Below, piece by piece: positions 1-64,000 of a DNA stretch of 64,000 nt. The translations under genes were made by a program, and so were the position numbers. How positions within the stretch are numbered: the stretch's first letter is position 1; each line of letters opens with the position of its first letter. This DNA is from Magnolia sinica (taxonomy: Eukaryota > Streptophyta > Magnoliopsida > Magnoliales > Magnoliaceae). The notes beneath the pieces were generated by a model, which did no database searches, was not told where the DNA came from, and saw nothing but the letters and a program-made list of their open reading frames with translations. The DNA lies in the NCBI RefSeq assembly GCF_029962835.1, contig NC_080574.1:40119501-40183500 (forward strand). Direction: 5' to 3'.

Positions 1-229
1 TCTTTTCCTCTCTCACATCTCTATAGTGGACGGTCACCCCGTGCAGTTTTATTACGACATCATACTTCTTATTTCAAGCTGCAAGATCTCCCTTCTCATA
101 CAGATCCCTACTTATTTTTTCCTTACCTTCATTGGTTTTCCTGATGTATTCTTTGTCTTACGAATTAGTTGGAACATAAACAACATAAATTGGAAAACTT
201 GCCTTTTAAATTTCTTGCATTAGCCACAC
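1..229. other. Unassigned AT-rich sequence, no gene seen
   Basis: A 65-codon open frame at 26-223 shows no recognisable domain and lies in low-complexity T-rich DNA. I see no structure here that can be assigned to an element. Confidence 0.4.
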
Positions 230-565
230 ACCGGCAAGTTAGCTTGACATTGAGCATAGCGTCTTCATAAGCCAACCTCAAAACAGTCTTTTTAGAGCTT
301 AATTAAATCTCCACAAATTCCAAAATCTCATAAAGATCGTGCTTTGTAAGAGTGGCAAAGGGTGCCTGACCCCTTCTTTTCCGCCACCGAAGCCCTTAAA
401 TATATTTGGTCGTAAACCAATTGCATGAGTCACTTGAGTTGAGGAGTCTTACGCTATCCTAACCCTTAAATGATTATACAGTTTATAGCCAGTTGTAGAT
501 TCTAAGCTTTCATTAATTAGTGGCAACTCCAAATTGTATGTATTATCTCATTTAAGCCAATTCCA
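230..565 (-). repeat. Tat/Ogre-type LTR remnant, reverse orientation
   Basis: Read on the minus strand, this stretch has the order of landmarks seen at 44560-44780: a 'GGAGT(T/C)GC(C/T)ACTA' segment, then 'GACTCATG(C/T)(A/G)ATTGGTTT', then a run leading to 'AGGCACCC'. The segment around 300-370 also matches 3090-3180 in inverted orientation. This landmark order is familiar from LTRs of the Tat/Ogre group of Ty3/gypsy elements. No TSD or LTR end could be found, so it is a fragment. Confidence 0.5.
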
Positions 566-582
566 CACCCCATCAACATTCA

Positions 583-820
583 ATGAAGCAAAAAGACCGC
601 GAAACCTATTCATGGGGTACTGGTCACAAACACATACATCAAATTAGGCTCCACAACGCTCAACAAATCAATACACTATCCACGTCCTCCAGTCTCACTA
701 TTTTTATCCAATGGCCTAACTTAGGTTTTAATTTCCTCAATTTTAGACTCATTCTATTTATGGTTGTATTTCTTATAGGCATGTTGATAAGGGACGTAGA
801 TTGCGTACCTAGTAACTCTA
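583..820. repeat. Repeat unit shared with 2640-2830
   Basis: The sequence 'GGCTCCACAACGCTCAAC' at about 650 recurs almost unchanged at about 2660. The following text, 'TCTCACTATTTTT' then 'CCTTAGGTT' or 'ACTTAGGTT', also recurs in the same order. The two copies flank the fold-back repeats between them. The long open frame at 583-1116 crosses this repeat and the next one and has no recognisable protein domain, so I do not call it a gene. Confidence 0.5.
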
Positions 821-824
821 ACTT

Positions 825-1395
825 AATATGTGGGGCCCACTGTGATGTGTCTTATTCATGGATGGACGGCGTGGATAAACACATACACCACGGTGGACCC
901 CATAGTTTACTCAATACACTATGGTGTGTTGAGTTACTCAGTACGTGGTGCATGGCTTGCACAACTTACCTCAGTGCAAATTGCCTACGACCCCCGACCT
1001 TAAGATGTTCCTACGGTCGGAAGTTAGGTAAGCATCATTATGATTCTTGTGAGAATTCCACGATGTCCATCCTTTTTTTTTTCCACCTCATGTTAGGATA
1101 CGAGACAAAAAAATGAGGTGGATCTAAAACGCAAGTGGGCTATATGGTAGGAAATGGTGGGGATTGAACACCAACCTTGGGAAACTTCATTGAGGCCATG
1201 GAAGTTTCCTTTCAGGATGATATTTGTATTTTCAGTTCATCTTGATGGGAATAACCTTACAAATTGTTTGGATGCCATATAAACATTATTGTCTGGTCCA
1301 AAAAGGTTTTCATTGTCAGCATTTCTATTCTCAGACATCATTTAAGTGGTATTGTTAACACCACACTTGGCGGTGGTGTGTTGATGTGTTGGGTT
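825..1395. mobile_element. Decayed Mutator-like fold-back element copy
   Basis: It begins with 'GTGGGGCCCACTGTGATGT' and contains, in order, the blocks seen in the complete copy at 25018-25575: a 'GGATGGACGGCGTGGATAAA' block, an 'AATGAGGTGGATCTAAAACG' block, 'GTGGGGATTGAACACCAACC', 'GATATTTGTATTTTC' and 'CATATAAACATTATTG'. The outer ends are eroded and no TSD is visible. The family assignment rests on the complete copy. Confidence 0.55.
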
Positions 1396-2670
1396 GTGAG
1401 GTTTCAATTCATGTGTGTGTTTTATATCCATGCTATTTATTCATGTTTCAAGCATATTTTAGGGCATGAACCCAAAAAAGGAGTAGATCCAAAGCTCGAG
1501 TGGACCACACCACAAGAAACGATGGAGATAATGACACACACCATTAAAACTAGAGCTGGGCATCGAGTCGAGTTGTACCGGATTGGGTCCAACTCGACTT
1601 GTTCCGAAATTTCCATGGCCTGACCCGAACTCGATCTGTCCGGGACCGAGTTCGAGTCACTTGACTCGATCCGATCCGAGTCCGACTCGGTCAAGGAAAC
1701 CGACTCGGATTAGATTGGGTACGGTTCATATCGGTTTGTAATACCTAATAATAGAGAGGCAGGGCGGCTGACAAGCCATGACTGCACAACGAGATAGTAC
1801 GGTCCACCAGCGAGGCAGGGCGGGCAATCTAAAAGATAGGATAAAATAAAAAAAATAAAAATGAAACCTATGGTACCTACCGGATCAATGGAGAAGATGA
1901 ACGGTGATGATGAGTGGGCCGGGTTGTTGAGTGGCCGGATCTAAGATGGGTGCAACGCTTGTTCGGGTAGAGAAAGAGAAAGAAAAGATTAGGGGTTTAG
2001 GGTTCGGATTCAGGTGAAGAACAGTGATGATGAGTGGGCCGGGTGAAGAACGGTGATGATGAATGGCCGGATCTGAGATGAGTGCTGGCCGTGCAACGCT
2101 CGTTTTGGTAAAGAAAGAGAAAGAAAAGATGAGGGATTAGGGTTCAAGTGAGGGTAGCTGCTGCTGGGCGGGATAGGTAAAAACTAAAAAGTAAAAAATA
2201 AAAAATCAAAATACTACTTATATAGACCCGACCGGATCGGATCGGTCCGGATTGGCCACTGATCTGAACTCGATCTGATGTACGGTCGGATCTGATTGGA
2301 CCAACTCAATCCGACCCGATCCTAGCCTTCGGTTCGGTTCAGATCAGGTCGAATCTGTTGGATCGGTTCGGTTTCTGCCCAGCTCTAGTTAAAACCTTTA
2401 TAAGGCCCATCATAATGTTTATTTTTTGTCTAACTTGTTGAAAAGTTTACTCAAACCTAAATGAATGGAAAACACAAATATCAGTCTAATCCAATACTTT
2501 TGTGGGCCCCAAAAAATTTATAACGGTGGACATTCAACACCACTTTTCGTGTGGTGTGGCCAACTTGAGCTTCCGATATGTTTAATTTTTTTGGTAGGTA
2601 CCGTAAAATGAGGGGGCAAAATGGATGGACAACGCTGATATAAAATGCATACATCACATTAGCTCCACAA
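1396..2670. mobile_element. Mutator-like fold-back element split by a hAT insertion
   Basis: The left arm (about 1396-1550) has 'GGGCATGAACCCAAAAAAGG', 'GTGGACCACACCACAAGAAA' and 'CCATTAAAAC'. The right arm (about 2388-2670) has 'CATAATGTTTATT', 'GTGGGCCCC', 'GTGTGGTGTGGCC' and 'AAAATGGATGGACAACG'. Bringing the two arms together restores the arm order of the family, so the DNA between 1551 and 2387 is a later insertion. The outer boundaries are approximate because the termini are decayed. Confidence 0.6.
1551..2387. mobile_element. Nonautonomous hAT-type element, 837 bp
   Basis: Perfect 12-bp terminal inverted repeats TAGAGCTGGGCA / TGCCCAGCTCTA bound the element. They are flanked by ATTAAAAC (1543-1550) and GTTAAAAC (2388-2395), an 8-bp duplication with one mismatch. 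An 8-bp duplication together with this terminus type is characteristic of the hAT superfamily. Both subterminal regions are crowded with GATCCGA/TCGGATC-like words, the usual place for transposase-binding repeats. The middle holds a roughly 125-bp imperfect tandem duplication (about 1891-2015 and 2016-2150), each half ending in an AAAGAGAAAGAAAAGAT tract. It has no transposase ORF, so it would depend on transposase supplied in trans. Confidence 0.85.
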
Positions 2671-2830
2671 CGCTTAACACATCCATACACCATGGCTAGG
2701 GTGGTGTCGACAATGCCACCTTATCCACATCCGTCATTCTCACTATTTTTTGTTCAGTGGTGCACCTTAGGTTCGGATATACCTCAGTTTTGAACTTCAA
2801 TTTTGTGGTTGGATTTTGTAAATGTCATCA
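2640..2830. repeat. Second copy of the repeat at 583-820
   Basis: It shares 'AGCTCCACAACGCTTAACA', 'CATCCATACACCATGG', 'TCTCACTATTTTT' and 'CACCTTAGGTTC' with the 647-780 interval in the same orientation. It directly abuts the right arm of the split fold-back element. Confidence 0.5.
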
Positions 2831-2899
2831 TGCGGGTGAGAGCGTGCACTATATGCATCTCGTGTTGTCACTTGGTTTTGGATGGGTATGATGTAGACT

Positions 2900-3260
2900 A
2901 AAAATAGTGTGTTTGAAAGACTTAAAGTCGACGCTAGTCAATTAAAACCTAAAATTTATGATCAACTAGACTCATAGAATCACCTTGGCTTAGGGGATTA
3001 GAAAATTTCTAACTTAAGATGGCTCGTGGATAAGGTCTGCGGCTAAGGAATCTATGCAAGGACCTCAGTGATGGAAAAAGAATGGGTAAGGCACCCTTCT
3101 CCACCTGCACTAACATGAGGTCTCTACTTTTATTTTATGAGATTTAGATTTTTGGAATTATAGGTGGCCTTATTTAAACTAACTAGTTGTAGACGACATT
3201 AGAAACTAACTAATAAACCACTACTCACCTAACTCATCGCTAATGAGATCGCAATGTCTG
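2900..3260 (+). repeat. Probable 5' LTR end of the outer Tat/Ogre element
   Basis: This has the same landmark order as the LTR remnants at 230-565 and 44560-44780: 'GTCGACGCTAGTCAATT', 'GACTCATAGAATCACC', then 'GGGTAAGGCACCC'. It lies upstream of, and in the same orientation as, the Tat pol remnants at 4037-6900, so I infer that it is the 3' part of that element's 5' LTR. The LTR start was not found. The next 750 bases (3260-4020) hold no recognisable coding sequence. Confidence 0.4.
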
Positions 3261-4019
3261 AACCTAAGGTGAAATTTTGGAGAAATGTCAGTCACAAAAG
3301 GAGAAGAAAATCAAAAGCACAAATGTAATACACTAATAAGTAAATATAAGTAAAGAACAAAATTAAATGACATGAATTTTTATACACTTGGATCTGAAGA
3401 TTCGGCAAGGTGGAGAGCATACACTCAAGAATAACTTGAATGATAAGCAATGGGATGTATGAGAAAGGAAATGTGCAATAATAATAAAAAAACTAAAAAT
3501 GGATTGTCGAACCGTTGCATGTGTACATGAAGATGTGAGAGGAGGAAAAGAGAGATACAACACTACTCATATGAGAAGATGATCGTAGATCCCAAATCTT
3601 GACCCTACTTTGATTATCTTAAATCATCTAGACGGCTTAGATGCTTGTAGAGACTAGGATGAAAGGCTTTAATGAGATAGATGGCTTGGATGAGCACTAC
3701 CTTATACTCTCACTAATTCTACCCTTAGTCTCACTCTCACTTTCTTTCTATGTAAAAAATTGGCTTATTGTTCATGTCTGGTACTGAGAAGTGTGGGCCT
3801 CTATTTATAGAGGATGCCTTATTTTTTTTTAGTAATAAGTAGCAACTCAAAGGGCAAACATGCTGAGTGGAGTGATCTAATTATTTGGGAACATGTGGCA
3901 TCACAAATTTGATTCAATGGGTAGTAAAACAAGTAATTTCATAGCTTTGGGGATTTAAAATGATTGTTTTACACTTGGGTGGTTGCCACCCTTGCAAAAG
4001 ATCTCTCTTTACATTTGTT

Positions 4020-6956
4020 CGGAAGATGAATAACTTGTGTTGATCACAGACCAGCTCGTAAACATGGTAGCTAGGCATAAAATAATGTCATTTATGGATG
4101 ACTATTTAGGATATAATCAAATTTATATTGTTGAGGAAGACGATCATATGATGACATTTTGTTGCCCGTGGGCAATTAGTACTTATAATTGGGTCATCAT
4201 GCATTTTGGACTAAAAAATGTTGAAGCAACATATCAAAGAGCTATAAATGTCATTTTTAACTACATAATCGACAATTTTATTAAAGTATACATCCACAAG
4301 GTAGTGGTCAAGTCGGTGGACCTTGGTGACCACATCATTCATTCAAGAAGGTCCTTCGAACGAATGAGGTCTTACATGTCAAAGATGAATCCTAGAAAAT
4401 GTGCCTTAGGAGTTTCTATTAGGAATTTTTTAGGATTCATAGTTCATCAAAGATGGATCAAAATTGAATAGAATAAAGTTATAGAGAGATCCTTAAAGCA
4501 AAACTCCTGATAAATAAAAATGAATTGTAAAGGTTTATCGGCCAAATTAACTTTCCTCGCAAATTTATCTCAAATTCGGCGAGTAAAATCAATGCCTTCT
4601 CACAAGTCAAATAAAAAGCAATGAAAGAACTTAAGTGGAAAAGGGAACATCAATAAGCCTTCAAACAAATTAATGAATATTTAATAAAGGTGTCGATGCT
4701 CATTCCCCAAAGAAGATATCACCCTTTTTGGTTATATATCTCCGCGACAGAAGATTCCATTGAAGCTTTACTTGCCCAAGAAAATGATGACCGAAGAGAA
4801 CATGTGGTCTATTACTTCTCCCGAACGCTTCATGATACCAATTAGAGGTATTCCCTAATTGAGAAACTATGCTTATCTCTCTATTTCACTACTACTAAAC
4901 TCAACCATTACCTGTTAATGGGATGGTCTATGTCATTGCGTCAATTGACTTAATTAAACACATTCTAACATGGTCAATCCTTAAAGAGAATTGGAAATTG
5001 GATTCATGCACTTTCCGAGTTCTATTTTAAGCATGTGCCACATAAGGCCTTAAAGGTTAGTCGTTGGTAAAAATTTTAGCCGACCATCCCCTAAGAATAG
5101 ACAATCAAATCCCATCGGACATTCTCGAGATCTATGTTGTCCAACCGACTCATAGAAACTAATATTCAATGGATCACAGACTAATCAATCATTTGGGGTT
5201 GATGTTGTTATAATTTCCTCATATGAGAGATGGTAAGAGTACACTTTCCAGCTATAGTTTAAGTGCGCAAATAATCAAGCAATATGTAGCTATAATTATT
5301 GGGCTCGAGATATTAATGGAGCTTACAGTGAGAACAATTGAAGTAATTGGGAATTCTCAATTGGTTATCAACTAACTAGGGAGAGTTTATAAATGTTCGA
5401 GTTGGACATTGATATTATATTATGGGGTTGTTATCTAGATGGTTCCAGAATTTAATGATATAAACTTGAAGTATGTCTCTCGAGACCTGAATGCTGATGC
5501 AAATGAGATGACACAGATAGTGGTAGGGCTTTGGCTACCTGAGAAAATGACTAAGGAAAATGACTAAGACATTACTTACAATTCAGAAGAAGTAACTCTC
5601 ATCAGTTCAATAAAGAGACATGATAGCGGAGATATCTTCCTTTGATGTTTTACAAGAGGATTAGATATTCTCAATCATTCAATATTTGATTAGGCCTGGC
5701 AAGACGGTCAATTGTTCCATTCACAGAATCACCTTGCATTACTTACTTCTTGATGATGACCTTTATTGTAAAAGTGTAGAGGACCTCCTTCTAAAATGCT
5801 TAAGAATTGAGGAAGTGATGGTTGTGATCGGAGAAGCTCATGAAGGCATTTGTGGAACTCATTAGGTGGGACAGAGATGTGTTGGCTTCTCCGTCGACAT
5901 GGCTATTATTAGTCGTTAATTTTGAAGGACTGCATGAAATATATAAAAGGATGTCAAGCATGTCATAAGCATGGTAGAGTCTAACACCTCCTAGCCGTAG
6001 AACTTCATCTAATTGTCAAAGCATGGCCATTCAGAAGAGGGGCCATTGACTTAATCAGAAAAATATTATTCCTCCTCAAATTAGCACAGCTTCATCATCG
6101 TTGCAACTAACTACTTTACCAAGTGGGTTAAAGCTCATCTGGTGAGAGCGGAAAGTCAGGTGGAGGTAATCGATTTTACAAAGGAACACATTATTCATAT
6201 ATTCGACATTCCAGAGACAATTACGTCGATAAAGGGACCAAGTTCTTAGGCAATTAGATAAAAGCATTTGCAAAGGCCTATAAATTCAAGTTTCTTAATT
6301 TGACCCCTCACTATGCTCAAGCTAATTTACAGGATGACTTGACTGAAAAAATCCAGAAGAACATGTTGAAGCGTACGACGAAAGACAATTATTGATCATG
6401 GAATAAGACTTTGTTAGAAGTTCCATGGGCCTATCAGATGTCCTAAATAACTAGTACAAGGATAAGTTTGTTAGCTTTAACATATGGGTATGATGTCGTC
6501 TTACCCATGGAAGTGAATAAACCATCTCTTAGAGTGGCATTTTAACACCAACTCACTCTACAAGAGTTCACCAAATCAATGATGATTGAATTAGAAGAGT
6601 TGAATTAGGTAAGAATGCAAGTCTTAGATTGTTTAAAAGTTCATAAAGCCAACATATCCAAGGTCTATAACAAGAAGGTAAAAGGGAAGTCCTTCAACAA
6701 ATGAATGCTAGTTTGGAAAATCATCATTCCCATTAGAGCTAAGGATCCAAAGTATGAAAAATGGTCCCCAACATAAGAGGGATTGTTTTTAATGAAAAAT
6801 GTGTTACGAGGAGGTGCTTATCTATTACAGGACCTTGATGGTTGTGAAAGTAAGATGACCATTAATGACAATTATTTAAAAAGATGTCCCTACCCTTTGG
6901 GAGACCATGCAAAGAAAAATTAATATGGATGAAACACGTGTCGAATAAGTTAAAGA
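4020..6956 (+). pseudogene. Decayed Tat/Ogre-lineage Ty3/gypsy pol
   Basis: The reverse transcriptase remnant is an open frame at 4037-4471. It retains FMDDYLGYNQI, a HFGLKNVEATYQRA block and a C-terminal FLGFIVHQRWI block. The catalytic YVDD-like motif reads YIHK (4289-4300), so the enzyme is dead. Downstream, in several frames broken by stops, I can read an RNase H core (about 4715-4920), a second RNase H block containing SQLVIN and NADANEM motifs (about 5270-5560), and integrase core pieces including NYFTKWVKAH (about 5690-6900). The second RNase H after the first is the hallmark of the Tat lineage. No frame is continuous. The copia element at 6957 interrupts the region just beyond the integrase. 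Confidence 0.8.
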
Positions 6957-9132
6957 TGAAATTGTGGTAGAACCGCTAGTACTGAAGTATGAAGTATGAC
7001 CAAATGTCCTAGAAGGGGGGTGAATAGGACTTTTTGAGATTATTTTTCAATAAGTACAAACAATGCCTAACTTTTAAACAGAAAGATAAGGCAAAGTAAC
7101 TCTAAGGCTTCCAAGCCAATAGAGGGTCTAATTCATAACGCTATCACAAGATTTATTAATAAAGTACAAGCCTATAGGGATAGTGAATGTGATGCTGTGT
7201 GGGATGTGATTTCTAATCAACACTTATACATTGACTAAATCATACACCATAAAGACCAAATGATAAACATAAGCATAACTAGATAAATGTACTCAAAGCA
7301 ATCCCAAACACATTCGTATATAGTGGTTTGGTACTTGCCTACTCCACTCCCGGCAGATGTACTTTCTCCTAGAGTGTACTGGATTTCACTATCCAATGGT
7401 TTTAAATTAGGTTAACCATGAACCTTTACAACCTACACAAGGTTAACTAGGAGACCTACACTATGTTCCCCTAAGTGCCTACACAAGGCAAAAAGTCCTA
7501 CACAAGGGCACAACCTGAGATCTTACACAAGGCATCCCATGCCTACATAAGGCAATACGTCCTACACAAGGACACAACTTACTCTCCCGTCAGAGGCTTA
7601 TAGCTAGGACTTGGCGAGTTTGACACTCAGACTCTAAATCTCAATCCTACACAAGGAAAGGGCTTTAGATATAGAAGGCTCTGAGTACTTATAAATAAGT
7701 GGATGAGTCTCGTTCTCGTACAATGTGAAGATCTTTAATAATGATGATGAGTCTTCAGCTCCCTTTGAACCACAACCTGCTAATGATGTTGATGAATGCT
7801 CCGAAGTTGTGAGGTTTAGGGTTTTGATCTTTTCTATTTAAGTGGTATGATTTAAATCCATAAAGAAGGTTCTCATAAGTTATGCATTCATGAATTTTAA
7901 TAATAAGTTATAACTATAATGACATTAGTTGGAAGCTTAATGAATACTAGAGTTCATAATTCAATTCAAGTATAAAAGATGATGAGTTGGTGCTTGTGTA
8001 AAAGATTGAATGATGAACTCTAATGGAAAAGAGAGAGTGAGTAAGAGGGTATGTAGATATTGGAATAACAGGCTCAAACTCTCTTGGATTCTATCTCATT
8101 TTACAAAGAGCAACACTAGTGTATTTATAAAGTTGAAATCCCAACTGTTAAAAAGGGGCAGATATCTAACATTGTTGATGTCATTGAATGGTGTTTGATG
8201 TTATCGAAATTTGAATTTCAATATCATCGAACCATCTTCAATTGCATCAACTCTCTACTCAAGATATTCATTTGAGAGTAGGATAAATTCTTATTGTTTT
8301 TCATCGAGTATCTTTCGATGATATCAACGTGTGCTTCGATTCATTGAGGGACACTCGATTCCATCGAGATTTCTTTTGTAAAATACACAAAGGTTGTTGG
8401 ACAGTTTTGTCCCCTGTTCGATTTCATCGAAGAGTCCTTCGATCCATTAAAGTTTGAATTTCGATGGTATCGAATGGTCTTCAATGAACTCGAAGAAAAT
8501 AGGTTTTCTTTGAAAGTTTGCTAGAAAAAAATGAGTTAGTTTCGATGCTATCGAATAGACTTCGATGCTATCGATAACTTATTCTTGATAACATCGAGGA
8601 GGCTTTGATGTCATCGAGGAGCACTTAGAGTATTTTCTTATTATTTGGAAGAGGTCCAAGGTTGAAGTAATCGAAGGCCATTCGATTTCATCGAAGCATG
8701 GACTTCGATGATATCGAATAACTATCGATGCTATCGAGGTTTTCAGCATATCTTTCATTTTATTGTTGGACAGAATGGATGTTCATTCGATACTATCGAA
8801 CGATGTTCGATGTTATCGAAGATTCCCTCGATTATAGTTCGATGTACTCGACCAGGACTTGTGATTTTTTCAGTTTTGTTTCTTTCTTCCATTTATACTC
8901 ACTGTGCATTATATACCAACTTGACCAAAAGATGTTTAATTCTTTTTATAGGGTATATGGAGGCATATACCTGCTAGGGTTTGTTGTGGGATGATGAGGC
9001 TATGATTTACTAGTTTAAGCTTGATTATGGCCTTCATCTTTGTTGAGGCTTGGTCTTGATGTCTTCATTTAAGATCTTACTTGGACTGACAGACTCAACA
9101 CTCATGTATATTGACAAACAAGGGTACTTTCA
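6957..9132 (-). repeat. 3' LTR of the copia element
   Basis: It is 2176 bp and bounded by TG/CA. On the coding (minus) strand the order is: an array of TTCGATG(N)ATCGAA-type short dyads (about 8850 down to 8184), a TATA box at 8131-8122, then a stretch with eight or so scattered CCTTGTGTAGG motifs (on the + strand CCTACACAAGG, about 7431-7660). A third, solo copy of the same LTR lies at 25602-27774. Confidence 0.9.
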
Positions 9133-9147
9133 ATCTCCTCCTTTGTC
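9133..9147 (-). other. Polypurine tract of the copia element
   Basis: On the minus strand this reads GACAAAGGAGGAGAT and abuts the LTR end directly. That is where the plus-strand primer of an LTR retrotransposon lies. It fixes the element's orientation as minus. Confidence 0.8.
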
Positions 9148-9739
9148 AATTACATGACAAAAACAAACTAACAAGTCTTAGATTATTACAAACAACACGA
9201 TACATAAAAAGTCTTTAACTAAGTCTATTCTTGAGTTGTTTGTAGCTCCCCCATCGTTCATGCTCCCCCTAAGTTCCTGCACTAAGTTTTAAGAAACACA
9301 AAACAACAGAGAACTTGGGAGCATAATATGTTTCTCTCCCTTTTTGTCGATCATTAACAAAAGGTACACAATAGAGAATGTAGACTAATACAACTGAAGT
9401 ATGGAATATACAAATAAATCCAGGTTAGAGGGAGAATTAGAAAAATCACATAAGTTCATAAGATAGAAGTATGAAGCATAAGAACTAAATGTGGAATAAG
9501 CATGCCTTTACAAATATATCAATATAGAACATCAATGGCATTATCATCAAGAAAAGATAAAATATGTCATCATTCATCCATAAGTATATACCAAAATAAC
9601 TACTCCAAGCTTGGGTAGTATCATCATCATCCAAAAAAAATATCATCAACAGACAATATTCTACCCACAAAGGGACACATAAATCTGATACGGATAAGAA
9701 TTATAACTTGATCAGATTGGCTCGCTTATCCAAAAAGAT
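9148..9739. other. Copia internal noncoding stretch
   Basis: AT-rich sequence between the polypurine tract and the downstream ORF. The only structure I see is a pair of GATAAG/CTTATC words around 9690-9755. No coding potential is recognised. Confidence 0.4.
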
Positions 9740-11038
9740 AACTGATAAGCGAGTTAGTGACCCTATATCTCCATCTATGGATCAGGCTAGGTTAAAAGGT
9801 CGGCTCCGTGTGGCATGGTGTTTTCACGTCTGCATGTGACGGCTGATATTAGGTCTTAAACCACCTTCTCCACTCGCTGTAGTCTTTGCTGCATCGCTCT
9901 TGTGATCCGCTTAATTTGTGACAACCGTTCATCTTGTTGGCGAAGCTGATGTATGATTGAGGCACAACGCTCACACTGGCCAACATGATGATGGGTGTGA
10001 GTGATTAGTGTGAATAAAACATCACTGGGCGGCTGTATCTCATCCTCTGTCTCATCAACATCTGTCTCCATTGCTTCGGTTTCAGATCACTTAGCTTTTG
10101 TTTGTCCCATAGTATCATCATGATGAGGGGCTGAACAAGAAGCTGTGTACCCAGTAAACCCATTCTCTTTATATTTGATTTGGTGACTGCGAGGGGGTCT
10201 AGGATGATTGGTGGTGGGAAGCAATCCCACATGATGGGACAAAAGGCAGATAAGATATGGGAATGGCATGTAGGTATCTCTAGTCTCTTGGACCGCGATA
10301 GCTAACTGATGCAAAATAGGAGTAGGCAGACAAAGTTCCACTCCATAACAGACAACATAGAGAATTCCCAACATGAACGGAGTAAGATCGGATTTGTTAG
10401 TGCCCCTAAGATAAATGTTTGAACTAAAAATTCCGTGAAGGATATGGAATTTATGGGACATGTGGGATCCTCGCAGTGCATTTCCCTCATGCTAAGAAAT
10501 GTTTTTCCCATTACAGAGATATTTAGTGATTTCTGATCGAATTTCGAGTGAGTTGATATCATACTCTGCAAAACCTTAGGGCTTTGTGGGAATTCCAATG
10601 TATTAACTGATAAGAGCTGGAGTGATATGTGTAGTGGTTTAGCCAATGGTGATATCCATGGAGGAAGGATCAGAGATGGGTGAGTGGCAGTAAGCTAGGA
10701 ACCTAAATATCTATTCGTTCCGAGTTACTCCACCAAAATCAAGCACTCTAGACCACAAAACTAATAGCCTCAAGAATTGGCTCAATCCCAAATGGTGCTG
10801 GACAATTTCTATCAATTTGTCTCTCATATACCATTTTTCTTACTCCAAATTTTTCATAGAGTAATTCTGGAGGCGGTGGCTTAATAGGGATTTGAATTTC
10901 AAGGGCCAGATCATTTCTCCATGAAGGAGAGTCTATTTGGGTTGGTGGTTGTGCAGATTTTCTCCAGGCAACCATTTTGCTTCGTTTTGCCTTGGAGGAT
11001 TCTCCTTGATTCGAAGATTTGCTTTTGTCTTTTCCCAT
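9740..11038 (-). pseudogene. Broken ORF resembling the putative plant transposon protein domain
   Basis: The start is taken at 11038 (MGKDKSKSSNQGESSKAKRS), a lysine- and serine-rich N-terminus. Coding then shifts frame: the first piece ends at 10748, and the next readable pieces are 10461-10087 and 10071-9856, which share a frame and are separated by one stop. The middle piece contains a KSDLTPFMLGILYVV segment followed by TYMPFPYLICLLSHHVGL. This resembles the C-terminal part of ORFs annotated as 'putative plant transposon protein' in plant retroelements. The last piece is polar and may form a coiled coil. It lies between gag and the 3' LTR, where env-like or extra ORFs occur in some copia elements. 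The assignment is by resemblance only; the breaks make it nonfunctional. Confidence 0.5.
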
Positions 11039-11039
11039 T

Positions 11040-12150
11040 TTTAAGGAAAACTAAGAAATGAACATATATTTTAGGGAAAAGATAGATATTGGGACCAAAA
11101 GGGCACAAGATAGATAGAACTTAACGAGTTCGAAGGATGAATCAGAGATTTGGATAGGAAAGAGTAACTCACCAAGATCCAAGCTCAAATGACCATGAAA
11201 ATGGGTCGTATAGAGTTCCACCAATGTCTGGAAGCCAAAAATCGTGGGGCGAAGGAAGATGATTGAAAGATAAGAAATTCTCGCCCATGCCGCATATATA
11301 GAGCACGACTCTTCAATTCTATCGAAGCATGTTCGATGTTATCGAAGATGATACTTCGATTCCATTGAACCATGTTCGACGATATTAAAGAGAGTCCAGA
11401 TAGGTCGGGGCAATTTTGCAATGCTTTGATTCTATCGAGTAGTGTTCAATGTTATCGAAGGTGGTTCGATGACATCGAACATCCCTTGATACTATCGAAA
11501 CAACTCTTTTTTTTTTTGCATTTCAGATGAGCTAGCCTATCTCAAACTATGTACACATATAATTACCAATACATGTGCATTTTGTACATCCAAAAAGTAA
11601 TCTAATAAGAGAAGAAAATTTACAAATATCCAAAAAGAATGGCGAGGCTATGTGTCCTCAAATATTGTCATATGAACCATTAATCAATTTGTGGAGATGG
11701 TTGATCTTCTATAAGAATATTGATTGGCGAATGTAGATCAACCTTCTCCGATTCAAAATAAGTATCAGTACATTAAGATGGATTTTTCGAATAATTCCAA
11801 AATCATGCATGATACCTAGTTTACATGAAGAAGCTGAGCTTGTAAATTAATTTTACTAAATCGCATGAATCCCAACAAACTCCATATGTGATGAAACCAT
11901 TAGTCAAGAGATAGATTATAAATTGATTCTAAAAATATCATCATTTATCCATGCCTTTTAATGTTCTTGAATCAATTTTATATGACCGTGATTTACTTCT
12001 TAACCAATATCTTTTCATCAATCCTCAAAATTTTATTTAGCTCACTTTTACTTCCAATAGCTCCCTTATAGAGTACCTGACTCATTGCAACAAGTATCAA
12101 AATATGGGTCAAGGTAATAGGTTGATTTACTAGGAGAGATTGTTACAAGA
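11040..12150. other. Copia internal spacer with LTR-like dyad motifs
   Basis: No coding sequence is recognised. At about 11310-11500 there is a cluster of TATCGAA and TTCGATG words of the same type that fill the U3 part of this element's LTR. It lies immediately 5' (on the minus strand) of the second ORF. The rest (11520-12150) is AT-rich and featureless. Confidence 0.5.
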
Positions 12151-13796
12151 GCTTGAGTTAATCACTTCATTTTTAGGGTACTTGTATTTGTTTTGTGTTA
12201 CCCACTTGGTAACAACTTTCTTTGAGCCAGAAGAATTTTTCTTAGAGTGACTTCCAGATGATTTGGATATATCTTTAAGGTTTATCTTGGAAGTGAAATG
12301 AGGATTTTTGGATATAGGACATTCCCATTTGTAATGTCTTATCTTTCCACAATGATGACATGATAATTCGACTGAATTTTTCTAGTTTGGAACAGTTGAA
12401 TTTGTCATTTCTGATGAAGTAGAGGAAGAGTTGGATTTATCTGATTCATATCCTAGGCATTTCATATTTTTAGAGTTTCTTCCCATGCCTAGTAGTTTTT
12501 CAAAATTTTCATTGTTTTGAGTGAATTTACGATTTAGTTCAGCTGTACGATTAGAATTTTTTTTACTTCTAGTTTCAGATTTTTATTTCTCTTTTTAATT
12601 TCTCAATTTTTAGTTCTAGAAGCTCAATTTTTTTGAAAGTATTATCGAAGGTAATACTTCTCACGGTTGATCCTCTTCCGTTTTAAATTCTCTCAAGATC
12701 AAGTTCATCTTCCTCTTCTAACTCCTTAGAAATGACTGTAGTGGTGAAGGCCATAAGTATTTTTAATGACTTTTGGTCTCCATCACTTTCTGACTCGCTT
12801 GATTCTAAGTTTGAGTCATCAATGTCATCCTATGTGGCTACCATAGCTTTTCCTTGAGATTTCTTTATGGGACATTCCATGGAAATGTGATCATATTTTC
12901 AACAGTTGTAACATTGGAGCTCTTTAGACTTGTTGAAGGTTTTCCCTGTTTGACGTTTGCAATCCAATTGAATTCCTTTGTTATTGTATGGTTTCCCATG
13001 GTTCCTGTTAAAGAATCTTTTGAATTTTTTAGCTAGGAGTGCAACCTCTTCATCTCCATCTTTGTTCTCACTATCTTCTTCCTCTATTGTAGTTATGTTT
13101 TTAGAGGTTTTGAGAACATTATTTTTGGATTTTGTGGGAGTTTTAAGATGTAGTTCAAATGTTGCTAAGGAACCTACTAGTTATTCTACTTTCAACTCAT
13201 CAATATTCCTACATTCTTCAATGGTGGTGACCTTAGAGTTAAACCGTTCCGGTAGTGATCTTAGAATTTTTTTTTATACATATTTTTGGTACAAGAACTG
13301 TCTCTCTTAATCCACCCATGGAGTTGCACATGATATTAAGTTTTGCAACGAAGTCCATAAAGGTCTCGTCTTCCTCCATTTTCAAGTGTTCAAACTGAGT
13401 TGTCAAGAACTGCGACCTTGATCTCTTTACTGTGTTGGTTCCTTCATGCGTGGTTTCCAATAAATCCCATGCTTCTTTTGAGGTTTTACTCATACTGATC
13501 TGATTGAATACCTCTTCAGAAACTGCACAGTAAATGACATTCATGGCTTTTACTTCATTTGTCTTATTTTCTTTATCAAAAGCTATCCATTTTCCTTTTG
13601 GTTTGGGTTGGGTGATGGTTGTGCCGTTTTTCAATACAACATGTTCAGTTGGTAGCACATTTCCATTCTCAACAATTTTCCAAACACCGTGATTTAAGAA
13701 TTGTAGAAAATAAAACATTCTTGCATTCTAGTAAGTATAAATTGAGCCATTGAAAATCGGAGGATTAGAGATTGATGTTTCCTCTCCTTTAGCCAT
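12150..13796 (-). pseudogene. Ty1/copia gag, broken
   Basis: The ATG at 13796 starts MAKGEETSISNPPIFNGS, followed by a stop where the family has Trp (YTY-stop-NARM). The best open piece, 13718-13239, has the copia gag core: a KGKWIAFD block, VSEEVFNQISMSKTSKEAWD and FEHLKMEEDETFMDF. It continues after a frameshift into ERFNSKVTTIEECRNIDEL. Two CX2CX4HX4C zinc knuckles follow: one at about 12912-12862, whose glycine codon has become a stop, and one at about 12366-12309 (CHHCGKIRHYKWEC). Gag would coat and package the element RNA. Reading ends near 12150 without entering pol. Confidence 0.8.
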
Positions 13797-13855
13797 AATT
13801 CCTTCTTCAATTTAAGGATCTCCCTCTAGGTTGTTAAACCTTTCAAGAGGAACTT

Positions 13856-13868
13856 GCTTTGATATCAA
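13856..13868 (-). other. Primer-binding site of the copia element
   Basis: On the minus strand this reads TTGATATCAAAGC directly after the LTR. It closely resembles TTGGTATCAGAGC, the initiator-methionine tRNA complement used by copia elements, with two differences. Confidence 0.75.
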
Positions 13869-13947
13869 TTGAAATTGTAGTAGAACCGCTAGTACCGAAG
13901 TATGAAATATGACCAAATGTCCTAGAGGGGGGATGAATAGGACTTTT

Positions 13948-15561
13948 TGTAAGGGCTATATTGTATAAAGCACACATTTGTTTGTCAAATTTCATTTAGA
14001 CAAAACAGCTTATGAAGTGGTCCGTCTAATGTGGATCAAGATGGAAAGTACAATTCCTCACTTCAAGTTAAGCAAGTTCAACATCAACTATGATTCAAGA
14101 CCTTACTATAGTTCAAGTCATGAAGTAGATCAAGATGGAAAGTTCAAGTTTTACTAAGTTAAAGTTCTACTACACTTCCAGTAGAAGATCAAGCTCTATC
14201 TTCAACTACATGTTCTATTGAAGAATTAAGCAGAAGAACAAGTTACAAGCTTCAATGTTCAGTCTTTTTAGGTATAACAGACCCTAGAAAGACCTTAGAC
14301 TTAGGTGCTTTCAAATGACAAACTTATATGGGTTTTTATACTTTTGTTAGGCTTAAGTTTGACTAGTCTAGGCTTAGGTTTGACTAGTCTAAGTTTAAAA
14401 TTCCAAAAAAAGGATTTTTCTGTTGCTTCTAAGACTAGTCGAGCAGACTGTTCGATCAGTCGAAGAGGGGCCTTCGACCAGTCGAGGGTTGCTTGACTCG
14501 ATGTCCAATAACTAAAATTTGACACCCTCGACCAGTCGAAGCCCATGCTCGACCAGTCAAACAGGGCCCTCGACTAGTCGAGCAGGGCTTTCGACCAGTT
14601 AAAGAACCATTTTATCAGATCGCACTCAAAATTTGAAATTTTGTTAAACCCTAGACAAATCGAAGTAACAACTTTTCAACCTATAAATAGAGGCTTTCAA
14701 TCCGAAATTACCAATCCAAGCTAGTAAAAGCCTTCATCAAGAGAGAGAGAAGTCCTCATTATCCTCAAGTTATTGCATGGTATTTTAAATATTTCTTTAA
14801 TAGCCTTTTATTTTAATTCCTTAATATTCTTTTTATGAATCTTATTCTTTAAAGAGAGTAGATACTCTTCTTTGAGATCTTGAGGAATTCAAACAAGTAG
14901 CCTTTGGTTTGAATTGATTTAAAATCAATATAGAACCTAGAACCCCTGTTTATGTGACTGGACATTGAACATTCTACTACAAGAGAAGCGGTTCTACAGG
15001 CTACATCAAGAGATACATCTTCAAGGTGAAGATAAGTATATTTCTATCTTTTGTATTTTGGTTTGTTTGTGATAGCCCCTTTAAAATCATAACTGTATTA
15101 GGTTTTAAGGTGACCCTGTGAAAATCTTGTTTACAGTGAAAGCCAATATCACGTGGATTGTGATTATTGGGAGTGGGGTAGGTGTGGCTGTTTGAGAACA
15201 GTTGTTGTACACATCGAACAACTATAACTCTTGGTGTTTGTAGTGAATCTTTACTTTTTGCATTTGTGGTGAATGGTTGTAATTTTATTTATGTAAATGT
15301 GGTGAATGCTTGTAATAGATTTCTCTATTATTTCTTGCTTGGTTTGATATCTTGATCCTTATGATTGTTTGTGAAATAAAGTTGTCCTGCATAAACTTTG
15401 TTTTGGGTGTAGGTTATCCAACGAACTAAGTTTGAATCAATTTTTCAATACTAGTGAGAGTATATTTCCTGATTTATTTATTATTTCAGCAAGTTAATTT
15501 TTATTTGACATAGTCTTATTTACCCCCCACCCCTCTAGGATTGTTAAGCTCGCCCTTTTCA
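13948..15561 (+). mobile_element. Solo LTR, 1.6 kb, inside the copia 5' LTR
   Basis: It begins TGTAAGGGC and ends GCCCTTTTCA. Flanks are CTTTT (13943-13947) and TTTTT (15562-15566), a 5-bp duplication with one mismatch. Removing it restores the continuity seen in the other copia LTR. It holds a cluster of CGACCAGTCGAG-type dyads (about 14430-14600) and, 80 bp downstream, a TATA box followed by a GAGAGAGAG leader, so transcription is on the + strand. No internal domain remains, consistent with LTR-LTR recombination. Confidence 0.8.
14681..14690 (+). promoter_or_regulatory. TATA box of the solo LTR
   Basis: CTATAAATAG lies about 80 bases downstream of the CGACCAGTCGAG dyad cluster and about 50 bases upstream of a GAGAGAGAG leader. 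This is the usual layout of a plant LTR promoter. Confidence 0.6.
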
Positions 15562-16527
15562 TTTTTTAAGATTATTTTCCAATAAGTACCAACAATGCCT
15601 AACTTTTAAACAGAAAGATAAGATAAAGCAACTTTCAGGCTTCCAAGCCAATAGAGGGTCCAATTCACTTACGCTATCACAAGATTTACAAATAAGGTAC
15701 AAGCCTATAGGGATAGTGAATGTGATGGTGTGTGGGATGTGATTTCTAATAAATACTTATACATTAACTAAATCATACATCATAAAGATCAAATGATAAA
15801 CATAAACATTACTAGATAAATGTACTCAAAGCAATTCCAAACACATTCGTATATGGTGGTTCAACGACTTGCCTACTCCACTCCTAGCAGACGCACTCTC
15901 TCCTAGAGTGTACTGGATTTCATTATCTAATGATTTTAAATTAGGTTAACTATGAACCTTTACAACCTACACAAGGTTAACTAGGAGACCTACACAAGGT
16001 TCCCCTAAGTGCCTACACAAGGCAACAAGTCCTATATAAGGACACAACTTTGGATCCTACACAAGACATCCCATGCCTACGTAAAGCAATACGTCCTACA
16101 CAAGGACACAATGTATTCTCCCGTCAGAGGCCTACAGTTAAGACTTAGTGAGTTTGACACTCAATCTCTGAATCCCAATCCTACACATGGACAGGGCTTC
16201 AGACACAGTAGACTCTGAGTACTTACAAATAAGTGGATGAGTCTCGTTCTCACACAATGTGAAGATCTTCAATGATGATGAAGAGTCTTCAGCTCCCTTT
16301 GAACTGCAACCTGCTAATGATGTTGATGAATGCTCTGAGGTTGTGAGGTTTAGGGTTTTGATCTTCTCTATTTAAGTGGTATGATTTAAATCCATAGAGA
16401 AGGTTTCCATGAGCTATGCATTCAAGAGTTCCAATAATAGGTTATACCTATAATGAAGTTAGTTGGAAGCGCAATGAATGCTAGAGTTCATAATTCAATC
16501 CAATCATAATAGATGATAAGTTAATGC

Positions 16528-17381
16528 TGTTTCGACCACAAACAAAAAGCATTTAATTTGGGAAATTATCTCACTCAATAATGACAAAAAGAAAGAATTA
16601 AGAGAACAATCATCGAATTTATTCATTCTGAGTTGATCATCTAATTCTGAGATAGAATTTCTAGAAAATATAAAAGTCCAAGTATTGAATAGGCTCAAAT
16701 ATAAATTTCGACAGCATTCCACCTCATATTAGTCATGTCTCCAGGGGAGATGAGTTTTGCGGGCTTTCCGTGCACTTCGTCCCTCATTAACATTATAAAA
16801 GAGTGCTTGAATCACTTTGAAACACCTAAAATGGCCTAAGGACTTGAGAAAATGTAGCATAGTGTTACCTCAAAGAGTACCTGCACAACTCCTCCATGAG
16901 TTGCGCGGGCCCACATAACTCACAAGGAGTGGCGCGACCCGACCTTCTGCACTCTGTACTCCCTCTCCTTCTCTCCATCTCCAATACCTGTTAGATGCAC
17001 CGGTCTTCCGAACATCTGATCCTGCAAATGAGGGGGGTAGGGGTATTTATAGGCTTCCGCACGTGTAAGCCCTCGAATCCCGTATCGTAGACCCCACTTC
17101 GCATCACCCACTCAACATCTCCTGAGAAGGGTAGCGTGGCCCCACGCAACTTCAACGAGTTGCGCGGACCCACGTAACTTAGGTCCCGCGCGACTCATCT
17201 ATTTCTGAAGAAAGTTGAGCGGTCCAACACAACCATGACAAGTTGTGCGGACCCGCGCAACTTAGTCTCTGCGCAACTCATGACCCGCGTAAGTCACATT
17301 CCCTTCACTTCTATACTCCATTTCATTCTCCATTTCTTCTTCTTAAAGCCTCTTTCCTTAACCAAATTTTATGCTCCAATA
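16528..17381 (-). repeat. 3' LTR of the pol-less Tat element
   Basis: It starts TGTTTCGACC. The end is eroded from CA to TA (CTCCAATA). It contains GTTGCGCGG/CCGCGCAACTT-type dyads at about 16890-16945 and 17125-17295, and a minus-strand TATA box (CCTATAAATA) at 17053-17044. Confidence 0.85.
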
Positions 17382-17474
17382 GATGCTTGTGCAAAGGATT
17401 GAATAATGAACTCTAATGGAAAAGAGAGAGTGAGTAAGAGGGTATGTAGATCTTAGAATATAGGTTTAAACTCT
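17382..17474. repeat. Misplaced 93-bp copy of the downstream copia-LTR flank
   Basis: This segment starts GATGCTTGTGCAAAGGATTG and ends TTTAAACTCT. It matches 23323-23415, the target DNA that lies immediately right of the element's other LTR, and also matches 8000-8090 in the other copia LTR. Internal element sequence follows at 17475. A normal insertion never places outer flank between LTR and internal region. Confidence 0.85.
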
Positions 17475-18667
17475 ATGGGTGTTAATGAGGAAGAAGAGCC
17501 CCTCGACTACGGAGAATATGAAGACATAGCCAGAGCTGACTTAACTTTGTCATTTAGCAACAACTACTCTTCTCTCCCATGTGCGACACTTTCGAAGTCT
17601 CCAGCCAATGTCACAATACCTCCAGAGATTCTTCCGGTTCCTACGGTTGTAACTCAAGTTGCTCTGCCTATTCCTGCTTTCGGCAAGCGTTCCGCTAAAA
17701 AGGTTAGGAAGCCTCTCAGGCTTCTAATCAAAACCAGCAGAGCGGTTCATGGAATAATTTTCCCAATAGAGCCAACTGATATTGCTACTCCAACTACTAT
17801 GACATCAAGTACTGAAAACCAGGCACCATCTTTTGCCAACATGGCTTCAAACTTGCCTGTACCATCTGCTCTTCTAGAAGAGAGGCAATCCACAGAAACA
17901 ACGATCCATGCTCCGGTGCCTTCAACAGCTGTAGGTATACTTTACTCTATTTTCTTGCTTTATGATGATAACCTGCAATCCACTTCCTAACTTGTATTTT
18001 TTATTCATATTCTATAGTTTGCGCTGTTTCCAGTGGCTCTACGAGCTCCAATTCCATCGCCACTGTCAAGCATCATATCCCTAGAGAAAATCTACCCTCC
18101 CGTACTATCTTTATTGAGGACCTTGATCAATGGTCAGATCTGGAAACAGTGTTGTCATCTTTGGAGAATGCAGCATGCATTGCCAAGATCAATATATCTC
18201 CTTTGCGCGAGTCTCTTTCCCATTTTTGTGAGACTTTTCTCAAACTAGGAGATGCATGGAATATGATCGTTGGCCCTGAAATCCTCTCCCGCTAGGAAGA
18301 ATTATCACAGCTTAAAGAGAAAGTCTCGAGGGTGATGATGACGACCTCCGGCTATGACAAAGAATTTCACTCTTTGGAACAGCAGGTAAAGGCTTCTAAG
18401 CGTTCTTCAACAGCTATTACTGAAAAGATTGCGATCCTCAGGCAGCAAATTTCAGACTTAGAAGCCGAGCAACGTGAAGCAGATTCGAGAACTAGCAAAC
18501 TTGAAGCCAATATTGAAGTCAATAGGTGGATAGCTAGTCTTGAGCAACTGGAGATTTCAAAAGGAGAGGAGGCAATGATTTCTTTGGAACAAGAGCTGAT
18601 TGACACGCCTAATCAGATCAAACTCATCGTTGACGCTGAAGTTGAAAATGTGGCTATTGAGGTTTAG
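17475..18667 (+). pseudogene. Antisense ORF with intron, coiled-coil C-terminus
   Basis: Exon 1 (17475-17934) encodes an acidic start, then a basic patch (KRSAKKVRKPLRLLIK) and a Ser/Thr/Pro-rich tail. An intron at 17935-18017 (83 bp, GTATAC to CTATAG, AT-rich) joins it in frame to exon 2 (18018-18667). Exon 2 continues STAV-VCAVSSGST into a segment with FIEDLDQWSDLETVLSSLE, then a long heptad-rich coiled coil (LRQQISDLEAEQREADSR). One stop interrupts exon 2 near 18294. The 5' end coincides with the abnormal junction at 17474, so the true start is probably lost. Antisense ORFs downstream of gag-pol are known in some Tat elements. Resemblance to C-terminal regions of plant-mobile-domain proteins carried by retroelements is my tentative reading; the core domain is absent. 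Confidence 0.6.
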
Positions 18668-18669
18668 TT

Positions 18670-20385
18670 AAAAGATGATCTACAGCGATACATGCTTGCA
18701 CTAGGAATGTTAGAGGACATATAGAATTTCTTTTGATATTTGCTATGACTTATTTTTGTGCTTATTTCTCTTCTTCTTTTCTTGATGTCATGAACAAATT
18801 TTGATAACTCATTAGTGTTATGAATGAATGTCATAAACAATCAGTTCTTCCAATCATGCTTTTCATTTCTGTAGTAGCGTCATTTTTACTAGCATGTTAT
18901 CTTCTTTTGTCATCAATACAATGTTGCCTATATGGTGTTATCTCGCATGGGTGGTGCTAAGTTTCAGTTTCAGTTAGTTGCACACACAGTTTAGGCTCGT
19001 AAGTAGTTGGAGCGATCACAGTTTAGACTCATAAGTAGTTGGGTTGGCCTTACACGAATGGCTGCTGTAACTCTCTAGAGTTCGCGGGGCTTATCATGGC
19101 TAGGGAGTTCACAAACCACGATCCATCAAAGGGGTCCAGTGAAGCTATCGGGACAGTGAACTCAATAGGATTTACGTACAGGGTTGGCCTCAGTAACTCT
19201 CCAGAGTTCACGGGGTGCACAAGGCTACCATGGGGTACCAAATCCAAGGTCGCCAGTCCATCAATGAGGGGTTGTCTTGCTTCAGAGACCTATCCTTACG
19301 TATTACTACTGAATTCAAACTAGGGATCTAGGGAGTCATCTTGCTTTAGAGACTCACTTTTCCTTTCGTCTGTAAGGTCAGACTCATTCACGAGGGGGTG
19401 CACGTGATGCTCTTTCTAGGCTTTTTAAGGCCACAGGCAACACTGCTACTTGTATAGTTTTGCCATATCACCATCGCTAATAATGATAAGCCTTATGCGT
19501 ATTCGGCTTCATAGCGGTGTCTTTCTCATTGTCATACGTGATAGATCGTCATTATTACTATGACCCTTATATTTGGCTTTATAAGCTCATTCTGCTGTAG
19601 CAAATGATGAACTGGCCTTGCTGGGATAATGAACTGAAATTAATATATCGCGCTTGCTGATGATAGTCAACAAAATCTTATGGTTAAAATGGTATATCAG
19701 CTTAGCGGTGTTATTAATTTCAATAAATTTAAATAATAAAATGGCCTCACATCAGTATCATGATAATAGTAATGACAGCTTTTGGCAATTTAACGATAGT
19801 CATTGGCGCTTCGATAATAATCATTTGGCGATTGGTAATGGCGATAATCATTGGCGATAATCATTGGCATACTTGAAAACCTGCATTTTATTCATATAGA
19901 AAGAGGAATACATTCTATATTTTCTTATTACTTACCTTGCCTCCTTTTGGTTTTGAAGGTATTCTGCTGATACCTTTTGAAGCCAAAATCACCGCCGCTC
20001 CATAGTTAGCTTATTGTTGGCAAATTAAATATGGGTGTGTCGACGCCCATTTATGCCTCTAATGAAGAGTGCTTTTTGATGCAATGTCATATATTTCATC
20101 TCATTTGCTTCTTTATCGGGGCATTTAGGCTGCAATACCCTTGTTTTGTTTATTACTGGGCATTGGCTCATCACACAGCCTGTTATCATCTTCGAATGCA
20201 GATGCCCCCAGAATTTTCTTTTAATCAATGAACTGCTTTATACCAATTCATTATTTTGGTGGCTAATAGAAGACAGATCTTTCAGTTTGACTCTTCTAAC
20301 GGATGTCAATGAAAATCCCCTTACGGACGTCATATTTACGATTGCCTTTCGACGTTGTTCATCATCTTTTTTCAGGACTATTTCT
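18670..20385. other. Tat internal noncoding region
   Basis: Between the antisense ORF and gag. At 19040-19220 the words AACTCTC(C/T)AGAGTTC(G/A)CGGGG occur twice in a directly repeated block with GGTTGGCCT. At 19480-19860 there is a run of GATAAT(C/G)ATTGGCG-like words. No pol motif is found in any frame. Confidence 0.45.
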
Positions 20386-20387
20386 CC

Positions 20388-21854
20388 TTACCTTATCATT
20401 CTTTGCAATATATTTTTCAATGTGAAGCATGCTTTTGTCTGATGCCTTAAGCAGCAATGGTAATGATAATAATTCATTTCTTTAGTCATTTCAGCTTCTT
20501 CTGGATATCTTAGTGAAGGTAACCTGATGGTTCCAGCAGCCAGTAACTGCTCCATCATTGGCAACACATCCTCTCTATTGAATCCATACTCTCTATGTGA
20601 GTCATATGACCGCGGTCGCTTATCATTCTTATGGTCCCTTCGCCGGTCTGAGTCTTCTCTTCCCTTCATTTCTCTCTTATCATGGAAGGTATTTTTCTTT
20701 TTCTCTTGGTCAACAGCATTCACTAATGCCTGTTCGACCCTCTTTTTTTGGTTCTAACTTGGAAGGCTGGCATCTTTTTAGTCATCAGCTCAAGTGCATG
20801 CGCCTTGGTCGCCAAGTCTCGAAAAGTCCTTATATTGGCGCTAGTAAGTCCGAATGCAATCCCTGTCACCATAGAGCTTAGACACATTCTCACCTGTTCT
20901 CTCTCTTCGGGCAATTGCCGGCATGATGCTCCCAAGGTCTTCCACCTGCTAATGAATTTCTCCACAGACTTGTTTTCTTTGTCTTACAGATGCTAACTCT
21001 GCAATGTTAACATCATGGTTCGACAAAAAGAAATTTCATATAAATGCATCCTGCATCTGTTCCCAAGTCTGTATTGATTCTGGGGTCAGGCTGGAGTACC
21101 ATCGGAATGCTTTGCCCATTAAGGAAGACCCAAATAGACATAAACAGTATTGGGGAACAATGGAGAAATTCCCCATAGACGTGATGAAGTGCATCAAATG
21201 CTCGTTGGGGGATCTGTCTCCACTAAATTTCTAGAACTCAGGGTGTTTGAAATTAGCAGGGAAAGATACATCTTCTACCTCTCTTGGATACGACGTTCGG
21301 TACTGGAACCTTCCTATATTGTCGCGCTCCCTTTCCATTCTGACAGCTTCCGCGACCACCTGTTGCACTTCCTCTTATGTTATAATTCTTGTCACAGGGA
21401 CAGATTTGTGTGATCTCGCTCTAGGCGGTTGAGAACCTTCAGGCTGTTCTTCCCACTCATTCATAGTAGCCATCATTGAAAGTGATATTATTTTAGCTAC
21501 ATTGTGTGCAAGAGTGGCCAGAGCATCCCGAAGATTCCTGCACTCATCCATTAAGACCTTCTGCGCTTGGGCCATTTCAACTAACTTATCTTCAGTGGTA
21601 GGGGGGGGGGGGGGTTCTTTACTTGTTCTGGCCATGCATACTACCGCTTCTTCATTTCCTGACGAGGCAGTCATCAGGGTAGAACAAAAATAGGTCCACG
21701 TAATGAGGCTTATTGGAAAGGGGTTTTGTTTGATCGTTCCGTACTCTCGTAAGATTCGGCTAATTGCGATACGATACGGTGCGATAGACTTTGAGGTGAC
21801 ACATAAATCGGCGAACCCTCCATATGTGAGTGACCTTTTTGCTTTTTGCTCCAT
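20388..21854 (-). pseudogene. Tat-lineage Ty3/gypsy gag, broken
   Basis: The N-terminal piece (21854-21375) contains a likely start at MTASSGNEEAVV, a polyproline encoded by a 14-base G run (21601-21614, + strand), and an acidic linker. A frame-shifted middle (about 21240-21060) carries the retrotransposon gag core, including GKAFRWYSSLTPESIQTWEQ. It continues in 20965-20723 (MEKFISRWKTLGASC). The C-terminal piece (20723-20388) has the Tat-type YYHYHCCLRHQTKACFTLK motif that replaces a classical zinc knuckle. At least three stops or shifts break it. Gag would form the particle and bind the element RNA. Confidence 0.8.
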
Positions 21855-22445
21855 CGGAAACTTGCAATAGGTAGGGCTGGAGGTTCTTGTTATGAGGATG
21901 AGGGTGAAGATCTTTTAGGATATATTGTTGGGGGAGCAAGTTCAGGATATTTCTTTGCCGCATTTCATGTCACAGGCCCTCTACCTCTCGGCATTGATGG
22001 ATTCATCGTGGTTGCATTTTTCGATCTCTGGCGTGTCACCACAATCCAATCGTTCTTATTGTCTTGCACTATCGGGGAGACCGTTATGACCCCTACAGTA
22101 GCTTAGAATTTGTCCTTCTTGTTTGATGTAAACTGCTCTTGCTAGGTCGAGGGTTGGTCAGGGCATACTTAACTACAAATCCTGTTGGTATGAAGTAGAA
22201 GATCGTGTCTCTTGCCAAGATTGCCATTTCTCTTGAAATTTATAGCTTGGATGTGCACGTCATTTGTAATTTTCTCTGTAATAGAACATATATGACATTG
22301 ATTAGTATTCGTTTACAAACATATTCTATCCCGGAGATGAAAGGAAGGGTGCTCTTGCCGAGAGTCGCCATTTTGGCACCTTATAGGATGTCAAACAATG
22401 ATGAAATTCTCTAAGTCATTCTTAAGTCAATATTAAGTAAGATAT

Positions 22446-22463
22446 TCCCCAGCAGAGTTACCA
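22446..22463 (-). other. Primer-binding site, Tat/Ogre type
   Basis: On the minus strand this reads TGGTAACTCTGCTGGGGA, three bases from the LTR end. It matches the TGGCGACTCTGCTGGGGA form typical of Tat/Ogre elements (tRNA-Arg complement) with two differences. Confidence 0.75.
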
Positions 22464-22466
22464 TTT

Positions 22467-23322
22467 TGTTTCGACTAGAAACGAAAAGAATTTGATTTGG
22501 GGAATTATCTCACTCAATAATGACAAAAAGAAAGAACTAAGAGAACAATCATCGAATTTATTCATTCTGAGTTCTTTACATCCTTTTGATCCTCTGATTC
22601 TGAGATAAAATTCTAGAAAATATAAAAGTGCAAGTATTGAATAGGCTCAAATATAAATTTTGGCAGCATTTCGGCTCATATCAGTTATGTCTTTAGGGGA
22701 GATGAGTTATGCGGGCTTTCCGTGTACTTCGTCCTTCATTGACATGATAAAGGAGTGCCTGAATCACTTTGAAACACCTTGAATGGCCTAAGGACTTGAG
22801 AAAATGTAGCATAGTGTTGCCTCAAAGAGTACCCGCATAACTCCTTCATGAGTTGCGCGGGCTCGCACAATTCACAAGGAGTGGCGCGGCCTGGCCTTCT
22901 ACACTCTGTACTCCCTCTCCTTCTCTCCATCTCCAATACTTATCAGAGGCACTAGTCTTTCGAACATCTGATCCTGCAAATGAGGGGGTTAGGGGGTGTT
23001 TATAAGCTTCCCCATGTGTAAGCCCTCGAATCCTGTACTGTGGACCCCACTTCGCATCACCGATTCAACATCTCCTGAGAAGGGTAGCGCGGCCCGATAC
23101 AACTTTGGTGAGTTGCGCGGATCCGCGCAACTTAGGTCCCATGTAACTCATCTATTTCTGAAGAAAGTTGAGCGGCCCAGCACAACCATGACAAGTTGCG
23201 CGGACCCACACAACTTAGTCTCTGTGCAACTCATGACCCGTGCAAGTCACATTCCCTTCACTTCTTTGCTCCATTTCTTCTTCTTAAAGCCTCTTTCCTT
23301 AACTAAATTTTATGCTCCAACA
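22467..23322 (-). repeat. 5' LTR of the pol-less Tat element
   Basis: It starts TGTTTCGACT and ends GCTCCAACA. It carries the same GTTGCGCGG dyads (about 22850-22885 and 23090-23240) and a minus-strand TATA-like GCTTATAAAC (23007-22998). By eye it is highly similar to 16528-17381. Confidence 0.88.
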
Positions 23323-24455
23323 GATGCTTGTGCAAAGGATTGAATGATGAACTCTAATGGGAAAGAGAGAGTGAGTAAGAGGGTATGTAAATCTTGGAAT
23401 ACAGGTTCAAACTCTCTTGGATTCTAGCTCATTTTACAAAGAGCAACACTAGTGTATTTAGAGTTGAAATTCCAATGGTAAAAAAAGGGAAAGAAATATG
23501 ACATTGTTGATGTCATCGAAGGTGTTTGATTTTATAAAAATTTAAATTTCGATATCATCGAACCATCTTCGATTGCATCGACTCTCTACTCAAGATATTC
23601 ATTTGAGAGTAGGATAGATTCTGACTGTTTTCCATCGAGTATCTTTCGATGATATCGACGTGCACTTCGATTCATCAAGGAACACTTGATTCCATCAAGA
23701 TTTTTTTTTGTAAAATACACAAAGGTTGTTGGACAGTTTGTCCCTTGTTCAATTCCATCGAAGAGTCCTTCAATCCATCGAAGTTTGAATTTCAATGATA
23801 TCGAATGGTCTTCGATGAACTTAAAGAAAATAGGTTTTCTTTGAAAGATTGCTACACAAAAATGAGTTAGTGTCGATGCTATTGATAACTTACTCTTGAT
23901 AACATTGAGGAAGCTTTCAATGTAATCAAGGAGCACTTATAGTATTTTTTGATTCTTTGGAAGAGGTCCAAGGTTGAAGTAATCGAAGGCCATTCGAAGT
24001 CATCGAAGCATGGACTTCGATGATATCGAATAGCTATCGATGCTATCGAGGTTTCCAACATATCTTTCATTTTATTACTGGAAAGAATGGGCATTCGTTA
24101 GATATTATCGAACGATGTTCGATGTTATCAAAGATTCCCTCGATTGCAGTTCAATGTACTCGACCAGGACTTGTGATTTTTTTACTTTTGTTTCTTTCTT
24201 CCATTTATATTCACTGTGCATTATATACCAACTTGACCAGAAAATATTTAATTCTTTTTATAGGGTAAGTTGGGATTATATGTGGGCATATACCTGCTAG
24301 GGTTTGTTGTGGGATGATGAGGCTATAGTTTACTAGTTTAAGCTTGATCATTGCCTTCATCTTTGTTGAGGCTTGGTCTTGATGTCTTCATTTAAGATCT
24401 CACTTGGACTGACAGACTCAACACTTACGTATATTGACAAGCAAGGGCACTTTCA

Positions 24456-24946
24456 AAAGAAAATTCTAAGGAATTGCGAGCGAACAGTAGTATATCAAAA
24501 CATAATTACACATTTCGTTAAACATAAAATCAAACTTACATTCAAGGGAGGAGAGCATTTAAAATGGTATTGTCGCTTATCTCATTAAAGTTACAAAATA
24601 AATACTATAAAATGAAAAAAGAAAATGAAGCTCGTCTTGGGCTAATTATCCGAAAGGGAGTCCTTGACTAGCTAAAAAGTGTCATTCTTCCACACCTTTA
24701 TCTTATGAATAACCGGGCACGTAAAGGAACACATTAGTAAGCAAAATTATTGACAAGAGATGACAAAGAAGGTAAAACTTAAACGATGAACAAGCCTTGC
24801 CTGTGGAATCCATCTTATAAAAGTTGTTGCCGTCAATTTTTTCATCGAAAATTAATGAAAGAAATCATGACAGTCGATTTCTAATGAAAAAGACAGTGCA
24901 CAACTACTTAGGACCAATCATGTACCGTCACATGGCATATACAACG
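24456..24946 (+). other. Outer Tat element resumed, 3' internal end
   Basis: This starts with the right copy of the copia TSD, so it continues the element interrupted at 6956. It is AT-rich with no ORF of note and runs up to a TGTCATACCCC boundary that looks like an LTR start. Confidence 0.5.
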
Positions 24947-25017
24947 TGTCATACCCCAAAATTTGAGTACTCGAGTAGGGCTACTCAAGATCCAAATTAC
25001 AAGAGAGAGGAGAAGAG

Positions 25018-25575
25018 GGGCGCGGATCAGCTACTGACAGGTTGAGTAGCAAGACTGGCTACTGAAGTGACATCACCAAGTTCCGTGGTCCCCACCATGA
25101 TGTATGTTTTGTATCCACACCTTCCATCCATTTGGAGAGATCATTCTAGGGTAATATCTAAAGAATGAGTTAAATCCAAAGATCTAGTGGACCCCAGCAC
25201 AGAAAACAGTAGGACAGTGACATCCACCATTAAAAACTTCTAAAGGCCACAAAAGTTTTAGATCAAGCTGATATTTGTATTTTCTCTTATTTCATGTCTT
25301 TGTTAACTTTTGAATAGGTTGGATTTCAAATAAACATTATGGTGGGCCTTAGGATAGTTTCAATGGTGGGAATCACTCTCCCCATTGTTTTTTGTGGTGG
25401 GGTCCACTACAGATTTTTATCTACCTCATTCTTTGGTTCGTAACTTAAAATGATATCTCAAAATGGATGGAAGGTGTGGATATAACATATACATCATAGT
25501 GGGGCTGACAGAACTTGGTGATGTCACTTCAGTAGCCGATTCGCTACTCAACCTGTCAGTATCTAATTGGCGTCC
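25018..25575. mobile_element. Complete Mutator-like fold-back MITE, 558 bp
   Basis: It is bounded by an exact 9-bp duplication GGAGAAGAG (25009-25017 and 25576-25584). A 9-bp duplication is the signature of Mutator-like elements. Termini are GGGCGCGGATCAGCTACTG and the inverse of CAGTATCTAATTGGCGTCC. Nearly the whole element is one long inverted repeat: GTTCCGTGGTCCCCACCATG near the left pairs with CATAGTGGGGCTGACAGAAC near the right, and a GCTACTGAAGTGACATCACC block pairs precisely with its complement at about 25515-25537. It has no coding capacity. Confidence 0.85.
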
Positions 25576-25601
25576 GGAGAAGAGAGAGTGGGAGATTAAG
25601 G

Positions 25602-27774
25602 TGAAAGTGCCCTTGTTTGTCAATACAAATAAGTGTTGAGTCAGTCAATCAAGTGAGCCTTAAGATGAAGACATCAAGACTAAGACTCCTCAAAGATGAA
25701 GGCTCATGATAATGCTTAACAAGTAATCTATAGCCTCATCAACCCACAATAAACCCCAACAGGTATATGCCCCCACATAAACCCAACTTACCCTACAATC
25801 TATTTCAAAAATATATTCTGGTAAGTTTGAGTTAAAGTGCACCTTGACTATTATTGGAAGAAAGAAACAAAACAAAAAAAATCAAGTCCTTGTCAAGTGC
25901 ATTGAGCTACAATCGAGGACATCATCGATGCCATCGAACACTGTTTGATTGCATCGAAAACATGTCCAAACTATCCAGCAACAAAACGAAAGAAATGCTG
26001 GAATTATCGATTGCTTGACTGATGTTCGATGGGATCGAAACCTATGTTTCGATGACATCGAATGCTATTTGATTGCATCGACCTTGGACTTGCTTCTTCC
26101 AAAATTCAAAATACTCTAAGTGCACCTCGATGTAATCGAACCCTTTTCGATGGCATTGAGAGTAAGTTATCAATAGAATCGAAGTCTATTCGATAGCATC
26201 GAAACTAACTCCAGTTTATCCAGCAAGTTTTCAAAGAAAATCTTCCTCTTTTTTTGAGCTCATCGGAGACCGTTCGATGGAATTAAAATTCAAATTTCGA
26301 TGGCTCGAAGGTCTGTTCGATGGCATCGATTAAGGGATAAAACTATCCAGCAACCTTTGTATATTTTTAAAAAAGAAATCTCGATGACATCGAAGTATAC
26401 GTCATTGACATCGAAGGATGCTCGATGGGAACGATCAGACTCTGACCTACACCCATTTGAAAACCAAGTGTAAGGAGTTGACGTAATCGAAGAAGGTTCG
26501 ATGGAATCAAAATTCAAATTTTGATGACATCGACAATGTCAGATTTTTACCCATTTTTTTACCATTGGAATTTCAACTTTATAAATACACTAGTGTTGCT
26601 TCTTGTAAAATGAACTAAAAATTGAGAGAGTTTGAGAGAGTTGCTTCAAAGAGATCATACCCTCTTCCTCATTCCCTCTTTCCCATTTGAGCTCACTATT
26701 CAATCTTGGCATAAGCATTAACTCATCATCTTATGTATTTAGATTGAGTTATGAACTCTAGTATTCAGTAAGTTTCCAACTAACCTCTTTGTAAGTAAAA
26801 TTATAGTATTGGAACTCTTGAATGCATAGCTCATGGGAACCTTCTCTATGTGCATTTAAATTCATATCATATAAATAGAAAAGAACAAAACCCTAAATCT
26901 CACAACCTTGGAGCATTCATCGAAGCATCATAAGCGGCTGTGGTTCAAGGGAGCTGAAGACTCTTTATCATCATCGAAGATCTTCACATCGTGTGAGAAA
27001 GGGGCTCATTAACTTAATTGTAAGTATACAGAGTCCGTCGAGTCTGAAGCCTTTTCCTTGTGTAGGATTGGAATTCAGAGTTTGGAGTGACAAACTTGCC
27101 AAGACCTCATTGTAGGCCTCCGACAGGAGAATACGTGGTCCTTGTGTAGGACAAGTTGCCTTGTGTAGGCTTGAATTACCTTATGTAGGCTTGGGGTTGC
27201 CTTGTGTAGGCTCTCAGTTGTGTCATTGGGGAGGACTCATCGCCTTGTGTAGGCATTTAAGGGAACCTTGTGTAGGTCCCTTAGTTAACCTTGTGTAGGT
27301 TATGAAGGTTCATGGTTAACCTGATTTAAAACCACTAGATAGTGAAATCCAGTACACTCTAGGAGAGAGTGCGTCCGCCTGGAGTGGAGTAGGCAAGTAG
27401 TTGAACCACCATATATGATTGTGTTTGGGATTGCTTATTGTACATTATTTTAATTATGCTTATGATTATCAAATGTCTTTTATATTGCATGATTTAGTTA
27501 ATGTATAAGTACTGATAGAGATCACATCCCACACACTATCATATACACTATCCCTTAAAGGCTTGTTCTTTATATAAAAATTTTGTATAAGCCTATGTGA
27601 TTTGGACCCTCTATTGGCTTAGAAGCTACATAGTTACTTTTCCTTACTCCTTCAATTAAAGTTAGGTATAGTTTGTTCTTAGTTGAAAATAATTTTGAAA
27701 AAGTCCTGATCACCCCCTTTAGGACATTTGGACATACTTCGTACTTTAGTAATAGCGGTTCCACCGTAATTTCA
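25602..27774 (+). mobile_element. Solo copia LTR, 2.17 kb
   Basis: This is the same LTR family as 6957-9132, in the opposite orientation, from TGAAAGTGCCC to GTAATTTCA. It is flanked by TAAGG (25597-25601) and CAAGG (27775-27779), one mismatch. A U3 array of TTCGATG(N)ATCGAA dyads spans about 25905-26535, the TATA box is at 26578-26587, and the CCTTGTGTAGG motif series is at 27053-27310. No internal sequence remains, so it is a recombination product. Confidence 0.88.
26578..26587 (+). promoter_or_regulatory. TATA box of the solo copia LTR
   Basis: TTTATAAATA lies about 40 bases after the last TCGATGACATCGA dyad. The equivalent box is intact in the 3' LTR (8122-8131) and damaged in the 5' LTR. 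Confidence 0.65.
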
Positions 27775-28565
27775 CAAGGGAAGAGAAATGAGAGGGGAGG
27801 AGGAAGATCCTCCACATTTGGGCCGTAGGAGATCCGTGGAATCTTTCTTAACCATAGAACCTTAAAAAAGGAGCCAAATTCATCTGCTTCCTAATAGGTA
27901 AGAGGTCTATAACCTTGTTTGGAGGATTTTTCCCAATTTCACTGTGCTTTGAATCAATCAGGGTTAGAAAACCCTATATTCCTTTGTTTATCAGAACCTT
28001 AACCTTGGGGATTGGTTGTGTTAAGGTTTGGGGCTTTGATAGTCAATTCATAGTGGTCTCTTCTCTGGTGAAAACCATATTTGGGGCACAACTTTGTTGG
28101 ACGTTGGTTGCCCGCTGAGTTTGGGCCTCGATTCGTTGAATCGAGTTGGGCATTGTTTGAATCAAGCTAGGTAAGCCCCAATGCCTTGATTTACGTTAAT
28201 TAGGGCCAAATCTAAAGTCATTAATTATAGGATTGTACTTCAATTTAGATTTGGAGCTTTTTTTTAAAAAAAATTTTAACCCTAGGTTTCATCTTCGTCG
28301 CGTTGCACCCAAATTGGAGTGGTTGAATTGAGGAATGCTAAACCCAAAGGTTATGAAATGCCCTTTAAGCTTTCTTTTGACATTTTTAGTCTTGCGATAG
28401 TCTTCATATTTGTATAATCATGCTTATTGAATCATAAATTATGTGATAACCCTTGTGATTTATGCCATAAGTGTTAATCTTAGAATTGTCGGGTAAGAAT
28501 CATGTGATAGTTTATATAGCCTAGGTTGCATGCGTTAATTTTAGCATTGATTAGTGAGATTCTTA

Positions 28566-29178
28566 GATTTGTTTGGGAGCGTGGATTTGGAACCCCCTGG
28601 ATTTGAAATCCTTCTAGTGTGTTTGGCACCCTGGATTGTGAATCAACTTTAATCTAAAAGTAGTTATGCATGGTATATTTACAGGGGTTTGAATTTAATT
28701 ACTAAATCAACTTTAATATCTCTAATTAGTGAGATATGTAGTTTTTGACACAATGGTTGTAATAAGCCCACTAAAATATATGCTTTGCCCGAAAATGATG
28801 AAATTCCAAGTCTCGGATGGGCCACAAGCACAAGATCATGTCTGAGTGACTAACCAATGATTTTTAATCGTTGATTTACATGGACAATGTTTGGATGGTG
28901 CTGGACAATGTTTGGACAATGCTGATTTACATGGACAATGTTTGGACGGTGCTGATCATCATTAGTGGGCCATGTGCCCAATAGAATGATAGTATAGTGA
29001 CACACATGTTACACTTGTAACTATTGAAATGATTTTAGGTGTAATCCAAGCTCTCACCATGGATTTCAAACCCCCTCTTTGAGGGGATCTGAAACCCCCA
29101 ATTACTTTATGTTGCCAAACAACTATTGGATTTGGAACCCCCTTAAATCCCCTCGTATCTACGGTGCCAAACGACCCC
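28566..29178. mobile_element. PIF/Harbinger-like MITE
   Basis: It is flanked by TTA (28563-28565 and 29179-29181), the 3-bp target of PIF/Harbinger elements. Ends GATTTGTTTGGGAGC and GGTGCCAAACGACCCC are imperfect inverted repeats of the GTTTGG class common in plant MITEs. Further in, GGATTTGGAACCCCC near the left mirrors GGATTTGGAACCCCCT near the right. The centre contains a local tandem repeat of GATTTACATGGACAATGTTTGG (about 28872-28953). It has no ORF. Confidence 0.6.
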
Positions 29179-29995
29179 TTAATTTTGGATATCCACATAT
29201 AGACATGTACTAGGTTTAATCATGTATGTAGGTTAATTCACACACACGCACTTTTTGTGATGATATAATCATTTAGATACAACTTGCTCCATAAGATTTA
29301 TGTGAATATGAATTTTAATATGCCCAATGTAGCTGTGAACGCCCTCTCCTTGATGTGCGTGCGTGTAGTGTTGGATATGCGACACGGTGGAAGATTGCCT
29401 TTCACCGAATGGTGTTTTCGTTATAATGTGAGGTTGATCTTTTTGGGGTTATGACGACTCTATGTATATGTAACGCCCCGCGTTTTCGAAACCAGAGTAT
29501 ATGACTCATTTTCCAAAAACCTGAGTGTTAACCTTTAAAGACAGCCAAATTCCATATGCATTTTTTTCTTTTATTTTTCAGAGTGAGCATTTAGGCAAAA
29601 TATGAACAAATCAAGTATATAGGGAATTGTATATATATTCAAATTATAAGAGCGGCTGCCCAAAATGACTTATACAAACCAATGTCTCGATGTTAATAAA
29701 TATAAGAATTATAAGATTCAACACATAAGAATATATAAAATGTATATAAACTTGAGCTGCAGCATCACACGACTTCTCTTGGTAATTACAGTCATCCATC
29801 CTTGACAATTATATCATGCTCCTCATCAATTTAAACATGAATATCATTTAAACCACCTGCATTACCTGTACGGTTATATATTCGATGAATGAGTGGTCAA
29901 CTCAGTGTGAATTCCTCTCAAGATTACACATCGTCGCATTAGTTAAGCATAATTTTTAAACAATAAAACATACAAAATGTTTTAGTTGGCCAAGT

Positions 29996-30679
29996 GAATG
30001 GACCTTTCAAACAGTCAGTCCATTCATGCAAGAGAATGACCCTTTCAAACAGTCAGTTCATTCAACTTGCATAGTAGTGGGCCTTTCAAACAGTTGTCTC
30101 ACTTATACATGAATAAGCCTTTCAAACAGTCAGCTCATTCATGCCTGGGGATGGGCGTTTTAAATAGTTAACTCATCCCTAATAGGGGAATGAACCTTTC
30201 AAATAGTTAGTCCATTCAGGTAAGAGAATGAGTCTTTCAAATAGTCGACTCATTCAGCTTACAAAGGAACATGTCTTTCAAACAGTCGACCCGCTCAAGT
30301 AAGATAGTGGGCCTTTCAAATAGTCAGCTTACTTAAGTAAAGAATGAGCCTTTCAAACAGTCAGCTCATTCAAGCAATAGGATGGGTCTTTTAAACAGTT
30401 AACCCCCTTTTTAATAAGAGAATGAACCTTTCAAATAGTTGGTCTATTAAGCAAGAGAATGGGCCTTTCAAACAATCAGCTCATTCAAATTGTAAGGGAA
30501 CGAGTCTTTCAAACAGTTGACTCGCTCAAGTAAGATAGTAGGCCTTTCAAACAGTCGGCTCACTTAAGCAATGAATGGGCCTTTCAAACAGTCAGCTCAT
30601 TCATGCTTGGGGATGGGCCTTTCAAACAATCGGCTCATCCTTAATAAGAGAATGGACCTTTCAAATAGTCAGTCCATTC
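29996..30679. repeat. Array of about 18 hairpin units of about 38 bp
   Basis: Each unit has the form stem - CTTTCAAACAGTC(A) - inverted stem. Perfect stems include GAATGGAC/GTCCATTC (29996 and the last unit), GAATGAGTC/GACTCATTC (about 30224) and GAATGAGC/GCTCATTC (about 30344). Near-perfect ones include GGATGGGCC/GGCTCATCC (about 30610) and GAACGAGTC/GACTCGCTC (about 30489). The loop is nearly constant while stems differ between units. The same motif in inverse orientation recurs at 52575-52745. Confidence 0.9.
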
Positions 30680-31025
30680 AAAATGCACGTACCATGAATG
30701 CATGATTAATTCCAGCCATTATTATTCCAATTTATAAACAACCGATTTAGGAAAGCTCAAAGGTCACTATGGGGGGCTCGTCACCCAGCATAGGCCGACA
30801 GCTCGGGCATAGTGTCCCATTCCACTATTCTCGGCTCATGAGACTCTATCATTAGGATGTTTAATGACATCCTCCTCAACCAGTGGCTAATCAAAGTCTA
30901 ACAAATGAGACTTGCTATCGCATGGTCACACAAAATAATACATCAAGCTGCCTTGGGCAAAATATGCAATAATCAGGGCCGCAAGGGGCAAATATCAATT
31001 AGAAAATAATCCATGGATGGTAAGT

Positions 31026-32339
31026 TGATTGCTTGCCTCCAAGTGCAGAGGTTCGTAAATAGTATCCCGTGAATACAGGGTCGATCCCATAGGGAGATGA
31101 ATTGTGAGAAGAAAAAAATCAAATGCAAAACAAACTAAGTAATAAAAATTAATCTGATGATTTGATTTTAAGATTTTTGAATGGATGTAATTTAACTGAA
31201 TAAAATAACGCTTAAGCTTCAAAGTTCCACACATAAGTTAATGTTCCAAAATCATGATGACTTGGATAACACAACTAGGATCTGAGCACTATGGTCAGCC
31301 TAATCAGAAAATAAAACAGTTTAAATATTTTAATAAATGATATAAAAGATTAGAAAATAATGGATTTGCACCATTGACATATATTCTCAAGCGCCAGTGA
31401 TTTTAAGTATTCAATATCTATAGGATAATGAATATCAAAGAAATATAACAGGTTGAAAACCTCTCCTATCTAGGAAATCTGATTGATCTAGGGTAAGCCT
31501 ATCCATCAATGTGGATCTCATATGATGGAAACATATGGATCTTACAAGAGGATAAAAAATAAAACCTAAATAATAGATAACATGCATACACCATTCTTCT
31601 CATCATTAAAACAATCAATCATCATAATCTTAAAAAATTATTACACCCATGTGCTTCCCTTCTAGCTTGGGCTAGAAGGAAGCTAGAAGAAACTTATAAA
31701 AACATAATTAAATTACAGAAATAAAAAGCAACAAGAAAGAAAGAAGAAGAAAATGCAAATAGAAAAGATCTAAAATAAAAAAACAACTTATAAAGATTTA
31801 ATAAAACTAAAAACTCTTTAAAAACCTTAAATATTTCTCTTGAATACTTCTAATGATGTTTAAGAATGCCCTAGGAAGCCCTATTTATAAGTAGGGAACT
31901 TCAATTTTCGTACAAAGTTGAAAAACCCTAGAAAACGCCTCAAATATACGTATTTTTCCAAAATAGACTTCTCACTGCATAGTTCATTTAAAACAGACTT
32001 CCTGCTGCGCAGTTTTCCAAAATATACTTCAAAGCTTTAGAATACACTTTTCAAGACAATTTTAGGATTCTTCACTTCAAATCTTTGATTCTTTTCATTC
32101 CTCACTTGGTTTTCTTAGATCTTTGGCATGTGAATTCTTCAATCTTGATCTCCTAAGATCCATCCCTTGCCTTGGTGATTGTTGAGCATCAAATCCATGC
32201 TTTTTAGCACCCTTTTTCAATCCAAGCTCTTAAATTCACCTTGTAATACATACATGAGTAAATTAGAATATTAAGCTGATTTATGTTCATAAAACCAAGA
32301 TGTAAATGGGAAAAATTATGTAATATTTGAGTCTCAACA
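31026..32339 (-). repeat. 3' LTR of the Athila element
   Basis: 1314 bp. The minus-strand TATA box (CTTATAAATAG) is at about 31892-31881. Just upstream of it on that strand, at about 31965-32045, two to three units related to ACTGCGCAGCAGGAAGTC occur. Confidence 0.9.
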
Positions 32340-32349
32340 CACCCCTCAA
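32340..32349 (-). other. Polypurine tract of the Athila element
   Basis: On the minus strand TTGAGGGGTG directly precedes the LTR start TGTTGAGAC. Confidence 0.7.
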
Positions 32350-33685
32350 CCAGCATTTTGCTAGTCCCGAGCAAAATAGGCAAAGAAAAATAAAAATAAG
32401 AATAAAAATTAATTCTAGAAATAAAATTAAAACGAAAATAAAATTCTAACTACACCACTTTCGCAAGTAATCTTGATTGCATTTAGCAAATGCAACAAGC
32501 CTTTAAACCCCTAGGTTTCCCCTAGTGGACGAGTTATAGTCTCGTGAGGGTTTACAGAAATGTTACCCACAAACATTGAAAACATAAAAAACAGTTCAAC
32601 ACTCAGAAATTTATACAATTATGCCTCCATTCATCATATGAATTCCAAAACAAAAAAATACTTAGTCTAAGTCTGAAGTTAGTTAGAATCTCAATTTTCT
32701 AATCCATTACATCCTTGAGTTCAGAAACCTAATCAAAATTTAGAATATTTATGATTCAATATACTTAGGTGCTCCGTGACACTAGTCTAACTTTGAAAAA
32801 TATGCATATTCCCTATCCTAATTCCTTTCAATCATCCCAAGAATATGAAATCTCTAGTTATCTCATTTTTTTCATGACATTTCTTCTTTTATCATCATAT
32901 CCTTATTATTATAGACCATCCTTAGATGAAGATTCCCACTGGGTTTGCTTCATAACCTAAGGTATCGTACTTGTAATGATAACAGTAATGGATACTTAGG
33001 TATCCTTACTCCAGATTACTAACACGATTGTTATGGTCATTGCATTCATGCTCTATAATAAAAATTTCTTTTTTCCATCACTCTTTTTTTCCTTCAATAT
33101 TTTCTCTTTTAAACATATATCAATGGTACTAGTTCATTCAACCTTATTTGAATCAAAAGTTGTTATTCTAGTTCACATATCATATTCCTCACTTAGTTAG
33201 CTAGGGTGTATTGTGAATTCAGTACATCAAATTACAACTCACTTTAAACTAGTGATTAGATAATTGTACTCAAGTCTATAATTTTCAGTTATCAGATTTC
33301 TGACTACTATCAACCTAGACTAGGTATTAACTTTGCCTTTGAAATTCGTAAAATATCATGTTCACATTCTTGTATATAAAAATATTAATTTGAAAATGTT
33401 GAAATTTTTTTTCCATAAACCTAAAAAAAATAAACTTAAACCTAACTGAAACCTAAAAATAATAAAATAAACTAAAACTCAAAAAAAAACCTTCACATGG
33501 ATGACTATCCACACCCCCCAACCTAAAATCTATATTGTCATTAATGTAATGATAATGTAATGCAGAGAACAAAAAAATAAAAGAAAGGGTGGATAACCTA
33601 CCATAAAAAACTCACCTGCTATGTGACACTAAAAAAATTGAATATGATACAAATCCTACACAAATGCTTCGTCAGACCAGGAGTA
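32350..33685. other. Athila 3' noncoding region
   Basis: 1.3 kb of AT-rich sequence between integrase and polypurine tract. Some Athila elements have an env-like ORF here; I see none. The 33410-33490 part is dominated by AAACCTAAA-like words. Confidence 0.5.
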
Positions 33686-34735
33686 TCAATCTGAATATTC
33701 TGGCTCATGAAGAGGGAAGGACTCCTCTCCCAAATGAAAGTTTTCCACATAAGGCTTCAATCTCTGACCATTAACCTTGTACACATTGCCGTTACGTGGA
33801 TTCTCAATTTCAACGACCCCACGAGTATAAACATTCTTCACAATGAAGGGGCCTGTCCATCTTGATCTTAACTTTCCCGGAAAGAACTGGAGACGAGAAT
33901 TGTACAATAGGACCTTTTGCTGAGGTTCAAAAATCTTCCTAAGGATATTTTTGTCATGAAAAGCTTTGGTCTTCTCTTTGTAGATTTTAGAATTTTCATA
34001 GGAATCTGTCCTCAGCTCCTCTAATTCATTCAACTCTAATTTCCTTTATCCACTTGCTTGATCCATATCAAAGTTTAATTCCTTTATTGCCCAGTAGGCT
34101 CTATATTCCAATTCTACAGGCAAGTGGCAAGCCTTCCCATACACCAATCTGTATGGAGACATTCCAATCGGGGTCTTATAAGCAGTCCTATAAGCCTATA
34201 AAGCGTCGGATAGTCTGAGGGACCAATCCTTCCTATCTGGCCTTATAGTTTTCTCTAAAATGTGTTTGATTTCCTGATTAGAAATCTCAGCTTGTCCACT
34301 CATTTGTGGGTGGTATGGGGTGCTCACTTTATGCTTGATGTCATATTTCTTCATCAAAGCCTCAAATGTCCTATTGCAAAAGTGAGACCCACCATCACTA
34401 ATGATGGCCTTTGGAGTTCCAAATCTAGAAAATATATTTTCCTTGAGGAACCGTATGACCACTTTGTTGTCATTGGTCCTACTTAAAACTGCCTTGATCC
34501 ACTTTGAAACATAGTCCACACCAACCAATATATAAAGAAATCCAAAAGAAGATGGAAATGGGCCCATAAAATTAATACCCCAACAATCAAAAATCTCCAA
34601 TGGTAAAATTAGGGATAAAGGCATCATGTTGCGCCGGGACACTCTTCCCAACCTTTGATATCTATCACAAGCAACACAGAAAGCATGAGTGTCTTTAAAC
34701 ATGGTGGGCCAGTAAAAACCACACTACAAGATTTT
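33686..34735 (-). pseudogene. Athila integrase
   Basis: The zinc-binding HHCC module spans the junction with the upstream piece: HMEACGGH lies in the preceding frame and CVACDRYQ is near the start of the 34702 open piece. The catalytic triad is visible: D in [12 protein letters not shown] in [10 protein letters not shown], and E in [10 protein letters not shown]-terminal domain (34033-33686) has the SRWTGPFIV and VNGQRLKPY blocks, the usual end of Athila pol. Stops break it at 34724, 34196 and 34046. The protein would insert the cDNA into the host genome. Confidence 0.88.
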
Positions 34736-36880
34736 TGTAGTGGTTTTCTTAACAGAAAAATGGCCACCACATGCTTCCATGTGACAAAAAGAAATAACAC
34801 TCTGAACTTCATCCTCTAGGACACAATGTCTAAAAATCTGATCAGTCCCATATTTATATAAATACGGATCATCCCAGAAGAAGTTCCTAACCTCGGTTTC
34901 AAAACGATTCCTATCTTGTGACTTCCAATGATATGCCATTTTTCTCATTACAAGATAGTTCACTATATCCGCATACCAAGGTAATTTGAAGATCACAAAT
35001 AATTGTTCATCAGGGAAAGTGTCCTGGATATGCATCTCCTCAGTGGAATCATCTAATACCAATTTAGAAAGGTGATCGGCTACTACATTTTCTACTCCTT
35101 GCTTATCTTTTGTCTCTAAGTCAAATTCTTGGAGTAGGAGGATCCATCTCAAAAGTCTTGGCTTTGCATCCTTCTTAGATAACAAATATTTCAAAGCCAA
35201 GTGGTCCGTGAAAATGACCACTTTGGATCCCAACAAGTAGGACATAAACTTATCCAAAGCAAAAACTACTGTAAGTAACTCTTTTTCAGCTGTCGAGTAG
35301 TTCACTTGAGCCGAGTTTAGAGTTCTACTTGCATAGTGAATAACGTAGAGCCGTTTATCTTTCCTTTGGCCCAAAACAGCCCCTATGGCATAATCACTTG
35401 CATCGTACATTAGTTCAAAAGGAAATGTCTAATCTGGTGGACGCATGATAGGTGCAGTGGTAATGGATGATTTAATTTTATTAAAGGCACTTGCACACTC
35501 ATCTGTCCACTTAAATGAAACATCATTTTGAAGAAGATTACTCAAGGGTCTAGTAATGGCACTAAAGTCTTTGATGAATCTTCTATAAAAATCAGCATGC
35601 CCTATAAGTGATCTAATATCTCTAACAGTTCGGGGGATAGGTAGATTAGCTATAATGTCAAGTTTTGAGTGATCTATCTCGATTCCATTTTTGGAGATAA
35701 CATGGCCTAAAACAATTCCCTTTTGAACTTAGACAAGACAAGAGATAAATTGTTGAGGCATTCCTCAAAACTACTCCCAAATACAGAGAAGTCGTTCATG
35801 AAAACCTCAAGAAATTTTCCAACCATATTTGAAAAAATACTTAACATACACCGTTGGAAAGTTGATGGGGCGTTACACAATCCAAATGTCATCCGTTTTG
35901 AAAGCAAACGTTCCAAATGGATAAGTGAATGTGGTTTTCTCTTGGTCTTCTAGGGTTATCTCTATTTGGTTATATCTGGAATATCCATCAAGAAAACTAT
36001 AAAAGGAGTGACCTACTACCCTCTCTAAAACTTGATCAATGAATGGTAGAGAAAAATGGTCCTTCTTTGTGACCTAGTTCAATTTTCTATAGTCAATGCA
36101 AACACGCCAACCAGTGGTGACACGTGTTGGTATGAGTTCATTATTAGAATTCTGCATAATAGTGATTCTGGATTTCTTTGGGACTACTTGAGTTGGACTC
36201 ACCCAAACACTATCGGATATTGGGTAGATGATTCCCACATCCAACAATTTGATCACCTCATTTTTTATAACTTCCATCATGTTTGGATTGAGACACCTTT
36301 GAGGTTGTCTAATTGGTTTGGCATCCTCATCGAGGTGGATCCGATGGGTGCATATGGAAGGGCTTATACCTTTGATGTCAGAAATGGTCCAGCTCAAGGC
36401 TCCTTTGTGGTCCCTTAGAACTTTCAACAATTTAATCTCTTGATCCTTCTCTAAAAATGAAGAGATCACCACAGGATAAGTTTTATTTTCACCTAAGTAC
36501 ACATACTTAAACTCATTTGGTAGTGGTTTTAAATCAAGCTTTAGAACATTGGTTGGTGATGACAGAGGTCGCCAGTCCTCGATAGATAGGATTTGAGTGC
36601 ACGGTCTCCATTGGTACATACCAATGTCCTAGGTGGTAGTGCTCTCATTATCATCAGAAATTTCAGCAAACACTTTTTCTAAATCAAAATTTTTCAAGTC
36701 TCCAATGACTTGAATCAATTCCTCAGTCAGACTAGGTTCTAATTCCTCTTCTTCTATCAAGTAGTCCATGAAATTCAGCTCATGGATCTCATTATTATCA
36801 ATGGGCTGCTTACATAGATTGAAAATATTTAGCTCTAGAGTCATGTTACCAAAAGACAAGTTCATCATTCCATCCTGCAA
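34736..36880 (-). pseudogene. Athila reverse transcriptase and RNase H
   Basis: The RT N-terminal part is at 36619-36074, ending WRVCIDYRKLN followed by a stop. The core resumes at about 36040-35707 with LDGYSRYNQI, FGLCNAPSTFQRCM and the catalytic motif, which reads FMND instead of FMDD (codon at 35794-35796, AAC for an expected Asp codon). RNase H (35410-34736) shows [34 protein letters not shown] and [10 protein letters not shown], followed by the connection to integrase ([10 protein letters not shown]). A stop at 35429 separates RT from RNase H. The piece at 36880-36629 is the linker from protease. Confidence 0.88.
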
Positions 36881-37094
36881 TTTATGATTGTATTTGAAGT
36901 TGCTAGGAATGGGCGGCCTAAAATGATGGGAACTTAAGCGCTAGCATTTACATATGGTTCAGTGTCTAGTACAATAAAATCCACGGGGAAGTAGAATTTC
37001 TCCACTTGGACTAGCACGTCCTTTAAAATTCCCCTTGGTACCTTAATAGAGCGGTCAACGAGTTGGAGTGTAATCGTGGTTGGTTTAAGCTCGC

Positions 37095-37418
37095 CTAACC
37101 CATTTGTTTGTAAACCGAATAAGGTACTAAGTTGACACTTGCACCCAAATCTAGCAAAGCATGCTTAATTTGAAAATTTCCAATAATACAAGGAATAGTG
37201 GGACTTCCCGGGTCTTTGTATTTGGGTAAAACTTTTTGTTGAATGATAGTGCTCACTTTCTCAGTAAGGAAGGCCTTTTTGTACACATTTAATTTCCTCT
37301 TTACAGTGCACAAGTCCTTGAGATATTTAGCATATGATGGAATTTGTCTAATGGCATCAAGCAGAGGAATATTGACAGTAACCTTTTGGAGCACATCCAA
37401 CACCTCTTGATATTTCAT
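37095..37418 (-). pseudogene. Athila aspartic protease
   Basis: It contains [20 protein letters not shown] followed by [18 protein letters not shown] is the Athila form of the catalytic D(T/S)G motif. It would process the Gag-Pol polyprotein. It lies between the gag tail and RT in the usual order, in a piece that stays open to 37095. Confidence 0.85.
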
Positions 37419-37493
37419 GGGGACAGTCGGATTCCGAAGTCTAGATGGGAATGGAACTGGAGGCTCATATGACTTAGTCTCTTTATCCTTTTG

Positions 37494-39194
37494 CTATTGC
37501 GGCTCTTGAACCATAGCCGGTTCATCATTTTCTTGAGACAGTGGCTCATCCTCCAGTATTTCTACCTGTTGCATTATCTTGTTATCGACCTCTTTTCCAC
37601 TTCTTAAGATAGTGATGGCCTTAGCTTGTTCATGATGTAGCTCACTTGGATTTGAGTCTCCAATGAAATGTGTGTTTCGAGGGTTTGACGCAGGTTGAGA
37701 AGGAAGTGTGCCTTTTTCCCTAACATTTAGTTGAGTCTCAATCCTAGCCACAACTGTCTTTAATTCCTGATTTGATTGGATTAGAGATTGATTCATTTGA
37801 GCTTGAGAGTTCATGAATGTGGTCAATGTATCCTCCACAGATGATCGCTTTGGCGGGGGCACATATGGTGCATTGTTAAGTGCCCCAAAGAAGTTGTTTT
37901 GTGGAGGCATTTGAGGTGCATTAATTTATGGTCCATTCCTCCAATTAAGATTAGGATAGCTACACCAATTTGGATTATACGTGTTTCCCATTGGTTGCAT
38001 AACTGACCTTTGGTAATTATTTATATCATTTGCTTGATCATGCTCATGCGTGATATTTTGTACAATTGAGATTATTGGACAATCCTTTGTGTCATGGTTT
38101 GTACCACCACAAATGCTACAAAAATTACCTAAGAAAGTGTTTACTTTAACCATATCAACCATCCTAATTTTCAAGGCTTTGACCTTTCTAGCCAATGTAG
38201 CGAATTTTGTATTAAGGTCGTCTTCCTCTCTTAGGACCTACATTGCCGCTTTCTCTCTAGGAATGGGTCTAGTTTGGTCTGATTTAGCAGAGACATGTCA
38301 TGTCTGCGTATTCTCTGTTAACATATCTAAAAAATTCCAAGCCTCATTATGATCTTTGTCAAGAAAGGTTCCACCACACATCATCTCTATGAACTGACGG
38401 GTATCCATGGTGAGCCCCTTTCGAAAAGCATCAATCACGTGCCATGGTTTATAACCATGATGTGGACAAGTAATTAGAATGTCTTTGAAGCGCTCCTAAG
38501 CTTGAAAAAATAGTTCATTCCCCTTTTGGGAGAATGACATGATTTCTTGTTTTAGTTCATTTGTTTTGTGTTTGGGAAAGAACTTTTTTAAAAACTCTAT
38601 ACTTAAGGCTTGCCATGAAGTGATGGTATTAGGTCTTAGAGAGTTGAGCCATGCTTTGGCCTGATCCTTTAGAGAAAATAAGAATAACCTAAGCTTAAGT
38701 ACATCCCTATTGCCATTTTTTACTTGTAACGTTGCAATTACTTCCTCAAAGTCCTTGAGGTGCAAGTAGGGGCTTTCAGAATCTAAGCCATGAAATTTAG
38801 GAATCAATTGAATCACACCTGGTTTAAAATCAATGTTCCTTGTGTGAGCAGGGAACACTATGCAAGATGGTAAAGTTGATCTTTCAGGGTGTAGATGTTC
38901 ACGTAAAGTCCGTGGTTGGTTTAACACATTCCTATGAACTTCATTTTCATCCTCAAGAGGAGGATTAGGTTGATTTTCTCTATTTTGATTTATAATTGGA
39001 TCTGGCAGATTTGGATTTGGATTATCAACTGGGTCTGCTATGGAATCCAAGTGATGTTGAGTGCCTCTTCTAAGTGAATGATCAAGGCCTGGAACTAGTT
39101 CGCCTTTGGAGAAGAGTCGATTGTTTTGATTCCTACTTCGACGGGACACAAACCATCCACACCACACAACAAATACCACTAATTCAAATAGCAA
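37494..39194 (-). pseudogene. Athila gag
   Basis: The N-terminal and core piece (39194-38496) has the Athila gag signature: LREHLHPE, IQLIPKFHGLDSESPYLHLK, FSLKDQAKAWLNSL and FLKKFFPKHKTNELKQEI. A zinc knuckle CSICGGTNHDTKDC lies in 38195-37926. The tail (37910-37494) has KRSSVEDTLTTFMNSQ, a glutamine-rich helix and an ITILRSGKEVD block that precedes protease. Stops at 38496, 38238, 37926 and 37494 break it. The start at 39194 may be internal; sequence upstream is not recognisably coding. Confidence 0.85.
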
Positions 39195-39230
39195 GTATGA
39201 TACTTAAAATAAAAATAAAAACTTAACCAA

Positions 39231-39462
39231 CAACCCAGGCGGCAGGGCCAACCATGAGGGTTCAATCCACAAAGCAAAATAAATCAACAACCTAGGTGGC
39301 AGGGCCGACCATGAGGGTTCAGTCCACAAAGTAAAAATAAATCAACAACCCAGGTGGTAGGGTTGACCATGAGGGTTCAGTCCACAAAGCAAAAATAAAT
39401 CAATAACCCAGGTGGCAGGGCCGACCATGAGGGTTCAATCCATAATAAATAAATAAATAAAT
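39231..39462. repeat. Four tandem repeats of 57-58 bp in the Athila leader
   Basis: The key words CCCAGG(T/C)GG and GACCATGAGGGTTCA recur at 39234, 39291, 39349 and 39407, each followed by AAAGCAAAAATAAATCAA. It is followed by an (AAAT)n run. It lies between gag and the primer site, in the untranslated leader. Confidence 0.85.
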
Positions 39463-39740
39463 AAAAGTAAAAATAATGCAGAAATTAAACTATGCTAATC
39501 TGGAAAATAGATTCAGCAGATGATCTTTGTGATCAAACAGCAACTGTAGGACAACCATAGCACTTGGGTGATAAAATCCCAAGCAGGGCAACCTTATGTC
39601 ATAGTTAGTGCTTGAAAGACCCAACTGAATTTATTTTCAAAAAAAAAAAAGAGAAAAAAAAAATCTACAGGAAATTTGGAGGGTTTAGAAGAGAACTTAC
39701 CTTAGCTATCTTGCACAGATCTAATCTATCTCAGTCTCTC

Positions 39741-39760
39741 TCCGGCAACGGTGCCAAAAA
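39741..39760 (-). other. Primer-binding site of the Athila element
   Basis: On the minus strand this reads TTTTTGGCACCGTTGCCGGA, two bases from the LTR. It differs at one position from the Athila consensus TTTTTGGCGCCGTTGCCGG. Confidence 0.85.
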
Positions 39761-39762
39761 CT

Positions 39763-41055
39763 TGATTGCTTGCCTCCAAGTGCAGAGGTTCGTAAGTAGT
39801 ATCCCGTGAATACAGGGTCGATCCCACAGGGAGATGAATTGTGAGAAGAAAAAATCAAATGCAAAACAAACTAAGTAATAAAAATTAATCTGATGATTTG
39901 ATTTTGGAATTTTTGAATGGATGTAATTCAATTGAATAAAATAACACCCAAGCTTCAAAGTTCCACACATAAGTTAATGTTCCAAAATCATGATGACTTG
40001 GATAACACAACTAGGATCTGAGCACTATGGTCAGCCTAATCGAAAAATAAAATAGTTTAAATATTTTAATAAATGATATAAAATATTAGAAAATAATGGA
40101 TTTGCACCATTGACATATATTCTCAAGCGCCAGTGATTTTAAGTATTCAATATCTATAGGATAATGAATATCAAAGAAATATAACAGGTTGAGAACCTCT
40201 CATATCTAGGAAATCTGATTGATCTAGGGTAAGCCTATCCATCAATGTGAATCTCATATGATGGAAACATATGGATCTTACAAGAGGATAAAAAACAAAA
40301 CCTAAATAATAAATAACATGCATACACCATTCTTCTCATCATTAAAACAATCAATCATCATAATCTTAAAAAATTATTAAACCCATGTGCTTCCCTTCTA
40401 GCTTGGGCTAGAAGGAAGCTAGAAGGAACTTAGAAAAACATAATTAAATTACAGAAATAAAAAACAACAAGAAAGAAAGAAGAAAAAAATGCAAATAGAA
40501 AAGATCTAAAATAAAAAAAATAACTAATAAAGCTTTAATAAAACTACAAACTCTTTAAAAACCTTAAATATTGCTCTTGAATGCTTCTAATGATGTTTAA
40601 CAATGCCCTAGGAAGCCCTATTTATAAGTAAGGAATTCCAATTTTCGTACAAAGTTGAAAAAAATATATGTATTTTCCCAAAATAGACTTCTCGCTGCAT
40701 AGTTCATTTAAAACAGACTTCCTGCTGCGCAGTTTTCCAAAATATACTTCAGAGCTTTAGAATACACTTTTCAGGACGATTTCAGGATTCTTCACTTCAA
40801 ATCTTCGATTCTTTTCATTCCTCACTTGGTTTTCTTGGATCTTTGGCATGTGAATTCTTCAATCTTGGTCTCCTAAGATCCACCCCTTGCCTTGGTGATT
40901 CTTGAGCATCAAATCCATACTTTTTAGCACCATTTTTCAATCCAAGCTCTTAAATTCACCTTGTAACACATACATGAGTAAATTAGAATATTAAGCTGAT
41001 TCATGTTCATAAAACTAAGATGTAAATGGGAAAATGCAATATTTGAGTCTCAACA
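39763..41055 (-). repeat. 5' LTR of the Athila element
   Basis: 1293 bp. The minus-strand TATA box is at about 40628-40619 (TTATAAATAG). It matches the 3' LTR closely by eye apart from a roughly 20-base deletion near 40650 and scattered substitutions. Confidence 0.9.
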
Positions 41056-44000
41056 TAAGCCCATATCAATGTTTTATTTAATTCATCAATCAAAGTAGCC
41101 ACAGGTGAGGGTCCATTACAATCACAATCAGTTAAGTTACATTCCAAGTCTGGATGTACATATATAAATGAGGTTTTTCCACTAATAGATATTGCAGTTC
41201 AAGTTTCACAAGCAATTCACAAACAATCCACAAACTGAAAGATGCACAAGTACAACATATGGATATTCATATGAACTGAGTGTTGAGCATATGATTGATA
41301 ATTAGATTCAATATCTAACACAAGTTATCATGAATTAGAGATATCAATTATCAGTTGAAATAAAATGAACTATTACTCAAACTAACATGGAAGATGAAAG
41401 CTCAAGGGGAAAGATTCATCACCTTATGTTTTGAACCATCTATAAATGTTGCTAGGAGGGTGAGTTGATGTGGCAACTAAATGTGGCCAGCTCGTGCAGT
41501 TGCACTTGAAATGAACTGACAGTTGAGTCAACTCCACTCACAATTATACCTGCTTCTCTATTTTTCTCTTTTTCTTTCCTTCCTTCTCTTTCCTTTTCTT
41601 CACTCTCTCACTCTTTCTCTTCTCCAACTTCACTCAACCAAAGCAATTAGCAACATAGCCCAAACATTGAGCCCAACTCAGATCGGGACTCATTGACTAG
41701 CTGAGTTAACTGGGCAGCTTGAAGCTTGAAGGGACCCCTTAACTCTTCTCTTCTTCTATCTATTTCCCGCTGGAACTCCAGTCATGCCTGGGCAAGCCCA
41801 AGCCTGACTCGACCCAACTGGACTCGATGGATTTCAATAGAGTTGACTCAGCAGCAACTTACGATTCAATCTCTCTCTCTCTCTCTCTCCTTCATTTCTC
41901 CTTCCCGCTTCTCCCTTTTCTCTTTCTTTTTTAAAGTCCAGCAACGCCTGTCTCAAACAGAGCTTGACCCAATTGGCACAAACTCGGCAACACTTGGGTT
42001 AGTAAGTCGATGAACTTGAACCGCCCGAACCAAGTTTGAAACTCGCCAGCAATATGACAATCACACACACTCTCTCTCTTTCTCTTTGCCCTATCTCTCT
42101 TTTTGTTGAAAGTCCAGCAACATTGCTAGATGTGATCAAGGTTGCCCAACACAACAAGTTGGCCCCAGACTCCATGGCCAGCATGCACATTTGGCTGAGG
42201 TAGACCAGGTCGGAACTTGACTCGGTTTGCCCAGCAGCAAGACTCACAACTCTCTCTTCTCTCACAATCTCCTCCTTCCTTTATTCTTCTACTTTCTTCC
42301 TACTGGAAACATCCAACAATGAAGGCCAAGCCTAGCCTGACTTGACCCAAACTCAGCTTGGTTTGACCTGGTGCAACAGCACACCTGATCCCTCCTTTCA
42401 CTCTCTTTCTTGATCTTCTCTATCTCTTTTCTTCTCTCACTGAATCCTCCTTCTTCCTTTTGAGACATCCAGGAGGATCTGGACTCGAGCAAACTCAACC
42501 CACAACCTGGACTCAACAGCGAGTTAGGCCGTGACTCGGTGTGGCACCTCATTGCACTCAACGTGAGTGCAACCCATCCTCCACATCTCTTCCTTTCTTC
42601 TCCTCCTGAACGTGTCTAGCAAGGTCTTGACGAGGCCAGACACAAATCGAAACAATCTGCACCCGAACAGACTCGACCCAGTCGACATCTCGCAGTGGAG
42701 AAGAAGAGTGCCGTTAATGACAGACTCTCTCTCATTGCTTCTTTCTCCCATCTACCAGTGTTAGATGGTTCGTATGGGTGTCGTGGAGCTTGGAGGATGG
42801 ATGGATCGAAGCTTCATAATGGTTTTCTTGGTGGGTTCGAATGAAGAAGATGGCGACTGTTTTTCTCAAGCAGCCGTAAGGGATGAGGGAAGACATGATG
42901 CCATGCGATCCTTCCTCATTTTAAGTATACCTTAGCCTATCCTAGAGCCGTTGGATGAGGAAAATCACAGTTAGGATTCAGTCTAGGGTTTTCTACTCTC
43001 TCTCTCTCTCTCCACAAAAATATTATGTCGCTCGGTTGAATAGCTGGCAATAGCACAAGCTATTTTCAGCGGTTAGGATTGACCCTCATGGACAACTATG
43101 ATCACACGAAGGTGGCTCTCAAGGATCGCCAGCTTGGCAATAAGGACAATTTACATTTTTGGAAGGATCCAATGCACATACCCTCACTTGCACCGAAGTT
43201 TGTGGGCACTCATGTGTGTCTCATTGAGCAGGATAACCCAAGTTTTGGTCAACTCTACCTGCTGGATCAGATAGACGGTTCGAATCTTTGAGATGGGTGG
43301 TCTTGGTGGGCCACCGATCAAGGCTTTAAACGATTGTCTGATCCCTGGTGGAAAAAAAATGAAGGAAAGAAGGAGAGATTCCTTCCTTTGCTGGAATGCA
43401 CGGGTCAAACTCATTTGACTGTGCTAGCTAGTTTGGTGCACACCGGGTGCACCACACCCTAGTGTACACACACTATAGGTGTGGGGCCTGCCGGAATGTG
43501 TTTCAAAACTCACACCGTTCATTCGGTTCTCGGGGTCCAATTAGGACATTGTACCAAAGATCAAGTAGATCCACAACTTAGGTTGGCCATACCAACTAAA
43601 TTATAGCCTATACACATTGATTTCTATTGATCTAAGAGTCAGATTGTCATAATGTCAAAAATAATGGTCTAAAGGAGTCCTACTCTCCTCTAGAGGGATA
43701 TCAGCAATGCATTTCGTATTTTTGATGGTCCAGATTAGCCTTCAAACCTACTTCAATACTAGGAGTCCATTGATGATCATAATAATGACTAGGACCATCC
43801 AGGTGGCATTTACTATATTTTTCTTATTATTAAAATATCGTTGGCAATGTTATTGTTAATATTCTTATTATGATAATTATTTTATTTACATATTTATTTT
43901 ACCATGCACTGAATGATCAAGTCATTAGCAACTAATTTATATTTATTTATACTCAATAAATGACTATCATGTCCCATGGTCTCATGGTTAGTATTGCAAT

Positions 44001-44485
44001 CCCCTAGTCGGGTTGTGTGTAATTGGTGATTGGAGGCCTTAGGACTACTTGAAACCTCCTAGTGTGCCTTAAGTAATTGAATTTTACAATAATATGGTTG
44101 GATCTGTAAAGTTTGATTGTATTCTGTTATGATGTGAATTGGTTAAATGGTGGACCTTGATGATATAAGACCCAAGATTGATAACGTATGGTTCAATCTA
44201 TTTAATAAGGCATGGTTTAGACTTTCATTGCCCTCGGGATCTTAGCAACATAGTGTGTTATGAAGATAAAAGTTAATTTCGTGATGAGATTATTGTTTGT
44301 CTTTGAGACTTCAACGGCCAGATGACCTGATATATGAATCAAGGTTGTACTAGACGATCAAGATGGATAGATCTTGGGCCATTAGATGATGATGTGTAAG
44401 GTAAGTCACGTGTGTTCCCACACACGTGTAAACTAATTTAGACCTCCATGGTAAGAACCTTCATGGTAAAGTACAGGGTGTTACA

Positions 44486-45371
44486 GTATATGGTTTGTTT
44501 AGCTCGTTTTGGCTTCCTTGGTCATACAATACCTTTTCAAGGTGGCTAAATAATACGTTTGAAATGGTTGGAGTCGCTACTAGCTGATTTGGCGAGGTAA
44601 CAGTTCATGGTTGGCCAGACCCGTAAACTTGCCAGGAAAGACTGGAGAACCGTGAAAATCTTTCGACCTGAATGACTCATGTGATTGGTTTGCGATCCTA
44701 TATATCTGGGTAAGGGACTCAATTACGAGAGAAGAAGGGCTTAGACACTTTCTCTCGCTCGCACTCGCATGTGGTCTTTACTTTAAGGAACATGCAGTTT
44801 TCAGGAAAATTATATAATTGCAAGAAATATTAGTCATATAGCCATGCTACACATAACCCTACGAGAGGGCTAGGTAGGCAAAAAGAAAAAGGTAAGCAGA
44901 TCTTAGCCTTACTTCACAAAGTCAAAAGACAATGGGTAAACAAATAGAATAAGAAATAAATAAGATGGAAAGATAAAAAGTCATAACCTTGCTTCACAGA
45001 GCCGAGGCCCCGGGCATGCGAACAGAATAAAATAAAGCAATTAAAACTAATACAATAAAGAAAAAATTGAATAAGAAGCAGGATTAGCTTGTAATGTAAT
45101 GTACAGAATGGACTGCATTATGTGCTTGATCGAGATGTGGGAAAGAGAAAAGGGAAGCCAAACACCCTTTTCTTGAAATGGAAAAAGGATAATTGAACGT
45201 CCCTAATCTTGACTCTACTCTTGACGTGACAAGGTTGGCTTTACTAAGTTAGAATTGGTCGGGAACTTATCATCATTGTGAATTATCATGACTTGCTGGC
45301 TTTATTGGGGAGATAATCCTTCGTTGGATATATATTGCGATGGTAAGGTCTGCACGTAGAATCAAGGTTAG
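44486..45371 (+). repeat. Outer Tat LTR, continuation after the 5 kb solo LTR
   Basis: This starts with the right TSD copy. It contains GTTGGAGTCGCTACTAGC, GACTCATGTGATTGGTTT and AAGGGCTTAGACAC in the order seen at 230-565 and 2900-3260. It is therefore the 3' part of a Tat/Ogre LTR, on the + strand. No gene is present. Confidence 0.5.
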
Positions 45372-46559
45372 TGTTGGACAACCCCAAGTGCAGGGCTACG
45401 AAGTAGTATGTAAACTCAATGAATTCAAGGTTGATCTACGAGGACTGGGAATGACACAAGTAGAACTAAGCTAATTCTAAGATTAAGAATTCCAATGAAT
45501 TAAAAGGGTTTAATAATAATAAAAGCAACTAAGGATCCAGGGATCCACTACTAATCAATCTACGATGCCTAATTCATCGATTCAACTTTGATAACTCAAT
45601 TAGAATCGAATATGGATTCCTTCCAATTGGAAGATAAAATAGTTAATTCATAGATAATTCACCAACAAGATATGAATTCAATTGAACGATTCTCTCATGA
45701 AGCACTCAGTAATTGATTGTAGAGAATTCCAAGCATCTATTATGCACTGGGTCAACAATAGATTAAGGGATTTTACAGATCAATACATTCTCTAATCAAG
45801 CTAAGAAATTATAATTCTAAGCATCAAATGTACCTGAAGTTCACAACGGATCAAAGAATAAACAACTTACAAGCTTGTAAGGCCCATATCTTAGATCGTA
45901 CCGTTTCCTAGGCTTCCGCGGCCCTCCCGGTTGAATTTCGACGACCCGCGATCTATTACCGACATTTGCGCTCAACCTTGAGTGCCGCCCTGTAATTTCG
46001 AGTCGGCTTGACCTAAGACTATGTCATTGCGACCGCATCGTTGCTACGGTTCCAACGCCGTGTCTCATATGACAATCCAAGTTGTACATCAAAAGATGTA
46101 GGCCGCGCTTCATTTGGACCTTGATCGCATTTGTGGGACCCACCTATGGCATGACATGCCACCCTATGCGTGCATGACATCATCATCTTCATAATTTCCT
46201 AGCCACCTATGGCCAGTCTAGACCCCTAGCCACCTATAGCTAGTTTAGACCCCTAGCCACCTATAGCTAGTCTAGACCCCTAACCCCTCCCTTACATTCA
46301 TTATGACATACATTTACTACAACTTTCTCTCTCTTATCTCTCTCTCTCCCTCTTTCTTTCTTATTTCCTAACAAGAGAGAGCTCCCAACATCCATTAGAG
46401 TTCTCCATTTCTAACCTTTTTGCAAGCTCTCCACCCCTAAATCCAACCCTCCAAAATCAATCCCAACCATTGAATCTTGTTCCCTTGGAGCTCTAGATCA
46501 CATTGGTGGAAGAAGAAGTCCAAGATCTAAGGTGGGTGCTTCTCTCTCTCTCTCTCTTT

Positions 46560-48440
46560 TCATTGTTGATGGCCCACCCGACGATGTACATATTGTATCC
46601 ATGTTGTCCATTTAGTGGAGCCCACCTTGCTGTCCAAACCTGGATGGATGGAAAAAAAACAAAACAAAAATGTCATACTCATCAGGTGGGCCACGTACAT
46701 GTGGGACCCACCATGATGTCCGTGTTCATCTATGTTGTCCAGCGTCCAGAGACGCTGGACGAGATAGGGATGACTAACATGGAGTGCGTGCACTGACTGG
46801 GGTATGTACTAACAAGCTAACAAAAAGAAAATAATAAAATAATATTTAATACATATGAGTAAGATTTTGGGGTGGGATGTTCATGCAGGCCTCACCTTGA
46901 TACGTTAATTTAATCCAAGCCGTGCATTCTATTCCCCAGATTATTTTAAGCGTTGAGCTGAAAAATGAGGTTAATCTGACTCTCAGACGGGCCCTAGCAT
47001 AACAAACAGTGTGTCTACCACTGAAATCCACCCTGTTGTTGTGATACACCAAAAATATAGTGAATATTGGACTTGTTTGGTTCGTCTCAGGCCATGGAAT
47101 ACAATGGGTGGTGTGGATCTGCCTGATGTAGGCCCTACATGTAAAAAACCACACAAAAACCACTTTTCCAAAAAAATAATAATGGCAGCAGCAGCTGCTG
47201 CTGCTGCTTACCGTCAGAGGATGCCAGCGGCGTCCTGTTGCGTAGGTGGACGGGCCAGGGACCACGGTCCCAGCCGTGGGCCCCACTATGATGTGTGTTG
47301 TATATCCACAACGTCCATTTTGTAGGCACCCTCCGGGTAGTGGGCCACCCCAAGAATCATCCATATACAAAGCTCAGGTGGCCCACATCATAGGAACAGT
47401 GGTGATTGAACGGCTGCCATTGAAACCCATTTTTTGGGTTCACAGATGTTTCGGAACATCATGAAATTTGTTTTTCCTATTCATATGGGTCCGTGTGACC
47501 TTTTTAACGGATTGGATGGAAAGTAAACATTATGGTGGGCCCCATATGGGACCCACAGTGATGTACGTGTTTTATTCACATCGTCCACTGCCGTGGACGG
47601 TGGACACCACATGTTTATGTTTTATCAATGCCGTCCAGGCATTCGCTGGACGGCCAGTAGGCCCCATCGTGTTTGTGTTATATCCAACCATCCTTCTATC
47701 TAGTGGGCTACATATGTGGACCCCACCATGAGGTATGCCGTCCATTCATATGGGACCTACCATGATGCATGTGTTGCATCCAAACCGTCCAATCCTTTGG
47801 CAAGCTCGTCCTACAAGCTTGAGACTAAAAATAAGTCAGATCTAAGGTTCAAGTGGACCCCACCTTACTGTATGTATTCTATAATCACACCGTCCGTGGA
47901 ATGAGTGTCCAGAGGCTGGTGTTTGATTATATATATAATAATACCTAATATAAATAATAGTAGTATATAATATTATATAAATATTATATGATATGATATA
48001 GTGGACCCCACTTGGGACCCACCTGTGATGGGATTAGATTGGCAGGTGTACCACACACTAGCCTATAGCTGCTGTTGAAGCAACAGGTTATGTGGAGCCC
48101 ACCTTGTGACGTGTGCACCCCATGTGTGGGACCCTCTTTGACGCATGTGTTGTATCCAAACCATCCATCTAATTGGCAAGCCATCTTAGGCTTAAGACTA
48201 AGAATGAGGCTGATTTATCAAGTGGACCACACCACAGAAAACAGTGGAGAGACAAACGCTTACCATTGAAGTCCTTTTTGGACCATAGTAGTCTTGGGTT
48301 ATTGATATTTATTTTTCCTCCCAACCAAGTCTTTGTAACCTTACTAACAGACTAGATGGGAAATAAATTTGATGGTGGGCCTTGGAATTGTAAATGGTGA
48401 AAATCATTATCTCCACTACTATTTGTGGAATGGTCCAGAT
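46560..48440. repeat. Half-copies of the fold-back MITE family within the giant LTR
   Basis: At least four tandem-like starts occur: GTGGGACCCACCATGATGTC (about 46699), GTGGGCCCCACTATGATGTG (about 47277), GTGGACCCCACCATGAGG (about 47717) and GTGGAGCCCACCTTGTGACG (about 48089). Each is followed by a TATCCA(A/C)A(C/A)CGTCCA-type word. Some go on into GTGGACCACACCACAGAAAA. None has the inverted second arm or a TSD, unlike 25018-25575. Confidence 0.6.
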
Positions 48441-48474
48441 CCTTCAATATGATCTTTTTTTTTTGGGAATGTAT

Positions 48475-49840
48475 GAGGCCCACCTTGGTATATACATAAG
48501 GCCCATTTGAGGAGGTTCACCTTTGAGGTGTTTATGGCCCATCTATGAGGCCCACCTTTGATGTGTTTGTGGCTCATCCGTCAGGCCCACTTTGATATAC
48601 TTGTGGCCCATTAGTGCGGCCCATTGATGCAGCCCACTTGTTGTATATGAGGCCCATCGGTACGGCCCAATGATGTAACCCATCGTGATGTGTATGTTAT
48701 ACAGGCCGTTCTTTGGCTGGACCACTGGTAGGCCCAACTGTGATGTGTGGGCCCACTTGCTACATGTGCAAGGCCCACCTCTGATGAATATTTGAGGCCC
48801 ACCTATTGGCTATTTAAGGCCCACTTGTTGGATTTTTGAGGCCCACCTGTTATGTATTTTCGGCCCATATGGCATGGCCATTGTAATGTTTTGCAACCCA
48901 TTTAACGAGGCCCATTATGATGTGCATTGGGCCCATGGGTTGTGGTCATGCGATGTATCTGAGGCCCATGTGCAGGGCCCACTTGTTGTGTATATATCCT
49001 TTGTATGAGGCCTAATGCGATGTACATTAGACCTTTGTGTAAGGCTATGGGCCCGCTTTATGTTTGACTCTATATGGGCCATTGCTTGAGAGCAATGTTG
49101 ATTGAATATTCACATTGATGGGCAATGACGGTTAGATGTCCTCATTGTAACCTCCCCTTAGGCCTTGTTAGGCCCCATTCGCCATAGACAGATGGCTCCA
49201 TGCTATCGGATTGATATAACCACGGCCGAGAGCCGATCTTTACATTATTGTTGATTAGTTGTCCATCTATGGACCCCGCCTTGTTTATATATGTTGATTA
49301 TCGGTACCGATTATTGAGGCCGATCCCGAGTGTCGATTCCGAGTATTGAGGCCGATTAGTCATCAAGGTCGACTATCATGACCGATTGCCCATTTTTGAT
49401 TATAGAGATTGATTGTCGATTCCAATCCCCATTGTCGAGGCCAATTGTTGAGGCCCAATGAGATGTATATGCGGCCCGTATTTGAGGACTGTTGTGATGT
49501 GCATTTAGGCTGTGTTTAAGGCCTAATATGATGTATATGAGGCCTATGCGATGAGGCCCATTGGGATGCATTTGAGGACTAGGCTATGGAGCCCATTATG
49601 ATGTATGTTAGGCCCATGAGAAAGGCCCATTGTGATGTATTCATGGCCCACGATGCATGGCCCATTTGATGTATTCGAGACCTACGTGTAGGGCCCACAT
49701 GTCATGTATTTGAGGCCCATGAGCAGGGCCCACCTGTTGTGTATATGTGGCCCTTGAGTAAGGCCCACTGTGTTGTATATCAGGCCTTTGTGTGAGGTCA
49801 TGGATCCTCTATATGTTAGGATCTATGTGGGCCATTCCTT
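48475..49840. repeat. Degenerate GGCCCA / TGATGTAT array
   Basis: Alternating GAGGCCCA(C/T) and TGATGTAT(A/T) words recur every 25-35 bases for nearly 1.4 kb. A sub-block at 49200-49450 instead repeats GAGGCCGATT and TGTCGA. Spacing is irregular, so it is not a simple satellite. A more decayed version, in reverse orientation, is visible at about 58280-59050 in the 56971-61326 copy. Confidence 0.7.
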
Positions 49841-51816
49841 GGGGGCAAATGTTGGTTAAATGTCCACATTGTTGAAGCCGACTGTTGAGGCCGGTTATTG
49901 ACACCGATTGTGAGTATGTGATAGCATAGCATCATCATACATGCCCATACGCATCATCTGCATGTTGTTATGAGATGTGGTTGACCATTGCATATGTCAT
50001 TGGGCAGGTTGTTATGAGACTCCTTGATAGGCGAAGGTTATCTCACATGAGTGCACAGTATGCGTACGATTGATGCATGACTGGATTGTATGACTCATGC
50101 ATCTTGCATTGTGTGCCCTAGCAATATCAGGGCCGTAGCCTCCACAGGCATATCTTGGATGGTCAGATGGGACACCAAAAATGTTTGGTTCTAGCATATG
50201 GGCGCCATAGATGTCTCTGGGTGAAAATTCCTAAACCTTCGTGGCCAGGAGATGCCCCGACGTTGAGACCGAGAGGATACATGAGCGCCCGAGTGCCGAA
50301 TACCAGGAGGCCGCGTCTCCCACTGTGTCGTGGTCGGTTGGGAGGGGGTATAGCCTTACCCGCCCGAGGGTAGGGGGCAATACTAGGCTGAGTTTGACGA
50401 GCTCGTGAATGGGTCCGCTATCGACGTGCCGGATAGGTATTGGCAGACTATTGGCCAGGCGGATTGTGAGGTTTCTTATGCTCACTTGGACTGTGTGGCT
50501 GGGAGGGCGGTAGTGCCATTTGAAGTGTACTAAACCTCAGTGATGATCCCAGAGATGAACTGTACCGATATGTGGATTTAGTGAGCAGGAGTTACATACT
50601 CATTCATGCATTCATTCATTTACTATCCACTCGGGTTGGTGGTGTGCAACTATTTGTTACGTGTGCCTTCGCAATGGCTAAGATTTCGGTTGGGGCATGC
50701 GACTAACCTGAGATCAGGAGTTTACCACATTGAGTCTGACTATCCAAATTTAGGTATGGAACTGGTTTGGATAGAAGTCCCTTGTGATGGACCCCATAGC
50801 CTACGATACTACATACTATCATCCCGACTTCACACTCCAGCATGATCATTCCATTCACACCACATATTGCATTACATCTGCGGCATATGACATTTTATGT
50901 TACCTGTGTTTGTGCATTTATATAGTTTAGAGACGACATCTGATATTTGACTCTTCAGGACTTCCCATTTGCATAGTTGATTCGTATTGCGTATTCTAAT
51001 ATTGTATGACTTATGGACTTGTCAGAATTTCCGCTTATTCTGTTATCTTATGATTTGTGATCTTGTCAGTATTTCTATTTACTCTGATAATTCATGATCT
51101 TGTCAGTATTCCTGCTTATTTCAACATTGTACGATTTATGGATTACCAGTATTTTCGGTATTGTATGACTATGACATTCTATTGAATATTTGACACTTAC
51201 CTTGTGCACACACTTACACCACCCTCTAAGCTTTCTATAAGCTTATGCACAATAGATGCGTGCAGATAATGATAGGTTGCAGCAGTGTTGAGCTTAGAGC
51301 GTGCAGCGGTCTTCTGGAGCTTGACTTTCGATTTACGTATTTCCCTTTTAGTATTGTATTCAAATGTTTATATTAGTGGATATGTGATGATGATGTTGTC
51401 TTTGTAATTTGGGTAATGTTGTGGTTATGCTTATTATGAGTTAAATGTATAAAAAAAATTCTCCTTGTAAGATCCCAAAATCGAAATCTAGCATATGGAC
51501 GCTAGGAACCGAGAATGGGGTACTACGGAGGCTGTCGGCATCGGATTCGGCGATTGGGATTCCTGTGAATCCGATTTCCGGGTTTGGGGCGTGACAAAGC
51601 TTTTAAGTAAAATTCAAATCAATTCAATGTAATATCATCATTTAAACCATAATATTGAATCAAATAAATTAGAACATCATAAATCAACTAGAAGTTTCAT
51701 CCCTTGGCCTTAACTAAGAGATTAGATAAGCATACCTATCTCAAAAAATAGAAAAACAAAAAAACAAACTAGAAATCCACGGCCCACGGATTCCTCTTCT
51801 TCACCTTCTTTCTTCC

Positions 51817-51820
<4 letters not shown>

Positions 51821-51868
<48 letters not shown>
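51821..51868. repeat. (TC)24 microsatellite
   Basis: An uninterrupted 48-base TC run in the Athila-like LTR. Confidence 0.95.
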
Positions 51869-51870
<2 letters not shown>

Positions 51871-52473
51871 CCTGGAGCCTTAGGATTTGTTATAGACATG
51901 AAAAGAACCCATTTTATATAGAAAATTTACCCACCGACCTTAGAGAATTCAAACTTCTACAACAGGTTTTCGCACTGCATGGTCGACTAGACTGTGTTCA
52001 TGGTCGACTGTGAAACATCAAATAGGTCTTAGTCGACCGTGAAAATCCACGGTCAACTCTGGAAGCCTGTTCAACAATTGATAGTAAGTCAGGGTTGAAA
52101 TTTATCGGTCGACCCTGGAATTTTAGGACTTGTTTTTTTACCTTGCAGTTTTAGGATTTCATTTTCTTGGCCTTGAAATTTTAGGACTTCTTTTTCTTGG
52201 TCTCTTCACTTGTTTTCAAGCATTGTTTAACTCTCTTGATCTCATTTGGTCCGCATGTTCAAATATGCTTAATCATCGTCCATTGAGCTCTTAAATCTTT
52301 AATCACTCTTGATCACTTTGGGCTTTAAATCCTCACCTTTAGCTCAAATAATCTCGGACCTTCTAATCTTTCTTGTACATTGAAAACTCATCTAATTAAA
52401 TCATTTAAGCATGAATTTACATAGAAAAGCATTACAAAATAGGCAATAAATAAGCAATATTTAGCACTCAACA

Positions 52474-53123
52474 ATTGCCCACCAGTTGTCAAGGCTTATT
52501 AAATGGTTGTTTACAAATTAGACTAATAAAGGTTGGATAAATTATGCATTCATAGAACATGGGTGTTATTAGGTGCCGGATTGACTATTTGAAAGGCCAA
52601 TGTACCGTTTGAACAACCCTTTTGAGCTGCATCAATTGTTTGAAAGACCAAGTCTTTTATTTGCGAGTATAAGTCGACTATTTGAAAGACCCATCCCCTT
52701 TGCATTTGAATGGACTGACTGTTTGACAGGTCCATTGTTGGTTCAACCGGATGTGCATCCCTAAATGGAAGAACATGTGCCTGAACCTATGCATTTAAAT
52801 AATATACATTGTAAACCACAACTATTTTGTATATTTCCTTCAAGACTATACTTGATTAATATGTCAACCGTGTAATCTTAATAGGACTTATCACTGAGTT
52901 AGCCACTCATCATCATTTGTATGTGCAATTACACCTAACCGTAAAGGTATCGCAGGGTTGTTCGTGCCGATGTTGAACCCTGGGAGGCCCTGTTAGGAGT
53001 TTGGGGGAGTTCACTGCCGTGGAGCATGGCTGTAGCAGCCAAGCTCGGTTTCACGAGTAGTTTTATTTTATATGCCTCTTGCGTTTTCCATATTTGTAGA
53101 TTTGGACATTGTGGGTGATTTGG
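52474..53123 (+). repeat. Inverted relative of the 29800-30800 LTR region
   Basis: Read against the reverse complement of the 5 kb solo LTR, this segment shares ATGCATTCAT followed by GACTATTTGAAAGG, then CTGAGTTAGCCACTCATCATC and CGTAAAGGTATCGCAGGG. It keeps only about four of the hairpin units (52575-52745). It is a fragment of a related LTR on the opposite strand. Confidence 0.65.
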
Positions 53124-54806
53124 TGTAACATCTCAAACTTTTCAATACTCAAGTATTGAAAGTTCTCGAGTGTTACCATGAAAATTAATTTAGTATATAC
53201 ATGTGTATGTCACCAATGTAGCCTGTCCTAACCTTACATCTATTCTTTAACCTGAATCTGACCATTGAGAATAATCTTCATTCAGAGATAGGATCATCAT
53301 ATATCTAAGTATTCTCACTTGTCCCTCATAACCAACCATTAAAATCAGCTATTCACCACCAAGTAAAGATATTTGACTGTCAACTTTGATTTTAGACCAC
53401 CCGATCATAGTAAACTAATTACCTGATCTCTACTTCCGCTCATACATATATCGAATCGAGATGTTGATCCTTTTATCTTGTTTACCACCTATGAATATGC
53501 TTAACCCACCATCAAAACTACAATATGTAAAACTTACATATGTGAACAAGCCACTTAAATCTAACGGTATACATATCCTACCTCTTAATCACTCTAAAAA
53601 CCCACTTCTTGTTCATTCATTTACAAAACTGACCATACATCCACCTACATACATGGTCAGGATACTAACCATTAAGTTTTATTATTTTTAACATGTCATC
53701 TGACCATCCATTATGTTGTTTGGTATATGTACCTTCCCTTAATTAATGATAATTTTAACTTATTTGGTGAATAAATCTTTATTCATAATGATTTAGATAT
53801 GAGTTCTTTTATAAGAATTTATTATAAATGTGCCTATAACCTTATAGAACCATTAGATTTCTCAAAACTCTCATATCAAAAATAATTATAAAAATGACAT
53901 TAAGTTAGACCCTCGAATTATAGATCACATGGTTTTAGTGATCCGTTTTATATGAAACTTTATATTATGTCTATGTATCATAAATTAACCATACACGTTA
54001 AATTTTAGCCCTTAGATCATTGTACAAGTATACCAATTGACAAATCAACCCCTTAACCATTGATTTTGGTGTCCATCGAGTGCGGAAAGCTCGTGGGTAG
54101 TCGTAGTAGGATATTTCAATTCATAGGAACGACTTAAATTGCTCATCATATGGACCAAGTGTGAAATGTGAGAACCCCACCTTGGTAGGCTTTTTCTTAG
54201 GCGCGAAGTTATCCGTTTTAGGCTTATCAACTATTTCTAAATATGACCTTCCGATTTACCCACTTTCCACTGTCAATCACAACTAAAACTTGTACCACAT
54301 TTTGACTACATATGACTACGATATCATACAAAATTTAGACACCGATTTATAATCCTACACCATTGAATGTTGATCGCTTTAAAGTCAATTCCTTCATTTT
54401 AGCATAACCAGTGAAATTTTAGATTCAAGCCCATTCTATCATCGATCAACCATCAAAATTTATCCAAATGTTTACCTATATTGACTACACATTTTCTCCA
54501 AAATTGGGCCCTGATCATTAAGCGTGGACCGTTAATTGGGATCAAGTCCATTTTGGCACCCGCTATGAGAATTTTCAAGATAATCCAATCTAAATTTTGA
54601 ATTACCAAAAAAATTTTGTACCTTGGCCCTATTCGACGACCCCGTCACCATGAAAGAATTAGATTTAAAGAAAGATAGCCAGAAGAGACAAATTAGATAA
54701 ACCCAATTCAAGTGAGATGAGAAACTAATTTGAGAAACCCTTTAAAAAGGGGGCTTACATCCCTTCACTCAAAATCCCATGCCCACTACCTTCTTCTCAC
54801 ATCTAA

Positions 54807-54854
<48 letters not shown>

Positions 54855-56655
54855 TCCAAGCCTAAACGCCCGTCCCTTTTCTTCCTTCCCTACACGCCCT
54901 ATTCCTCGAGCGATATCGTGGTTTATGTAGAAGCCCTACATATAGATCTACTTAAGGTTTACATTTAAGGCCAAGGTAAGGGATTCCTTTAAGCTTACAC
55001 TAATTCGAGTTGATATATACATGAATTGTCATATTTTTGCATACATTCATTTTACTTTGATTTCCATGTCATTGATTGATGGATCTTTGTGAATATTTAT
55101 CCCTGTAAAAATTATGGTTAAAGTATGATTTTAATTATGCGTGATTTTTATGAATTCATGTGGAGTGATGGATACAAGCCTTGCCCTTTGTCAAATTTGA
55201 GAGCGACCTGTGTTTCCACTCTATATTAAGTTGGGTTTTGGTCATCTTCCCTTATTTTTATTGAGTTAGCCTAATGCTACTTTTCTCTTTTATTAGGTTA
55301 TCCTTGTGCTACCTCTCTTTATGGCTTGAACATGCATCTTCGAATTCCAAAACTCCCATGGTTCAATTAATTTCCCTATTGATGTAAGTGATGTGTTAGA
55401 GGTCTCATATCTAGTGGTTCATATGTTTTATTGTTGACGTAATGCGCTCTGGATAGTGACCTTCTTAGTTGACACGTTATTCTATGAATTTTGGGTAGTG
55501 GTGCACAAATCGATGTAAGTAATCCATAATGTGTGTTACATCACTTCCGGGATTGGATATCGTAAATAGTCATTCCATGAACAAATCATGTTATGTAATT
55601 CATCTGATCCGTTTATTGTGTTGTCTTGAGGTGTTCATGTAAAACAAGTAATGTTAGACACATTGACAAATCTTCGTAGTATGGGATGCGGGCGAGCCGG
55701 ATTTTTTATGAATTATATTCCACATTGTGATATCACTACGTATGATGGACCACATACACTATATTTAGCATGCATTCATGTAGATTTATTGTGCATATCG
55801 ATACCACTAGTAGTGGTAGAGTACGAGATGTATCAGAACCCTCACATTATTCTTATAAATGTCTTGAATTATTGTTAATCTTAAAGAATAAACATCATTA
55901 TGAGTATGACATTGACCCTCTCCAACCATATAGACATTGCTGGTGAAGTGCAAATTGAAGATATATATGATGAGCGCTCTATGAAAGATTATTCCGAATA
56001 AAAAAGAAGGATAACATTACATTTATTTAATTTCCGCTGTAAAACTTTGAATAATGTAATAAGCTCCCACTTGAGAGGGTATTATACAATTAGTTGATTT
56101 TATACTTTAAGGGAATAAGAAGTACAGTTGATTTTACTCTCGTGAATGATTACCTTTGTGAATGTAATTGGATGTGATCTATAAAAAAAATAAGGTGCGA
56201 TTTTGAAGCATCCAATTATTATTTTATTAACACCTGAAATTCTCGGGCATGAGTGTGAACTTGAGCTATGAAAATTCGGAGCATTAGATTTGGATCCCAA
56301 TGGTGGGACCCATTTTGGATAATATACTTCGTATTTCCTTTAATATGGCTCAATTGTCTTAGTTTCGGTTATCTATGCTTTTCTTTGAAGTTGCTATTAA
56401 CTGCAAGTTACTCTGATTAAATTCAAAGTATGAATGAACGTTAATTTAACTAATTACCCGCACGAGTGAATTTTTCCACATGCAACATTCCTAGGTAACT
56501 TTCGAGTTTTGTGCACCTTGAGCATCGAACTCAAGTGGCCAAAATTGAAGCATTGTCGGTGTCAGCGTCAATGAACTCAACCTTTATGTGGTTAACACCT
56601 TGGAATTCAGAACCTAAGTCACAATACTCGGGAGATGTATTTTCAAGGTGTTATA
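53124..56655 (+). repeat. Possible LTR, boundaries uncertain
   Basis: TGTAACATCTCAAAC at the left resembles an LTR opening, and GGTGTTATA at 56655 could be a mutated GTGTTACA end, but flanks TTTGG and GGTCC do not match. A TTTAAAAAGG box (about 54741) followed by a (GA)n leader (54809-54851) looks like an LTR promoter on the + strand. No protein domain is seen in the stretch. Confidence 0.35.
54809..54851. repeat. (AG)n microsatellite
   Basis: About 43 bases of uninterrupted AG repeats about 60 bases downstream of a TATA-like box, in a position typical of an LTR transcript leader. Confidence 0.9.
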
Positions 56656-56970
56656 GGTCCTTAACACTCCCTATCTAGGAGCTAATAAACATAGTGAAAC
56701 ATTCGTTGTCTAGAAGATTAATGTGTGATAAGCATAGATCCCTTCATCCTAAAATCTAAGAATAATTGTGGATTCGTGTTAGAAGGGAGAATACCAATAA
56801 GGGTCATAGTCCTAATAACCCATAATGTGAGGAGGCCACAAACCTAAAGCATGGATCAAAAAGACTATATCAAGATTGTCAAATATCAGTCTCAAGTACA
56901 TTCATTCTTGCATGATATACATCTCTTGCATCTTATTGAGTATTAACATTTTATAATCATAGACTGCATT
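56656..56970. other. Unassigned sequence
   Basis: No ORF, repeat or element end recognised in this 315-base stretch. Confidence 0.4.
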
Positions 56971-59900
56971 TGTCACGCCCCAGACTTGGTAACCGGACTC
57001 ACAAGGAACCCGATGGCCGGTTCTAGCCACAACAGCCTCCTTAGTACCCCATCCTCGGCTCCTGAGGCAAGTTTCGATCTTGGAATCTTATAAGGAGGAT
57101 TTTTCGTAATCGTATATCCATTCCAATACAAACATACCCAAGATCACAACAAGTAAATCTCAGAAATAACAAAGGCACACATTGTAAAATCTATTATGAA
57201 TTTGAACCTTTTAAATACAAGGTTGAAAGGAAATACATCTGATGACAAAAGAAGAAGGAAAGAAGATCTGCAACACTGGTCCTTGACTCAACTCCTATCC
57301 AAGCTCTGCCGCTACGACGCTAACCTAGGATCTCCTGCACGCGTCAATCGTGCATAAGCTTATAGAAAGCTTAGAGGGTGGTGAAAGTGTGTGACAATGG
57401 TGCGTAGAAGAATAATAGGTGATATAGAAGGGAAACATGATCAATGCCAATAACACTAGCATTACCAAGGTTAAGCCATGAATGAAGGAAGTCATACCAA
57501 GGCTATGCAATGCAACAAGGCTTATATAGCCGACACCAGTGCAATGCGAAGTGATGCCAATGCTTATAACCAGACCACATATCCAATACAGTTCCATCAT
57601 AAAGAATATCACCGGGGTTTGATACAGTACAGGATGACTACCGCTGTCAAGACTGCACAGTCAACGAGTGTAAGAAACCACACTACTCGCTTGTAGATAA
57701 CCATTCACCAGTAAGGCTCGACGGTAGCAGACCCATTCATGAGCTGGTCAGACTCAGCCTAGCCATGCCCTCTCACTCAGACGGATAAGGCCACATCCCA
57801 TCTCAACCGACTACACGATAGTGGGAGACGCGGCCAATGATATAAGGCACTCGGGCGCTCATGATTTCCATTCGGTCACGGCGTTGAGGCGTCTTCTAGG
57901 TACCTTGAAGGTTTAGGAGCTTTCACCCAGGGATATCCTATGCACCCCAAATGCTCAAATAATATATTTTCGGTATCCATATATAGCTATCCACGAATAT
58001 ACCAGTGGAGGCAAGGCCATGATGAAGCAAAGGCAATAATGTCCATGAGATGCGATGTCAGATGTATGAGTCACGCATACCAATCATGCACCAGCTCTAA
58101 GTACTCAATGTGAACAAGAGGGGAACTCCATCCCTCTATCATATTAACCCAATGCCCACACAAAAATGCAATCCAATCACTCAGTGATGCATATGAGTCA
58201 TGAGGGTGTGCCATACAGCGATGATGACTTAGAACATACTCCTCCTTTTCAAGGAGGGAATCAAGTCTAGGTACTTAGATAATTAATCTAAGGAACAAAC
58301 CTCTCGTGGGGGCTCAATACTTTGGGGTAGTCCACAAGGCAAAGAAGGGCCATATATAAGCCTAAAGGAATAAGCAGTCCTATTAAGGGTCCAAGGTGGG
58401 CCTTCAACCACCTATAACAGCCCCATGGGCCTACCTTAAGGCTACTAAGGAGGACATCTAACCTCAATTGGGTCCCAAAAGGGCAGCCCGCTACTACTCA
58501 AATATGAAGCAAGGCCTAGGGCCTAAGGCAATCCATGGCCTAGTAGGCTATACTCCCAACTCATAGGTAATACGATGGGCCCTCAAGTAAGGTCTGGGCC
58601 CAACCATAAAGGTCACAAATCCACATATTGTGGTGGGCCTAGTGGGCAGCCCGATAATCCAATCATATGGCAATTTCTATACTTTATCTAAGTGAGTTGG
58701 GCCTCACAACTTGGCCCAAGTACAAGGTTATTTGGTGGGCAACCAAGGGTCCCAACTACTTGCACATTATGGCCCTCAAACCCATCATAATAAGTAGTGA
58801 AATACAGGCCCAAAGGTCAAGGGACCTAACTAGAAGATTTCAAGATAAATGGGCCTACAAAGTCCAACCAAAACTATGAACATAGATCCAAAAAAAAATC
58901 CAATTGAAGTGGGCCTCCAAGTAAACATGAATGAAGCCCAAAGCGATTTCAGAGAATGACAATCTTATGTGCATAATCCATCCTTAATCTGGTGGGCCAT
59001 GCTGCCCCAAAACAGGCTATTAGGGGCAACCAGTTTGGGCCCATTACTGAATTTCCAGCCCACCTATTTCTAGGCCTGCTGGAGCCCAATAATAAATAAT
59101 ATAAATTAGGTATATGTTCCCTAGTAGCCCATATATATCTCTGTGGGTCCCACCAGGTGGGAGGACTGGATTATACACATAAAACAGGTGGACCATACTG
59201 CTGGAATGAAAGTCCGGCAGTGGTCCAATGGGCCTGGGCAATTGGCCTAAAACTCATCTAAATGGGTCCCAAAAATGGATGCCACTGAGGGAGATGGCCA
59301 TGACCCGCATAGACCATAAATGGATGGATGGTAGGGATAACAAATACATCAATGGTGGGCCCACAAGGAGGGGTGGATGGCCAACCATGGCTGGACGCCC
59401 CAGCCTGGTGGGCTGGTCCAGCCCTCACCATGATTGGCACAGGGGTTTGTTGGCCCCAAAAATTTGCAGGTAGGTCCTACCATGGGTGGACCGCACCTCT
59501 GTAACATCTCATAATTTTATAATTTACAAAAATATTTTAATTAATTTAAGGAATTCAAACAGTCCAGAAAATCTGCTAAGTGCAGAACTTTGATAGACCC
59601 TGATCTGAGCCTCCAATGATGTGGATCAATGGCCTTAAAAAATTTGAGAAAATAGGTTTTAGGTCCCCTCATATATGAACTACAAGGTGAGTTCTACGGA
59701 TGTGGCCCACCAGTAGAAAAATTATTTTATAATTAAGGATTTCCACTCTGATAAGTTGCTGGACACAGTCCAGAAATTTCAGGCTAACCACCTCACTTGG
59801 GCCACACCTTTGGGGCCTCAATCGGGGTCGGATAGGGCTGAAATTTGAGGGACATCAAGATGAGATCCCCATATTTTAGAAAAACATATTTGATGGGTAC

Positions 59901-61326
59901 AAAAGGTCCCCCGATTAGTCCCAAATTCAAGCCCAAAGTTCAATAAAAATCTGCCCAAAAATTTCTGGACAGCAATACATGCATGGAATAAAATAAATGT
60001 ATGGGCCTATTAAGGAAGGGATTGGCCCATAAATTAGGTACCATGGCCCACCCTAGTGGGCCCTACAATTGTCCTGAACAAACCCCAAATTCCCATCCTT
60101 GTATGAACATTTAAGGTGGTAAAAAGGGGCATCCAAACCATTGTGTAGGTTGAGTATAGATGTCCCTTCCTTACTGGGCTTTTTTAGGCAATCCAGGTCC
60201 ACTAAGTGGACCACACATAATGTTATTAAATTACAAGAGAAGGAAAGAGAAGGAAGATCATCCGGCCATCAGGGGAGGGCTCTGCCATTATTGAATTGTC
60301 CCCATACAATCACAACCACATACAACAATATAAGCACATTGTACAAAATAGATCTTGTGATGCATGACCTAAATCTTTGAGATGAATGGTTGGGATGACA
60401 TCCCAGCCACATGTAAGGGTCTAGATGACCCATCATACGTAGAGAAATAGAGAAAATCCCCATGCAAGGGGTCTATCAAGGGAAGAATCCCATGCATGGA
60501 CATGCATGTACAATATGGGCCTCATGGCCACATCTAGATGATTGTGTAGGATCTCCACCATTAATTGGTGGGTCCTACATATCCAAATGAGAGAGATGAA
60601 AGAGACTACATGAGGAAGACAAAGCTACATGAAGAAGAGGAAGGATCTACTTGATGAAGAAAGCACCGACCTAGATCAACCTTGAAACTTACATCATCAT
60701 CATCTAGAGGCTCCAAGCAACATGGATCAAAGGCTAAGATCAAGTGAGAAGGGATAAATGAGGAGGTATTTTAGGGAGAATGGGCTATAGAAAATGGCAG
60801 AGAGGGGACGTTTGGGTGCTTGCTAGGGAGAGGAGAGATGAAGGTGTAGAGAGAAATGAGAGGGAAGAAGAGAGAGAGGCTTTTAAGCCTTGTAATGATG
60901 AGTTCTCTCTCTCCTAGGCAATGATGGTGGCCTATGGTGATATAAACAAGGCTTAGGGTAATAGCCTTTTTAGAAATCTCAGCCTAAGGTGGAATGATGG
61001 GCATAGGAAAATGTGTAAACCATGGTGGGGTCCACTAATCATGAAATCAATGGCCCATATCGATCGATGCTCATAACTTGAGATGTACATATCGAATTAG
61101 CGCTCGGGATGCGGCGTTGGAACCGTGGCACCGATATAGACAAGATGACATGGGTCTCAGGTCGATCCGAGTCGAGTTAACATGATCGAACTCGAGGAAG
61201 ACCGCAAACACTAACCGAAAGTCGCGGGTCGCTAGAATTCGATCGGTTGGACCACGGGACCAAGATGAACGAAATGCATACTCACACGCGCACATGCACA
61301 CATATGAACTCGGGTCAGGTCTTACA
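56971..61326 (-). mobile_element. Solo LTR of family A, 4.36 kb, minus orientation
   Basis: It runs from TGTCACGCCCCAGACTTGG to GTCAGGTCTTACA. Flanks are GCATT (56966-56970) and GGATT (61327-61331), one mismatch. Its reverse complement shares the terminal words and the GGTTCCAACGCCG and ACCCGCGA words with 45876-51596. A TGTAACATCTCATAATTT word at about 59502 inside it could be the edge of a further nested LTR, but no partner end was found. No gene is present. Confidence 0.75.
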
Positions 61327-62695
61327 GGATTATCACTATTTTATCATCCTAATATATTTTACCTTAAAATCAATGGTATTATAAAAAAGATGTAATTATG
61401 GGTTTATGGTAAATCATAACCTGGAATGTAATAAGAACCCAAATAATAATAATAAAGGCTTTCTAACTACATGTGCTCTTTTCTCTCTCATGTGTGGTGA
61501 TGTGATGACGATGTTTATGAATGTCTTAGGAATGGCAATGTATATGGTCCCTAGCGTAATATTTATACCTGACTCCCAAATCATAACCAACATAGAGGTG
61601 ACTCCACCAGGGATCAAATTCAGAACCTCTAGTTTTACAGTAAGTAATGCTAAGGCTTCAAGAAAATGGACATAAGGGGCCGAGTAGGCCGCATGACTCG
61701 AATCAATGGTGATTGAACGCCTAATGTGAAAACTTTTCAAGGGCCACGCCAACGTAGTGTTTATTGTCCATCTAACTTTTGAAAAAAAAAAGAACTAAAA
61801 AAAATAAAAATAAATAATGAGATACAAAAAAAAGAAAGATAGAGAGGCACCCTCTCATGATGCTGACAACGTGTAAAGAAGGACGCCATCCCACATGTCT
61901 AGATTTATGGAGCCCACTGCAGATCCCACCTTGATGGTGTGATCGATCCACACCGTTCACCCATTTCTCCAACTTAGTTTAGCTGATAAGCTAAAAAACA
62001 TTAGGCTATTTGAAATCTCAAGTGGACCGCACTACAGGAAATAGTATGGTTATAGAGAGGGAAGTGTTAGGCACCCCCTTTGCCCATATAGATGTATGGT
62101 CTTTACTTCATAAGATCTGACTAATTTCTAAGGAATGAGACCGGTTCTCACGTGCAGATAATATAATGCAATCCAATGACAATGGTGATTGATCAATTTG
62201 AATTTCTGATGAGTACGATCCGATTATATCGGCAGGACGTAGAGCATACGTTCGAAACAATCAAGTGCAAGGTACAAAGTGCACATGTATGTGATGTTTG
62301 ATGTTGTATTGATGCTTATGATAAAATGACGACTAGATGACTAAGTTTTTTGCTGGACTTGCTCTAATTATATTGGCAAGCCTCAAAGCATACACCCGCC
62401 AATTAGATGCGAGAAAATGATGAGATGTGATGTAATGTTGATGTATACGTGGAGTAAGGGTGTTGAGAAGGGAATGAATATCGCACGATGCTAATGTTCT
62501 AATTTGATGAAATAGATTGAAGCTTGAATAGTTGGATGAACGGTAGTGTTGGAAGGCTAGATCGAGTGGCTCGTATTTGAACTTAGGTAGCTTAGGAGGC
62601 TTGGGCTTTAGCTAAGCTAGTCTAGACCAGGGTTAAACTCTCTCTCACACTCTCACTCTCCTTGGTAGAGGGGTGGCTAGATGGCAAAGGATAAG
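61327..62695. repeat. Mixed repeat remnants
   Basis: 61750-61840 is A-rich. 61905-62045 carries part of the fold-back family (GGAGCCCACTGCAG to AAGTGGACCGCACTACAGG). 62060-62100 has GTTAGGCACCCCCTTTGCCC, as in the Tat LTR remnants. No coding sequence recognised. Confidence 0.45.
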
Positions 62696-64000
62696 TGTCA
62701 CACCCCAAACTCGGAAACCGGGCTCACAAAATTTCCAATCACTGAATCTGGAGCCGACAGCCTCTGCAGTACCCCATTCTCGGCTCCCGGCACCCATACA
62801 CTAGGTTCTGATCCTGGGATCCTACAAGGAGGATTTTCAACATCAATTTGATTCGTAATGAGTATAAACATAAGCATAACCCACGAACAATAACCACAAG
62901 AACACCATCACAAAATTTACTATGATAAAAAACTTGGCGTATGAAGGGAAATACAAGATAATAAAGCCAAAACTCTAGAAGCTCTGCAGCACGCTCCTGC
63001 TCCTGAACTGCTATTGGCTAGCGTCACCTGCACGTAATGGTCGTGTATAAGTTTATAGAAATTTTAGAGGGTGGTAAAAGTGTGTGCATATGGTAGAAAT
63101 GCAAGTTTACAATATCAGAGTAATGCGGAAACACCTTTAAGTCCATGAATGTCATCAGCCGTACCAAGGTTATGCGATGCAAGGCATGAGTGCTATCAGC
63201 CATATCAAGACCATGCAATACAAGGAGTGAATGATGTCAGGCATACTAAGGCCATGCGATGCAAGATGTAACTCAAGCACACTAATCCTCATCCGAATCC
63301 ATATGTCAATGTAGCTCATCACCAGAACATCAAATATCAGTATAGTTCTCACTCTGAATAGTCACTGGGGTCTAGTACACTCTACACCAGCTTGCCGCCC
63401 CTATCCAAGCGCACAAATGGGTGAGTAGAAGAGACCTCACTATCCGCCTGCCAATATCGAGCCTGGCTTGTCGATAGCGGACCTATTCATTAAGCTGGTC
63501 AAACTCAACCTAGAAATTGCCCCCTCACTTAAGCGGGTAAGGTCACACCCCTTTCCAACAGACCACGACACAATGGGAGACGTAGCTTACTGGTAAACGG
63601 CCCTCGTGTGCTCATGTATCCACTCGGTCTCGACGTTGGAGTCATCCTCTGGTACCATCGGGTTTAGAGATTTTCACCCAGGGACATCTATAGTGCCTCG
63701 ATGCTAGAAACAATATTTTTGATATCTAACTTGGCCACTCACGATGTGTCTATGGTGGCCATGGCCCTTATGTCGCTAAAGCATACAATAATCACAATCA
63801 CACAAATGTAAACTGCATGAGTCAGCAGTTCAATCATGCATCAATCCTGCGTATATCGTGCACTCATGTAGGATGACTCAGCTTATCAAGGTGTCACATA
63901 AACCGCCTGCACTATGGCATATGCAATGGCCAATCATATCTCATAACAAACATGCAGATGATGCGTATGGGCATGTAACATGATGTTATGCTGTCACAAA
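62696..64000 (-). mobile_element. Family A LTR, truncated by the window end
   Basis: It starts TGTCACACCCCAAACTCGG. Its reverse complement follows 45876-51596 from its end back to about 49920 (shared ATGCCCATACGCATCATCTG, ATGAGTGCAC and ATTGATGCATGA words). The other end, and so any TSD, lies outside the window. Confidence 0.75.

Follow-up and report, generated by a model that had tools for sequence, protein, structure and literature searches.

The array of 18 hairpins at positions 29996-30679 of the window (the whole stretch of 64,000 bases of Magnolia sinica DNA analysed here) belongs to an old family of retrotransposons. It is located in their long terminal repeat (LTR), of which it is an exchangeable module, with the minus strand of the window as the sense strand. 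The LTR context had been missed by the first-pass annotation. Across the genome, the loop of the units is nearly constant, and the stems of the unit types differ by changes that are matched on both arms at five of the nine pairs. We favour, with modest confidence, the reading that the array was a cis-regulatory, enhancer-like module of the U3 region, which was read as a hairpin-capable palindrome in the era when the family was active.

The array and its retrotransposon context

The positions of the array and of the LTR that carries it are as follows.

29996-30679, minus strand (sense strand): hairpin array of 18 units, in the probable U3 of the LTR, about three rounds of a six-unit higher-order repeat
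29874-29880, minus strand: TATATAA, likely TATA box, conserved, about 115 bases downstream (sense) of the array
29469-29850, minus strand: putative R-U5 part of the LTR, about 380 bases, placed on the basis of the likely TATA box and the end of the LTR
29469-31025, minus strand: LTR part left of the nested insertion, with its 3' end (..GGGGCGTTACA on the minus strand) at 29469, a sharp boundary in other copies
30694-31006, minus strand: LTR stretch upstream (sense) of the array, conserved in other copies
About 31026-41055: nested retrotransposon that splits the array-bearing LTR; its two LTRs are 94.2% identical, and it has RNase H, integrase and gag domains
41056-41457, minus strand: the same LTR resumed after the nested retrotransposon, matched in 29 of the 29 other loci fetched with the right LTR part

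Each unit consists of a 9-base arm, a 12-base loop, a second 9-base arm and a linker of 6-11 bases, and the units in the window follow each other at a spacing of 36-41 bases. The about 18 hairpins with a constant loop described by the first-pass annotation were all present, the loop being TTTCAAACAGTC with variants. Tandem Repeats Finder gave periods of 38, 77, 116 and 231 bases in the array, and about six unit types appear in a recurring order (nine arrays were displayed, of which one or two were irregular). Because of the periods of up to 231 bases and this recurring order, the units must be regarded as related in blocks of about six and not as 18 independent cases.

Watson-Crick pairs are formed at 123 of the 162 arm positions of the 18 window units. 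When the 3' arms were re-dealt among these units, which is the comparison with shuffled arms that the annotation had called for, the mean was 98.4 pairs and the maximum 118, and none of the 20000 shuffles reached 123. The poor pairing pointed out near 30265 and 30380 was also found, with 6/9 pairs in the unit at 30267 and 4/9 in the unit at 30380. At 52574-52738 on the minus strand, the window holds a decayed fragment of this array, four units long. In a search of the window against Rfam at the gathering threshold, no match was obtained within the array, and the sole match in the window was snoR71 elsewhere; a free-standing RNA gene was rejected for lack of an Rfam match in the array and in view of the LTR context.

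The other copies in the genome share sequence with the window on both sides of the array and start abruptly at the position that corresponds to 29469. The LTR 3' end is directly joined, in five fetched copies (L033, L041, L060, L078 and L087), to GCTCTGATACCAAC or a close variant, which corresponds in complement to the initiator tRNA-Met primer-binding site common in plants; the loose pattern used for the primer-binding site also matched L056 and L073, at positions away from the LTR end. A general junction pattern gave 609 matches with 0 in the control, although it also catches other LTR families (e.g., L091), and a family-specific pattern, which includes the last six primer-site bases and was allowed at most three mismatches, gave 43 places, again with 0 in the control. 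The six primer-site bases were intact in 19 of the 27 junction places for which letters were shown, and at least 8 of the 43 places recur in the 100 matches listed for the longer primer-site pattern.

In the one LTR pair that was examined, L041 and L036 have the same orientation, are about 4.2 kb apart and are 86.7% identical over 2.02 kb. The primer site follows the first LTR of the pair, and other DNA follows the second. The LTR of the family is longer than 2.0 kb. The primer-binding site at the LTR end and the L041/L036 pair indicate that the array lies within an LTR of more than 2.0 kb with the minus strand as the sense strand, and on the same grounds other kinds of transposon were set aside. 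The L041/L036 element is old, and its internal DNA amounts to at most about 2.2 kb. No sense-strand open frame longer than 84 aa was found in about 1.5 kb of internal flank of each of L033, L041 and L060. L091, which was considered as a source of the internal region, seems to belong to a different LTR family, and none of its sense-strand open frames exceeds 73 aa. An exact search for 5-base target-site duplications gave 7 matches in 33 rows (31 loci), compared with 2-3 expected by chance according to our estimate, where some of the matches lie inside conserved LTR and the 5' LTR end was not reached. Some of the 29 matches to the resumed LTR part stop before 41457, beyond which most copies are too variable to follow.

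At every position of TATATAA, the majority letter is shared by 90% or more of the aligned copies (up to 56), and this motif is likely the promoter of the family. Because the conserved TATATAA lies downstream of the array, its position suggests that the array belongs to U3, above the core promoter. The sequence TTTATAAAT, which is upstream (sense) of the array and would put the array in the transcribed leader if it were the TATA box, was rejected, as four of its nine bases are less than 80% conserved. Two further TATA-like stretches downstream, at about 29750 and about 29640, are less conserved than TATATAA, and the array would still remain in U3 if either of them were the TATA box.

Among the 30 loci obtained with the left LTR part as the query, the array was present in 13 other loci and the window and absent in 15, L058 being too short to be scored. 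In contrast, all 30 loci obtained with the right LTR part, the window included, hold at least some of the array; therefore, the array-free share depends on the query. Since many LTR copies exist without it (15/30 left-part loci, 0/30 right-part loci), the array is not essential. The middle of 14 of the 15 array-free copies (all except L048) is occupied by an alternative stretch of about 250-325 bases, which is alike among these copies and gave no BLAST match with the array at 1e-10 in the 14 copies. In the tree of 28 left LTR parts, the 15 array-free copies and the 13 copies with the array are interleaved, and the tree is poorly resolved, with 5 of its 25 inner branches well supported. The array-free copies L039, L044-L046, L048-L057 and L060 share a module of about 285 bases with ACGTG-type motifs, and this module may be a separate regulatory one.

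Changes in the loop and the stem across the genome

The exact 13-base loop occurs 1600 times in the searched genome of 1.84 Gb in 127 contigs, compared with 21 times for the reversed pattern, and this large number of loops within a single genome supports a covariation test across copies. The 97 listed loop matches on contig C1 correspond to 36 places, as counted from the listing, and extrapolation from this contig gives some 590 places genome-wide. The units came from the window and 90 fetched loci, some of which overlap; overlapping loci were de-duplicated by identical 135-base context. This set gave 754 loop matches, and the 661 within arrays were used. Of these, 591 units were typed by their linkers alone into 14 classes, whose 14 seeds were hand-chosen from the displayed arrays. 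Selecting the units by their loop introduces little bias, because a search of the one-unit gaps for missed units gave only 4 further units.

The majority loop is identical in 13 of the 14 linker-defined classes and is one base off in the remaining class, in agreement with the constancy noted in the window. The substitutions A>G and T>C in the loop amount to 1.2% and 0.9%, respectively, compared with 3.9% and 3.6% in the LTR flanks, so that the A and T letters of the loop change about one third as often as those in the flanks. The substitution C>T is as common in the loop as in the flanks (16.6%).

The 661 array units have a mean of 6.32 Watson-Crick pairs out of 9, compared with 5.32 for shuffled arms, with a maximum of 5.43 in 200 shuffles. 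In the slide control with the 591 typed units, the in-register pairing was 72.1%, compared with 13.7-32.9% when one arm was shifted by 1-3 bases. The majority arms of the 14 classes are reduced to 10 distinct arm pairs, in which 73 of the 90 positions are paired, compared with 59.1 for re-dealt arms and a maximum of 70 in 20000 shuffles, a figure that is not a true probability because the unit types are related. Changes on both sides were found between the types at pairs 1, 2, 3, 6 and 7, where pair 0 is at the base of the stem and pair 8 is next to the loop, and the covariation test across the 661 units shows none at pairs 4, 5 and 8. The stem covariation claimed in the first-pass annotation thus stands, beyond what re-dealt arms give, for the former five pairs and fails for the latter three. 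The central pair 5 has 257 Watson-Crick pairs compared with 276 expected and is G.T in 304 of the 661 units, and pair 8 is C.A in 300 of the 661. Changes of G>A are common at pair 5 irrespective of the partner (T or C), and the restoring changes at this pair show no sign of selection.

Within the types, 88 paired double changes were observed, compared with 48.8 for shuffled arms and a maximum of 68 in 1000 shuffles. The within-type excess partly reflects the mixing of sub-types, as several of the largest contributions look like sub-types inside a class. One-sided changes that leave no Watson-Crick pair number 771 and those that leave one 161, and there are 31 unpaired double changes; the decay of dead copies dominates within the types. 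Chance does not account for the matched changes between the types. These changes, however, separate a few old types that recur in a similar order in most of the nine arrays, and hence few independent events lie behind the hundreds of units.

Extension of the stem into the linkers shows no general excess of pairing (2.79 compared with 2.94 in 30 shuffles). The linker pairing is above average in classes 1 and 2, with values of 3.94 and 4.27, respectively, and in 300 sampled units, the own 3' linker folds better than swapped linkers by 0.4 kcal/mol.

The z value of the RNA fold was −7.06 for the sense strand and −5.89 for the antisense strand (20 shuffles each), and the fold energy of single units was −6.27 kcal/mol for the former, compared with −6.03 kcal/mol for the latter. 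Selection on the sense RNA predicts that mispairs giving G.U on the sense strand, which are A.C on the plus strand, are more frequent than the reverse. In the comparison matched for methylation context, 224 A.C mispairs were counted against 179 G.T mispairs, and the locus-bootstrap ratio was 1.04-1.49. Among the cells of class by pair, 41 were for this expectation, 27 against it and 15 tied, and the outer pairs 0 and 1 lean in the opposite direction. The LTR flanks show no strand bias in the CHH context (12.4% compared with 12.2%). The strand preference of the mispairs is weak and mixed.

Function and origin of the array

According to the reading favoured here, the array would be the U3 module of a long (more than 2.0 kb) LTR retrotransposon, placed about 115 bases upstream of the likely TATA box, and may have served the active family as a multi-copy, enhancer-like cis-regulatory element. 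The recognised unit would be the hairpin-capable palindrome, in which the loop is read by its sequence and the stem must pair, with its letters fairly free. Tandem duplication may have made the six or so unit types, and during their divergence the loop would have been kept and stem changes retained as matched pairs; the present-day copies in the genome would mostly be decaying. We infer the promoter role of TATATAA, the enhancer role of the array and selection on folding over duplex symmetry alike. The LTR identity, the U3 position, the constant loop, the covarying stems, the RNA fold z values of both strands, the module swap and the precedent of the Sireviruses argue for this cis-regulatory hairpin reading. 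The absence of covariation at pair 5, the dispensability of the array, the flank-level C>T in the loop, the few independent events that about ten related types can give, the weak strand signal and the failure to recover a 5' LTR end, proteins or a target-site duplication of the element argue against it.

The comparison with known systems gives both likenesses and differences. The BII boxes of Tnt1 are few in number, whereas the array holds 18 hairpin units. Titles ascribed to Vernhettes in 1998 and Araujo in 2001 reportedly define the Tnt1/Retrolyc1 subfamilies by different U3 regulatory regions, and, as far as such titles go, the array copies are similar in that they differ by an exchangeable U3 module. 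The tandem repeats of plant LTR retrotransposons that seed satellites are described in untranslated regions. Like the satellite-seeding repeats (PMC7004042), the array is a tandem array inside an LTR element; it differs from them by its palindromic units and its location in U3.

The RM (repeated palindromic motif) boxes of Sireviruses (Ty1/copia) are palindromic, number at least 8 per element when those outside the LTR are counted, lie mostly upstream of the TATA box and are considered regulatory (PMC2829016). They are 10-20 bases long, have few bases in between and, apart from Tnd-1, hold a CGG-CCG core (Table 3), and they are described as absent from other copia elements (PMC2829016). The array likewise has at least 8 palindromic copies in the LTR upstream of the presumed TATA box. 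Unlike the RM boxes, it has a 12-base constant loop between the 9-base arms, covarying unit types and a six-unit order, and CGG/CCG occurs in the majority arms of only 1 of the 14 classes (class 4, GAACGGGTC/GACCCGCTC) and is absent in the other 13. The array thus cannot be filed as a Sirevirus box; it probably works like the Sirevirus and Tnt1 boxes, which it resembles in location and symmetry. The symmetry of the palindrome clusters known from plant LTRs may serve either DNA binding or folding, and a fixed loop with stems that covary across types separates these two ideas and allows a covariation test across copies. In the parts of the literature available on hairpins or covariation in LTR tandem repeats and on Magnolia, no description of the array was found.

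The symmetry of the units would also be obtained if the arms were two half-sites for a dimeric DNA-binding factor in a U3 enhancer, where the symmetry of the duplex and not the folding is selected, as in ordinary palindromic enhancer boxes. The array shares its U3 position with the Sirevirus boxes and with the BII boxes of Tnt1, which bind defence-induced factors (PMC3316501), and the module swap among the LTR copies is consistent with such an enhancer. However, half-site recognition would conserve the arms and free the spacer, whereas it is the half-sites that vary between the classes and the 12-base spacer that is most constant, and we consider this explanation unlikely. Action at the RNA level is rather doubtful, whether the hairpins, as part of the U3 of the 3' LTR that ends the genomic transcript, would serve in packaging, stability or 3'-end formation, or would be a template for small RNAs that the host uses. 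A constant loop with covarying stems is a classic RNA signature, and the sense strand is the lower in fold energy. Palindromes in the LTRs of maize Sireviruses are reported to be small-RNA hotspots by small-RNA mapping, in a 2016 study as cited in PMC10760457 and PMC5311732; they resemble the array in being palindrome clusters of the LTR regulatory region that are predicted to fold. Against the RNA explanation, the array-free copies spread too, the mispairs favour G.U on the sense strand weakly and inconsistently, and the G.T that is frequent at pair 5 (304/661) is an A.C mismatch in the sense RNA.

The matched changes may also be ascribed to a mutational process with no structural selection, in which imperfect palindromes are corrected by template switching within the hairpin in the course of reverse transcription or replication. 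This process can explain the matched double changes between types at 5 of the 9 pairs and the excess of double changes within types; however, correction of whole arms should erase the mismatches that persist at pair 5 (G.T, 304/661) and pair 8 (C.A, 300/661), and it leaves the constant loop unexplained, so that it too is judged improbable. Even less credit is given to the already disfavoured explanation without structural constraint, in which a few early palindromic units drifted and were then multiplied, the pairing being simply inherited. The six-unit higher-order repeat in many copies, the location of the clear double changes between old types and the dominance of decay within types are what such inheritance would leave. 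It does not agree with the fact that the types differ on both sides of five pairs, to an extent not reached with re-dealt arms, or with the different evolution of the loop and the stem. A further reading is offered tentatively, namely that the array is a swappable promoter-proximal module of structure-selected hairpins, which are read by their shape, as RNA or extruded DNA, rather than by the stem sequence; it could also be a handle for small-RNA silencing by the host.

Nested element and other features of the window

The flanks of the nested retrotransposon at 31026-41055 suggest a short target duplication. The snoR71 match (a plant C/D snoRNA), which is above the gathering score, is located at 38452-38558 on the plus strand and partly overlaps the open frame with the gag domain that the nested element has on the opposite strand. 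Four copies of a 58-base tandem repeat are found at 39212-39442, beside the same gag open frame. Elsewhere in the window, a reverse transcriptase remnant is located at 4034-4468 on the plus strand and a copia-type gag remnant at 13242-13727 on the minus strand, and several GGCCCA-rich tandem repeats of 22-44 bases occupy 48474-49786.
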